From NCBI GenBank assembly GCA_021399445.1, contig JAJTUQ010000004.1, positions 2,480,001 through 2,544,000 on the forward strand: DNA of 64,000 nucleotides, written 5' to 3'. The notes beneath the pieces were generated by a model, which saw only the letters and a program-made list of their open reading frames with translations, was not told where the DNA came from and made no database searches. This stretch comes from Xylogone sp. PMI_703 (taxonomy: Eukaryota > Ascomycota > Leotiomycetes). Shown here in pieces: positions 1 to 64,000 of this stretch. The position numbers and the translations under genes are program-made. The first letter of the stretch is position 1. Every line of letters begins with the position of its first letter.

Positions 1-1402
1 ACTAGGTATGAAATGGCCATCAATGATGTGCCCTGACTTGCCAACTTGTCTCCATGGACAACCTCCCAGAGGAGGGGTCATTCGGAGTGCCTCTGATATG
101 CATGCATTGAGGTATTCACAGTGCCTTAATTTATCGCCTATTTCAATTTCATCTTGTCTTGTAAAGGTACTGCGGACCTCCTTTGCTAGTTTGTCTTGAA
201 CCTTCTGATTCCTAGAGATATAGAATATTATTGCACATAGCGCTACTGCTGATGTTTCATACCCTATTATTTGTAAGTGAGTTTCTTCATATTTGCTAGA
301 GAGAACTTACCAGCCATCAAAAGCGTATGTGCTTCCGCTAATAAGGCAGTCGAGCTCAATTTCTGAGCAGACGCTGTTAGATATGAAAGAATGCTTTCAC
401 CCGGGCATGATTTCTCAAGGTGTTCCTTAATGATAATTTTGGTAAAGGATAGGAGGTTATGGCTTCCTTTAACGGATTTCTTGAAAAGAAGCTTGTCTAG
501 TCTTCCGAGGACTAACAGCGGAGCATAGATCAGAACATTAAGCCGAATATTTGCCTCTTCAATATCAGAGGTAATGTGACGATAGGTGGTTTTCTCCAAA
601 AGGTTAAAGTTCGTATCAAAAAGGAGGTCAGAAATAATGTCGAATGTTAACCAATTAATCCATTCTGACATGTTCACTGGGGCACTCCATTCGCTCTCTC
701 CTATCTGATAGACCAGGTTGCAAAATTTGTTGACATGGTCGAGCAGCTTGGGCTCAAATCGCTTTATTGCAATTGCCGTAAACCCTGGGGAGACAATTCG
801 ACGACGCTTTGCATGTTCCACTTTGTCATGAATGGTACCAATGCTAGCAAACTTTTCGTTACGGCCTTCAAAGGCTGGGTGCTTGGAAATATTCTTGCCC
901 AAGATATATATATCTAACATCGTTAATATAATGGTATTGCATCAGAAACGTACTAACGAAGGATAATAATCAAATTACCTTTAATTCCTGTTGCTGTGTT
1001 GAAAAGCAAGTGGTTTGGGCCATATCGAACTATTGGGCCTGCGGAGAAATATCTCAGTAGAGTTTCCCTACGGATATTGGATGATGCTCTCTCTTCCAAC
1101 TTACCGTATTTTTCATGGCATCGTTGTATGTCTAAATGCTGGTCTCCGTTCCAAGCATAGTATATCTCTCGAAGATTGGTGAATTTTGCAGCTGGAGGTC
1201 CGGGATATTTTGCTAAGGGGTGGAAGTATATCTGGTATGCGCCATATATTATAGCCTGTAAGACGCATCTTAGATATTACGAGAATTTTGCGAAAGCTTG
1301 ACAATATGTGCAGTAAGGCCGACTTACACTGAGTATAATGCCTATGAAAATCTGGCATACCGGCGAAGTTGCCAGCAGAAAATTTTCTACTACGCCCAAC
1401 AT
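1..1402 (-). CDS. cytochrome P450 monooxygenase, 3' end outside window
   Basis: Heme-thiolate monooxygenase, probably ER-anchored. Five exons were assembled: 1402-1328, 1255-1105, 1038-979, 913-311 and 263 to beyond base 1. The N-terminus has a hydrophobic anchor and the proline-rich hinge HPLAKYPGPPAAKF. The I-helix motif LLMAGYETSA appears only after removing the intron at 264-310. The ExxR motif (EALR) and the following TPPLGGCPWR are visible near the left edge. The heme-binding Cys loop lies outside the window, so completeness cannot be judged. It stands tail-outward from the acyltransferase at 2333 and is likely the oxidising enzyme of the lipid gene group at 1-9.6 kb. The CYP family cannot be assigned from sequence alone. 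Confidence 0.93.
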
Positions 1403-2332
1403 ATTATTTTTTAGTGAGCAGTATAGTTTGTATGATCAATTTACTCTGGCTATGGGCTATATAAATACTCCTCCCTCAGCTCTTGCATGATCCACGCGAT
1501 TGCCCAATTTGGACCCCATAGCTAGCATTACACCTAGTAAACATCCCGATAAAACGACGAGCCGCGATGGTTAATCCACGCGCGTCAATTGAAATCCGTT
1601 GAATATCATAATACGCGTTATGACATATGTACGTCTGACATCCCTGAAAGATTGGAGCTGAGATTTTCAAGTCGTGCAGACTTTTTGTTTGTTCATGATC
1701 TGCAGGATGCTCAGCTGCCAGCGGAAATGTGCACTTCCACCACATTCTGGCTGCATGCCGCATGGAAAACTCATTCTGCCGAATCACTGCGCCTCTAATC
1801 ATCTCAGAGCAGGATGATGCTTGTCTGAGACATGCAATATGTGTATCTGCATCTTTTGCCACAGCGGCCTAAGTCCGTTGGGGTCAGCATAATGCTGTTA
1901 AATTTACGGAGGTACCTATCAGCAGATAGCTTCGGGCGGGTCGGGATTGACCGTAGAAGTGGGACGCTGAAGATATCCAAGATAGGACTAAGTAAATCAG
2001 TAATTACAGTATCCACTGCAGCTCGCATCAGCTACACGAGCTTCGACCGCATGCGGGTCCTTCCCTAAAACAGCAGCAGTTCCGATGAGCTTTGTCTGAC
2101 ATCAGGCCGGCACTTTTGTTGCCTCTTCTCGACATACGAGCAGATAGAGCAAAGACTTATCTAAAGTTGTACTAATTAGTTATGAATTGAATTTCGTATC
2201 TGATTTATATAGATAAAATATAACTGTTATTGCCAGAAATCCCCATGCCTTGTTGCGGAACCCCTCAATATCCATTTTTTTTTTAAGTCTTTTTGAAAGA
2301 GATTAGTTGTCACGACTTCTACAACAGAAAAC
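1403..2332. promoter_or_regulatory. intergenic, divergent promoter region
   Basis: This 930-base spacer separates the P450 and acyltransferase, which are transcribed away from each other, so it probably carries both promoters. A T-rich run and A-rich leader lie just before the ATG at 2333. Short open stretches on both strands have no family likeness. No repeat or RNA gene was seen. Confidence 0.4.
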
Positions 2333-3653
2333 ATGAATACGATACTGCATATCTGGATTTCATATACGATCTGCTCATCGATTTTGCTTCTGGCTTTGAA
2401 TTTTCCCTATATCTGTTACCGGAATGCTGCAACCAGATATTGTACGTTTCTGGCATCAGTTATTGCGGCACTTGCTGTCATCAGCTTCTCGAGGGATGAG
2501 AGCCCACTTATCACCTATTTTATGGGCATAATATCCTCTTATTATGTGCTCAGAATCTATATCCTCATAATTATCCATACTCCTTACAAGGAGTTCTCAA
2601 GGCTTCAATTCAAGCCAGCAAAGGACGGCGGCAAGGACAAAGCCAATCCGGAAGAACATAACCACCAGATCTATTGGGAGACATTCCCACAAACAGCTTC
2701 TCTCCATCGTCTTTTGTGGACATTAGACCTGGTGACGAACGTTCGGAGAATTGGTTGGAGATACACCGGAGAGCCCCGACCCGATATAGCAGGTGATGGT
2801 CATGACTCTTATCCAGTCTCTCTTCTCGAGAATCGTCTTATGGTCTGCTCTAAATTAGCAAGCTATTTTTGTCGATTCATACTCAACGTCGTATATATCA
2901 ACATATACCAAGCGTGGCTTTATCCGTCATGGGAGCTTAAGCTCCATATGGAGTGTGGGAACGTCCTACTCTGCAATTCATTTCTCACGGTTTGGAGCAC
3001 GGCTTTGGATACCTTGGCAACCACCGCTGCGTTTGCTAGCTTAATTGACTTGGTCAACTGCACATCCTATATTTTGTTCTACTTGCAGCTTTTCGTAAGG
3101 TCACGAACACCGATACTCTACGTTACACAGTTGAGCCCCTGGGGCTCTTGGCACAGCTTGTGTAACAACGGCTTAGCAGGTAAGGCTGCAGATTTGCATT
3201 CTCCACGCGGCAGTTGGATATTAATCAGCACTAGGGTTCTGGGGCACGTTCTGGCACAATTATTTCCAAAGTGACTTTCGCACCGTTATTATACACACTG
3301 TCCCCTCACCGACCAACCCCAAGTCTAGGTTTCGAGCTGCGGCGAAGTATATACGACTATACTTGGTGTTTGCTCTCTCTGGACTAATGCACCTCTGTGG
3401 TGCACTCATGCTTGGAGAGAATAGTATGCCATTTCGGAAGCAATTCATGTTTTTTATCTGGCAGGCAATTGGGATTTCTATTCAGTCAGTTTTCCAAATA
3501 GCGCTGCGGTCGACGAAGGACAGGTTCTCATATACGTGGAAAACCTTCAATTTCTTATTCTGTATATCATGGTTAGCATTAACTTTTCCTATTCTTTTTG
3601 ATGACTTTAAGAGCTGTGGGATTTGGCAACACCGAGTGTTACAGTTATGGTGA
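2333..3653 (+). CDS. wax-synthase-like membrane O-acyltransferase
   Basis: Polytopic membrane protein of 421 residues in two exons (2333-3179 and 3235-3653). Splicing joins LAG to create the motif GFWGTFWHNYFQSDFR, matching the FWGxxWHQ-type signature of fungal wax-synthase-domain acyltransferases, with its conserved His. Several hydrophobic helices precede the motif, and a conserved-looking helix LSGLMHLCGALMLGE follows it. Family members in fungal secondary metabolism transfer acetyl or longer acyl groups from acyl-CoA to a hydroxyl. Here the acceptor could be an oxidised fatty-acid product made by the neighbouring P450, elongase and desaturase; that is inference. The reading frame is intact and the spliced length is a multiple of three. 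Confidence 0.85.
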
Positions 3654-4184
3654 AGCGGCACACCCTGTAGTGGCCTCGCATGCAGGCGATCAGCGTGTTA
3701 TGCAAACTCAAATGTAAAATATACGGAGCGCAGTGCAGTTTAGTCATCGGTAATGCATGATGCAATTGAGATGAGAAAAGTTCCTAGGAGCATTCCAAAG
3801 TCTGAAAAAGTTGAAGATAGCCAATCCTCAGAAGCCACTAAGGCGGAGATGAAGAGAAATAAGAGCCGATGTGTCTCAGTAGTAGCCCATATTTAAAGGA
3901 TAGCCAGCTTTACATTGTCTCTGTGACATAATTAAGTTAATTGAGCTAACGTACTTGAGATTATACCATAATTGTCGTTGTGTACTATCCCGATTTTTGC
4001 TACCCTTTTGTTACACTGCAGCACATGGCTTGTGTACATGTAATGTTCATGCCGTATATTGTCTTACCCAGTGCACAGAATCAAAGCCACCACATCATGT
4101 CTTAGAACCGAATGCCCTCAACCGGTCCTTAAAGCTTTATGGCAAATCCCATGCACTCCATCCGGGGAAGTGCCACTTCGCACC
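3654..4184. other. intergenic between convergent genes
   Basis: Shared 3' region of the acyltransferase and elongase, which converge. I see no coding signal, repeat or RNA gene. Confidence 0.4.
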
Positions 4185-5359
4185 CTAATCCCGCTTAATG
4201 CCGTCGGGCTTCAAACCAGAACGTTTACCAGCATAACTCCTCAGAAAAAAGTTCAGAAATAGTACGAGAAGTGGGAGGAGATAAAGGACGTTCAAGCAGA
4301 TGGCAAACGCCTCCCCCTTAGTGTCAACACAGGTAATAAGAGACAATCCGTCAAGTTGACGTCTATCCACCCGAGTCAAGGACAGGGGTATATCAATGCC
4401 ATACGACATGAATAAACTTAGGGTACCGTAGACAATGGCCACAATGATCTGCAATATTTGAAGTGTAGTCAGGCTTGCTTTTGCCACTTTTGGCACTCGG
4501 ACCTCGAACAAGGTGAGGGTGTAATAAGTATACTTGAAGAATTTCATCTAAGTTAGCCCCTCCTGGCACCATACACCGGTCCACGTTGTGATGGATCTAG
4601 ACTTACCATTAGCGTATGAATTCCAGAGTTCATAAAGATAAAACTCCATAGTGGTGCAGCCATATAGCGAACTCCAGCCCATACGCAGAGTATTGCGCCT
4701 GTGTGATGATAGATCTGCAACCAAGTTGGTGATCTTCCTCGAGATAGGAGAATAGCGGTATCTATCAGCTCATATATTTTGCTGAGATAAAATAACCATC
4801 CATAAGCAGCCAGGCCTTCACTCCACAGACGCCCTGTTAATGCGAGATCCGAGGCTGAATTGTTCAACGATGCTGATCGCAGTAATCCATTTGGGGTAAA
4901 CCTAGCGGCATTTCCAACACCTTGTGGACCATGGACTTTGCATAGCATATCAACCACTGCAAGTAATCTTCCTTCGGCGCGAGCGTTGCTCCAGGCAGCT
5001 CCAAATACACGTAACAAGACTCCAGAGAAGCCTACAAACAGGAAAGCCGAGAATAGGGCAAGAGTGATATTGTATGCAACAACACACCGGAAGAATCCTC
5101 CTGTCTTGCTCACTGCCCAGGGTTTGTTGCCTCTATCTTTATTATACCGTCTTAGATACAATGCGAGGGTGGCGTAGATACAAGCAACCGTAAGCGGAGT
5201 TTTCGTGTCCAGAGACTGATGGTAAAATGAGTATTTGCCAAAGGGGGATCCATATTTGAGGTAGCTGGTTGCGGAATCAATGAAGCCAGTAGAGTAGTTG
5301 TAAGGCATAAGTTGAAATTTCTGTACGAATGGAAAATTTGAAGTGATAGGAGAATACAT
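4185..5359 (-). CDS. ELO-family fatty acid elongase (3-ketoacyl-CoA synthase) with QxxHH box
   Basis: ER membrane condensing enzyme of 371 residues in two exons (5359-4607 and 4547-4185). The first ATG is at 5359. ELO signatures run in order: KIYELIDTAILL (KxxExxDT), LQIYHHTG, NSGIHTLMMKFF (the NxxxHxxMYxYY region) and TTLQILQ (TxxQxxQ). The usual HxxHH box reads QIYHH, with Gln replacing the first His. The same substitution is, as I recall, known in the Isochrysis C18 delta-9 PUFA elongase IgASE1. The C-terminus ends with a basic ER-type tail. It is divergent from the cytochrome-b5 desaturase, so elongation and front-end desaturation are probably co-expressed. Chain-length specificity cannot be read from the sequence. 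Confidence 0.93.
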
Positions 5360-6249
5360 ATTCACAGTTTCAATGATCTCTTATTCTTTTCTTTTTGAAA
5401 AAATTGCAATCTAGCATATGAGTATACATTGGATTCAGCTATGATTTCAAGCCTGATTAAATATCTTTTCGTGGCGTAGAGGGGAGCAAAAAAGAAGGTA
5501 AATTATCTAGATTATTCTTGATTTCGGTTATGGCATGAGTTTACAGAATTGTGACGAGTACCAGAGCAGCTGAGATGTGGGTAATGCTAGCTCGAGACAG
5601 GGCTTTGCAGATGACCCCAGTCCTAGATCCACTGTGTCCACTTAGAGGTGTGTTGGGCTGAAAAGTACTCACTACTAGCCGAGCAGCCGTATCGGTGATT
5701 TTAACGTGTTATGGCCCTGTGTTTATGACCCGCTGATCATGATTCGTTGGCCAATTAATTCATTCTAAAAAGAAAAATGCGTTGAATAGAGGCAGTGCTA
5801 TGAGGCATGGCGATAGGCGTACTTATGTTAACGCCACACTGTCATGTTGTGGCTCTGAGGTCCCTGTCCCCACAGTTCTATCTTTTAAACATCGATAGTA
5901 GCATAATTTAACCGGTTATGGAAATTGTCGACAAAGCCATGACCCAGGGTAGGCGTCGTCAATGTGATACATTCTGTCACTATCGTTAAAGCCCAACCGG
6001 ATGATTCCTCGAACCTCACACCTGCACGGGTCCGCTGAGGATTCACTACAATGATGCAATAATAAAAATTCTACAGTGGTTAAATTGAGATCTTGAGAAC
6101 ATATAAATTCGTACCCATCTGGCAGTTTTACGATCAATTGACTGTTTTAAACCTCATAAGCTTTTATCAAGTTCGACCACTGTTCTCTGGGTTATTATAT
6201 TGCAATCCACTACGCCATTACCTATTGAGAAGTATCATTTCTATCCCTA
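5360..6249. promoter_or_regulatory. divergent promoter region of elongase and desaturase
   Basis: An 890-base spacer between two divergent lipid genes, likely a bidirectional promoter. A stretch open on the minus strand (5916-6137) lacks an ATG and has no recognisable domain, although a plausible intron (GTACGA to TTGTAG) lies in it. It may be a decayed gene piece. Nothing else was seen. Confidence 0.4.
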
Positions 6250-8035
6250 ATGGCTTCTACAGTGGTATCTGAAAATCTTCTAACAACATATTCACGAGAA
6301 TCACAACATCTAACGGCACATACATAGGAACCTATTACTGGTTATACAACGAAAGAGTTACGAGAATCTGTTAAGAACGGCAAATGCCTCGTTGCGGTTC
6401 GTGGATATGTAAGCAACTTTGCTATTTACTGAGAGTTAAATGTCATTACTGATTGATACGATAGGTATATGACTTGTCAGGTTTTGTCAGGTTTCACCCT
6501 GGAGGGGCTTCCAGACTTAACATGGCTGCCGGAAGGGACGTAACGGTTGTATTTGAGACAACCCACGATGAGTCAGCCTTTAAAGTTCTAAGGTAATCAT
6601 GATTTATAATTTCTATGGACGATATAAACACTCTAACCAGAAATCAGCAAGTATCGTGTTGGGCAGCTCCTTGACAATGAGTTCCCGACATTCGCACCGC
6701 CCAACCAATTTGCACGTACTCTAAGAACTGTAAGATAAAGCACCAGTATAAATATATATACGATTTGACTAACGCTCAACTATACCAGAGGGTGAACAGC
6801 TATTTCAAAATTACTGGGAAAGACCCTAAATATGCACCCAGCGCGTTAGTTCGTCAAATGATACCTATTACTGGTATCATCGTCTGTTATATCTTGTTAT
6901 ATTGGAGTAGCTATGTTCGCTCCAGCCTTCTTGCTACTTCCCTTTTAAGCATATTATGGGCATGGTGCTACGTTGGCTTTACTGTGCACTGGGTGCACGA
7001 CAGTTCACATTCAGCAATCACCCACAATCCAAAAATATGGGATGCGATGGGATTGATATATAATTTTGTCATGGGTTACTCTGATATCATGTGGTTCTAC
7101 AAGCATGGTATGTGTTCCACAAGGAATCCAGATCCATTCGTTCTCGTCTCATCGATGATTAGTATTAGGACACCACCCATATACGAACATCGAAGGTGCG
7201 GATCCTGATATCTCAACCGAACCGTTCTCGATTACAAGATTTATGCCATCTCAAAAGTGGCTCCCTATTTATGAGCTGCAGCATATATACGCTCCGATAC
7301 TTTACAGCCAACTCACCCATTTTGTCAAACTCCAAGATATTATCTCCTATTTGTCCGGAAAGCTTGATAAAATTCATATGAATCCATTTACGAAGTCGCA
7401 AATCATTGTATTTTGGTCAGGCAAGGTTAGTTGTTATAATATATCAATGGATACCACATCTCGGCTTTTGAAAGTACATACACTAAATTTTCTGTCTCTA
7501 GGCATTCTTCTTTGTATATAGATGCCTTATTCCTTACCTCTATTCCGCCAGCAGTGGTCATAGGATAATAAGTACATTTATTTGCACGGAAATGATGATA
7601 TCTTGGATGGCCGCATTTATGTTTGAGTCAAGCCACGTTGTTGAGGACATTCTATGGCCCTTGCCCGAACAAGGTGGCCAGATGAGCCAAGATTGGGTGC
7701 AATTGCAAATAGAAACTGCTCAAGACTACGCCCATGATGATTGGTTGACCACTTTCCTAACCGGGTCACTTAATTACCAGGCTATTCACCATGTCTTCCC
7801 ACAGGTAATTTTATAAATTCTTTTGAAGTCATATATGAGGACTCTGAATACAGGATCAATGGCTAATCAAAATACTTTCACATAGATTAATCAGATATAC
7901 TATCCTGAGATTGCGGGTATAGTAAAATCTATATGCGATGAGTATGGTGTTAAATACAGAGTTAGAAGTTCAATCCTCGAGGCTTTTGGGGACCATTTGC
8001 ATCTACTAAAGAAGCTAGGTGTTGATAAAAGGTGA
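6250..8035 (+). CDS. cytochrome b5-fused front-end fatty acid desaturase, delta-5-like
   Basis: Eight exons (6250-6264, 6328-6408, 6465-6592, 6648-6729, 6789-7107, 7163-7425, 7502-7804, 7886-8035) give 446 residues in a closed frame. The first exon codes only MASTV; without its splice a TAG would interrupt the frame. The N-terminal cytochrome b5 domain has FVRFHPGGAS. The three di-iron boxes are HDSSH, HVLGHH and QAIHH, the last with the Gln diagnostic of front-end desaturases. Box two is correct only if the acceptor ends at 7162 rather than at the next TAG. Stretches such as GHHPYTNI, WPLP and LNYQAIHH resemble Mortierella delta-5 desaturase. It probably inserts a double bond between an existing one and the carboxyl end of an acyl chain, using its own b5 domain as electron donor in the ER membrane. 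Confidence 0.93.
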
Positions 8036-8502
8036 TAGGGGCTCTTATTTACCGACTTCTTGAAATCGCGGGCATGACTTCAGTTACAGCATAAACTATG
8101 AGGTCACTATCCCGGCTTCTCTTGTTAGATTGAATTTACATATCACAAAGACTTACAGTTGCAATCTCGTCGGAGTTGTTCGTCGTATATAGTGAGAGAA
8201 GACTAAACATGGACATAAATTTGTGTCAAATACAAATAAAGCCTCAACACTATACCAGTTAATCACTGAACCCCTCTAATCTACAAGTGAAAGCCACTGC
8301 CTTTACAGCTATAAGCTCGTAGCAGCTAGCAATATGATGCCTCGGCCCTCTCTACTGGCCTTCCCTGCCGTACAGGTCTTCAGCACCCTAACATCTTTAG
8401 AGATTGAGCATCTATCAGCTTCCTAAGTTTAAATAGTTTCCACAGAAGTAAAGTCCCAACAATATCTTTGATAATAAAAGTAGCTCTGTCTTATCTATTA
8501 TA
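8036..8502. other. intergenic between convergent genes
   Basis: 3' flanks of the desaturase and SDR. I see no gene, repeat or RNA in it. Confidence 0.4.
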
Positions 8503-9569
8503 TCAAGTGGCGTGGCGTTTTGGGGTCTCAAGACTGCTGTCGACTTTCAAGCAGTCCGTCCAAATCTCATTCCATAGCTTTTTTCTAATCTCCTTGCCCT
8601 TCGGTGTACTTGTGATTGGGGCACGCCTGTATAACGTTAGTGAGGTGAGATCTATTCTGTGTGTCAGAGACACAGATAGAGGAATACTTACTTTGCAACC
8701 TTGTTATCACTCAGATATTTTCCATGTGACTCTTCCCCAACAACACCCATAGCGTGGAGATATGTCTTTGACCCTTCCTCAGCATTTCGTGCTGTGAAGA
8801 AAAAGAGAACATTAAAGATTGCCCTGAACCAAGCCGGGAAATCCCCAAACCCAGTCTTGACCATACCTGGTGATAGCTCGTTGACAATCACCTTTTTTGG
8901 GTCTACGTACTTTGCTAACTCCTCAACAAACATTGTAACAAGGAGTTTTGAATCAGCGTATCGAGATGGCGCAATGAAATTCTTCTCGTTGTCATAATGT
9001 GCCAATACTTTGTCGTCAGCCTCAATAGGCTTTTTATCGAGAGTGTGGTCAAACTGCACGAAGCTGCCTACCCAGGTCATCCGCGATGGCACACCTTTAG
9101 TAGCTGCGGTCTTCTCTAAAGTAGGTAATAACTCAAAAGACAATAGAGCCTGAGAGAGAAGGTTGACTTGAATTGTCTTTTCGTGACCTGAATTTGCAAT
9201 AATATCCCACTTCAGACTTCCCGTCCCAGCATTCAAGAGTAGCATGTCTAAATTCCCGTAGTAACGCTGCTTGATTACTTTGGAGAACTGGAGAACACTG
9301 TCATAATCCTCCAGATTGAGCTGTAGAATTGTGATTACTCCATGCGGATTCGCCCTTTTCACTTCCGGATCGGAAAGAAGGTTTGACTTGGCAGTCTCTT
9401 GTTTAGATACTGAACGAACACCTGCAATTATTTCCTTTGCGCCATGGAGAAGGAGGAGCTTGGTAGCGGCGAGGCCAATCCCAGCTGAAGCACCGGTAAT
9501 TAAGATAGTTTTGTCGCGGAAGCTGAGAGAGGAAGGAATGCTGAGCTTCGGTTGTATGAAAGGAGGCAT
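8503..9569 (-). CDS. short-chain dehydrogenase/reductase
   Basis: Two exons (9569-8692 and 8626-8503) encode 333 residues. The NAD(P)-binding motif TGASAGIG lies near residue 27, NAG follows (LLLNAGTG), then the catalytic Ser (WVGSFVQFD) and the YxxxK pair in SRYADSKL. A C-terminal extension in exon 2 (KGKEIRKKLWNEIW) is typical of fungal retinol-dehydrogenase-like SDRs acting in metabolite clusters. Substrate probably an alcohol or ketone; not determinable here. As the last member of the lipid group it could oxidise a hydroxyl put in by the P450, which is inference from position. The frame is intact. Confidence 0.93.
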
Positions 9570-10463
9570 TATTGAATTCTTTTTATAGGTTGAATGGCCG
9601 CACGGATCGGAGGCAAGAGCCCGGAAATGCGTTAGTATTAAAGACTATGATTTAAGAATTATATGCCGAGAAGGGAGTCTTTAAGTCTGCCTTGAGGGTA
9701 TTGAGAAATATGGTATATAATTGTGAGTTACTCAGACTGAATTCCAGAGAGGGAACTTCCTTTATTTATCTCAAGAGTCACTCCACCTTTATTCTTGCCA
9801 CATATCTAGTTCTGCCATACAATCTCAAAGTTGGAGGAGATTATGACTAACTTCGCTTCAGTAAGGTAAGGCGACTAACTACTAGTATGAGTTAGCTTAG
9901 ATAAGGAGTTAACTTCTCAATCTTTAAATTATGGATATATTTGCTATTTTTACAATAAGATACTTGAATTCTGAAGTATGTCGGTCTTGGTTGTGGTTGA
10001 CTAATAAGCTTTGTGAAGAGCACGGAATTCCGTGCCCACTCCACCCGGGAGAGCTAGCGGTGATATTTAGCTAATGAGAGGTGGAGCAGAGTTAAAATTA
10101 TGGTACGGGTACCTACAAAAGAAGCTTTTGGCGATCCACGGACGGCCGCATCTCATTTAAGGAGATTACTAATAAAGTAGATAAGGCCGCATTGTCCGAT
10201 CTTACTAATTCCTTGTGTGAGGTCAGCGGAGTTGTAGGTCGGTAAGGAATTCGGCATCTGGTTTAGGGATTAAAGGAGAGAGTATATTGAAGAATGTATT
10301 TTTGGATTACGTTTTCAAAACTTACAGTCTTACACTATCGAACATGTGAAATATAATTCGATTTAACGGATTGCGGTTCCTGCTCACTCTTTAGTTGGGA
10401 TTGATATCTTTGGCTTCAACTAGAGAGTAGAGCAGTAATCCTCGAGGTCTGGATTGGGCCGTA
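9570..10463. other. intergenic AT-rich spacer
   Basis: Promoter side of the SDR, then about 700 bases of AT-rich sequence without a coding signal. It separates the lipid group from unrelated genes and may mark the right border of that group. Confidence 0.4.
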
Positions 10464-10742
10464 TCATGTGCCGAGCGCACAGCAGCCCAGAAACTGTCCT
10501 TCAAGAAGGCGGTGGCGATTACAGTAACTTTGATAAAGCCTCTTGTTCTGCAGCTCATGTAGTCTACTTGTATCTTCGCCATCTAACTTAAGGCTAGATA
10601 GAAAGATCCACAATGAGTTATTGAAGGGAGAATTAAAGATGCAGTTAATAGCAACATCTAAATCAGTAAGATCATGTTTCAAAAGTTCTAGCGTCGTACA
10701 TTTTCCAGCTCCAGTCTCACCATAGAACGCAGACATGAACAT
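10464..10742 (-). pseudogene. fragment of a P-loop NTPase-like protein
   Basis: A 92-residue open stretch begins MFMSAFYGETGAGKCTTLEL, where GETGAGKC is a Walker A motif with Cys in place of the usual Ser or Thr after Lys. The continuation is plausible protein, but the frame closes after QFLGCC, and an overlapping frame down to 10391 appears to carry on the sequence (FWAAVRSAHDTAQS). This suggests a frameshift in a truncated copy of a larger NTPase. No Walker B was found. I do not recognise the family. It lies head to head with the thioredoxin gene. Confidence 0.4.
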
Positions 10743-10960
10743 TTATTCAGGCAAGTTAATGAGGCATCGACAGCACGGCTTCTGCCTGGTTAGCTGATAG
10801 CAATTAAGTGCTCTGATTGGCTGGTGTGATTATGTAAACGCCGAATACCGACAACCGAAGCTTCTTGTCGCGACGTCGTCCTTACTTAACTAATCCACTT
10901 ACTTTTATTTAAAACCCCATACATACTCCTCAGCGAGCTGCTTTCTGGATTTGTCGAAAG

Positions 10961-11570
10961 ATGGACAAGCTTACCTATGGCCTTCTAGCATTTGCTATCT
11001 TTATAATAGCACGAGTACGTTGTTCCGAGCTTCTTTAAGCCTTGTCGGCTGTTGTGTCGCATTGATTCGTCTAAGAATGAATGCATTATACTATTCGGCA
11101 TCTACTAACATATCCTGGTTTGGAAGATACTATTTGCTGATCGCTCCCCTATTCCTGAGACATCGGAAAAGGTTAACAAGATAACCACCGCCGCCGAGCT
11201 AGATGCCCTTTTGTCTTCCACCACTTCTGTGGTAGTAGATTTCTACGCTGACTGGTGCCCGCCATGTCGAGCCATTGCACCTGTCTTCTCCGAATTGGCT
11301 GATAAGCACGCTTCAAAAGGCCATCTCGCTTTCGCCAAAGTGAACGTCGACCATGTCAATGACGTAGCTGGGCGGTATAATGTCTCCGCTATGCCCACAT
11401 TTATGTTCTTCCAAAACGGTGTACCAAAGGGAGTGGCGGTCGATGGCCTCAAATCCCGTCAATCAGTTAGTGTTACTAGTGATGGGCTAGTTGACAAAAT
11501 CCGAGGCGCAGATCGGGCAGCCTTACAGGCCGCAGTTCAAGCCCTGGCCACTCAAGAAAAGAGCAACTAA
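10961..11570 (+). CDS. membrane-anchored thioredoxin-like protein with WCPPC site
   Basis: Two exons (10961-11014 and 11127-11570) give 165 residues. Exon 1 supplies an N-terminal hydrophobic segment (LTYGLLAFAIFIIAR) that looks like a signal anchor, absent from cytosolic thioredoxin. The thioredoxin fold follows, with VDFYADWCPPCRAIAP carrying the redox pair in a WCPPC context instead of the standard WCGPC, and the cis-proline loop SAMPTFMFF. The Pro may alter redox potential. Between the last strand and helix there is an extra stretch (GLKSRQSVSVTSDGLV) longer than in typical thioredoxins. Probably a disulfide reductase at the ER or another membrane. The ATG chosen is the first in frame upstream of the anchor. 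Confidence 0.88.
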
Positions 11571-11993
11571 AACTGTTCGATCGGGACCAATCGTAGAAGA
11601 TACCTAAGTCTGTGAGGGATAAGGAAATACAGCCGTGCAAATTCAAACAGATATTAGTCAGAATTAGTATATCAATATTCGGATTGAGTTAATTGGAGCT
11701 AGACATGTTAAACCAACCCAATCTATTCCTATTTACCGGGAATGGCCACTTTAGCTGCTATGTAGACTTGGAGAACGGAATCGGTGATTTTACAAATTAT
11801 GGACTATAGTGTAATACTACAGCTCATGCCACCAGATTGGGTTGAACTTTAGAATTCTTCCCAGAGTCAGTGCAAGAGAACCTCTTGTTGTACGCTGGAT
11901 TGATCCAATAAGGGACTCAAAACGCATCCAGTATAATCAATCGCACATTGTATATACTATTATTATCAATATATATAAGGATGGAAGTATCAC
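11571..11993. other. intergenic between convergent genes
   Basis: 3' region of the thioredoxin and permease genes. I see nothing in it. Confidence 0.4.
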
Positions 11994-13722
11994 TCAAAGT
12001 ATGTATCTAAAATCAGGGTGATCATCTCCAAGCTCTTCGAGAACTTCTGAACCGTTATTTAGCTTAACGTTCGCTTTTCCAGAGTCTCTTCTCCGATTTG
12101 AAACCCAGCAATACAATTCCAATGTAGTACTCGCTACTACGCCCAACAGATTCAAGCCTAATCCCGTACCAAAACCTGTCCTGTATCTGGGATTTTGGCT
12201 TGTTATGAACACATTACTCGAAACTAAATTACCACAATTCCCAAGGCCGATCATGACACCGGTAGCAAAGGCGGCTTTCGCGTTTCCGCCCATGTTGTTG
12301 GCAAGCCAGACTACCAGGATAGGCATTTGAATATAGGCTGATGCAGTGATTGCAAACATGCCAAAATAGCGAGCGGACACAGCCTTCACTTGTGCTAGTT
12401 CGATAGACCAGCCGATGATGCCGATGCCGGAGCCAAACATTAAAAAGCCATATCGATGGCCAACTTTCCCAGAGAGATAAGCGCATATCAGCAGAGAGCA
12501 CAAGGCAACGATGAACACGGGAATAGTGTGGACCTGAGCTTCAGCGTTGGAGTAACCGAGCGACTTGAGAATGGTTGGCTGGAAGGAGACAATGGAGGAG
12601 GCAGCGTTATCGGCGCCGAAGTATGCGAGTGTCCTTGTCAGAGGTTAGCGACGCATGTACTAGAGAATAAAGAGAGCTGAAGAGAGGTATATATGTACCC
12701 AAGCCAGATTTTGGGATCAAAGAGACATTCCTTCATGACCAGGTAGCTATAGTGATTCGGACGGGATGGACCAGCGTCTTTCTTGAGCATGGCCAATAGG
12801 TATCTCTTCTCTTCTGGCTTCAAGAATGTTGAGTCTTCAGGGTAGCCTGGGATGCAGAGGAGTCCAATTATCACACACACAACAGTGATACAGCCTTCAA
12901 TAATGAATATCCTGAGAATAGTCAACACCGAGAAAGAAATCAGTCTGATATCTTACCATCTCCAGCCAGCATAACCACCAACCTTATCCATATGCTCGAT
13001 TGCGTAGGCCAAGAGCTAAAATCATCAGAGATACGCACGATATGAAGGATATTACTACGTACACCACCAAATGCCCCAGCTAAGACAGCAGCACTAAAAA
13101 AAAGGGCATATCTGACAGAGAAATCTCGGCGCTTGTAATATCGACTGATCAAGTACGCACAACCTGCGAGTCTTAGGCTGGTTTACATGAATACCCATTC
13201 AATAGGGAACTTACCAGGGACAAATCCAGCTTCAAAAACTCCCATTAAGAATCTACATGCAAGTACACCTTTAAATGTCTTTGTGACACCCAGACCGATG
13301 GTGCACACGGCTGTAAAAGCAATTAGTCAATTGAATGAAGAAAAGAGAAGGTTATGCTTACCCCAACAGAACATTATTGTTGAGAGGTAAACCGATGGTG
13401 GCACAAATCCCTTTTTCATAAGCATATTACTGGCAACCGCGAGAACGATGTAAGGAATGTTCAATATCCAGAGAGACATGTTGTAATCGTTGGCTTCCAT
13501 GTGCAGATCAATAGTCATGCCTTCGATCTTGGCATTGGCGATGTTTGTGCGATCGAGGAAAGTGATAACGAAGAGCCCGATGAGGGGAGGGAGAAGCTTG
13601 AAGTCGCATTTCCAATTCAGTTTCTTCTCCATGGCCCTATCTACAGTAAAGGTATCATCATGTACCTCGACGGCGGAGGCATTTCCTGGATTGTCCTCGA
13701 CTTTGGTATCGGCGTCGTTCAT
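11994..13722 (-). CDS. MFS transporter, anion:cation symporter (allantoate/nicotinate permease-like)
   Basis: Plasma-membrane permease pieced from about seven exons, starting at the ATG at 13722. Exon 1 holds a charged cytosolic N-terminus and the first helix with LLPPLIGLFVITFLDRTNIA, the standard opening of the ACS family (Dal5, Tna1 and relatives). Later exons give VFEAGFVPG, the loop RYYKRRDFSVRYALFFSAA and the second half with GFLMFGSGIGIIGW. The central segment PEDSTFLKPEEKRYLLAML is the usual long loop between helices 6 and 7. Clean GT-AG introns include 13362/13310 and 13241/13190. Family substrates are small organic anions or vitamins; specificity is not visible. It is divergent from nothing obvious and ends towards the thioredoxin gene. 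Confidence 0.9.
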
Positions 13723-14847
13723 TTTCGAAGAACTACGCTTCAATCGATTATGGATCTAAAGGAGGGAAGGAAGTTGGACGTGAGGGAAGATTAAGAAGAA
13801 AAGAAGAGCGTGAAATGTACAGAACGAATGGCAGTGACCCTGCTCTCGCAAGCATACGTAGCACTGCACATGCATATCTCCAGGCACTGCAACCTATAAT
13901 AAGAAGCTGTCTTCCTGTTAGACTCAACACCGACCGGCAGAATAACAAATGCTGGAATAGTATATTCTGACTGTACGTACAGAACAATTTCATAGGATGG
14001 ATTCCAGCCAGACACGCCCATCCTGGGGTATTATGCCGTGGACACAGTGACGATCCCACCTCACATCCCAGTATATCAATGAGATCTACCCTGCTGCTAT
14101 AGTAGGCCTCAGCGCGACGTAAAGAAGCAGCTGCAGGGCTTTACATACATCTCCTTGTCGTGCGCGCCAAACTAGCGGATGAGCAAGGAGGTTCCACAAT
14201 GCAGGCCCCAATCAACCGTTGTACGCCCTTCCCACCTTCAGGTCAAATATTAGATGCTCACTTCTACGCAATCACGAAGAGTGAGACCCAGCCTCTCCCC
14301 ATCTACTTCACCATGGAGATCGAAGTCCACAATTGGGTCAACAACTGATTCGATTCAGCCAGTACTCCAGGGGACCAAGCAAGCATGACCTTATATCCTT
14401 CCACTGGTCTCCCAGCCCTTATGCCTGCAACCCCTCCCTCATCTCACGCTTGGCAGCAAGTGCTTATGGAGCCAATTCGGGAAGCCTGCGCGAGCGTTAA
14501 AGCATATCGACTGCCGAGGAGTGGGGCAGCAGACGGCGGGGATGAAACGATTGCGACAGTAGGGTACGGTAAAGCTACTGGAAAGGGCATAGTGTACGAG
14601 AAATTAATGAATGAAGAGGTGAGTGATAATAAATTTACTCTTAGACATATTGGAACAGAGAGAAGCCATGAGTCGGGCGGAGTCGTATGGCTTCTGAGCA
14701 GACTGCATCTAGTGAGAGGTGCGAAATATAACTGGAGATATATGAGGGCTCTGATTGTTGGTTATTTGGTATACAATAATTTACGCCGTCAACCTCTATC
14801 AAGCTCAATAAGTCTCAATTCTAAAGTAAAATATAGTTTGTATCTAC
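13723..14847. other. intergenic, promoter of permease and 3' flank of monooxygenase
   Basis: A 1.1-kb spacer. An open stretch on the plus strand from 14385 runs into the 3' end of the next gene, has no domain likeness and low-complexity ends, and was not called. No repeat or RNA gene was seen. Confidence 0.4.
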
Positions 14848-16317
<1,470 letters not shown>

Positions 16318-17118
16318 GATTTTGGCAGATGGTCTCTGATCGAACCTCTGTGAGAACAGGAGAAGTGGGGAGAGGAGGGTCTTGAGAAGTTGCAGTAAAT
16401 ATACATTGCACCGGTCTACCGATGTATGCTAGTAGGGACCCTTGTTTCCAACTGCACGTATAGTAGTAGATCTATCGCTCTTTGAAGCCAGGGTAAGCTG
16501 TTCGGAGTAAGGACTTAGTTAACTGGTGCTTCACATCCCTGTTTATCGTGCCTTATATAGATGCCACTTCCCAGGAGGAATACAACTAAAACGTACGAAC
16601 CGGATACACACCTTGACAACTTAGAAGTCAGTATATAGATTGACGCTCGAAGTGAATAAGATGGAATTGAGTAGTATCATTCTATACATGTTCATACGAT
16701 CTTTGCGCAGGTAAATTTGCTACCTACTCTAACTCTGATCTTTCATCCACACAACAGGTAATAGATCCTCGGTTACCTTATAACTGAATCGTTTCATTCA
16801 TGTAATTTTACCTACGATATTGCTAAGTCTTTACCTATTTGTAAATTATCAAACACCAGAGATAGGTGATACGTTGAAAAATTGGCACAGTGATTCTACC
16901 ATTTCTACGCGGTACTTACGATCCATATTCTGCTATTAATATCTCAGCCACGATTCTGCCTCGCATTGATCGGTTCAAAAAGCCACCGACTCAGTACGGG
17001 TTGATATGCGGAGGTAGAACAAACACGGGATACAACTCTTGCAAACGTGTCATACATTGCCTTCAATCAGCTACTATACAATAACTGACAGCTTTGGAAC
17101 ATTACTAAGTCGCTCGCG
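16318..17118. promoter_or_regulatory. divergent promoter region
   Basis: An 800-base spacer between the monooxygenase and the hypothetical gene at 17119, which diverge. No gene-like signal was seen. Confidence 0.35.
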
Positions 17119-17622
17119 ATGTCTACCATTGATAAGGACACAAACGTTGATGCTGAGATCCACCCATCCGCGACTGAACCCTCTACGATGACCAAAGATG
17201 ATCTACCCTCCACTTTCGATGCAAAGAGCCCAGAAACAGCACCACCTCAGGTCACTCCAGCATTACCCCTCCCACAAGATGTGACACGACAATATCCACA
17301 ATATCAGTCGCAGATGCAAAATGCTGGAATGGCGGCAGGCGCAATGGCAGGCGCAATGGGTCAAGGCTCTGTTGCGGGCGATATGATGATAGGGGGCGTT
17401 GTAGGAGGCATGGTCGGCCAACGAGTGGCACAGGCAGAAAACCATGCTTTCTATAGAGGCCAGGCGATGCAATATCGAGAAGGACGGGCTGAAGGGACAA
17501 TCCCGCCTCCTGAAGAACTATACAGAGATGGGAAGAAGGCGTCGTGGTGGTCGAAAGAGGGTCGAGCGCAGAGGAGGGCGGAGAGATGGGAGAGACGAGC
17601 AAAAAGGAGGGATGGGATATAG
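17119..17622 (+). CDS. hypothetical protein with Gly/Ala/Met-rich central segment
   Basis: Single-exon protein of 167 residues, not recognised. The first 70 residues are polar, Thr/Pro rich and likely disordered. Residues about 70-105 are Gly/Ala/Met rich (GMAAGAMAGAMGQGSVAGDM and IGGVVGGMVG), resembling glycine-zipper membrane-associating segments. The C-terminus is strongly basic (RAQRRAERWERRAKRRDGI). The layout recalls small fungal glycine-zipper proteins that associate with membranes, but no function is claimed. Coding is supported by the biased composition and a plain ATG in context CGATGTCT. Confidence 0.65.
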   Translation: MSTIDKDTNVDAEIHPSATEPSTMTKDDLPSTFDAKSPETAPPQVTPALPLPQDVTRQYPQYQSQMQNAGMAAGAMAGAMGQGSVAGDMMIGGVVGGMVGQRVAQAENHAFYRGQAMQYREGRAEGTIPPPEELYRDGKKASWWSKEGRAQRRAERWERRAKRRDGI

Positions 17623-18671
17623 ATGCAAAGCTTAGATAGTTTGCTTGTTTGGACATTGTTTGGGATGGATTTATGAAAAGGTTTTTAATATTTATTTGCT
17701 GATGCTGAATCACAAAAATATGTTTATGTGAGTTCATTAATGATAGTTTCCAAGTAGTCTTTTAATAGCAGGAAAGTTTAATGACAGTGGTTTGGCTACG
17801 ATAATAGTTAGTTAGTTCTATAATGGAGAAAGCTCTATCTCGAGCATGCTTATCATGCAGTTAAGTGTCTACGGTTAGCCCGGCTTGATGCTTATGTCTT
17901 AACTTCGTGGCATAGTTGTAATGGGCGTCAACTCTAATAATCGGATAATTATTGACTACACACACTGTATATGAATTCCATAAGTCGAGTAAGTCATCCA
18001 GTGCAACTCATGAACAGTGTCTGCTGGCCTGGAGACCCTAATGGCAATAACTGTGGCTGGGGAGCACATAAAAACCTATCTTCGGCTTAGCTCCTTAGAG
18101 CTCGTATTCACTCGTAGATCTGAAGATGAGAATGGATTACTTATGGCAAAGTGCCCAGATCATACTATTCTATTGCCGCTTCTAGTCGGTTTAAGTATAT
18201 CGGTTAGGCCCTATCATAGATTGTACTTCACATGCTACAGCTGTTGTGGCCATGATTAATTTACTGAAATAGACAGTTGGATATAGCTTCATTCGGACTT
18301 AGACACTGATTGGAGTACCCAGTCACGAGATAGTGGAGCCTCAAGGAAGGCAAGGCATAATTTATGGTGACATAAGTAAAAAAGATTACCAAAACCTTTA
18401 AGAATACCCCAAAAGATTCGAAAGAAACAACCAACAAGCCATTGACAGGGGCATTACGGCGCAGCGCTTTACGGCTGAAAACGAAAACGAGGCTCTTGGC
18501 CTGGGTGAGTGGATAAATGATGCGCTGGTTGCCTGTTGTCAACCCCACAAAAGCCTCATATCTACGCTCTGTATTCCTTCCTCATCCGCATCAAGTTTGG
18601 CAAACAGTTTTTTGATTATTGAATCCATCTGGATTAATCTCGTGCTCAAATACATCTTCGGTACCTGTAAG
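17623..18671. other. intergenic
   Basis: A 1-kb spacer. Open stretches at 18017-18259 and 18261-18548 have no protein-like pattern. It probably holds the promoter of the secreted protein gene. Confidence 0.4.
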
Positions 18672-19256
18672 ATGCATCTCACCGTCCTTCTATCAGCTCT
18701 CGCCATTGTTGGGGCAAGCGCCCGCAACGCGATCAATCCGATCACCGGTCGGCCATCAATGGTAGGACGATATCCCATTTGTCCCGAGAACTATGAAACC
18801 TATTGCTGCATGACTGTCGTGCCATACTCGAATTCCTGCAGTGGAGGCAAGTGCACAAATAATCCAGGCTGGTCGTGTGTCATGGGACCAGGGAAGGTTG
18901 AGTCGATGAAGTACTGCCTCAAGGAAGTAGGTGGGAACAAAGACGCCTTCTGTAAGAGGCCTGGGTACGAGTAAGTAAATCTCGATGTTCCATGCATTTT
19001 ATAGATGAATATCCTGACCGAGGTGTCGAATAGATACTTTGGATCTGTTCTCAAATGGACCGGAGGCTCCTTTGAGCCTATGCTGCAGCCGCAAAACTAT
19101 AGACACTATCTCAGAGCTGGGATGAAGGCACCTTGGGTCCCACCTCGTGGAGCAATTCGATGGGAGGAAGAGGAAGATGAGTCTGAAACGACAGAGCCCG
19201 AAAGAGAAGAGCTGCGGAAACGCGAGGCGGTGTTTGGAGATACGGATATGGCGTGA
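18672..19256 (+). CDS. small secreted cysteine-rich protein with acidic tail
   Basis: Two exons (18672-18970 and 19034-19256) give 173 residues. The signal peptide MHLTVLLSALAIVGASA is followed by about 80 residues with eight cysteines, including an adjacent pair (TYCCMTV), spaced as in disulfide-bonded extracellular proteins. Exon 2 adds an aromatic segment (YFGSVLKWTGGSFEP) and a highly acidic Glu-rich tail with a dibasic or tribasic site near RKREAV. Splicing is GTAAGT to AATAG and keeps the frame; without it translation ends at the exon border. No family is recognised. Candidate effector-like or cell-wall-associated protein, function unknown. Confidence 0.75.
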
Positions 19257-20733
19257 GGCTAAAGCGACACGGAGTTATAGACTTCGCAGCATTAGGATAC
19301 CAAGTTGAGAGTGATCGATTAGCGGGGAGTATGTGTTGAACTATTTGGTAATTGCGTTTAGTTAATAGCTAGAGTACTGGACTATTCTTTCTCGCAACGC
19401 TTGAGCAGTAGAATAGATAAACACCCAGAATAACCGAATCTTATAAACCTAGTCTTAGATACACTTGTTTGATCAGCCACTAGTTCGATAGTAGTTAGCT
19501 GTTCAGATGAGTCCGTAAAGCAAGGGCGGGCTATGGTCTTATCAGGTGCCCATTTCTACTCTACTGCTTCTGCGTCGAACCGTTTAAGTATTGGATGCTC
19601 TTCCGATGCCTTCAGCATAAGGAATTAATACATTTACAATAATAAGATTGAGAAATCAAGGGTGGTCCCGGCGTAATGCAGAATTGGTACAAGTGGGCAA
19701 AATTGAAACGGGTCCATACCGCTAAAGTCTATAGCGATTTCTTCTCGTACTTGTTCCGTTTTAGTCCTGGAGGTGAGCATTGAGTAGTAACTGCTTTAAC
19801 CTGAGCAAATACGGGCAGCTCTTGAGTGGGCCTACGAGACCATAGGACCGAATTAGCTAGTATACAGTACGTGAGTACTTGCTATCGGTTGTATACTCGG
19901 GACAGCCATCGTAAGGTTACTCTCACATCAGATTTGATTCTACCACGGCCACGTCAAGGATTCAATGTCTACTGTAGTCTACTTGATTATAAGTGGGGCA
20001 GGCACCCTAACACACACTGCTAATCAGCTTCTTCTGCTGTGTGGCTACCATCCTGAAGTTCTTCTCAGTATATTGTGCTGCCACCGCAAGCTAATCACTG
20101 TCGTGTCTGGATAAGTACTTTAACTCTTAGTAAGTAGCAAAGCTTAGATATTGCTCATATCATTAGCTAGAACCCCTAGTAGCGAAGGGACAGACTAGCT
20201 AGGAATTAAATTTTTGATCTTTGCCACCAAGCGGGAACGGCAGGTGAATGGAATATTCCAGGGAAGGAGATTGTGATGGCGGACTGACATGACCAAAGTT
20301 CTTCTCATAAGGAGGGTTACGTGCTATTAGACGTTTATCACCGTCTTTTGGCGTGCTTGAGTTTTAGTCACTTGGTTTGTGCATCTTATTTAGAATTGAC
20401 TGTTTGTTTGCTGTGTTTAACAGTACGTCTAGTCAAGTCTGTAACATATTAATGAGAGTATATAAGTGCTTAATCTCGCCAAAGGATTCTCTTAGCAATT
20501 GGAAGTTGTGGCATGAACGGAGGGGTTGATCCGGCATGATATGATATGATATAAGTCTGAAAAGTTTTAACACTCTAAGATTATCATAATTATGTCTGTT
20601 AAACAGGTAATGTAGCTAAGGGAGAAGATGTATAGACAGGATCTGCAGTTCACTAGTGCTCTGACACTATATACACCCGCCGGCCAGGCTGTTAACACCA
20701 TCCTTCAGTAGAAGTCATTCGCCTAAGCACAAC
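19257..20733. other. intergenic
   Basis: Nearly 1.5 kb without a supported gene. A short GATAT triplet microsatellite lies near 20538-20552. Otherwise nothing was seen. Confidence 0.4.
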
Positions 20734-22410
20734 TTATAAGCATTGTGAGTACCAATCATTACTGTACTTGCAGGTTCCCTGCGTGCAGCACGTAGTACCA
20801 GACCATTCACTACCTCCACACTGGCCATACAAGCTGGCACAGTTGCCAGTAGGGGTCGACCCTGTGGATGTAGTGGTCTTAGTTATGGTAGTTAAGGAGG
20901 GACTTATGCCCCCTCCACTACTAGAAATCTTGACTGTGACGACGCTTTGTGCCGGAAGGTTCACTGTCACCGATCCGCTAGATACAGTAACTGAAGTCGA
21001 GGCGAATTGGTGACTATTATCAGTCAGCCAAGCAGAGGCGGAGCTGGGATTGAAGCCACTGAATGAGAGGGTGCCAGATTGTTGAGAGCCTCCACTGTTA
21101 GTGAAGACCGCGACGACGGAGCCATCAGTGTTCTTAAACACGCCAGTTCGCACTCCAGTGATGGACCCTGAGGTAGACAAGCGATGAGCTCCAGGTCGGA
21201 TGTATCGAGACCACATGGCGAAGGCCCAGTAGATGCCATTTGGCGTCGCTTTGGTGCCGTCCAGCGTGTCGACGAGGTGACTTCCAGACTGCGTCTGCTT
21301 GTTTTCGAAGCCCTCCCAGTACAGATACGCTGACAGCCCAGCATCGATGATACCCTCAGCGATCTTATTGGCCCAGGTCATACCCTCCTGAATTGCACCA
21401 TTGCTATACCAAGTAGTCACGAAGGCACCAGCGCTGTTGGTGCCGGATTCGGTGACCCAGGTGCGTAGGCTGGTATCAAGGGGGGCGTTGGCATCGCCGC
21501 TGTACGTATGAGAGGTGATGACGCCAAGGTACTGCTCCATGCCGGCGGAAACAAGGTTGGGCATGTACTTAACTGCTGTTGGCCATCCGACAGGATCACA
21601 ACACGCGATCTGGGTGTCCAGGCCAGCTGCAGCGATGGTTGAGTGCAGGATAGGGATGAAGGAGATAGCCTCCTGGGCATTGGTGCTGATCTGCATCTGA
21701 GAGTAACCCGGACTAGGTGGACTGGTCAGCTGCGAGTGATAATATAATTTCTTTGGTAACCCACGAATAATCTGGCTCGTTCAAGAAACCAACGTGCGTG
21801 ACAGTGACACCGGACTGGGCATAGTACTTGACATACTGGACGAGAAAGTTGGCATACGCCTGTCTCCAGTCTCCTGAAGAGCAACTATGGCCAGTACTGC
21901 CGCAGAGATATCTGGTATAATCAGGGTCTGGACACAATGGAGAGTCGCCCGCCCAAATACTTACCCAGGAGTAGAATCACTGCCGCTGGTCTTCATAAAG
22001 CCAGGGGCGCTCCATGCATCGGCATAGATAGTTTTCACGCCATAAGAGATAGCCTGCTTAGAGAACCAGACCTGGCCACTATCGTCATTATCCCAGGTAT
22101 ATCTCGGAGTATTTCCTGGTGCCCCAGGAGATGTCGGTTCAATGCTATCGCCGCCACCACCGGAACCAATTCGGTTGCGGATGATGCTAAAACCAGCGCC
22201 CGTCGTGGTGCTGAATAAGTAGTCAAGGGCTTGCTTCTGGAGGCCGGACGGCGCGTTCTGGAACTCTTTAGCTCTCCCGAAGGCTTGCGAGAACCCGAAG
22301 CCGTCAATTTGTTGAAGCTGGGCGTTGGCATTCACTGTGACTGTAGCCGCTGATGAGACTAGAATCGCGGCTTGCGCAACGGCTAGTCTTACCAGCAGAC
22401 GGACTGACAT
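20734..22410 (-). CDS. secreted GH30 (GH30_7-like) glucuronoxylanase/xylobiohydrolase with CBM1
   Basis: Three exons (22410-21965, 21911-21765, 21712-20734) encode 523 residues. The signal peptide is followed by a GH30 barrel: [17 protein letters not shown] at the start, acid/base Glu in [10 protein letters not shown], and the probable nucleophile Glu in TWVTESGTN. The acceptor at 21912 gives GYLCG, as in relatives. A beta-sandwich side domain is followed by a Thr/Ser linker and a C-terminal fungal cellulose-binding CBM1 ([15 protein letters not shown], ending in DWYSQCL). GH30_7 enzymes from Talaromyces with CBM1 cut glucuronoxylan or release xylobiose; the exact activity here is inferred. 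Acts on plant cell wall outside the cell. No lesions were seen. Confidence 0.93.
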
Positions 22411-23736
22411 TGTACTGATTGCTGATGATCGAAATACTGCTCAGTATTACATCTTTGCAGTATGGACCTGCTATTGACAGCAAGGATGGCAGCTTATAAA
22501 ACCATGCCTCACCCTGTCAGCGGAGAAAGCACATCCAGTACAGATTACCTCCATAGATTAACGTACAAGCGGCCCAACCGCTGCTCAGAATCTCGCCCAT
22601 GCGACCCTTTATTTACCTAGATTGTCACAGAGGCCATTCTTATGACCTGCTCCATTTACTGCACATGAACTTGTTATTCCACCAGTCAGTTCCTATTCGA
22701 TTTTGCCGGGGGGATAAAGTTGAGTCTGCTCTTGTGGATAGCTTAGCCTTCGCTTGCGGCGTAGACGGCAACAATGCCGTCGGGTGCTCATCTAACAGTT
22801 CCAACTATTAGACAGCATGACTATTTCGGGAAAAGAGGCTTCAGGGCGTGCGGAGATTTGCTAATTAAGCCCTAGCTGTATAATATAAGTGACTACACCT
22901 CACGAGCAGCCATGCCAGCTTCATAGTATAACGCGCGTACCACAGGTTGTCCGGGAGTGACGGTCCACGCCAAGTTCTAATACAGTACTTGGCTGGATGG
23001 TACAGCATGCGACTACCATCAGCATATACAAGTAAGCTATATATCCTATCATGTGGATTTCCTCCAGTAGCTAGTCCCTGGCCCCATCCATGCCTCAGGA
23101 GTTGACCCTTTCTCCGATTTCTATCTCTCTCTTATATTCCTCTTGAGCCTTCCATCTTACGTCTAATTGACCTGTAATTATTATCAAATCGTGCACGAGA
23201 GGCCTCTGAATTGCTTACTGCTCGCCGCTTACCCGTATCATGCTTACACGTCGAGATTCACGGCATTTTCCTTTTCCCACCCTTACATCTTAACGTACCA
23301 GGTAGTTTTTAAATAAGAGCCTTATGCAAACCCTCAATACATACAAGTATGCCATATACTTAATGTCATTATAAATTTCTTATTCAGTATTACTTTCCAC
23401 ATATCCTAACTTATACAACCTACGAAGAAATACATATAGTACCTATACCTTAAGTATACACGCACGACATTCAATCAATGCTCTTTCCAAGCAACTCGTC
23501 TAGTATAAGCAAAAGCTCAAGAGTATGGCCTATAATTCAACAATGCGATGAACTTGATGATAAACATCTTTTTGCATGTCTTACTAGAAACTACACCTAG
23601 GATACTTTTGACTTAATTAAAGTACAATGAATTCAAGTAAAAAAAGTGGTTGTCATGTCGAAGTGGCCGTAACGTGGGGATCTTGAGTACGCTTTTATGT
23701 TTAGAAATTCGAGTGGTTGTGATTGATTGAAAGTTT

Positions 23737-23970
23737 CTTTCTTTATCAGCTGTTCTCTACTCAAATAGGAGTGAATATAGCTATTGCTGCAGTGATATTG
23801 CAATTGAAGAGTAAATGAGCAAAACCATAAAAGAGGAGAATCAATTCGCTTGCAACGTCAGAGCTAGCGAAACGGGGTATCTATGCCAAACAAGTCCACA
23901 AAATAACCTCACACACGACTATTATGCAAGTTGAGAACTTGCAGTTTAGGCTCGCTCAATCCAGCACCTT
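23737..23970. repeat. dispersed repeat, copy A
   Basis: About 235 bases align with 27131-27371 in the same orientation. Shared landmarks are GATATTGCAATTGAAG, GGGGTATCT, CACACGACT and the terminal AGCACCTT. Copy A differs by several transitions (for example ACTATTATGCAAG against ACTGCCACGCAAG), in part RIP-like. In copy B the repeat abuts the stop codon of a gene; here no coding part remains recognisable. Confidence 0.8.
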
Positions 23971-24172
23971 CTACTTTGGCGAGACCATACGAATCGTTCC
24001 TAGCAAAGTCCAAGACAATGGGGCTACTGCAATACTGTACCTAGATTAGTGGCTGAGGTTAGTAGCAAAGCACTACCGGGTTAAGCGTTATATGCTTCAC
24101 TTACAGGGCCTTCATCCTGGAAGAATGTTAAAAGGAGCAAATGGCCGTAGGGCGTTAGTGATACAGTACAGC

Positions 24173-24324
24173 GATAGCCGTAGAACATAACGATGGCCGT
24201 ACAGTACAGTGATGGCCGTATAGTACAGCGGTGGCCGTGCAGCATAGCGATGGCCGTACAATATAATGATGGCCGTATACTACAATGATGGCCGTACGGC
24301 ATACTGATGGCCGCACAGTAAGCT
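24173..24324. repeat. 19-bp minisatellite, eight units
   Basis: Eight consecutive 19-base units start at 24173, 24192, 24211, 24230, 24249, 24268, 24287 and 24306. The core GATGGCCGTA is nearly constant and the second half (CAGTACAGT and variants) is variable. A less regular unit may precede at about 24139. It is open on the minus strand but codes only a repetitive peptide. Confidence 0.93.
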
Positions 24325-24349
24325 CAGGGCCCTGTGGGTAAAGCCTTGT

Positions 24350-24378
24350 AAGGTTTAAGCTTTATAAGTTTAAACCTT
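24350..24378. repeat. perfect inverted repeat with 9-base arms
   Basis: AAGGTTTAA at 24350-24358 pairs with TTAAACCTT at 24370-24378 around an 11-base loop, directly beyond the minisatellite. Confidence 0.7.
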
Positions 24379-24390
24379 TGGTGCACCATT

Positions 24391-24452
24391 GTCGCTTCTC
24401 CTGATTGGCTACTGTGCGAATTTCAGCCAATAAGAAGTGCGAAGAGAGCGAC
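24391..24452. repeat. imperfect inverted repeat
   Basis: The outer arms GTCGC (24391) and GCGAC (to 24452), the CTTCT/AGAAG segments and the inner ATTGGCT/AGCCAAT pair form an interrupted hairpin. The inner pair also gives two opposed CCAAT boxes. Cause unknown: old transposon end or chance structure. Confidence 0.5.
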
Positions 24453-25088
24453 AGGGTTGCTATCCTTACTACCAAGTATTCACTGAGGTACCCCTGGCAG
24501 TCACGGTGTTGAGGGCTTCGGGGTTTGACATTTTAGCCCGGGCAATGAATCACCGTTAGCAAAGACAGGTTACTAACGATCTTACTAACAATCTTACATG
24601 ATTCAGTGACCGAATTTGGTGGAAGATATCCACCATCGGAGACTGTAAAAACAAAGTCCTTCATATACGGAGGTACAGCGGCTAAGTATTCATATAGCAC
24701 TTGCAAAGGTTAATCCCTAGACAACTACTTTATCCATATCCAGTAGCCAGAATCACTAATTCGGTTAATCGAACATAACAGTTATGAAAGTTATGAATAT
24801 ACCTAGAAAACTACTACTCTTAGAGGAAAGTAAGGCCTTCCCTGCTAGTGCTATAGGAATACTTTGCCGCTGTACCTCTGTAGAATCTTATGGACAAGCG
24901 TCCCTGTGATTAGTATCAGCATGTTCTATCCTGTTTCGTTTTCCTTTTCTATCTGCTCTCTTGATTCTCTTGGTTCCTCTTGAGTTCTACTCAAGTTTTT
25001 GCACATATAAGTGTTTGCATTCCACGTAACAAATTCGTGGCCCCGTCATCTGAGATATAGAAAAATAAAGATAACTTGGTGTGACACC

Positions 25089-26887
25089 ATGCCCAAGAGC
25101 AAGAGAAAGATTCATAAAATTGAGAAGCACGAGCATTTGTCAGTGAACGAACCAGCAACCAATGGATCAGTTCAGGAAACCCCCACGCCGTCTGGAACAA
25201 GTTCTAACAAAAGGAGTATAAGTCTCAAAAACTCGAAAAAGGATAGTCCGGATGGGACTTATGATTCACAGAAAGATGCTAAAACTGCAATACACTCCCC
25301 GTCGCCCATCACCTCGAAATCTAGAGCATTGTCTACACAGCCCAGGCGACAGATAATTGTCCCGCGAGAAAGTCGCAGGGGCTTGTTGGCGAGGTTCGCC
25401 CTGTTGCCAGAGGTCGAGAGACCCTACGATTACGAAAAAAGTACGAAATGGATCATCACGTGTCTAGTTGCATTAGCTGCTGCTATTGCGCCCATGGGCA
25501 GTGCTATATTTCTCCGTATGTGTCTATATCTGTTTTTTACAGTTCCATAACTAATCAGTGTTTTCTAGCTGCTCTATCTCAGATTACTGTAGAACTACAC
25601 ACAGACGGAACAACTACTAATCTTAGCATCGCCATGTATATGCTAAGCATGTCAATATTCCCATTATGGTGGTCATCGTTCTCCGAAACATTTGGCCGCA
25701 GGTCTATATATATAGTATCTTTCATACTATACTTAATATGGACTATCATTGCAGCTGTCAGCTCGTCAATTGGCATGCTAGTTGTAATGCGAATACTGGG
25801 AGGCGGCGGGGCCGCTTCTGTTCAGGCTGTTGGCGGGGGTACCGTTTCTGACATCTGGGAATCTGAAGAACGAGGTCGAGCCATGGGAATCTTTTATTTG
25901 GGGCCGCTGTTAGGATCCCTTCTTGCTCCTATAATTGGCGGCGTGTTGACTGAGACATGGGGTTGGCGAAGCACTCAATGGTTCCTGGTGATATCTGGCG
26001 GGTTTATACTGATACTCATAATATCCTTTCTTCCGGAGACGCTCAGCAAACGAGTTGCTCAGGCTAATACTCTAGGAATCTTCCACGAGGAGATGGACGG
26101 GCAGAAGCCGTCGTCGCGGGTCTTTACTCGCAAATCCGTACAGCAGAAGACCAAGAAACTCAGTGCTGTACTCAAGCAGTGCATTATCGAACCATTATAT
26201 GTGATAGGCTACCTACGATTCCCTGTCATCCTCGTTACGGTCTTTGTAGCTAGCATTGCTTTTGGAACTCTCTATGTGTTGAACATATCTGTTCAGCAGA
26301 CGTTTTCCGACCCACCTTATAACTTTGATGCAATCATAGTTGGCCTTCTGTATATCCCAAACTCCTTTGGATATATTGCCTCATCTATCTGGGGTGGTAG
26401 GTGGAATGATCGGATTATGGCACGAGAAGCAGAGGCGGCTGGTCGCTATGATGAATCAGGAAACCTAGTCTACCTACCGGAGGACCGTATGAGAGAAAAC
26501 GCCTGGTTAGCAGCCGCCATGTATCCTGCTGCACTTCTATGGTACGGTTGGACGGCCGAGAAAGGTGCGATGTGGCTTGCTCCTATAATAGCCAATTTCT
26601 TCTTTGGACTTGGCAGCATGATCATCTTTGGTCTTATCTCCACTATGCTCACGGAGCTCGTTGGCAAGAGAAGTAGCAGCGGAGTAGCCCTGAATAACTT
26701 TGTCCGGAATATTCTTAGCTGTGTAGGTGGAATTGTTGCTCATCCTATTATTTCAGCAATTGGAAACGGCTGGCTCTTTACCGGTCTTGCAGTGATATGT
26801 TGGATCACTTCCTTTTCCGGCATCTGGGCGATAAGGCGATATGGTCCTACATGGAGGCTACAGGTAGATCAGCATTTTCAAGAATAG
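25089..26887 (+). CDS. MFS drug:H+ antiporter, DHA1 type
   Basis: Two exons (25089-25515 and 25569-26887) give 581 residues. A hydrophilic, Ser/Lys-rich N-terminus of about 115 residues precedes helix 1 (WIITCLVALAAAIAPMGSAI), as in fungal Qdr/Flr-like transporters. Splicing gives IFLPALSQITVEL. Motif A is degenerate (SETFGRRSIYIVS), motif B is RILGGGGAASVQAVGGG and motif C is GPLLGSLLAPIIGGVLTE, diagnostic of the antiporter branch. The long central loop lies between helices 6 and 7. It probably exports toxic compounds or metabolites across the plasma membrane. It is not next to an obvious pathway; the nearest enzymes are several kb away. The frame is complete. Confidence 0.93.
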
Positions 26888-27130
26888 TCATTCTATGGCC
26901 CACGTTATGGCTAAGATCAAATTGATGCTCTGAGGGCTCGCGTTTTCAAAATCCCATTAATCAAATACGAAATCACAAGATGCGTTTGCTTGTAGGGCTT
27001 GATCACCAATGCAGAGTCCTTCGTGGCATTGGAGTACTTTAGCCCTGCTCGGCACCGCCTGCATCCCCGCAACTGGCCACGTGATATGAAAACTCCCCGT
27101 ACATAGTATCGCGGGTCCACTCTCCAAGTT
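26888..27130. other. intergenic
   Basis: Short spacer between the MFS stop and the repeat at 27131. Nothing was seen. Confidence 0.3.
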
Positions 27131-27371
27131 CCTTCTTTATCGATTGATCTCTACTCAGATAGGAGTGAGTAGAGTTATTGCTGCACTGATATTGCAATTG
27201 AAGGGTAAATTATCGAAAACAGAAAAAGAAGAAGAATTCATTCGTTTGCAACGCCAGAGGCAACAGGCCGGGGTATCTCTATGCTAAACAAGAACTCTCA
27301 CAAAAAACCCTCCCACACGACTGCCACGCAAGTTGACAAGTCGCAGTTGTGCCCACTCGATTGAGCACCTT
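27131..27371. repeat. dispersed repeat, copy B
   Basis: Same unit as 23737-23970 in the same orientation. It reaches the stop codon of the minus-strand gene that ends at 27370, so it is that gene's 3' flank. This suggests that the gene belongs to a duplicated family whose copies travelled with flanking DNA. Confidence 0.8.
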
Positions 27372-28534
27372 ACAGCATAATACCAGCAACACGGTCTTGG
27401 TGAGTGTCTTCCTCTGCCCGAAGGCGGATCCCCTCCATAACCTGTCCTAACTGCTCCATGTGCTGTCGATTGGTGACAATCCACGGGCCGTGCTCGACCA
27501 AGTGCAGGAACGAATTTGGCAGATGGTCTGCCCAGTCTTCGCCCTCCACAATGTAGCGCAGATAGTGCTCGCCCAGTTCTGCAAAAGTCAAGTATACACA
27601 GTCCCGGTCCTGGGACACAAGGACAAATCTGTATTGGAGATATTGCATTAGAAACGGTTTTCCTTTGAGGGCTGGAGCACAGAGTATCGGACCTGGAAAA
27701 TGCGGAAAATGTAGGCACGTAGGTACTTTTCTGGACGGCTGAGATTGCGGGCGCATTTACTTTACTACGGTACTTACGGGAGCTTTCTTTCGCGTTTCAT
27801 AGCATACTATAAAGCTTCTACGCTTTGCGGGGTTCTAAATTTAAGTCCAAGTACCCCACCTTTCGCATTCTCCAGGCCCAAAACTGCTGTAGATGATGGA
27901 ATAATCCTGTCACAGTCACGAGGGGGAAGGGAACGTACCGTCGGCGTCGGCGACCCATCTGCCGAATGTAGTCGGCATGGGTGCGAATCCATGCGACGAA
28001 TTGGGCCGCTTCTTGCATCCTGACCTGCTTCCCGTTGTGGCGCCGGTCGGCCTTCTTGGTTTCCACGATGGCGTGGATAGTGCCCAGCCAATGCCCCATG
28101 GCCACGAAGGAGTGACCACCGAACACGGGTTCGAACCGTTTTCTTTCGATGGTCCACTCCTGGTGGCCGACAAACCGCAAGCCCAGGGCGATCAAGAAGA
28201 AGATGAGTGATGCATTTACAATTTGCTCATCATTGGTCGCTTGGTTGGGGATTTCGGCGCATTTCTCTTGTTGTTGCTTAATCGTCGAGAACACGCCTTC
28301 CTTGAGGGAGTTGGGCGGGAAGCTATCCATATATTGAGCCCAGGTCTCGTGTGCATCAAGGTTTCCGGCCGCCTGCGTCATGTATGGGACCAAACCGTGC
28401 TCCTCCGGTTCGAAGCCTGGTCTAATCTCCCGCGTCACCCGCAGGAGGAATTGTTCGTAGTTGATTTTGGACGCAGATTGGAGAACGACGTCCGTTTTGC
28501 GGAGGGTATGTCGTACCAGGCTCTGCTGAAACAT
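27370..28534 (-). pseudogene. member of an unrecognised fungal family with E-x-K nuclease-like motif, frame broken
   Basis: The first block (28534 to about 27862) encodes some 225 residues. It includes GFEPEEHGLVPYMTQAAG and a central HAIVETKKADRRH followed by QVRMQEAAQFVAWI. A hydrophobic strand, then E-x-K, then a Gln-containing helix resembles the core of PD-(D/E)xK nucleases; the similarity is weak. An intron (AAG/GTGGGG to TTTATAG at about 27802) leads in frame to YAMKRERKLP. The clear last intron (GTAAGT at 27778 to TTCCAG at 27693) then joins a block (GPILCAPALKGKPFLMQYLQ) one base out of frame. I found no splice choice that repairs this, so a frameshift is likely. An N-terminal exon upstream is possible but could not be joined. 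Function unknown. Confidence 0.5.
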
Positions 28535-29730
28535 CTCGAAAGCATATTAGTTACCAGAGTATATGCATAAAAAGCACATGTGAACAGATATAAACTTACC
28601 CAGCATCGCGCCACTCTCCCGCACCTTGTTGAATATCCAGCAAGCAAAGATCCATGTAGCTCATAAAAAGAAGGGTGAGGACCGTAAAAGTGAAGAGGAC
28701 CAAAGGAGTATGCCGAACAACATCATCATGGACTGGGACTCGGACTGGGACTGGCGAGGGAAATCTCAGAATGTCCAAACCTCGGGACGGTTGTTTCCTT
28801 GACACGAAGCTGATGTTGGCATCACCCGGATGGGTTCCAACTCTGCGGAATAATTCGAGAGTTATTGTCCTCCCAGCCGGGAGCTGGTTGTGACATCGGT
28901 AGTACCAGACCACGGATATAGGGGGGTATAAGCAACCAGTTCAACTGGAGTTCTCCTTTTGTTCCGAGAGGTGTGTTTGCTGAAAAGGAGGGAAACGGGC
29001 AGGTGGAGATAGCTGCTGTAATACGGTAATTAGCATGCTGTGGAAATGGTGTGGAGAGAGGGAGGGAGATGGAGGTGGGTGTGGAGAAAGGCTCAAGCAC
29101 TCCAATACCACAAAGGAGTGAATATGTGCGGTGTGCGTACCCTAGTACCACCCGCATCCGAACTATCGGAGCATGTGAGATCATATGGGGGTATATTCAC
29201 CATTTCGGAAAAGTCCCCCCTTGTATCTTGATGATTTCGCCTTCAAGAACAGAAGAATATTCCGATAATACTACCTTTGTTTTGTAATATTTAGATGACC
29301 ACGGTTCTGCCATTCCACGGGATTTTTAACACATGTATCTAGAGTGTACAGTAAACTTATATGCAACATCTTACCGCATTCACTGTTATTAATTAATTTG
29401 CATATCAATATGGCTGTAAATTCACTACATGCATAGAATCAATTGTAACTATAGACTTCTTATAGCCAGCCTAGTAGTCTTGTGTTATTCACTACGTATT
29501 TAAAAAGAGTAGTGTATGTATAATTAAAAAAAGAGTGAATTAGTAGTTGGTCTACTCAGTTGTGTGGCCCTCATTGTACTTGTTTTCTCGTAGTCAGCGG
29601 CATATTCAGACAATAATCTATTACAGATATTGTAGATAATCTAGAACAAATGTAACGTATATACATGTAAGTATTATCCATACAGTTTCTCTTTGTTCTT
29701 GGGCCGGCGTAGACGGGGCTTTTTTTCCCA
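28535..29730. other. intergenic, AT-rich at right
   Basis: This may hold an upstream exon of the broken gene: an open piece near 28595-28665 ends in a good GTAAGT donor but does not join in phase. From 29.3 to 29.7 kb it is AT-rich and featureless. Confidence 0.35.
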
Positions 29731-31201
29731 CTAATTCCAAGGATATATCGTTTGCTCATGATAACCGTATTTTCTTATAATACGTGCCACCTCATCTATA
29801 TCTGCTTCACTCATCTGCTCCACTCGATCTTTGGCTTCTTGTAATTTTGCTTGCCCCTTAAATATTCCTTCTTTTGCCCCCTGAAGTAAGCTTATCACGT
29901 CTGCCTTTGTACGGCCTTTAGAGTTCCGCTCTTCGGGGTCATCAGTCGATGGGAATTGATTTAGCTCTTCTTCTAAATCATTCTTCTTTTGCAGGTTCGA
30001 ATTAAGACCAGCTTCTAGAGGTTGAATATAATGTAATGATTTCGTCCTTTCGAAGAGTGCGTCATTCATCTCGTCCCATTCACGACGTGCTGCATCGAAA
30101 GCTGAACCATTGAATGCCGAGGGCCAGCCATGCTTTATATAAAGCTCTTTGTAGCTATCATACTGATAATCGCAAAAGAGAAGGTCTTCCGCAGAATTCT
30201 AATAACGATATTAATACCTCTATGTATTCCAAAATTCCGTATAAAATTCCGTATACATACCCGTTCTAGAAAACCAGGGAGATATTCCAAGTCAATACGT
30301 CTTTGCATATAATCCCCCAATGCTTCTATTGCTGGCCGTGAAGCAAACTCGTCGAGGTCGAAGCAGGTAGCAGGGCGAAGGGCACCTTCAGTTTTTGTCC
30401 CTTTAAGCACAGGGTCAAAGCTGCCTCTTAGGTGTGTTTTGGATTCTTTTGACTGATGGTCAGATATCGCTTCTATTGAAGGGTCGAGACTCCAGAGGCG
30501 CTATATATGAGCATTAACAGCTTAGCTTTCACATCTGATTTCTTATGAGTGAATCACCTACTAGTTTTCAGGTTGACAGCCAGGAACCTGTGGTAGGGAT
30601 GAGTGAGAACGACATGCCAAGGTTTTATGCACATTCCCTGCTCATAGCAAAGGCGACGACCTTCATTATTATCTAGCAGCTTAAAGTCGAGATCATCCTC
30701 ATCGCCGAACGGATCCGTGATTCGTGGTATTATGAGACCCTCTCGCCAGTCAACAAAGGAAGTTCCAAAGACAAAACCGTTCGGTGAAGTTCCAAATTTG
30801 ATCGAGGAATCATTGACCCAGTTGTACATCGGCTTGTTCACCCTCACATATGGCAACAATTGTAGTAAAATCACTGCGTCGTCAGACATGTTGAGCTTCT
30901 TGGCAAGTGTGATGTCGATGGTGTGAGGTGGATAAGCTACTCCATCAGGATTGAGATAGTGCATCTTAATAAGTAACTCGTAGAAATCTCTCATTTTATT
31001 TGCTAGCTCATAAATGAACTCTCGGTCTGAATTGTTTGGCTGAAAATGACCAGGTAGTGAAGGGATGAACCCCAGATGAATACTTAGAGCGAAGCATATT
31101 AGGATAAACACTACCCTAAACCATCGAAATCTAGACAGATGCCGAAACTTTGCGGGCCCTGAAGCGACAAGTGGCTTGCCTTTCGCAAGACCAGCCTTCA
31201 T
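29731..31201 (-). CDS. hypothetical protein with N-terminal membrane segment and coiled-coil C-terminus
   Basis: Three exons (31201-30558, 30489-30261, 30198-29731) sum to 1341 bases, 446 residues. A basic start is followed by one transmembrane segment (WFRVVFILICFALSIHLGF). Exon 1 ends with a region containing MCIKPWHVVLTHPYHRFLAV, exon 2 has ATCFDLDEFASRPAIEAL, and exon 3 is Lys/Glu-rich with probable coiled coil (QKKNDLEEELNQF). The first intron must use a GAG acceptor at 30490; the commoner-looking TATATAG acceptor shifts the frame. I do not recognise the family; such single-pass proteins are common as unknowns in fungi. The model is plausible, not proven. Confidence 0.65.
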
Positions 31202-32425
31202 TTTGAGGAAATACTATTTGCTATGTGTCGCAGACAGAGCTGCTGAGGTATGAGGTGTCGTTGGAATCCAACGCCAAGCCATAATTTAAAATTGTCTGAT
31301 CCCAACAAGGCTAGCCCACAGTCCATATCGCGTACACATATATAAAAAACACAAAAGGGGGATGCTCTGGCTCATAGAGCAGTTTGACTGAAATCTCAAT
31401 CAGCTGACCCATATCCCAGTATTCTGTAGTTAACTAATCCCAGCGCATAGCTCAGCAGTCTAATAACGAATCAACTGTCACATGAGCCTTACATTTCTCT
31501 TTATAGGCGAGCGTTTACATAAAATAACAAGGCTATTATAACCGTAATCACTATTAATTCCATCAAAATTTATATTTTTAAGAGGTGTTCATTTTATTGT
31601 TCGATAAGCTATTTATATTATAATAATCTAGTTATAAAGTTCAGATAAACGTAAGGCCGGGAAAGCAAAGTAAGTAAACCGTAAAAGCACGTGAGAGTTA
31701 GTAGTCCGTACGCTACTATACATAATTTTCAGCTCTTCCTGTAATATTACACTCTTTAGCTCAGAATTGATTTAATTACCTGTACTGTAACTATAAGTTG
31801 TAATAGAAAGTTGTTAAGAATATGTATATCTATGTTAATTACTTTCCCTGACTGAGGTAATAAGCAAAAGAAGAGGCTAATTAAACGAGCCGATAATTAA
31901 CTATTTAAATTTTAAATTATAAAAACTATATAACATAATATAATATAAAATAAAAGTTATGAAGGCTTAAAACCTGTAAGGCAGAAATGAAAATATATTC
32001 TTTATCTGTAATCATAGATCTAGCTATTAAAACATGTTAATGGCTGCCTGTCTTATGATATAAGTGAAATTATATACCGGGATCTCATAACATTCAACTA
32101 AAGTTGTTCTAAGAATACATAACTAAATGTAAATTAATATCTGAACCCTATAATTACAGATAGGAGCTAGTACTTCCGTAGTTGTAGGACCCTGATAAGC
32201 GGTGTCAGGATTGCTTAGTTCATAATATCAAGCGCAAAGGAAATGCAATTCGATTCCTCCCTATCTTTTCTGGTACAACAATACTATAATCTTACATAGC
32301 AAGTAGTCTAGAGACTGCAACTTCTCCGTAAATGACTCGTTTTAAACATATTCAACAGCGACGGAATCGTATCGTTTGCCTGTTTAGAACTCTCTCAGCT
32401 CTAGCTATAGAAGAAAAAGAGACTG
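31202..32425. other. AT-rich gene-free island
   Basis: The stretch from about 31500 to 32160 is strongly AT-rich, with TAATAT and TTAAAT-like runs and no open frame of note. It looks like RIP-mutated or relic repeat DNA. No element ends were seen. Confidence 0.5.
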
Positions 32426-34501
32426 TTACATACCCTTATGTACCAACTCGTATTTGGTGGACGCAGATTGATATGTTACCTCCACACTGTATTGCAGTAC
32501 ATTGTACAGATTACCATCTTTCCCAAGTTTTACATCAAACGCATCCGCCGGTAAATCTCCAACCTTAACATTTAGGCGGGCAAGTACATCCACTTTATCG
32601 TCGAGGTAAACCACTGCAGGACGGTTGGCGCGATCGCAGTAAATGAGTAATTCTACTTCTGTCAGAGGACCATATGTAGACTTTATAGCTTTGAAAAATT
32701 GAAAGGTGTATGGCTTGTCTTCATTTACAGTGTCACCCTGTGGGAATGATTAGATCTGTAAGTTAGAGAACTTGAAAGGAGAGCAAATACTCTTTTAATA
32801 AACCAATTCATAGCAAGAGTTCTCCATGTCCCATCATAATCGTAAAAGTACCTGCAGTGAGTTAGATATGCTCTCTTTGATTATGACGTTCAGACAAGGA
32901 ATTAGAGACAGACTTTCGACTAGCTGAGTGTATCTTCTCGTTGAAAATAGCCCCAGAGTTTATACCAAGATGCTTCCTCGCAATACGCGACGTCAAGCGT
33001 AACTTTGAGTTTTTTGGATCAGATTGGGCTACTCCTTTCAGGACAGCTCCTCGAACAACAGCACTCCATCCGTATGGTGGTTGGAGCACTTCGACTTTGT
33101 TGCTCACTTCCTCTTTGATTCGCTCGCGAAGATACATGCTCCTTCCGAAGCCTCCCACGAGGAGAACTGCTTTGACTTCCCTGTTCGTCGTCTGAATCTG
33201 CTCGAGAACCAATTTGACGACTTCGATTATCACGGGCTCAAGAATTTCCTTCACAGTTGAGGATTTAAGGGTTAATTTTCCTTTTTTGATCGAAAGCGTC
33301 TCGTTGGTGGCAAGTCCTGCGACGGGGACTTTCCAAGTCTGGTCTTTCACGGTTGATGTGTATTGAATCTTAACCTAGTTGATCTCGGATCAGTTATCCT
33401 CAGAATTTCGAGCTGATCGGGCTTACTATCTGATCAAAGTAATCCATAGCTTCACTGAGTACATCCTCATCCCATCCATCTTGCTGGCTAAGCTGAACTT
33501 CTAAATATTCCTTGAATCTTCGATTAAGATACGTACTTCCACAAAGCCCCCCCGTGCCTGGCGCTGCCTCCTTGACCTCTAGAATAGGCTCAAGGCTGAT
33601 GACAGTATATGAAATCAAATCGACTGTTCCACCTCCAGCATCACATACGACAAAAGTGTCTCCGGGTTTAAGATAACGTAGATCCTGGCGTTGCAGAGCA
33701 TAGGTTGCTGCGGCTTCCTAAGAACTGTCACAACTCATAGCTCAAGTTGAAATTTACCAACTTACCGGTTCTGATACCAGCAAAATAGGCGTATCAGCTC
33801 CCAAGCCCGCTCCTTCTGCTGCTGTGAGTGTTTTTTCTCTCGCAGATTCATTCCAGACAGCCGGTACAGTCAGGACGAATTGTAGCAGTATTGTCTTCGC
33901 TTGAAGTTCGCCTAGCTGGAGCTGGAGCATATGCATAAGGTGTTTCTTAAGGGCTGCTAGATAATCTGTCGCGAGTTGCTGAGCATTGTGATCCGCATCT
34001 AAGTGGAGATTATTCGGGTGTGGGTAACGGTCGGCAGGAACTTTCTCTTCAGGCTTGTACGAAGATTCAAGATCTCTGTGGACAAAAAATGATTAGATCA
34101 ATTACTCCAGAAAATATGCTATCACTTACAGCTTGAACCATTGATGACAAGGAAGGTCGTCTTTGATCTGATAGCCCCACTTGAAACTTCCTGGCGCTTC
34201 CTTATCATACAATATCTGGGTAGGAACCTTTTCACTACTTTTATCCAGAGGAGAGCTCAGTCCAGGCCACTGCTGTATAATGTTTATATTTGACTAGTCG
34301 TTTTCGTAGGCGAAGAAGTCAGCAAAAATTCCATCTGCAAGGCGCAATAAAACGGGTTCTCACATCATGAGTACTTCCCCACGCGACTCCAGAGAAGGTG
34401 GTTCCAAAGTCTATGCCCACCACAATCTTTCTTTCCTGCGTTGGATTAATAACCTTCACGTCCAACTTCTTCAGAAGTTCAGAGAGCTCAGAAGCCGACA
34501 T
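32426..34501 (-). CDS. Hsp70-like ATPase (fungal HSPA12-type)
   Basis: Multi-exon gene with an actin/Hsp70 ATPase fold. Phosphate 1 motif KIVVGIDFGTTFSGVAWG lies near residue 25. Then come FVLTVPAVWNESAREKTLTA (connect 1), phosphate 2 FVVCDAGGGTVDLISY and the adenosine motif AVLLVGGFGRSMYL. Introns include 34363-34294 and 34129-34076; another spans from AAA/GTCTGT near 32908 to CACTGCAG near 32852, giving SASRKYFYDYDGTW. The canonical substrate-binding domain is replaced by a beta-rich C-terminus ending in a segment rich in Val and Tyr. These divergent Hsp70-like proteins are expanded in filamentous fungi and mostly uncharacterised. No lesion was seen. Confidence 0.87.
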
Positions 34502-35201
34502 CCTTGCTGTCTGTAATTAATAGAGATCCAAAGCAAATATTGAAGCAGAGAGAACCCCGACGGTAGACAACGCTTATTTGACCTCGGCGCTAAAGAAGGA
34601 GTAGTGGTTTGTCGGAGCCTCGTGGTTCGTGTCAGATCATTAAGGGGTAGTGACCAACAGGCTCTCATGCAGAACATCCTGCAGCCACTTTCACATGAAC
34701 CTCCTCCAATTCTCGATTTTATCAAGTCCTCTTTTGCTAAGAAGGCATTCGTAAACTTCTGGGCGCTTTAAATGGTTGTGCGATTAAACCAACTATTTAT
34801 ACTCCAAACTTGAAAACTAAATTAATTTTACGTTTCTGCGGTGATAGAAAAGCTGGCTGCATCGATGTTCAAGTTAAGCGCCCGGAAATGCGGGACGAGG
34901 GAGTTATCACCTAAGATACTTCGCAGACCCAACTACCCCCGAAAGACCTGCATCAAGGCCCAATTTGTGAATTTTGATTCGGCGCTGATACGGGTTACCG
35001 AGGAACTAATATTTTTTTGGCCAAGGTACCTTGCCTACTTAAAACATTTGAAGATTCGAAGTGCTTCATCTACCACACTTCGCTTTTCAAAGCCTCGGGG
35101 AGTGAAGACTAACTCCCCTTGAAGCATTATCAAAACAGCATCTTCAGTCTCAGGGGGTTTGAAGAAAACGCCAAATAAACTCGCAGTGACGCTGGGGCAA
35201 T
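34502..35201. promoter_or_regulatory. divergent promoter region
   Basis: Spacer between the Hsp70-like and coiled-coil genes, which diverge. An open stretch at 34841-35122 on the plus strand has no domain and was not called. Confidence 0.35.
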
Positions 35202-37028
35202 ATGGATCTTAGTAGACGCATACCGGAGGAGATCGTGAGTATTATCTAGAGCCTTTACGGTGGTTCCGTTCTAAGTTCGCAAAGTCAGAACTAGAGAATC
35301 TCTCTCCAGACAGTCAGGGGAGATCATACCACGCCGCGCAATATACACAAACAGCACGACCCTCACAGTCCGATGCTAGATCGACTCAAAATCCCCGAGA
35401 AAGACATAGAAATCCCTCAGAAGCTTCACAGAAAGTAACTCGACCCTCTGACACCGCGGGATGTACTCGGGCAGGTGACTATGAAGCATCTAGTAGCGCA
35501 AAAGCAGCCAATCAAGCACCAAATGAGTATCAAGAAGATGATGACTTTAAACTAAGAGGTAAATCACCATTACCGTACATAATTGAGGCTGCTGCTGACA
35601 GAATAGGCCCACGCAGAACCCTGAGTACTCCAACGAACGAAACTGAGTATTACTCGACATCCGACTTGGAACAATTTCAAATATTGCGGCAGAAATACGC
35701 GAAGTTGGAACAAAAATATAGGCACCTCCAATCACAACACGAGCAGACTTTACATTGCATACAAAAGGAGAAACGGACTATTGAATCTCTGAAAATCACT
35801 TTACAAAAGTCAGAGGCTGAGAGGGCAGACATCCAGCAACGACTTGAGGAAGCGTCAAACACCATATTTCGATTACGACCACAGAGACAAGAGTATACGG
35901 AGAGTGAAATCGAAGAGGACTACGAGAGATTAGTCAAAGGGGTAAAAAATTGGGTAAGTATCAACTGTGAATCATTTGTGGAGGATGATTTACTTGGGTT
36001 TGACGCGCTTGGGCATCGTAAGCTACCGCCTGGTGATCACTTTGAGGCTTCTGAAGAAATTATACTACAATTTCAGTCTCAATCTATGCGATGGATTGAT
36101 GCAAAAGAACATATATTAGTGGCGGTCGTTATGCGGTATCTTTATCAACAAATTTTGAACCAGCATTTCTCTATACTTCTCTATCCCGAGGAACGGGACT
36201 TCCTTGCCAATATCCAGGCAGGAATGGGAAACACAAGACTTCGAAAAGGTGATACATCAAGTCAGAAATATACAAAAGGAGAATAACGAATGATGCAGAC
36301 TTGCTCACTATCGGAACTTGGAAGAATGAAACTATTGCCGCAATTGATAGCTACAAACACTTCGTGAATCGCCGTCATTCGATCGAGGGCCGTCTTACTA
36401 CAGAACTTCGTGACTGCCTTGGTAAAGCTCTGAGTGACCATGAAAACGAGTCAACAATTTCTTCGCTGCGCAAAGAAATAATTGGCCCCACAATCACCCT
36501 CGCTCATAAAGTATGTCTGCACCGCCATGTTCCCTATTTAAAACCAAGCAAACTAATACATCAAAGACTCAATCTTCATCGAGCATTTGGAGTTTCAGAT
36601 ACTCTGACTTTCTAGTTCATAAACCTGGTGAGTTCGGATCGAGGATCCCAAATTTCCTCTCTAATATCCAGGAATTTCGATGCATCAACCTGTCAAATTA
36701 TGGCAAACTCTTGAAACCCGCCAACGAATTGACAACTGAAGAAGCGAGAGAGAAGTTACTTTACGTGTTGGATATTTTCCCGGGCCTATACTGTCAGCGA
36801 GTAACAGCCGGAGATTCTCTACCAGTCTCTACAATAAGCCAACCTATCTTGCTTGTTGCTTTTGCAAGCAAAGAAGTTCCTACGCACAAGGAGCTAGGCC
36901 TCGCAGAGCCTGCCGATTCCGATAGAACTAATCAAAATCGAGCTACATTGCCAGTGCACTCAGAATCACCGAGTCGTAGTCGCGGAATTATCGATAAAAT
37001 GAAGAAATTAGGAGGACTATTGGAATAG
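35202..37028 (+). CDS. hypothetical fungal coiled-coil protein
   Basis: Four exons (35202-35234, 35276-36248, 36299-36510, 36567-37028) give 559 residues in a closed frame. A short start MDLSRRIPEEI is followed by a polar, disordered N-terminus. A long coiled coil begins near LEQFQILRQKYAKLEQKYRH and runs about 75 residues. The C-terminal half is helical, with landmarks FVEDDLLGFDALGH, LTIGTWKNE and LYVLDIFPGLYC. The layout matches a widely spread fungal family of unknown function in which a coiled coil precedes a conserved globular part. Its head-to-head position with the Hsp70-like gene could mean co-regulation, but nothing more is shown. Confidence 0.75.
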
Positions 37029-37378
37029 AATAATCAAAGCCAGTTTAACAAATTCATCTGAAGTGGTCCAGTTTTACAACGGCATAAAGACGTAAGATCA
37101 AACGAACGCCACAGATTCTGAATACGACATAAGCAATTGGAACTAGGGAAAAATTTGAAGTCAAGATATAATTCCATTATCATAAACATATCGCTGGAAT
37201 CTCTCGATAATGTTATGTGCAGTGAGGAATAGCCGTCTTCGGGAAATGTACGTGAGAATGGAAGATTTCCCAAGCTAGCACATTTCTTAGATATCTTCCT
37301 CGACCAGATGCTGTGACAATACTTACCGTTGCCTCTACTTGTGTATACTAAGCCGGATAAAACTTACTTAATGCACTG

Positions 37379-38413
37379 CTAGTGCAGGATGTAGTACTTG
37401 TGCTTTGTAGAATCATATTTCATCCTGCAGTTGTCCCCAGTATTTGGGTTTCGTTCCAAGATAACACTTGAAACACCCATCGCCTTTAATCGACCTGTGG
37501 TAGACAGTCCAGCCATGCCGCCTCCAACGACAACGCATTTAAAATAATGCTTATCTACTTTGTCATTAATATTATCAATATTCCAGTTAATTTTTGAACG
37601 TAGAGCGAGAATATCAGGGCTGGGAAGACCATTTATCATCTCTAGAATCGTACTAAGCATAAAGATATTCCACCTTCTCGCACTGCCAGGTACTAATCTA
37701 ATAAAAGCCGTGTGTACAACTAATGATATATAAAGCTGCTGCAAAGTGGATCACTTTTGAACTAGGTGAAGACGATAAGAAAAAGTGTGCAAGCAAAATA
37801 CCGCCCTGCAAAGATTGAAATGTGGAGTTGTCAACTTCGGTTTCTCTCCACAAATCGTGAAACTGGCACGCTCTATGGATAAACTTGCTTGCACCTCCTC
37901 GTGGTTCGATCGAACGGAATTCACTGCTATTAGAGAAACGAGCGGACAAAGCAAATATTCTATGCAAAATAAATGCGTCGATTGCTGGAAGATTATCACC
38001 TGTCAGGATAATTGGTCTCAAATTCTGGTTGTAGTGAGACTCTTAACGATGGTTTATGAAACAACGGGAGAAATCTTTGGATGTGGAGAAAATAAAGTTC
38101 CACTCTATGACACGTTAAGGTGAGAATCATAGCTAGGATATTTTCAGACTTACAAGTGATCTGCCACTTGCACAGTACACAGCATAGATGATGAATTTTC
38201 AGAAACTGGCATAGGTGAGCTCAAATGATCTTTAGATAGATCGAAGTTCGTCAGTGTCGACCACGGAATTTTGTTTATTTCATATTCGTTTGTCCGGGGT
38301 AACATGTCTCTAACATCCAGCTCATTAATCCATACTCCAGGATTATTATTGGGCTGAGGACTGAAATTTATTGTGTTGGTCTGGGTGTCGAATATTTTCT
38401 CAAAAAAAGCCAA
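37379..38413 (-). pseudogene. flavin-containing monooxygenase (YUCCA-like), truncated and frame-broken
   Basis: Pieces of a fungal FMO appear in order but in different frames. IPWSTLTNFDLS and SPMPVS near 38250 are the typical N-terminus. SSEFRSIEPRGGASKFIHRA lies near 37900, RLVPGSARRWNIFMLSTILE near 37680, and the FAD-binding CVVVGGGMAGLSTTGRLKAM near 37520. The sequence stops soon after TGDNCRMKYDSTK, where active relatives read GDNWRxRY; Trp is now Cys. The remaining two thirds of the enzyme, including the NADPH site, are absent. Stops and frame changes lie between pieces. Family members hydroxylate or cleave small substrates with NADPH and oxygen. Confidence 0.75.
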
Positions 38414-39478
38414 TTCTTGACTTTGAGGATCATTGCTGAGTGGTGTTGGTGGATTGTGATGAGCGGCCGGGTAGCCTTTAGAGGAGGGTATAAAAGAACC
38501 ATAATCAGAGCATCTGTCATCTATTGGTACGCTCGCAAGATTCGAGCTTCGCCATCCAACTGTCTCAACGTGAGAACACCTCGAGCATTGCTTAGCTGTA
38601 CTCTGTTCCTTTGGCTCATGACGTGGGTGAGAAAGGTCTTCATGAATTCTGCACAGATGTTCGTCTACTTCAGTATTCCCTAGGATTTCTGCTAGCTGTA
38701 CTGAGCGACACTAGTTAGTTCTTATTGAAGGTCATCCTGGATTTTGAATCTAGGGGAGAAAAGCCCCACCTCACATATTTTACTCCGGTTCGCCAACAAT
38801 GCCGAGAGATTCTTGTGCACATCTAGGCCACGTCGTCGTAACTTCTTACGATGAGCCGGAAAAGTACAGCACGACTCAGTTTTGGCATAAGTTAAATAAG
38901 ATAGACGTTTCATATCACCTGAATGTTATTGAATGTAAGGAGACCTAGCAGGTTAGTCATTATTCAAGACTCCTATTTTGTCGTCTTTCTAGTTAATTTT
39001 GACTGGAATCATTTAAATCACGGAAAGAGACGAGACATTGTTATAAACCTATTGCACTGCTCACAAGCTCTATTGGAAGGAACGGTATCTCCTACCACCG
39101 AGGAAAAGCTCATGATGTACTGTCCTACGTCTGGGTTTTTAGTTCAAATAATAATTATATAAACTTTAACGTGTATAGAATTCATAGTAATTTTCTATTT
39201 TTCAATTAAATTTAAATTAGGTGAAATATAATAGTTTAAAGGGAGGGTGTTAAGTTGGGGGAAATGCTATTTTTAGAAATCGCGTAGACTTATGTCCACT
39301 CACTGTACATCCCCATGTATTACCAGAAAGAGGCGTATTAGTCCGGTCTTATCACGTTTCCTAGGATCGGATTAAGTGTACTCAGATAAAATCCTCTCTT
39401 TTATATGTTGAACTTTATTAAATTTAAAGATCTCTCTATATATTTATATCATCTTGGTACAAACCCCACCCTGATAAT
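38414..39478. other. intergenic
   Basis: One kb with short meaningless open stretches and an AT-rich part at 39160-39250. It contains the promoter of the aminotransferase; a TATATATTTATAT run lies about 40 bases before its ATG. Confidence 0.4.
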
Positions 39479-40723
39479 ATGCCTTCAGAGATTCATTCTC
39501 AAACACTTCTGACCGACGAAAATTTCGACTTCTCTCCTAATTACGATATTCCCAACATTCGAGCACTCGTCCCTGTCGTTTGTAAAGGAAATACTACTTA
39601 TCTTAATGCTTCCATGCAACATCCAATACATGACCGTGTTCGGAATGCAATTAACGAATTTCTCGACCAAGCACAGACCAAACTCGATCCCAAGCCGCAA
39701 TGGCAAGCAAAGACAGAAGCCACTAGAGAACTTCTTGGACTCTTTCTCAATGTCTCCCCCGACACACTGTCGTTTACTCGGGATACAACTGAAGGCATGA
39801 ATCTATTTCAGAGGTCAGTGCCTTTTTCTGAAGGGGACAACGTTGTGCTTTTGGACGTAGAACACGTCAACCAAGTGTACGGCTGGATGGCACTCAAGGA
39901 CGCTGGCCTGGATGTACGTTTCGTTCCAACGCAAGAAGATGCCTGTGCAACTTCGGCCACTTTCATGGATTATGTGAATCATCGTACCCGTGCTATCGGA
40001 CTATCATCTGTTATGTTTCATTCGGGCCAGATGAACAACATTAAAGAAATCTGTGACGTCTTTCGGCCACGTGGAATTCATATTCTGGTGGATCTGACAC
40101 AGCATATTGGTATAATGCCTATTGATCTCGTTGATCTTGGGGTATCTGCCGCTGCATTTAGCTGTCACAAGGCATTAGGTTGTCCAACCGGCCTTGGCGT
40201 TTTATACATTGATCCAGACACTTTACCCACCCTGAAGACAACACCCCCCCCCCCCCCCCCCCCAATGGTTAGTGGTGGGGCCGTTTCCAACATGTCGAAA
40301 AGTCGTGTCATTGACCAAAACATCCTCTATCATAATTCAACACGGCGTTACGAACACATGAACCCTGCATTTCTCCAAATAGCAGCTTTACATGCATCGT
40401 TGAGATTTCTCATATATGAAGTTGGTGTTTCAAAAATTGAGTGTCACTTTCGAGCTTTGGGTCGTCAACTTATTTTAGCCATGGAGCCAATTGGCGTTGA
40501 AATTATTGGGAGTCGGATGGCAAAAGAAAGGGCGCCTCACATATACGTTTTGAAGCTGTCACATCCGGCGTGGCAAGCACATTTCAAGGAGGATAATATA
40601 GCTCTTTCGCATTACTATTCAGGGACTAGGCTATCGTTTGGGTTCTACAATAATATGAGTGATATTGCAAGCGTCGTATCGTCACTACAGAGAGGAGTAT
40701 GTAGTGGTATCCCCCTTATTTAA
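39479..40723 (+). CDS. class V PLP-dependent aminotransferase / cysteine-desulfurase-like
   Basis: Single-exon 414-residue protein of fold type I. It starts with a substrate-loop region (TTYLNASMQHPIHDRVR), then SFTRDTTEGMNLF for phosphate binding and HILVDLTQHIGIMPIDL, where Asp normally holds the pyridine nitrogen. The Schiff-base Lys is in SAAAFSCHKALGCPTGLGVL. A run of seven prolines, encoded by 20 consecutive C, lies between strand and helix just after LYIDPDTLPTLK. Family members include isopenicillin N epimerase-like enzymes and cysteine lyases in metabolite clusters. Substrate unknown. The frame is open as read, but the C tract makes this sensitive to slippage or sequencing error. Confidence 0.88.
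   Translation: MPSEIHSQTLLTDENFDFSPNYDIPNIRALVPVVCKGNTTYLNASMQHPIHDRVRNAINEFLDQAQTKLDPKPQWQAKTEATRELLGLFLNVSPDTLSFTRDTTEGMNLFQRSVPFSEGDNVVLLDVEHVNQVYGWMALKDAGLDVRFVPTQEDACATSATFMDYVNHRTRAIGLSSVMFHSGQMNNIKEICDVFRPRGIHILVDLTQHIGIMPIDLVDLGVSAAAFSCHKALGCPTGLGVLYIDPDTLPTLKTTPPPPPPPMVSGGAVSNMSKSRVIDQNILYHNSTRRYEHMNPAFLQIAALHASLRFLIYEVGVSKIECHFRALGRQLILAMEPIGVEIIGSRMAKERAPHIYVLKLSHPAWQAHFKEDNIALSHYYSGTRLSFGFYNNMSDIASVVSSLQRGVCSGIPLI
40244..40263 (+). repeat. homopolymeric C20 tract inside a coding region
   Basis: Twenty consecutive C bases counted directly from the sequence, coding for proline inside the class V aminotransferase. Confidence 0.9.
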
Positions 40724-41627
40724 ATCACTTATATTATTTTTGAAATACAATCTACATATTTTTCTAGATTTATCAATTTTCTTCTTCTTTTGTATAACTA
40801 ACCTTAAACTAAACTACAAAACTGGTGCATGAAACCGTACATCGCCACCTTGATGTGAATCTACTTGTTACGGTGATAGGGTTCTTAGATGTAGAGACTG
40901 CAGTCTTAGAAGTCAAATCAATATCGGCAGCACTTGGATAAGGAACCTGTTATTTGTAGTTACAGTTTAAGGGTAAGTTTCTGTGTGCACACAGACTTAT
41001 GTCCACCCATGTAAATGCTGTAGTAATTTTGGTATTAACGTATTGCCGAAAACCCCCTTCTTTCGCTCTTCGATTCCCCCGTTCTCTCTGGGCTTTTCAG
41101 CTCATTTCGAAGGCAAAGAGAATTCTGATCGCGCCAACCAGACCCAGAGTAAATAAGTTACCCATATTATCTCACACAAGTTCTCGAGTTCGCTGATCGC
41201 TCTGTTCTGATCCACATGTATATCATGCCTCACACGACACTGAAATCGGGTAATCGTTGACGGGAAATTCTCTCCCGCGAGCCAACTCGAGATGTGAAGT
41301 GCTCAGCGCGGCAAAGAGATATCTGCCGACAACGGTCGGAACCCCTTCGTTACATTATCCGCACTTTTTTCCAGGATGGACATCACTTGATCAAAAGGTC
41401 ATGTGTCCGTGTGCGGTACTATCAGATTTGGTTGGACGCTGTCTAAGTTGCACTGTTGGCAGCCACTTGATCTTATATCGTACCTTTGATCGAGCTTCTT
41501 CCCTTCATTTATGAAATCATTCCTATTTTAAATTTCTTCCTATATTTGACCTCCTCTAGACGTACCTGAAGGAACCAAGGTGATAATACGCTTGGGATCC
41601 TTGACCTTAGCGGCAATAACAACTATT
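40724..41627. other. intergenic
   Basis: Spacer between two plus-strand genes. Nothing convincing was seen; it includes the promoter of the FAD monooxygenase. Confidence 0.4.
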
Positions 41628-43104
41628 ATGAGCGGTGCCGAAAGCAACGCCAATAGCCATGGGTCAGACCAGCCATTCAACATAGCCATTGTGGGAGGTG
41701 GCATCGTCGGTCTGGTTCTGGCGCTCGGCCTCGTCAGGCGCAACATCCCGGTAACAATCTATGAGCAGTCAAGTGGCTTCCGCGAGATCGGTGCCGGCCT
41801 GGTTTTCGCCTCGAACGCCGTGAGGGCCATGAAGCTCATTGATGCGCGCCTCATTGATGCCTTAGACAATATCGCCACATTTAACGGCGATGAGGAAGCG
41901 CCGGACTTCTTCCGGTTCCTGGACGGGTACCACCACAATGGTGCACCTGATGACACAACAGAGAAGCTGCTATTCACGCTCTACACAGGCCACCGCGGGT
42001 TGCGCGGTTGCCACCGGGCACAAATGATGGACCAGCTTGCCAGATTCCTTCCAGCAGACTGCGTGGTGTTCGGAAAGCGGCTGGAGTCATTGGAGGAGGC
42101 TGGCGATGATCGGAGAGTGATATTGAAATTCGAGGACGGCACAACTGCGCAGGCTGATGCAGGTAAGTCGAGTTCGAAATCTCCCCCCTTTCCAGCACCC
42201 CTTGAGAGTATTTTTCCTTCTGTCGATGTAGAAGAGCTGCTAAGATCCTGTTCTTTGCTGGTGGATAGTCATAGGCTGCGATGGCATCAAGTCGCGGGTG
42301 CGGCAGCTACTACTGGGCAAGGACAACCCGGCGTCGTACCCACAGTACACGCACAAATTCGTATATCGGGGACTCGTAGCCATGGATAAGGCGGAAGAAG
42401 CCCTGGGACACTACAAAGCTCACAACCTACATTTTCACATGGGGCCGGGGGCACATATTCTCACATATCCCGTAGACAATCACAAGGTAATGAACGTCAC
42501 AGCTGTGGTCAGCGATCCGAATGACTGGGACAGCATAGCGGGCATGACAGCACCAGCTTCGCGCGACGAGGTGGCTGCAGCCTTTGGTAGCTGGTCACCA
42601 GGAGTGCGAGCTATTGTGAACCTGCTGTCAGACCCGCTGGACAAATGGGGCATCTTCGATTCCTACAATCACCCAGCGCCAACATATACTCGCGGTCGTG
42701 TTTGTCTGGCTGGCGATGCTGCGCATGCCTCGTCGCCACATCATGGGGCCGGGGCTAGCATGGGCGTGGAGGACGCCCTGGCACTGTCAAGTCTGCTAGA
42801 GCGAGTTGTCGATTCCCTTTCTACACGCATGGATGTGAGCAAGGCCCATGCACTGCGGGCAGCATTTGCTGCGTACGATCAGGTACGGCGTGAGCGGACG
42901 CAGTGGTTGGTGGGCAGTAGTCGCGACGTGTGTGAGACGTACCACTGGATCAACCCCCAGTGTGGCTTTGATCCAGACAAATGCCTCGCTGACATACGCT
43001 GGCGCAATCACCGGATATGGCACTTTGATCTCGACTACATGATGGGTGAGGCTGGTGAGGAGTACAAGCGGTTGCTCCGGGTGACGGACAAAGCCCGAAT
43101 ATAG
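41628..43104 (+). CDS. FAD-dependent aromatic monooxygenase (salicylate hydroxylase-like)
   Basis: Two exons (41628-42162 and 42269-43104) give 456 residues. The ATG at 41628 is the first in frame. The Rossmann motif is IAIVGGGIVGLVLALGL, the DG motif VIGCDGIKSRVRQLL is formed across the intron, and the GD motif is VCLAGDAAHASSPHHGAGAS. The C-terminus has WINPQCGFDPDKC and DYMMGE, shared with fungal salicylate 1-monooxygenase-like proteins. NADH-dependent ring hydroxylation is expected, producing catechol- or gentisate-type compounds. With the gentisate dioxygenase 5 kb downstream it could supply a dihydroxylated aromatic acid; this link is inferred from position. GC content is higher than in the flanks. 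Confidence 0.93.
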
Positions 43105-43892
43105 GATGGTTGTTTAGAATGGATTTATTGCCCCGAAAGAAGACATTGGTAGGGGAAGCGATGTTGTTTCAGAAGGCATAACTCATAGTAGACAGATATT
43201 ATATCCGCAATGGTAGTCTCTTGTTGCCAATAGCTTATTATGTGATTATCTCCGTATGATAATACTAGTTTTCCATAGCAATTCTGATAGTGGGCTCGGT
43301 GGAGGTGGACTAGATTGGAACCCATAGACTTATGATTGACTCTATTGTAGAATTGAGATATTTTAACTGTTCTAGGATACATGGAATACCAGTGTAATTG
43401 CAACTAATAGGTACGGTGACACTGACTGTAGGGAGTCCGCACACGTATAATAGTAATTCCGCCGCCGAAACCCACCGATCATAAATAGGGGGAGTGGTCG
43501 GTTAACATAGGGAATTACGTTAACTTGAAAAGTAATACAATGTATGTAATGAACCATCTTAATATAGATTTAAAAGTAAAAAGCCAAAAACATACATAAT
43601 TATCAGATTTGCTAGGAGTCAGTTTTGCTTGATTTTGCAGTAAAATCTTGGTGGCCTGGCAGGGTTGGAATTACGTTACGCCCCGCTAACAACTACAGTA
43701 GATACTGTGCAGATCCACCGACAGGTGTTGGTGGCAAGCTCTGAAGCAGCATCCCCCCAGGACTATTCAAGAAAAAGTAGAAGATAGTTAAGCATTTATT
43801 GATATTTATGAAAGTTAATCCTAACTCATCCTAATGATAGCAAACGGTCCTTTCGTGACGTCCGTCGTTATATCGATGAAACTAGCGGTAAT
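43105..43892. other. intergenic between convergent genes
   Basis: Spacer at the 3' ends of the monooxygenase and SDR. I see no gene or repeat. Confidence 0.4.
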
Positions 43893-44769
43893 TCAACGTG
43901 TACCATATCCTCCATTGGCGAAGATAGTCTGACCAGTAATCCATTGGCCCTCAGTGCAAAGGAATTTAACTATAGGAGCAACGTCTTTGACATCAGTCAA
44001 TCGCCCTTCCATCGCGTTGCTTTTATGAAATGCCACAGCCTCTGGAGATTCTTGAGCATAAAAGAATGCTATCAGTGATCAAAGTTAGTATAGCAAATAC
44101 CTAGGAGAAAATGGAAAGTAGGATGGATAACGCACGTGTATCCATAGGTCCTGGCGCAATGGCATTGACACTGATTCTCTTACTCTGTAATTCCTTAGAC
44201 ACTCCACGTATGAAGTGCTCAACTGAAGCTTTGGACCCTGCGTATAAGGTGTACAAGCCAGTATAGGCTGCAAGCAGGGACGACAAAATAGCAATCAACT
44301 TGCTACCTTCCTGTATATGAACGGCGCTAGCCTTCAAAATAAAGAACGCAGCTTTTGAATTTACTCTGTGTCCTTGAGTTAGGTCTGCAGCTCTGTTATG
44401 TATGCAGTACAGTTAGACCTACGCGAACAACCTATCGTATTCTGCCTCCGAGATGTCCACAATAGACTTTTTCAAAACCATTCCAATAGTGTTTACCACA
44501 ATATCAATTCTTCCAAACTCCCTAAGTATGTCACTGAATAATTTGTCAACTGCAGCAGCAGTTGTCAAATCGGCAGCGTAAAATTCTACTTTTGCGGATG
44601 GAAACCTCTCTTTGAAGGTAGCCTCAAGTTTTATAACATCATCTTTCGTCTTTGTAGAGCTGTAATGCAAGGCGAGACTTACACCCAGTGGGGCAAGGGT
44701 GAGTGCAATCTCAGCGCCGAGGTTTTTGGCACCTCCTGTTATAAGAGCAACTTGTCCTTGAAGAGACAT
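43893..44769 (-). CDS. short-chain dehydrogenase/reductase (3-oxoacyl-reductase type)
   Basis: Three exons (44769-44423, 44365-44136, 44068-43893) give 250 residues, the classical SDR length. Cofactor motif ITGGAKNLGAEIAL, then VNTIGM in place of NNAG, catalytic Ser in AILSSLLAAYTG, YxxxK in TLYAGSKASVEHF and the C-terminal ITGQTIFANGGYG. The ATG at 44769 begins MSLQGQVALIT. The first acceptor must be the CACAG at 44366, giving LFAVNSKAAFF. It is probably NADPH-dependent given the Lys after GGA. It lies within the aromatic group, so a reductive or dehydrogenating step there is possible. Confidence 0.93.
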
Positions 44770-45914
44770 ATTCCACGTAACGACTAAGTTCTGTAACCGA
44801 TTGAGAGTCGTCCAGTTTATCAAGGGTGTTTATTTTCAAGGTTAAGTTGAAGTCTGAAGAATATAATGCATAGGTAAAATAATATTGCCATTAAGGTTTA
44901 TAGGGAAACATCTTGAGAGAACAGTGACGGCTTAGCATCCAGACCCTAGGAAATCAGCCTTCCCAATATAGCTTGGGACCCAAGTATTTTCTGCATTTAG
45001 AGAAACTTAAGTTCTCGTTTATCTTCTAGTTAGGGAACCTTTTCCGGCCCCGTATGCGCGACAATGTGGACCCGCGATGAGTTGCTTAAGCGGATGATTA
45101 CATTCGTGTGAGTCCGCAAACTTGCTTTCACGCTCTCGAGACAAAAAAGATTGGAGGTGCAGCACCTCTTGGGCACCCTAGAGATCTCGCATTTCTCTGC
45201 CTGTCCTGCGAGCTCGCCTCAGGGGGGGGGGAAATAAAAATCGCAGCGATTACATGCTCGCAGAAACAAGTAGCCAACAATTTTGATTCAGCGGGATGCT
45301 TTGTGGGGCTGGCGAGTATATTGTGTCAGTAGCTGGCGGAAATGTTATCATCGGTTATGAAAGAGCAAGATCATGAACCTCCTCTATGGCGGATGATGGT
45401 AGCGGAAAATGCACTTTAATCTCAGCACATAAGTCGTGCGTTTAACATTAAAGTCAACCCAATTACAATTAGCGTATTGATTATGGCTACAAAGTAAACG
45501 TCAATGTCTTACTAAATCCATTCACAGCAGACTGCTTCTGAATTCCCCACTCGGCTGTGTGTGTTACAGGGCTATCAGAAACTTCTAGGCAGCATCATTA
45601 TTCTTGCGGATATTTTATAGCTGTACCTCTGTAAGCTTTTACATACAGCGAATGTTCGGTACAAAATGTTTGTCAGATATATTGCCTACGTAATATTGGC
45701 ATTGGCCAATCATAGCTGTGATCAGTAGATCTTATTCATAAGTACAGAAAGAGGCCAAATAAGAAGCTTCATTCTCATTCACGGCTAAGGCGAGGATGAT
45801 GTCGAGGGAAGTTCCCCTGGAGGTTTGTAGCCTGGTCATGGTATGTTCGTTATGGATAATAATATTTTCCAGTGAAACATGGAATGCTCCACATAAAAGC
45901 AACTAAAGAGCAAA
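44770..45914. other. intergenic
   Basis: A 1.1-kb spacer containing a G10 run at 45222-45231. Open stretches here look non-coding. Confidence 0.4.
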
Positions 45915-47358
45915 TTATCCTACAGTCCTTAGACCAAACTCGAACATCTCGTTTGACTCGACTGCGTTTTTGTCCCGCATCTTCTGTGCGGTCTCTGCCC
46001 TGGCCACTGGCAGCCGATATTCACGATGTTGTTGTGAGGCAGCCAGTCCATAGGGAAAAGGCAAATACTGCGGTAGCAAGCCTAACTGTGCTGGCACCGT
46101 TCCTTGGTCCCAAGAGATATGTTCGTGGTATAGTCGGTCCCCCCGAATATTGACCACTGCAGTGAATGGAATGGCGAGATGGCGATGAGTTGGCAGAATT
46201 CCTGGAATACTGGTGATTTTTTAAAAACATCAGCCAATATCATGCTTATGTAAATAGAGGAAGCGACACATACAGCCAGTCAACTTCAAAGTCATGCTTA
46301 AATTTGAAGATGAACTCATCCACGACGCGATCGATGCCAATCGTACGACTGATTAACTCAAGCTCCGTGCTCTCTGGATTTTTCCAAATAAAGTGATCAC
46401 GATAAAATTTGGTGAGGCGTTCGCGGCCAATGCCGCCGGTTAACTGTTAGATTGTCGTCAGACATGGTTATGCAGTGCTAAAAGAGACCCCAAAGCTGAG
46501 GTCCAAAGGGGGAAAGAAGGTTCGTACTGTCGGAATATGATTAACATAGGGTTCCTGCACCATTGTGCTCATGGTATGTTCAACCGATCGATTCTCGAAC
46601 TCGTAGTACGTATGCTCGTCTTAAATCGCCTCTAGGTCAAAATAGGGAGCACCTATCTTCTCCTTCAAGGATGTTAGATTACGTGTATGCGATATTGCCT
46701 CACTGTGATAGTGGAAGTTGGGTTGGAAGGGGAGACTGAATCTAGCAGCTGATGTGGCCGGGTAATCATAGGAAATGAATTGTTTTGATCGTGGAAGTGG
46801 ATCGTCCGATTTTCCAGCAAGGTGGCGGATGGTAGGCACGGGTGTTGTAGCTAGAGTTGAGGTTTCGTCCACTGAGCCATGTACCACGGCTACTTGTAGC
46901 TCTTCAATCAGATGAAGCAAAGGAGCTACACCATAGTTGAGACGTGTATGCTGTAGAAACAAAGTGCAAGTTGGAAGCAGAACGTACGGTAGTATGGTCT
47001 CTACTGTCTTATTACACTTACCAATGAGCCCAATTTTACCTTTCGGCTCACACTGTTCACATGTCGACAACGCCTCTACAGCATATGACAGCAGTTTCTG
47101 GGCATTTTTCTGATCTACCAAAGCTGACTCTTGAATTTCAACGACCACAAAACTTTCTTCCGCCCATTTCATCAGCGGGGAGGGAATCCCGTTTTCAATG
47201 GTCAGGGATGAGACACTGAGTTTGGGGACTAAGATAATCAACCCTGGGCCTGACCCTCGTCGAGACAAGGGCGGAAGAAGCGAGACATCTGGAAGAAGCT
47301 CTTTCAACTTGGGTACAGGAAGTGCAGGAACTGGTGGGAGAGCTTTCTGTGCTGCCAT
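45915..47358 (-). pseudogene. dienelactone hydrolase-like / SnoaL-like two-domain protein with one in-frame stop
   Basis: Three exons (47358-46528, 46443-46274, 46209-45915) sum to 1296 bases, a closed frame apart from a TAA at 46621-46623. The start is MAAQKALPPVPALPVPKLKE. The N-terminal 245 residues resemble fungal carboxymethylenebutenolidase-like proteins. A second SnoaL/NTF2-like domain follows (FIWKNPEST, AVVNIRGDRLYHEHISWDQG). The stop falls between the domains in YFDLEAI-stop-DEHTYYEFENRS, where relatives, as I recall them, have Trp. Both halves are otherwise free of frame errors. Either a recent null allele, read-through, or two products. In active relatives the role would be hydrolysis of a lactone or an undefined aromatic-degradation step. 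Confidence 0.75.
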
Positions 47359-47905
47359 TATTTGAGACGAAAGTGCTAAGTTCACAAACTTGCGGGGCGA
47401 TGAGTAGGTATGCTTAAAATGTGCAATAACAAATTCTTGTAACCTATAAATCAATGTTATGGCTAGGAGGAGCAAGAAATTGTCTATAAGTTTCAGCTAA
47501 AGCTTGCTTCCACAGATGGGCAGGCTAATATCCATTACCATTACTGGAATTAACCCTAGAGGCAATGCCTACACAAGTAGCTAAACTCTATACATTGGTT
47601 ATAAACTGTGGAGATATCTCATGGAACACTCTACTACGGTAGAATAGAGTCGATGATGGAGAGGCCAAACCTTAGTTTGGCGAAACCTGCAGATGAGTTT
47701 ACTTTTGTAAGCGGCCCGCGCACCTGGATCTTTGAAGCGGGCCGTGGCCATTTCTCCCTCACATAGCGGATAATGTCCAGGTCTTCTGGCAGTCATTTGA
47801 TTCAGGCGCCGCCTCGGTATATTTATTCAACTGACTGATTTCTCCTACTTTCTTGAACTACCCTACCCTTTGATGACTAACCCTTTTCAGTTAAACTTTC
47901 GTAAT
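47359..47905. promoter_or_regulatory. divergent promoter region
   Basis: Spacer between the hydrolase-like gene and gentisate dioxygenase, transcribed in opposite directions, so both may be driven from here. No motif is singled out. Confidence 0.4.
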
Positions 47906-49077
47906 ATGTCTGGTTTAACTACTACCCCAGGAGTGCTCCCGGATGCTGAAGCCAAGGATAGGTATGTCTCTAAGCTTCCAGGATACAGTGTTAGTCCACT
48001 ATGGAAGACCCCATGGGTGGCAGCAACACGGCCTGCACCAGCTGCATCTGTAGCTTTATGGAAATATGAGGAACTGCGGCCTTTGATGTTGACTGCTGCA
48101 CAACTAATCAACGCCAAAGAGGCTCAGAGACGAGTGTTAATTCTCACTAATCCCTCAATGAGTACTGATTCATTCCTGAAATATAAAGACGATGAAGATA
48201 GAAAGCACTGTGCTGACAATTTTGAGCAGAGACTCCTTATACTACCGATACCATCACATGTGGGCTTCAGTTGCTTAAACCAGGCGAAGTAGCGGCTGCT
48301 CATAGACATCGCGCTTTTGCAGTGCGGTTTATCATTGAAGGAACGGCCGGATTTACTTCTGTGAACGGAGAGAGGATGATCATGGAGGCAGGAGATATGG
48401 TACTTACGCCATCGTGGACTTGGCATGATCATGGCCTCGATGAAAAGGCAAAAGATTGCATGATCTGGCTGGATGCAAATGATCTACCACTCTACCATAA
48501 ACTGCCGGTTCATTTTGCAGAAAACTACCCTGAATCTATTTACCCAACAAGGTATGTGTACTTATCAATGGTATCCTAAAGACGCTGTTGTAGGTGAGAA
48601 AGTGCTGACTCAGAAATTTTATTTAGACCTACTGATAACGACGGTCTGTTTAGGGTTCCTTGGATGAAAATGAAAGCTCAGCTAGATTCCCAAGACGAAG
48701 AGTACGTCTTTGAAACGTATCGGAAGCCAGACGGTGCCCACATTTCGAATACACTAGGTGCACATGCCCTGCGACTTAAGGCTGGCAAAACCTCTACAAC
48801 TATTCACACAACTTGTTCGTTTGTTTTCCACACCCAAGCCGGTTCTGGGAACACCGTAGTTGAAGCAGCAAACGGAGAAATCAAAACCCTCTTTTGGACA
48901 ACACAAGATACATTTGCCATCCCAGCATGGAGCAAAATCATACATACTGCAGGCCAGACCACTGATGCTTATCTTTTCAGCCTATCGGATATGCCATTGT
49001 TAGAGAACCTGGATATGTATCAAGCTGGGGAAGGTAAATCTCAGCAGGTCTATCCTGCGCAACTAAAGTCGAATTGA
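47906..49077 (+). CDS. gentisate 1,2-dioxygenase-like bicupin
   Basis: Three exons (47906-48161, 48230-48551, 48627-49077) give 342 residues. The start MSGLTTTPGVLP is chosen; an ATG 36 bases earlier is possible. Cupin 1 contains AAAHRHRAFAVRFIIEG, whose His-x-His supplies iron ligands, and the second cupin motif SWTWHDHG. Cupin 2 is degenerate (IHTTCSFVFH), as in known gentisate dioxygenases. The enzyme uses Fe(II) and oxygen to cleave gentisate to maleylpyruvate in the cytosol. No maleylpyruvate isomerase or fumarylpyruvate hydrolase lies alongside, so later steps must be elsewhere or the substrate differs. The frame is intact. Confidence 0.9.
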
Positions 49078-49626
49078 GATCAACCTACCTCATTCTCCCA
49101 TAACAAAAGAATTAATAAATATACTTATAAGTTAAATATTCTTAATGTTAAAATTTTTAAGGGAAATTATACCTAATAATAAATTATTTATATTTAAGTT
49201 TTAATAATATAAATTATAAAACGAGAGATCCTCTCTTTTGAAAGAGGGTAAAGATTAATCTGTATACTAATTATCTTACAGATAAACAAAATCCACTTTA
49301 CACTAACACTCCACTTGACTTACTGTGCCCTTTTCACTCCTTGTAACTAAGACCCCTGACATGTAACTCTTAGCGAGCAGACCTTACTTAGAACCTTTAT
49401 ATGATTATCATGAGGCATAAGTAAAAATCAGACTTAAAAGTGTAAAGGATAGAATTTAATTTGTAGAATACATAAGATACACCTATACATACCCGTCGTC
49501 TTGACTGTGATTCACTGTCTACCACCCCAGGCTGCCTATCCCCTAACAAAGAGCACTAGATTATACCTTGTGTTATTTACAGTCCGTAAGCACAACCGCA
49601 GTTGTTCTGATACAGCCGCTGCTGGT
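49078..49626. other. AT-rich intergenic
   Basis: Convergent 3' flanks. Bases 49100-49230 are very AT-rich. Nothing else was seen. Confidence 0.4.
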
Positions 49627-51569
49627 TTAGTGGTGGTTACGTGCGTCCGCTAGAATGTCGTAGGATGCTTTTTGACTGATCATATAGGTTGGGGCAATGG
49701 GGAAAAAGCCAGGAACTCTTGGGAAGACGCTGGCATCAACCACGCGCAGTCCATCGGTGCCGCGAACACGAAATTTGTTGTCCAAGACTGCCTCGGGATC
49801 AGCATCGGGGCCAATGCGGCATGTGCAGGTTGGATGATGGCCAAAGGCTTGTCCTTCAATCCAGTTCCTATCAGCATCGGGATCGGGGCAGGTTCCATCT
49901 TCGGCTGGGCCGGAGGGACATGGAGGCTCGATGACTTCAGCACCAATGCTGGCGTAAAGCCGACGAAGGCGAGCAACGAGCTCGAGCATAGCCTGAATAT
50001 CGACATCATTGTCGCCGCTGAAGAAGTTAAAGTTGATTTCTGGCCGATCACGTGGGTCGTTGGTGCGTAGTCGAACCCAGCCCTTAATGTTCTGCGGATT
50101 GCCTTTGACGAGACCGATACCCCAAGTGCCCGGTACATCCTGCGGCAAGTTCGTGTTGGTCTGGTTACTTGGCCAGAAGCCTCGGAACGGTCCGCCGGCA
50201 TCTTGGAGGATCCACATGTCATTCTCACCGTCGACGCTGTGGCTCGTCTTGAGGAAAGGGTAGCCTAGCACGCCTGTTGCGTTCTCGAATACACTGCTGA
50301 CGGCAATGGTAGGGAACTCCTCGTTGTCATCCAGATGTTCACCGACGCCCGGGGAATCAACAATGACCTTAATACCTAGCGACTCCAGGTGCTGCCGGGG
50401 GCCAATACCACTGAGCATAAGGATTTGCGGGGAGTTGAACGCGCCTCCGGATACAATGATCTCACGGCGGGCTTTAGCCTTACGACGCTCGCCGGGTGTA
50501 TTGTCATCATGGCGGACATCGGCACGGTAGAGGGACTTGCCTTTAAGATATTCGACGCCAACTGCCCGAGGCTTGTGGCCAGTGGTATCAAACACAATTC
50601 GGGATACAAGAGAGTCAAGCGACACTGTCAAGGGATATTTGCCGCTGGCAACGGTGGCTAGGATCAAGTCACGGGCGCTGAACCGTGTGGTGTTGGCGTA
50701 GCCGTGCAGGACGAGGCCGTACATGCCCTCCTCCTTGTCACGTCGTGGGTTGGCTTCATTCGGGTCCCTGAGCACCAACTCGACAGGAGACTCGGTCTGG
50801 CCGATGTCGTCAATCAAGGCCGTGATAATGGGGTTCGTAACCTCGGTTTCCTCAACAAGTCGCTGGGGCATGTAAGTCTGAAAATAGCCATCGAAACCAT
50901 GACCGGGAGTGCCACGGGGCAGGTAGTTGTTGTGCTCGATTTGTTCCCAGATGGCCATCATCTTGTCGGAGCTGCACATAGTTAAAGATGTTAGTGTGCT
51001 ATTGGCCTAAATAGAGGAAAATGGTCTCACCTCCAGCTGTCATCGTCAAGAAGCTCAGCCCACTCGTCCCACATTGATCGAGGTGGCGCGATCGCAGAGA
51101 GGCCATTGATCATAGATGATCCACCAAGTGTCGCACCGCTGGGATAGTAGATTCCAAGGAGCTCAGAACCCTCCGGCGGGTTATCATGTCCAACCCAATA
51201 CTGACCCTCAGGAGTCATATAGGTGAGATGTCTGAATTCGAGATTCCTCGGGTCGCCATCAGGGTAATGTTGGCAAAAGAAATCCCAGGTCAGGCCTGTC
51301 GGGTACCCACTGCCAATAATCGGCACGTTCGTCCCGTTATAAGTTGACGCATCGCCGGCTTCTAGGAGCAATATAGAATATCCAGCCCGCGCTAGGTTGG
51401 TAGCCACCGGGCTGCCTCCCGCACCACTGCCGATAACAACGTAGTCATACTCATCGGTCTTCCCTGGAGCATGGCCATGCGGAGAGCCAAAGGTTGTTAC
51501 TATGAGAGAACTGATGCTGAGAAGCCCAGCAAGTCCCAGGCGTCTGGGTAACAGGTTTGTCGACCTCAT
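49627..51569 (-). CDS. secreted GMC oxidoreductase (aryl-alcohol/glucose oxidase family)
   Basis: Two exons (51569-51031 and 50971-49627) encode 627 residues. A signal peptide (LGLAGLLSISSLIVTTFGSP) is followed by the FAD fold YDYVVIGSGAGGSPVATNLA and the GMC signature 1 YYPSGATLGGSSMINGL. Signature 2 is GAFNSPQILMLSGIGP. The catalytic His is in AFGHHPTCTCRIG, and the second catalytic position lies in FPIAPTYMISQKAS, where His or Asn is usual. It oxidises an alcohol or sugar outside the cell with oxygen or another acceptor. It could detoxify or make an aromatic aldehyde for the neighbouring pathway, or simply belong to lignocellulose decay. The frame is intact. Confidence 0.93.
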
Positions 51570-52607
51570 ATCGAAAATATAGAGAATGAGAAGTCAAGTG
51601 GCAGGGTAGGGTTGAGTCTTTGCTTACAGACTTCATGAGCGTCTTGGACGTCTGAATTGTCTTGGACTTCCTATTCAGTTTATATACTCCATGATATATG
51701 TGTCGATCGCGAGAGTGCTACCGGATGCTCGGACCTGTTTTTATTTCTAAATCATAACCTTTGGTATTTACTAATTCCAGACTGATAATATGCCTATACA
51801 AAGCATCGAACCTAAAGAGAGGGAGTATCAATGCTTAGAGCACTCATTGCGCTTATTTTAATACAACCAATCAGGATTCGGAATTTCATTTATAATGCAA
51901 AGGAAGTTGGAGTTTGATTGGCCGTATTGATATAATCATGCCAAGTGTTAGAGTAGTAATTATTCTCGGTGTAGCATCGTATAGATCGAGCTATATGCTC
52001 ATCGACGCTATGGTATGTTACCGAACTTAGTGCTGACAATATGCACTGGGTAGCACCACACCATCTCCTCATTTCTGAACTGGTGTACTTAAGAGTATGC
52101 GGTATTCATCTAAACTCCGTTAAAGTGCGGATTCTCCGGTTCCTTGCCTTAGCTGCTCTCATGAGAATACGCCGGAAAATTCGTGCCTGGAACTCTGCCA
52201 AGACAAAGTGATTATCACGGGAGAACTACTATAAGACCCATAGACAACAGTCCTACACCTGCTACACCCCTCTTCGAATCAGCTAGCAGAGCTAATTCAC
52301 CATCTACTGAACCCGAAGTCACTAGTTCCAAAGAATCTCATGCAGGTACCGTAACGACGGATCTCGACCAGGAATGGGAAATTGGCGGTCTTGTTAAAAT
52401 GAAGACAGCTGATGGCGAATACTATTCACTAATGAATTAAGAGCAGAAGTAGCTACCTCCACCAAAGCTTCCTTCTCTAGTACTCTATGTAATCCACAAA
52501 GTGATAACCTAGAAGCTGTAGCTGGCTCTAAATTGGACAGCGCCCTCATAAACCATTCCCACGGCCTCCAATAACTGTTCAACATATTTGTATGTATTAG
52601 TAGTATA
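51570..52607. other. intergenic with possible chromodomain-like scrap
   Basis: An open stretch ending at 52440 on the plus strand lacks an ATG. Its end (TTDLDQEWEIGGLVKMK) recalls a chromodomain start, so it may be a decayed fragment. The rest shows nothing. Confidence 0.35.
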
Positions 52608-53857
52608 TCACGGAAGACGATAGAGCAGTGTGCCGTAGCCCAAACCGTCGTAGCCGCCACTGTTGGAGCCATAGTTCCCGCCGCCACCCTCCATGCCGGC
52701 CGTCGAATTGCTATTGACCATGTCACGATAAAGCCCCGTCCACGAGGCATCCAGCCCCTTTACTCCTGCATAGTGAGCATAGATGAGCTCGAATCCTGGA
52801 CGAATAGTGTAGCGGGAGCCGCTTGAAATCTCGGTGAAATGGCCCTCGTCGCTGCTGTAGGCCGTGAATGGGACATCCTGACCTACATTGTACTTGGAGC
52901 AATACTCAGACCTGTCTTTGATTCAGTAATGTTGCTATAAGAGAAAGAAAGGGGTTCGAAATTTGGCTAGTTAACTTACGCGGCGAGAATCCCATTGTCG
53001 TAGGCCGCAAAGAGATCGTCCCCTTGGTTGTACGCTTGCTGTGCGAGCACACCATAGAGGGTGAAGTCGAGGGTTGCGTGGCCTTGATCACGACCGGCTT
53101 CTTGGCCTTCGACAAGCCGCTTGTGCGTGCCCGACTCGGTGAAATTAGCAATGATGAAGTGAGGCAATGCACCGGTTGATGGCCCATGGAGGGCATAGTT
53201 GAGGGCATAGTCGTACAGGGTTTGGTTGTCCGTGAAGACACCAATGGCCATCATGGCGGCCAAGTTGCAAATGTCCCAGTTGGCGTAGAAGTGGTCGTCG
53301 TCCTGGCCATAGTGCGTGTCGAGGAAATACAACCCTTCGGCGACAAAGACATTGTGAAACATGGACGCCAGCTTCGCCTGGTCGGAAGCGCTCCAGCCGC
53401 TGTAGCTGCGAAGAATTTCAGCCGCGTTGGCCAGCTGGTAGCCGTAAAGTCCCACGGCCAGAGCTGCGTCGGATGTGCCGGTGATATCAGTCAATGTTGA
53501 TGCCCATGCATTCAGCACGTTGGCCGCTGCATCTCCATACGCTGAGTCATTGCCAATCCGCCAGCGAAGAGCCAGCTGGTACGCGGCAGCTGCATCGTTG
53601 TAGAGAAGTTGGTAGTTCTGGCCATGGGTCCCGTCGTTTCCACGATAGACGATCGACTGCGCGCGAGGCGTGTAACTCGACTAGCAGTGCGAGTTCTTCA
53701 GCATCAGTTGCCAATCGGTGTGCCAGGGTTCCGCCCGTTCGACAACTAATGTCGAGATACGTGTAAAGTCGGCATCGGTGTGCAGAAGACCCGGATGAAA
53801 AAAAGCCTACGCAACGGATGCCAGGACGGTGGTAAGAAAAGCTAGGTGAAGAGCCAT
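52608..53857 (-). pseudogene. secreted alginate-lyase-like protein with two in-frame TAG codons
   Basis: Two exons (53857-52980 and 52911-52608) sum to 1182 bases and stay in one frame, broken only by TAG at 53807-53809 and 53681-53683. The signal-like start MALHLAFLTTVLASVA ends exactly at the first stop, then FFHPGLLHTDADFTRI begins the alginate-lyase domain. Later landmarks are SIVYRGNDG, FYANWDICNLAAMM and EAGRDQGHAT, matching the fungal alginate-lyase superfamily. Both stops fit CAG (Gln) changed to TAG. Except for these it looks complete, ending LGYGTLLYRLP. Likely inactive carbohydrate-polymer lyase, unless the assembled bases are wrong. Confidence 0.85.
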
Positions 53858-55402
53858 AGCAGATATAGAAAGACGGTTTTTGTTACCGGTGGGTTGGTTT
53901 TCCTTGGTTCGATGACAGTCTCTATATCTTCATAGTTTGTCGACGGATAATTATCTCCTCATTGTTTGTTGACGGATAATTTTCTGCTGGATAAAGTTCG
54001 TATGTACTATATGGCTGTGACCGTTCAATTTCTGGGGTGTTGCTTCGTTGTCGGGGCCTTTCGCCGCTCCTTTCGCCGGCCTGGTGCTGATCGTCACTCA
54101 ATATCAAGCACCTCAACCCTCCCTTGAGCTGTAACCATGTCCTATCCATGAGCTGATTGAACTTGGGATCATTGCGGATGTGGAGGTTCGAAGGCGGTCT
54201 GTATCACGCAGATACTCGAGGTAGTGTCTGGGAAAATAGCCGTAGGGGTAGTTCGATACGTAAAATAGTTTCACAGCAATTAACCGTGGCAGAGTAAAAG
54301 ATCCAATAAAGTGGTCTTCAACAACAATAACTTGCGCCATTATTGGGCATATCCACCTTCACCAGTGATAGTGGGAATATCCACCAGCAGGACGATTTAA
54401 CGCGCCGCTGTGAAGTTGAGAAGGGCATGGAATTCTCGCTCGGAACTGTCCTAAAGCGCCTAAATATCACTGCAGCGGCGGTGCAGAAACATCTCAAATT
54501 AAATACCCGATGCTTTTATGCGGGTATTGCCGGAGTCACGCGGTCTGGCAAGTTCATGCTTTGGAACGTGGCCAATTTTCATCATTACCAACTCGTGATA
54601 CCTTCCTCTGCTTCTTGAGACTACGTGAAACAGCAAATGATTGCTTTGCGTGGCGACTCCCGATTTCTCTGAACTTACGGAATTTTTAGAAGGGAGAAGA
54701 GGGAGAACTGAGGTTAATTTCTGGTTTCCCTTTTCTTTAGAGATGATCCGAGACTTATCAAGATGTAACATATTACTGGATTACGGCTGCATTCGAGGAG
54801 GACGTTATATAGGTTAGCCCACATATGGCTACCGTAAATACGTACTTAATATTATTATTAGTTCTAGTCTAATTAAAGATCCTTGTTTACTAGTATTTTA
54901 CTTGTGCTTAATATCTACATGGTTTAAGGGGAAATTTTTATTATGTTGACTATTGGCCATAATGACATCCTGCTTTGACTGTAATAGTTATAAATATATA
55001 TAAGAGAGTTGCTCAAAGTACTCAGAGCGATACTCAGGTTGCTCAGGTGAGTTAACTGAGCCGAGGGTGATTAGCTCCTGAGCAAGAGCAGCAAGCTTAC
55101 TAAACCGAATTTGATCACAAAAGAGAAGGAATTACTTGAAACTACCCAAATATGGCATGGATATTCTTTGAATCTTGTATATCATTAAGGGAATATCTAT
55201 ATATAGTCTCGCGAGACGAGACTCTCTGAACGTAGTGTGCTTGAAACTAATATAATGTCGAGCAAACAGGATTGAATATGAATGCAGCAAGTAGTATAAG
55301 ATGCAACCGAAAACAGAAATCCCCAGAGAATCCAGTTATACGCATTATGAGAGAGTACGTAGTCTTGAACAAAATTGAAAGAGCTTCCTGCTATATCTTG
55401 TC
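53858..55402. other. intergenic
   Basis: About 1.5 kb with no convincing gene. Open stretches at 54113-54340 and 54343-54618 have no recognisable domain. 54840-55010 is AT-rich. Confidence 0.4.
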
Positions 55403-56311
55403 TCAAGATATCTGCAAGGATTTGCCCGTAGCAGATCCAATAGCAATCCTGTTCCGCGGCCTAACACTGATACGTTCAGTCGACGCCTGGGGCGCATCAT
55501 CGTCATCACGTCTCCTCTCATCATTCCCTTCAACCTGATGCGCATAACTATTTGGGCGATTCAACTCGGCTGTGTCGCGGGCAACGCTGTACCTATCGAA
55601 AACGCTCTTGATCAACTCATCAACCAAGTCCTCTTCACTACCATCTCCATTCTGATACGCTTGCTTCTGGGCTCCCAAGAAGCCGTAGTATACCTCTCTG
55701 ACTGAAACACCGGCACTGAGCATCCCTTCTATACCCTCGATGAAATCCCGAACTTTCCTGTCTTCGAATTCATCTTTGCGGACCCGGTCCGGGAGGTCTT
55801 GGCTTTTGAACAGGGCTAGAATCCCAGCTATGACACTGTTGGTTACGCCAAGGACAGTGATCGCCATGGGATGCAGTTTTGAAATAGAACCGAGCGACGC
55901 AAGGGTCGCTCCAATGAGAAGCTGCGCGATGACAAAGATGTAGTAGATGACGTTGATGGTGTGGTAACTGAGAAGGAAGTTTCTCTGCGAAGAGAGAAGT
56001 TGCTTGTAAAGGCCACGGGGTGGACAGATTTTATTGCTGAGGATGGGCGGTTGGTGTTCTGGATCTGGTGGAACGTGGATACCTATTGCGAAGCGGAATT
56101 TGAGAAGAGCATGCGAGGGAGGTGGAGGGAAGATTAGGACTGTCTCTGCTGGCTGTGGAGAGGATGAGCTCGAGCCTGGATTATCTGACTGTGGATTTGC
56201 CTTTTTTCCTTGCGATGGGGGCCCTTTTGCAGCATCCTGGGATTTGCTTGCTTGTGAGTGATTGGCATCGTTTCCGTCGCCGGCTAGCAATGGAGTCTGT
56301 TCGTCAGACAT
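55403..56311 (-). CDS. SLATT-fungal two-TM domain protein
   Basis: Single-exon 302-residue protein starting MSDEQTPLLAGDG. The Ser/Pro-rich, disordered N-terminus of about 90 residues precedes two transmembrane helices (INVIYYIFVIAQLLIGATLA and ITVLGVTNSVIAGILALF) separated by a short loop. A conserved cytosolic helix follows with LFKSQDLPDRVRKDEFEDRK. This pattern is the fungal SMODS- and SLOG-associating two-TM domain (SLATT). In bacteria SLATT proteins are predicted pore-forming effectors of nucleotide-signalling immunity; the fungal role is unknown. The C-terminus is acidic and polar. No SMODS or SLOG partner lies next to it. The frame is intact. Confidence 0.82.
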   Translation of the reverse strand: MSDEQTPLLAGDGNDANHSQASKSQDAAKGPPSQGKKANPQSDNPGSSSSSPQPAETVLIFPPPPSHALLKFRFAIGIHVPPDPEHQPPILSNKICPPRGLYKQLLSSQRNFLLSYHTINVIYYIFVIAQLLIGATLASLGSISKLHPMAITVLGVTNSVIAGILALFKSQDLPDRVRKDEFEDRKVRDFIEGIEGMLSAGVSVREVYYGFLGAQKQAYQNGDGSEEDLVDELIKSVFDRYSVARDTAELNRPNSYAHQVEGNDERRRDDDDAPQASTERISVRPRNRIAIGSATGKSLQIS

Positions 56312-57196
56312 GTTGAACCCCCAGGTATATTTATGGTGACCAATTTGAGTATTCCAGTATATTCTTGAGAAAATAAATACAGAATCTAGAGCTACTGAGT
56401 GTGGCCAAATAATAACTCGTCGAGTGTCACTTGATATCTCCGTGGTGTTTCCTGAGTCACGCTCACTGCTCACATGTACGACTGTTATCACTGTAGCGTC
56501 AGTGCTGTTGCTGCAGGTCTACCTGTGCCTGGCGATAAGCCAACGGCAAAACGAAACGAACGATCAACCTTTGGAAAAGATCCCACAAAAAGATGTCCGG
56601 ATAGCGCGATAATCTCTGTGATTAGGGGAGTAAGTGACTGATGAGAGAGGGGATGCGATCGAAGGATGAGAAACAGTCGAAATCAACCTGTTTCAGCTGA
56701 CGTTGCACAATTCCAGGCACGTGGTGTGTCGCCCGCCTTGCTCAGCCTCGCTTCAGTTCAGCCTCACCCTTCTTCACTGTCTCACATCTGCTTGCTGGAG
56801 ATGTGGTTATGCTAATTCGTTACAATAGAAAGTGCTTACTTCTGGCGAAAAAAATTCAGAAAAAATTCAGAAAAAAAAAGATTTTAAAGAGCCTATAATA
56901 AGTTCTTGATAATAGAATGATCTAGTGTTATAGGCGGCCATTTCTGTAACGCGAAAGCTCATCAAAGTTATTAGTCTGTTCCTTTCTGCTGACTATATTT
57001 AGTATCATCATAGTCTTGTGCTTCTATTGGGGGCCAAGTTCGATTGCCCTCGAATGGAATGGCGTTAGATAGGAAATTCCACTCATCGAGAGCTTTGATG
57101 TCAACGTAAGTTCCTGTTTCGCATATATGGTCATCGGTAGAATTATTGCATATTGTAAAGCAGTAATACAGACAGCTTTGAAGCGAGTCTCAGCGA
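56312..57196. other. intergenic
   Basis: Promoter side of the SLATT gene and 3' flank of the regulator. An A-rich run with a duplicated AAAAATTCAG lies at 56846-56880. No gene was seen. Confidence 0.4.
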
Positions 57197-58498
57197 CTAT
57201 AAGTCACCGCTTCTGTCCCTCCACTTCTGCAACAATTCCTCGCCGCAAGTCATGTTCAAAATAGCTGTGCCGAACTCATCAATGTCCGCAGGGTGCATGT
57301 CATTCAAGAGCCTTGCATACTCGAAGCGCTGCAAGAACGCTACATTCCTTCCTGAGCACTGCTTCTCCCATTCAGTGGCACTAGTGGCATCCCAAAGGCC
57401 GCTGCGGTTCGTGTACATAACGCCGCCAGGGCAAGCTGCCCAGCGCTGCTGCAGAGCAGAGAAGATGGGAGTGATGCTGACGGCTACGAGCCAGGTGCGA
57501 CGGATGGTCTCTGACAGGATCCACAAATACCATTGTTCCTGCGAGGATGTGGATGGCCCGGGTAGACAGCCGATTAGATTCGTGGCGACGGTAACGGCGT
57601 GGGTGTTTGACAATGACTTTCCGGCTGAGCGAACCAACTTGTTCGCCCAGCTATCCTGGACGGCCATGCGGCCTTGGGCGACATGGCGGGAGCGGATGTC
57701 ACCGTCGAAGAGGCCGATGATCTGATAGACCATGAGCGCATGCAGCCGTGTGAGCTGCGCAAACAGGTCGATATCTTGCTCCCCTCCGTCGATCCACTCC
57801 TCCGTGCCAACCGTGGTTAGAACCAGTCCATTCTCCTGAAGCAAATCGTTCGACCGGTCTTCTATGATTTGAAGGATGGTGTCGGTGTTTGTTGGTGTCC
57901 GGTGGATATAGCTAGCCAGTGTAGCATAGGCAACCTGTACGCACGCCGGGAAGCTTGCACTGTACAGACGGGGATGGATAAAGGGGTTGTTACCGGTGGT
58001 GACCCAGCGATGAAACCAGGACTGGAGCAGCGTTATATACTTCTTCATCATCGCTCTGCCAACACCTACATCGGCGGAGGTGTCGCCTCCATGGGATATC
58101 CTCCACGTCTCGGGCGCAAGGAACCAGTCGGCCTTGATCGCCGGCGCACTAGATGATCGAACGGGAGATGACGGGGCAGCAAAGTCGCTGTCCATGAGAG
58201 GGAATGTCAGATCCAGCATTAGGTCATCCGCAACGATTAGGCTTGCGGAGTGGGAGGATGGGATGCCCGCATTCGCAGCGGACGGTCCATCGTCTACCTC
58301 TCCTCTTGGTGCAGAACCTCTTGATGCATTCGTCAGCAATGGCCGAGACGATAGGGTTGCCCGATTTCTCGACGGCGGATAGATGCAGGTCCTCCCCCTA
58401 TCTACGCATCGTGCGCACGATGGCAGCTGGCGACCGCACTTCCGCTTCGACCTTGCGCAGGCGCTACAAGCATTGGATTCGGCTTGTGTCTTTGGCAT
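57197..58498 (-). CDS. Zn2Cys6 fungal transcription factor (AflR-like layout)
   Basis: Single-exon, 433 residues from the ATG at 58498. The binuclear zinc cluster lies at residues about 10-37: CxxCx6C, then 6 residues, CxxCx6C (ACSACARSKRKC and CARCVDRGRTC). A basic and Ser-rich linker follows. The middle region contains LQSWFHRWVTTGNNPFIHPR, found in fungal cluster regulators, without a clear Fungal_trans domain. A nuclear, sequence-specific DNA-binding regulator is expected. Its nearest enzyme is the SDR 670 bases away, divergently transcribed, which it may control together with genes to the right. No lesions were seen. Confidence 0.9.
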   Translation of the reverse strand: MPKTQAESNACSACARSKRKCGRQLPSCARCVDRGRTCIYPPSRNRATLSSRPLLTNASRGSAPRGEVDDGPSAANAGIPSSHSASLIVADDLMLDLTFPLMDSDFAAPSSPVRSSSAPAIKADWFLAPETWRISHGGDTSADVGVGRAMMKKYITLLQSWFHRWVTTGNNPFIHPRLYSASFPACVQVAYATLASYIHRTPTNTDTILQIIEDRSNDLLQENGLVLTTVGTEEWIDGGEQDIDLFAQLTRLHALMVYQIIGLFDGDIRSRHVAQGRMAVQDSWANKLVRSAGKSLSNTHAVTVATNLIGCLPGPSTSSQEQWYLWILSETIRRTWLVAVSITPIFSALQQRWAACPGGVMYTNRSGLWDATSATEWEKQCSGRNVAFLQRFEYARLLNDMHPADIDEFGTAILNMTCGEELLQKWRDRSGDL

Positions 58499-59163
58499 GG
58501 TCAAAGGATGAGTTCCTTTTGGAGACCTTTTCAAGAAGAAGCTTCCAGCCGTGTAATCATTAGCAGAACAAAACTGTAGTGGACGCTAGAGATCCCTGAG
58601 TTTTGTGTGTTCTGTAACCTTCTTTGAAGTGTCTACAATATTTATGTTTCAAAGAAAGCCGTCGTGTGGCTTGTTAATAGAAAAGCTATTCTTCACCTTA
58701 TTGATGAATATTCTAAGTCAGAACAACAAGAAGGACGTAGTAGGAGAGTTAACGTCGCTCCGCACCCGCGGCGGAATTCGAGGGGAGTAGTTAGTTGCGG
58801 GAGACAGACATTGGTCATCAGCTGTGGTCCTTCCTCACCGTCATTGGACAGTCGCCCGCACGCCAACCCAAACGGTGGAAGCTAGTCCGCAATATAAACC
58901 ACTTCTCTTCTATGGAATCTACATCGAGCCCAAAGAGGCTCTTATGGGTGAGGTAAGATGGCCTGACAACACAATGCTATCTGGAGCGGACTAGAGCCTA
59001 CCGATATGTGACAAAGCGGACTAGCTCATAGGATTTCCCACAGCTTGCCGTGAAGTAGCTATGAGTATGTATATATAAGAAGACTTCAACGCAGACTTAC
59101 AATAATCGATATCATGACTTAAAACTCTATTTTGCACCCCATACCAAGTTGAACTCATTTAAT
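58499..59163. promoter_or_regulatory. divergent promoter region of regulator and SDR
   Basis: A 665-base spacer between two divergent genes. A TATATATAA box lies at about 59071-59079, roughly 90 bases before the SDR ATG. Direct autoregulation through this spacer would be typical but is not shown. Confidence 0.4.
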
Positions 59164-60168
59164 ATGTCCGTCTACGTTATTACCGGAGTTTCGAAAGGAA
59201 TTGGCGTAAGTCTGCCTTATTCCGCGTTATGCTTTGCTTTGCTTTGTTTAACCCGACATAGTTCGAGTTCCTCAAGCAGCTCTCAGAAGATCCGAAGAAC
59301 ATAGTTATCGGTCTGGTCCGCGACCAATCGACGACTGAGAAGAAAATTGCAACAGAGCTCGGCGACCGTTCCAATGTCCACATCTTTCATGCAGACCTTA
59401 CCAGCTACACCAGCCTGAAGCAAGCTACCGCCGACACTGCTAAGATCGTCGGCGAGCGTGGTATCGACTACCTAATTGCGAACGGAGCTTTCCTGTCGCA
59501 CTTTGATGCCTATGATCCCATCGGCCTATTGTAGGTTTACTTTCTACTTTCCTCTGGCCGTTGCCTGGGCTGCTCCGTGATTAATGCTAAGTGTTCAACA
59601 GGGGCAACAAGGTCGAGGAGCTGGAGGATGTTGCAACGAAGCTATTCAAGACCAATGTGGTCGGCAACATCCACCTCTTCAACCTCTTCCTCCCTCTTGT
59701 CATGAAGGGTAAGGTCAAAAAGGTCATCACCATTTCCAGCGGCCACGCCGACCTCGACTTGATCAATAATCTCGAGATCGAGAACAGTGCTTTGTACGCT
59801 GCCTCTAAGGCGGCAGTGAACGTCATTGTGGCCAAGTTCAACGCACAATACAAGAAAGACGGCGTGCTCTTTTTGAGTATCAGCCCGGGATTTGTAGAGG
59901 TGGGCCACTTCGATAATAGTACGTATACTTGTCTACATGATTGCGATATCTGGACGTTTGTTAATGCACACTCGTAGTCACTCCAGAGCAGACTCAAGGC
60001 TTAACGGCATTCATGGGCAAAGTTTTAACTTATGCTCCTAATTTTAAGGGGCCAACTCCTGTAGACGAAGCTGTTCAAAATATCAGGTCGGTCTGGGAGA
60101 AAGCCAGCGTCGACAGTGGGTATGGTGGTGCATTTGTCTCGCATCTGGGAAATAAGCAGTGGTTGTAA
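59164..60168 (+). CDS. short-chain dehydrogenase/reductase (norsolorinate-ketoreductase-like)
   Basis: Four exons (59164-59205, 59262-59530, 59602-59918, 59978-60168) give 272 residues. The motif TGVSKGIG ends exon 1, followed by LIANGAFL in place of NAG, TISSGHAD with the catalytic Ser and ALYAASKAAVN with Tyr and Lys. The C-terminal TPEQTQGLTAFMGKV is seen in fungal SDRs related to norsolorinic acid ketoreductase. It probably reduces a ketone with NADPH. Being divergent from a Zn2Cys6 regulator suggests a small metabolic unit. The frame is intact. Confidence 0.92.
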
Positions 60169-60663
60169 CCTATGATCTCGAGGAACATTTCAGGAGGCTA
60201 TGTTATATGTCCACCCAATTCGAGGCGTCCATTGATGTGATTGATGTTGCGTGTACCGAGATTCCAATTGCTTCCAAGTAGTTTCGTTGATAAGCCCCGC
60301 GGAACACTCCTAGAAAAATGGCTTCTCCAGACTTGTCTATATACATTGCATAAGTTTTATTGGCATACAGATGTACCTAACTGGTAGATATATTCAAGAG
60401 CCTATCTCCTTGGGGATCTCACACTAATTTCGAGTGATACACATCGGGACTCGGAGTTTTGGATTATTTAAAGTAATATAATGTGAATGCTGTTTTATAT
60501 GCTATGGTCTAATGGTAGTAGGAGTGTGGATTAGAGTGTACAATACTGGGTTGAGTTTGAGACCGTGCTTCCGTTGTATGGTTTCCAGCCCTCATTACTT
60601 AGCATATCGCATTAATTCCACGAATATCTTGTTCTACTCATCAATAGAATCAAAAATATAGAG
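60169..60663. other. intergenic between convergent genes
   Basis: 3' flanks of the SDR and F-box genes. Nothing supported was seen. Confidence 0.4.
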
Positions 60664-62634
60664 CTAAAAGTCAGATAATGGGAGGCTGCACCAATTATCA
60701 CGATAATTCCCATTGGAATCCTCACTTTCCGGCCATAGCCTCCGAAATATTTTGTCAAGTTTCGCACTGCGAGGACCATGATGAACATACCTCCTGAGAT
60801 GCAACATATCAGCGGGCCCTCTTATCTTTTGACTTTGTTCAGTCACAGTCATCTCGTCTCGAGCATCATCCCTCTGATTTCGCACGACGAGCCAAGCGCG
60901 ACTCATTCGGTTTATGAGACCCGAAAGATCACGATTATTAAGCAAGTGATATTGTAGGGCACCAGGTGACTCTAGTTTTAGACATTCGAGTGGTAACGCG
61001 CCGCTGCCCTTTCCGGAAGATATGCAATGGAAAATATCTCGCGATAGTTTCTCGTCTAGAGCACAGCTGATAAGGGCATCTCGGATGTGACCATTTAGCA
61101 CTGGTTTTCTTGGGACGTATCCGTATGCAAATATCTGCTGATCAAACTCATCGAAGGTTGGGTCAACTTGTAGTCTTCGACTGCTGTAGATTGACCAGTC
61201 GTTGGAGTCGAGGATCAGGTTCAGCTTTCGAAGCCTTGGCATGGCACCTAATGTTTTATAAATTGCTACCTCGTTCGCATCACCTCTCGAGCGTGGTATA
61301 GGTAACATCAGTTCCTCCAGAATCGGACAAAGTTTTTGGATTAGGCCGACAAAAGGCGGATCACAATGGACCTGATAATGAGATTCATTTGCATAGAGCC
61401 AAAGCTTTTGCAGGGACTGTCCATGACGCACAAGTGCTTCATGGATAACACTTTGTGCGAGATCGCCGTATAGTCGAAGCTTTCTTAGAGGCGGCAGGCT
61501 CCTTAAAAAAGCTCCTAAGAAGTGATAGTACCAGACTCTACTTTTTGGTCTATCGGGCCTACCGTCCTCGAAATCAACACATAATACTAGCACTGAAAGA
61601 GAGCTGAAGGTACAGTTTTCGACTGCCCAGGTGAGCGCCTCGTAATGCAGAGGTCTATCGATCTTGAGCATGCGTAAAGAGGAAAAATTGGTATATGTTT
61701 GCCAAGACCGAAGGTCATTTATCGTGGTCCACTTTTGTCCACGAATTTCAAGTTTCTTCAGGTCCAGACGCGGAGTCTCTCCGGCCTCTTTGTTCAACGG
61801 GTGATTCGGCCATAACTTCTGGCGGTTTCGAGTGATCGCCTCATACTTCTCCGGTGTAAAGTAGTGGACCCAGATTGCGCGTACTTCTTTCAATTGTGGT
61901 GCGAGATGCAAAAGGGTGTGCACAACAATTTCCTCCTGATGTTTTGCGCGTATATCGAGAGCATGATATTCTGTAGAAATGCCGTATAAGCAAGGTGAAG
62001 TCGCCAGTGCAAGCTCGTAAGGATCGGGACTATCCTCAGTTACGCTACGAAATTTGAAAGTGAGCATGTGAAGTCTGCACTCGGAACCGCTGGAATACTT
62101 TTGGTGCAAAGCATCCAGGAGGCAAGGTGATAGCTGATTCGTGCAGCAATAGAATAGATCAATAAGGGCCGTAAGCTGTAGAACCAACTTCGCAAGTGGC
62201 TTCCATCCGTCATTCCTTCTAATTACCTCACATGAAGGCGTGTCATCAGGCGTTTCGTTCTTTATTACCCCTTTGTCCGACCATAATAGCAAGTCGGGAT
62301 CAGTAGCCCAAGTATTTGGAGCAAGTTTCACTTCTTGCTCGGGATGGTCGCTTTTCTCACCTGGACGCACCAGTCCGCCACTTACCTTCAGATATCTGAC
62401 GTGTTTAAAGCTGGATGTCTTCTCGAGCGATTGAGTCCATCGATCTACATCGGCCTGGAGCCTATCCAGAGTGGAGACTTTGATGTGGATGTTCTTGAAT
62501 AAGAAAACATTGGCAGAAGAGTTGCACTGTCTGCTCACAAGAGACAATGCTTGCAGAGTTCCGGTGTTAAGATACCCACAAATCTGTCGAGACAGCTCTG
62601 GAACACGCAAGACATGGTCAAGGCAAGTATTCAT
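60664..62634 (-). CDS. F-box-like protein
   Basis: Single-exon 656-residue protein. The first 50 residues (VLRVPELSRQICGYLNTGTL and LSLVSRQCN) form an F-box-like helical bundle for binding Skp1 in SCF ubiquitin ligases. The rest is long, Leu-rich and irregular, with repeated segments such as LKKLEIRGQKW, LRMLKIDRPL and LRKLRLYGDL, suggesting degenerate leucine-rich repeats for target binding. The target is unknown. Such genes are numerous in filamentous fungi and not tied to a specific neighbour. The start is the first ATG and the frame is complete. Confidence 0.85.
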   Translation of the reverse strand: MNTCLDHVLRVPELSRQICGYLNTGTLQALSLVSRQCNSSANVFLFKNIHIKVSTLDRLQADVDRWTQSLEKTSSFKHVRYLKVSGGLVRPGEKSDHPEQEVKLAPNTWATDPDLLLWSDKGVIKNETPDDTPSCEVIRRNDGWKPLAKLVLQLTALIDLFYCCTNQLSPCLLDALHQKYSSGSECRLHMLTFKFRSVTEDSPDPYELALATSPCLYGISTEYHALDIRAKHQEEIVVHTLLHLAPQLKEVRAIWVHYFTPEKYEAITRNRQKLWPNHPLNKEAGETPRLDLKKLEIRGQKWTTINDLRSWQTYTNFSSLRMLKIDRPLHYEALTWAVENCTFSSLSVLVLCVDFEDGRPDRPKSRVWYYHFLGAFLRSLPPLRKLRLYGDLAQSVIHEALVRHGQSLQKLWLYANESHYQVHCDPPFVGLIQKLCPILEELMLPIPRSRGDANEVAIYKTLGAMPRLRKLNLILDSNDWSIYSSRRLQVDPTFDEFDQQIFAYGYVPRKPVLNGHIRDALISCALDEKLSRDIFHCISSGKGSGALPLECLKLESPGALQYHLLNNRDLSGLINRMSRAWLVVRNQRDDARDEMTVTEQSQKIRGPADMLHLRRYVHHGPRSAKLDKIFRRLWPESEDSNGNYRDNWCSLPLSDF

Positions 62635-63141
62635 CTTGTCATGGCTAGGGAACGCGTTATATTAGGAGGTTGCCTCAGCGGCAGCTAGCGAGCCCAGATG
62701 CACTGTGGACTGCGCCACACAAGCCACACTGCCTCGAGACTGTGTAAGGCGAATCCACACTTGCTCCCTACGAACATCTGTCATTGGCGGGGCTCGGGTC
62801 CCGATTTACTTCCCGTAGATCTGGATCGGAATTTAACAACTAGCCCGAGTGATTTGACCGTGAACCAATCGTCTAATTTAAGTTAAAGTTCTTCTAAAAT
62901 CATGCAGCCTCATTTTTATACGACATCGCTGGAGATGGGGACTATTAGGAAACAGCAGTAAGTGTATATAACGACTGATTTCAAACTCTTCACTACTTCT
63001 TTTTCAATCATTGATATCTTTATTCTCGGCAGGTAATTTGACTTTGTACCTAACCCTACTTTAAACTCCATTTATAACACTTGCTACATTTCTCTTTCAG
63101 TTATAGGCTCTGTGGGCTAGTTCATCACAAGACTGAGCAAC
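62635..63141. promoter_or_regulatory. divergent promoter region
   Basis: Spacer between the F-box and monooxygenase genes, which diverge. An unspliced leader intron (GTAATT to TTTCAG, about 63034-63100) is possible. No other signal was seen. Confidence 0.35.
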
Positions 63142-64000
63142 ATGGCAGCAAATAAACTACCAGTCCTTATCATTGGAAGCGGCATAGCCGGCTTGTCCCT
63201 CGCAAAAATGCTCAGCCATCATGGTATTGCCGTCTCTGTTTTCGAAGCCTCCCCTGCGAGTCGTACTCAAGGCTACGGGATCACCATCCGGGAATTTGCA
63301 TACGGTCCATTGTTGAAAGAGCTTGGTTATACTCCGGATCAGCTGAAAAAAGCAAGTGCAACAGACAGAGAGATAGGGGGTGTTGGAAAGATCGATGCAT
63401 CCTTACGGGATGCATATACAGGCGAAGCTCTGGTGAAAGCTCCCCCAACTAAGAATGACCAAGGGCAGGAATTTTATCGTGCCAATCGAAATGCTCTCAG
63501 AGGCTGGCTTTGTGAAGGCGTTGATATTCACTTTGATCATAAATTGGTCTCTTTTGAGATCGATAAGCAAGAGGGGTTTGTTACAGCTCAATTCCAGAAT
63601 GGCAAATCTGTAATCGGATGCCTTCTTGTTGCTGCCGATGGTATGCACTCAACTGGTAAGTCGTATCGTCATAGATAAACTCTTCCCAATTAATCTTTTG
63701 TGCTGATATTGAAATGTAATATTTAGTACGTAAGCAAAGGCTACCAGCGATCCAACCTAAAATTCTCCCGGCAGTCGTATACAACGGCGAGCTGCACATG
63801 ACTCGGCCTTCATTTGATGAAGAGTTATCTTCATATATGACCGATACAAACGTAATTATCGGAGCCGGCGACAATTCCAATTTCGGCATCACCATCACGA
63901 ATATCACCTCTGCACAAGTAGATCTCAATTGGTCGTTCACTCGGCCAGTGAAAGACGATAGCGACCCTCTATATAATCCATCTGAAAGTCTGGATGACCA
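63142..64000 (+). CDS. FAD-dependent monooxygenase, 3' end outside window
   Basis: Two exons are visible (63142-63655 and 63727 to the window edge). The Rossmann motif is VLIIGSGIAGLSLAKML and the DG motif LLVAADGMHST is completed across the intron to VRKQRLPAIQP. The GD motif lies beyond the edge. It belongs to the same large fungal group A family as the genes at 14.8 and 41.6 kb, but to a different branch, closer to metabolite-cluster hydroxylases. The substrate is unknown. Context (regulator and SDR 3-5 kb to the left) allows a small cluster that continues outside the window. Confidence 0.9.

Follow-up and report, generated by a model that had tools for sequence, protein, structure and literature searches.

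A head-to-head elongase and Delta5-type front-end desaturase gene pair forms a candidate lipid module in the ascomycete Xylogone sp. PMI_703

Our analysis of a 64,000-nt stretch of DNA from Xylogone sp. PMI_703 (Leotiomycetes), here called the window and lying within a contig of 6,927,901 bases (6.9 Mb), points to a two-gene lipid module whose core would be a non-housekeeping ELO condensing enzyme and a Delta5-type front-end desaturase fused to cytochrome b5, transcribed head to head. We propose with moderate confidence that this pair makes a C20 acid with non-methylene-interrupted double bonds, sciadonic or juniperonic in type, with both substrates and product predicted. The pair offers a compact, directly testable system for how C20 acids could form when no Delta6 enzyme is present. 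With its neighbors it is also a candidate pathway for lipid natural products in fungi, one that mining for PKS or NRPS enzymes would miss.

As the preliminary description had it, five intact genes lie side by side and include two divergent pairs: all five are open after splicing, every intron is of the GT-AG type, and families were called from the best Pfam match of each protein, each above the curated cut-off. The first pair comprises a cytochrome P450 (minus strand, starting at 1402 and ending 392 bases beyond the window's left edge, with 1..1402 inside; 514 aa, 4 introns; p450, 214 bits), which confirms that the window cuts the group at its left end, and a gene previously called an acyltransferase (2333-3653, plus strand; 423 aa, 1 intron; 53 bits), a family call that stands and can be refined to MBOAT_2, a membrane O-acyltransferase. 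These are separated by 930 bp (1403..2332). The second pair, with 890 bp between its members (5360..6249), consists of an ELO (GNS1/SUR4) elongase (5359-4185, minus strand; 366 aa, 1 intron at 4606-4533; 166 bits, scored on a first model 5 residues longer) and the desaturase (6250-8035, plus strand; 446 aa, 7 introns; FA_desaturase, 88 bits, and Cyt-b5, 73 bits). A short-chain dehydrogenase/reductase (SDR) completes the group (9569-8503, minus strand; 333 aa, 1 intron at 8691-8627; adh_short, 79 bits). Consecutive divergent gene pairs are a common layout in fungal clusters, and the adjacency of non-homologous enzyme genes at one locus is one mark of a fungal biosynthetic gene cluster. Another mark, a core PKS or NRPS, was not found near the five genes: among the matches listed on the contig, the closest ketoacyl synthase is ~527 kb and the closest condensation domain ~268 kb from the window, in keeping with the cluster without a PKS first described. 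Such a core enzyme is not needed for a fatty-acid-based cluster. Further P450, SDR, MFS and FAD-enzyme genes are scattered along the region.

The desaturase model matches NCBI protein P0001 from end to end at 100% identity, whose record is named 'delta-5 desaturase'. An N-terminal cytochrome b5 domain with its HPGG motif (43) is fused to the FA_desaturase domain, the arrangement that marks a front-end desaturase, and the three histidine boxes are intact (HDSSH 172, HVLGHH 208-213, QAIHH 389), the third in the Q..HH form; 57 columns, heme and histidine-box residues among them, are invariant across the 32 relatives aligned. The AlphaFold model has a mean pLDDT of 90, though a fold search with it added little, the two best whole-length matches being chloroplast FtsHi motor-complex chains (TM 0.54-0.55) and the next cytochrome b5 domains.

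Database searching returned 65 desaturase matches, only two of which bear Dikarya names, the protein itself and one from Talaromyces proteolyticus (63%); the other named matches come from early-diverging fungi, Holozoa and further non-Dikarya. These two proteins are sisters (support 100/100) in a tree of 59 rows, from which 7 fragment matches were dropped, and they fall within a 47-row group (95/91) together with Delta5 proteins from early-diverging fungi and from Holozoa. Apart from this group stand a sphingolipid-type outgroup row and 11 b5-less rows, metagenomic or unnamed, two of which are named linoleoyl-CoA desaturase. Tree placement assigns the desaturase to this Delta5 clade shared by early-diverging fungi and Holozoa. 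The position of the ascomycete pair inside the 47-row group is fixed neither by this tree nor by a second one of 39 rows, which left out 15 of P0002-P0054, all of P0055-P0065 and the sphingolipid-type row, and constrained trees joining the pair to four Mortierella-type rows (p-AU 0.247), six Glomeromycotina rows (p-AU 0.257) or five Blastocladiomycota rows (p-AU 0.062) were not rejected. The trees fit either an ancient gene lost many times or horizontal transfer, and cannot tell the two apart. That Dikarya normally lack the elongase and desaturase pair for C20 PUFA, as the preliminary description noted, agrees with the accessible portion of a 2023 survey, where Delta5 desaturase is given as not present in Dikarya (PMC10629195), and we found no report of one from Ascomycota in the literature searched, a scope outside which most subscription papers fall. 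Finding a desaturase of the Delta5 type next to an elongase of its own in a member of this group runs counter to the absence statement as it stands in that portion of the survey.

The elongase likewise departs from the ordinary ascomycete form. Its HXXHH and flanking motifs are present in a 20-row signature alignment (KIYELIDT, LQIYHH, NSGIHTLMYTYY, TTLQILQ); the single solved relative found by profile search is ELOVL7 (6y7f), and its predicted structure (mean pLDDT 75.5) is weaker than that of the desaturase. We built a tree of 27 rows from the window ELO, the resident Xylogone ELO and 25 matches other than P0066, the 341-aa NCBI model of the window ELO in whose place the 366-aa model was used, leaving out a broken C5 copy and two distant ELO loci. 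The window ELO is sister to the T. proteolyticus ELO (100/100), which sits on a long end branch (1.55), and is not a member of the clade of housekeeping ascomycete ELOs; its named relatives are ascomycetes. A topology in which the resident Xylogone ELO is its only partner was rejected (p-AU 9.7e-5), and by these phylogenetic results the window ELO is other than the housekeeping copy. Placement of the genes in ordinary housekeeping clades, which had been named as grounds for abandoning the cluster, is thus not what the trees give for the elongase or the desaturase.

Xylogone and T. proteolyticus are distantly related molds, and by sequence comparison the latter carries relatives of both the Xylogone ELO and its Delta5-type desaturase. 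Because the T. proteolyticus records for the two proteins, both labeled partial, give the same contig size of 1,203,809 bases, the genes are probably linked in that species too, adjacency lying beyond the reach of a same-sized contig; the same record field is correct for the contig that carries the window (6,927,901). A lack of synteny in any relative, also named as grounds against the cluster, therefore probably does not hold for ELO and desaturase, whereas a search for MBOAT homologues was empty, with 0 matches at E <= 0.001 among the 7998 candidates sharing most words. This search also failed to return the window's own MBOAT, which is probably absent from the protein set searched, and we estimate that relatives below about 50-60% identity could escape it; the empty result is no evidence that T. 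proteolyticus lacks an MBOAT.

The two ascomycete desaturases also share an unusual set of substitutions. Across the 32 of 65 matches aligned for this count, both have changed at 23 of 122 columns that are otherwise conserved, to an identical residue in 18 of them, while one or both retain the usual residue at 99. Six comparison pairs changed 0 to 7 columns (of 109-122), and in a pairwise check of the other 64 matches, fragments among them, none of the 63 beyond the ascomycete pair had more than 3 of the 18 residues. Several changed positions adjoin the histidine boxes (193, 194, 197, 207, 331-339). These 23 common changes point to altered desaturase specificity, and the shared derived residues may correspond to a regiochemistry other than Delta5.

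What the enzymes could make depends on the other desaturases of the genome. Searches in which the best candidates were scored yielded neither a Delta6 nor a Delta8 acyl front-end desaturase from Xylogone; a single further desaturase with an N-terminal b5 was seen, and its motifs are of the sphingolipid-Delta8 type. Three further desaturases have motifs that we take to be Delta12/omega-3-like, so 18:2 should be available. Of the lipid pathway first suggested, a non-ordinary elongase and desaturase pair is retained, but the usual C20 PUFA route, and with it arachidonate, is unlikely, given that the best candidates include neither of these Delta6 and Delta8 acyl enzymes; for the same reason a non-methylene-interrupted product would be expected. 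Most likely, the ELO would lengthen linoleoyl (or alpha-linolenoyl) CoA by two carbons to give 20:2 (or 20:3), on the carboxyl side of which the desaturase would then place a double bond, yielding sciadonic (20:3 Delta5,11,14) or juniperonic-type acid, not arachidonate.

The P450, MBOAT and SDR plausibly oxidize, esterify and reduce the acyl chain or a derivative of it. By sequence, the best solved relatives of the P450 are CYP24A1 (3k9v) and CYP3A4, and the sole other MBOAT match in the Xylogone genome is 25% identical. We tentatively extend the proposal, as an outcome we would not bet on, to a neofunctionalized ELO/desaturase cluster kept by two distant ascomycetes and making a non-methylene-interrupted or unknown C20 acid, which together with the P450, MBOAT and SDR would yield an eicosanoid-like product without a PKS. 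A lipoxygenase search was uninformative, with no match in this genome or in any of 14 control genomes. Promoter words in the P450/MBOAT, ELO/desaturase and SDR upstream regions were compared with 100 shuffles: the first two share one 12-mer (matched by 11 of 100 shuffles) and five 10-mers (9 of 100), the last two share 13 9-mers (7 of 100), and all three share 18 7-mers (17 of 100) and one 8-mer (63 of 100). As shuffles were not clearly beaten across the three regions, common words were dropped as evidence of co-regulation.

It is quite possible, if short of probable, that only the ELO and desaturase cooperate, making an ordinary membrane or storage PUFA, and that the P450, MBOAT and SDR are chance neighbors. 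Only the former two have counterparts found on one same-sized contig elsewhere, the surrounding region is rich in redox genes, and the promoter words found in all three regions do no better than shuffles; the succession of two divergent pairs, P450/MBOAT and ELO/desaturase, argues otherwise. A more doubtful idea is that a shifted desaturase and the ELO tailor a dedicated acyl group that the MBOAT would attach as an ester to a separate scaffold, with the P450 and SDR completing a natural product. The adjoining oxidative and acyl-transfer genes and the shared changes beside the histidine boxes would suit it, as would the altered product obtained by histidine-box swaps in Torreya, described in the accessible part of that report (PMC10006428), but no ketoacyl-synthase or condensation scaffold enzyme occurs among the matches listed within ~268 kb. 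We consider it improbable that a normal Delta5 desaturase acts on dihomo-gamma-linolenate in an arachidonic-type pathway: the protein is placed beside those of Mortierella relatives, described as arachidonate makers in the portions available of two papers (PMC10629195, PMC9503022), but the best candidates scored in the genome include no Delta6/Delta8 acyl partner, and the one other b5 desaturase seen is of the sphingolipid type by motif. Assembly contamination from an early-diverging fungus, a source along with Holozoa and other non-Dikarya of the named desaturase matches outside the two ascomycetes, is very unlikely given that the gene sits inside a 6.9-Mb contig next to an ELO with ascomycete named relatives and has its own closest relative in another ascomycete.

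Within Xylogone, the housekeeping ELO (C12:2850626-2851800, 462-aa model) shares family and motifs with the window ELO at 45-55% identity in aligned segments, but has a long C-terminal tail that the window ELO lacks. The sphingolipid Delta8-type desaturase, named by motif (C1:1726336-1727157), is likewise a front-end desaturase with an N-terminal b5, yet it is only 27.5% identical to the window desaturase over a 287-residue alignment and differs in its histidine-box surroundings. Delta5 (acyl-lipid 8-3) desaturases of Mortierella relatives, Glomeromycotina, Blastocladiomycota and Holozoa have the same b5 fusion, HPGG motif and three histidine boxes (Q..HH), with about 37-42% identity between the Xylogone protein and full-length matches of that clade. 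The ascomycete pair differs from them in its common changes at conserved sites and in its long stem, which the two trees put at 0.98 and 1.47 changes per column, and Xylogone differs in that no Delta6 partner was found in its genome. A precedent for the proposed module is Torreya grandis, where, in the accessible text of the report, a Delta9-elongase and a Delta5-desaturase, of the same two enzyme families, make sciadonic acid in two steps without Delta6 (PMC10006428). That text mentions no clustering of the two genes and describes the Torreya desaturase clade as close to sphingolipid desaturases, whereas the Xylogone desaturase groups with opisthokont Delta5 proteins.

The observation made in the preliminary description holds, and the case at its core is firmer than sequence alone could show: the ELO elongase and the b5 front-end desaturase appear to be a specialised pair, both genes have relatives in another class of ascomycetes, and the desaturase is of a type reported missing from Dikarya. 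Searched with the window desaturase, the protein database returned 65 matches: its own record (P0001; 100% identical), one from Talaromyces proteolyticus at 63%, and the remainder at about 40% or lower, from Mortierella relatives, chytrids, Blastocladiomycota, arbuscular mycorrhizal fungi, Entomophthora relatives, Holozoa, one midge and unnamed metagenome proteins. None of the 65 bears the name of any further Dikarya, in a search that requires common five-residue words and may miss distant relatives, yet reached matches of 25-40%. T. proteolyticus is a eurotiomycete and Xylogone belongs to Leotiomycetes, so the two carriers belong to different classes. The expectation that Dikarya normally lack this enzyme type agrees with a 2023 survey, the available text of which describes Delta5 desaturase as not present there (PMC10629195).

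The window desaturase has the b5 haem motif HPGG and histidine boxes HDSSH, HVLGHH and QAIHH, and its AlphaFold model is confident (mean pLDDT 90). Neither it nor the elongase falls in ordinary clades. In the 59-row desaturase tree it pairs with the T. proteolyticus protein at 100/100, within a group (47 rows) made up of b5-type Delta5 proteins and separate from 11 b5-less rows and from Xylogone's own sphingolipid-type desaturase; the pair's position inside that group is weakly supported. The window ELO and the partial T. proteolyticus ELO likewise pair at 100/100 (27 rows), a grouping to be read with caution given the long end branch (1.55) of the latter. A tree joining the window ELO to the resident ELO alone, the one intact ordinary ascomycete copy, on contig C12, was rejected (p-AU 9.7e-5). 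Xylogone also has two more distant ELO loci on contigs C19 and C21, and a broken-frame copy of ordinary ascomycete type on C5, a small contig of 359 kb (L017:4281-5286). For the window ELO (4185-5359), the NCBI model (P0066, 341 aa) omits 25 residues that are present in the resident copy and in most of the aligned relatives; a 366-aa reading fits better.

Conservation among the other 30 aligned relatives reaches 90% or more at 122 desaturase columns. In both ascomycetes 23 of these are altered, 18 of the 23 to the identical new residue; six other desaturase pairs gave 0, 0, 0, 7, 2 and 1 (of 109-122 columns). As the two ascomycetes served to define this signature, their own 18/18 is uninformative by itself, whereas its low count in the 63 further matches (at most 3/18 each, some being fragments) is informative. 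A metagenome fragment, P0034 (289 aa, 905-base contig), is 52% identical to the window desaturase over 61% of it; it is absent from the matches bearing signature residues, and is perhaps closer kin of the ascomycete pair than other members of the Delta5 group. Several of the changes flank the histidine boxes; histidine-box swaps that alter the product are described in the available text of the Torreya study (PMC10006428). The ELO pair shares changes at 10 of 59 conserved columns. That the same derived residues persist in two lineages 37% diverged suggests a function maintained in both, though not which one. The T. proteolyticus ELO and desaturase records each give a contig of 1,203,809 bases, and for this reason we read the two genes as probably lying on one contig.

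All five genes of the Xylogone group are real, each being spliced with GT-AG introns and open throughout, with its family confirmed by Pfam. The window is bases 2,480,001-2,544,000 of a 6,927,901-base contig (C20) of the 50.1-Mb genome. The orientations of the five genes give the two divergent pairs claimed, P450/MBOAT and ELO/desaturase, with MBOAT/ELO and desaturase/SDR convergent. The left window edge does cut the P450, which leftward extension completed 392 bases beyond it. Further left are an RNase H gene and a second SDR (L013:5375-6388), then a second P450 (L012:6233-7647), MFS-transporter exons (L012:2414-3841) and an O-methyltransferase (L011:3822-4793), these last four within 30 kb of the window on neighbouring genome stretches; they are possible extra cluster members or unrelated. 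To the right of the window SDR are a thioredoxin and an MFS-like gene whose match scores under the family cut-off. The group indeed has no PKS, the nearest ketoacyl-synthase and condensation domain being about 527 kb and 268 kb from the window among the matches listed on this contig. Elsewhere in the window the neighbourhood is redox-rich: three genes have FAD/NAD-binding (monooxygenase-like) matches, and there are one class-V aminotransferase and one GMC oxidoreductase, the five lying at 15385-16428, 39428-40723, 41550-42389, 49627-51006 and 63121-63678.

The MBOAT gene (2333-3653) has one other match in the Xylogone genome, at 25% identity, and its database search returned zero relatives. 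Its own record was likewise not returned, although other proteins of the contig are in the database; the gene may be unannotated in the source. No promoter word common to the intergenic regions was clearly better than shuffles. We consider it quite probable that ELO and desaturase form a functional pair, and hold a single pathway of all five genes as a tentative reading.

From motifs and domain order, we take Xylogone to have two Ole1-type Delta9 desaturases with b5 at the C-terminus, three of Delta12/omega-3 type, and one each of sphingolipid Delta4 and Delta8 type. A six-frame search with a Mortierella Delta5 query matched the window gene and b5 domains, and found no second front-end acyl desaturase. 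Given this set, with Delta12/omega-3-type enzymes present, and the six-frame result, linoleate should be available and the Delta6 step absent. In the simplest pathway, a C18 chain would be elongated to C20 and a front-end double bond would then be placed in it, an order like that of sciadonic acid synthesis, where, in the available text of PMC10006428, elongation is followed by front-end desaturation.
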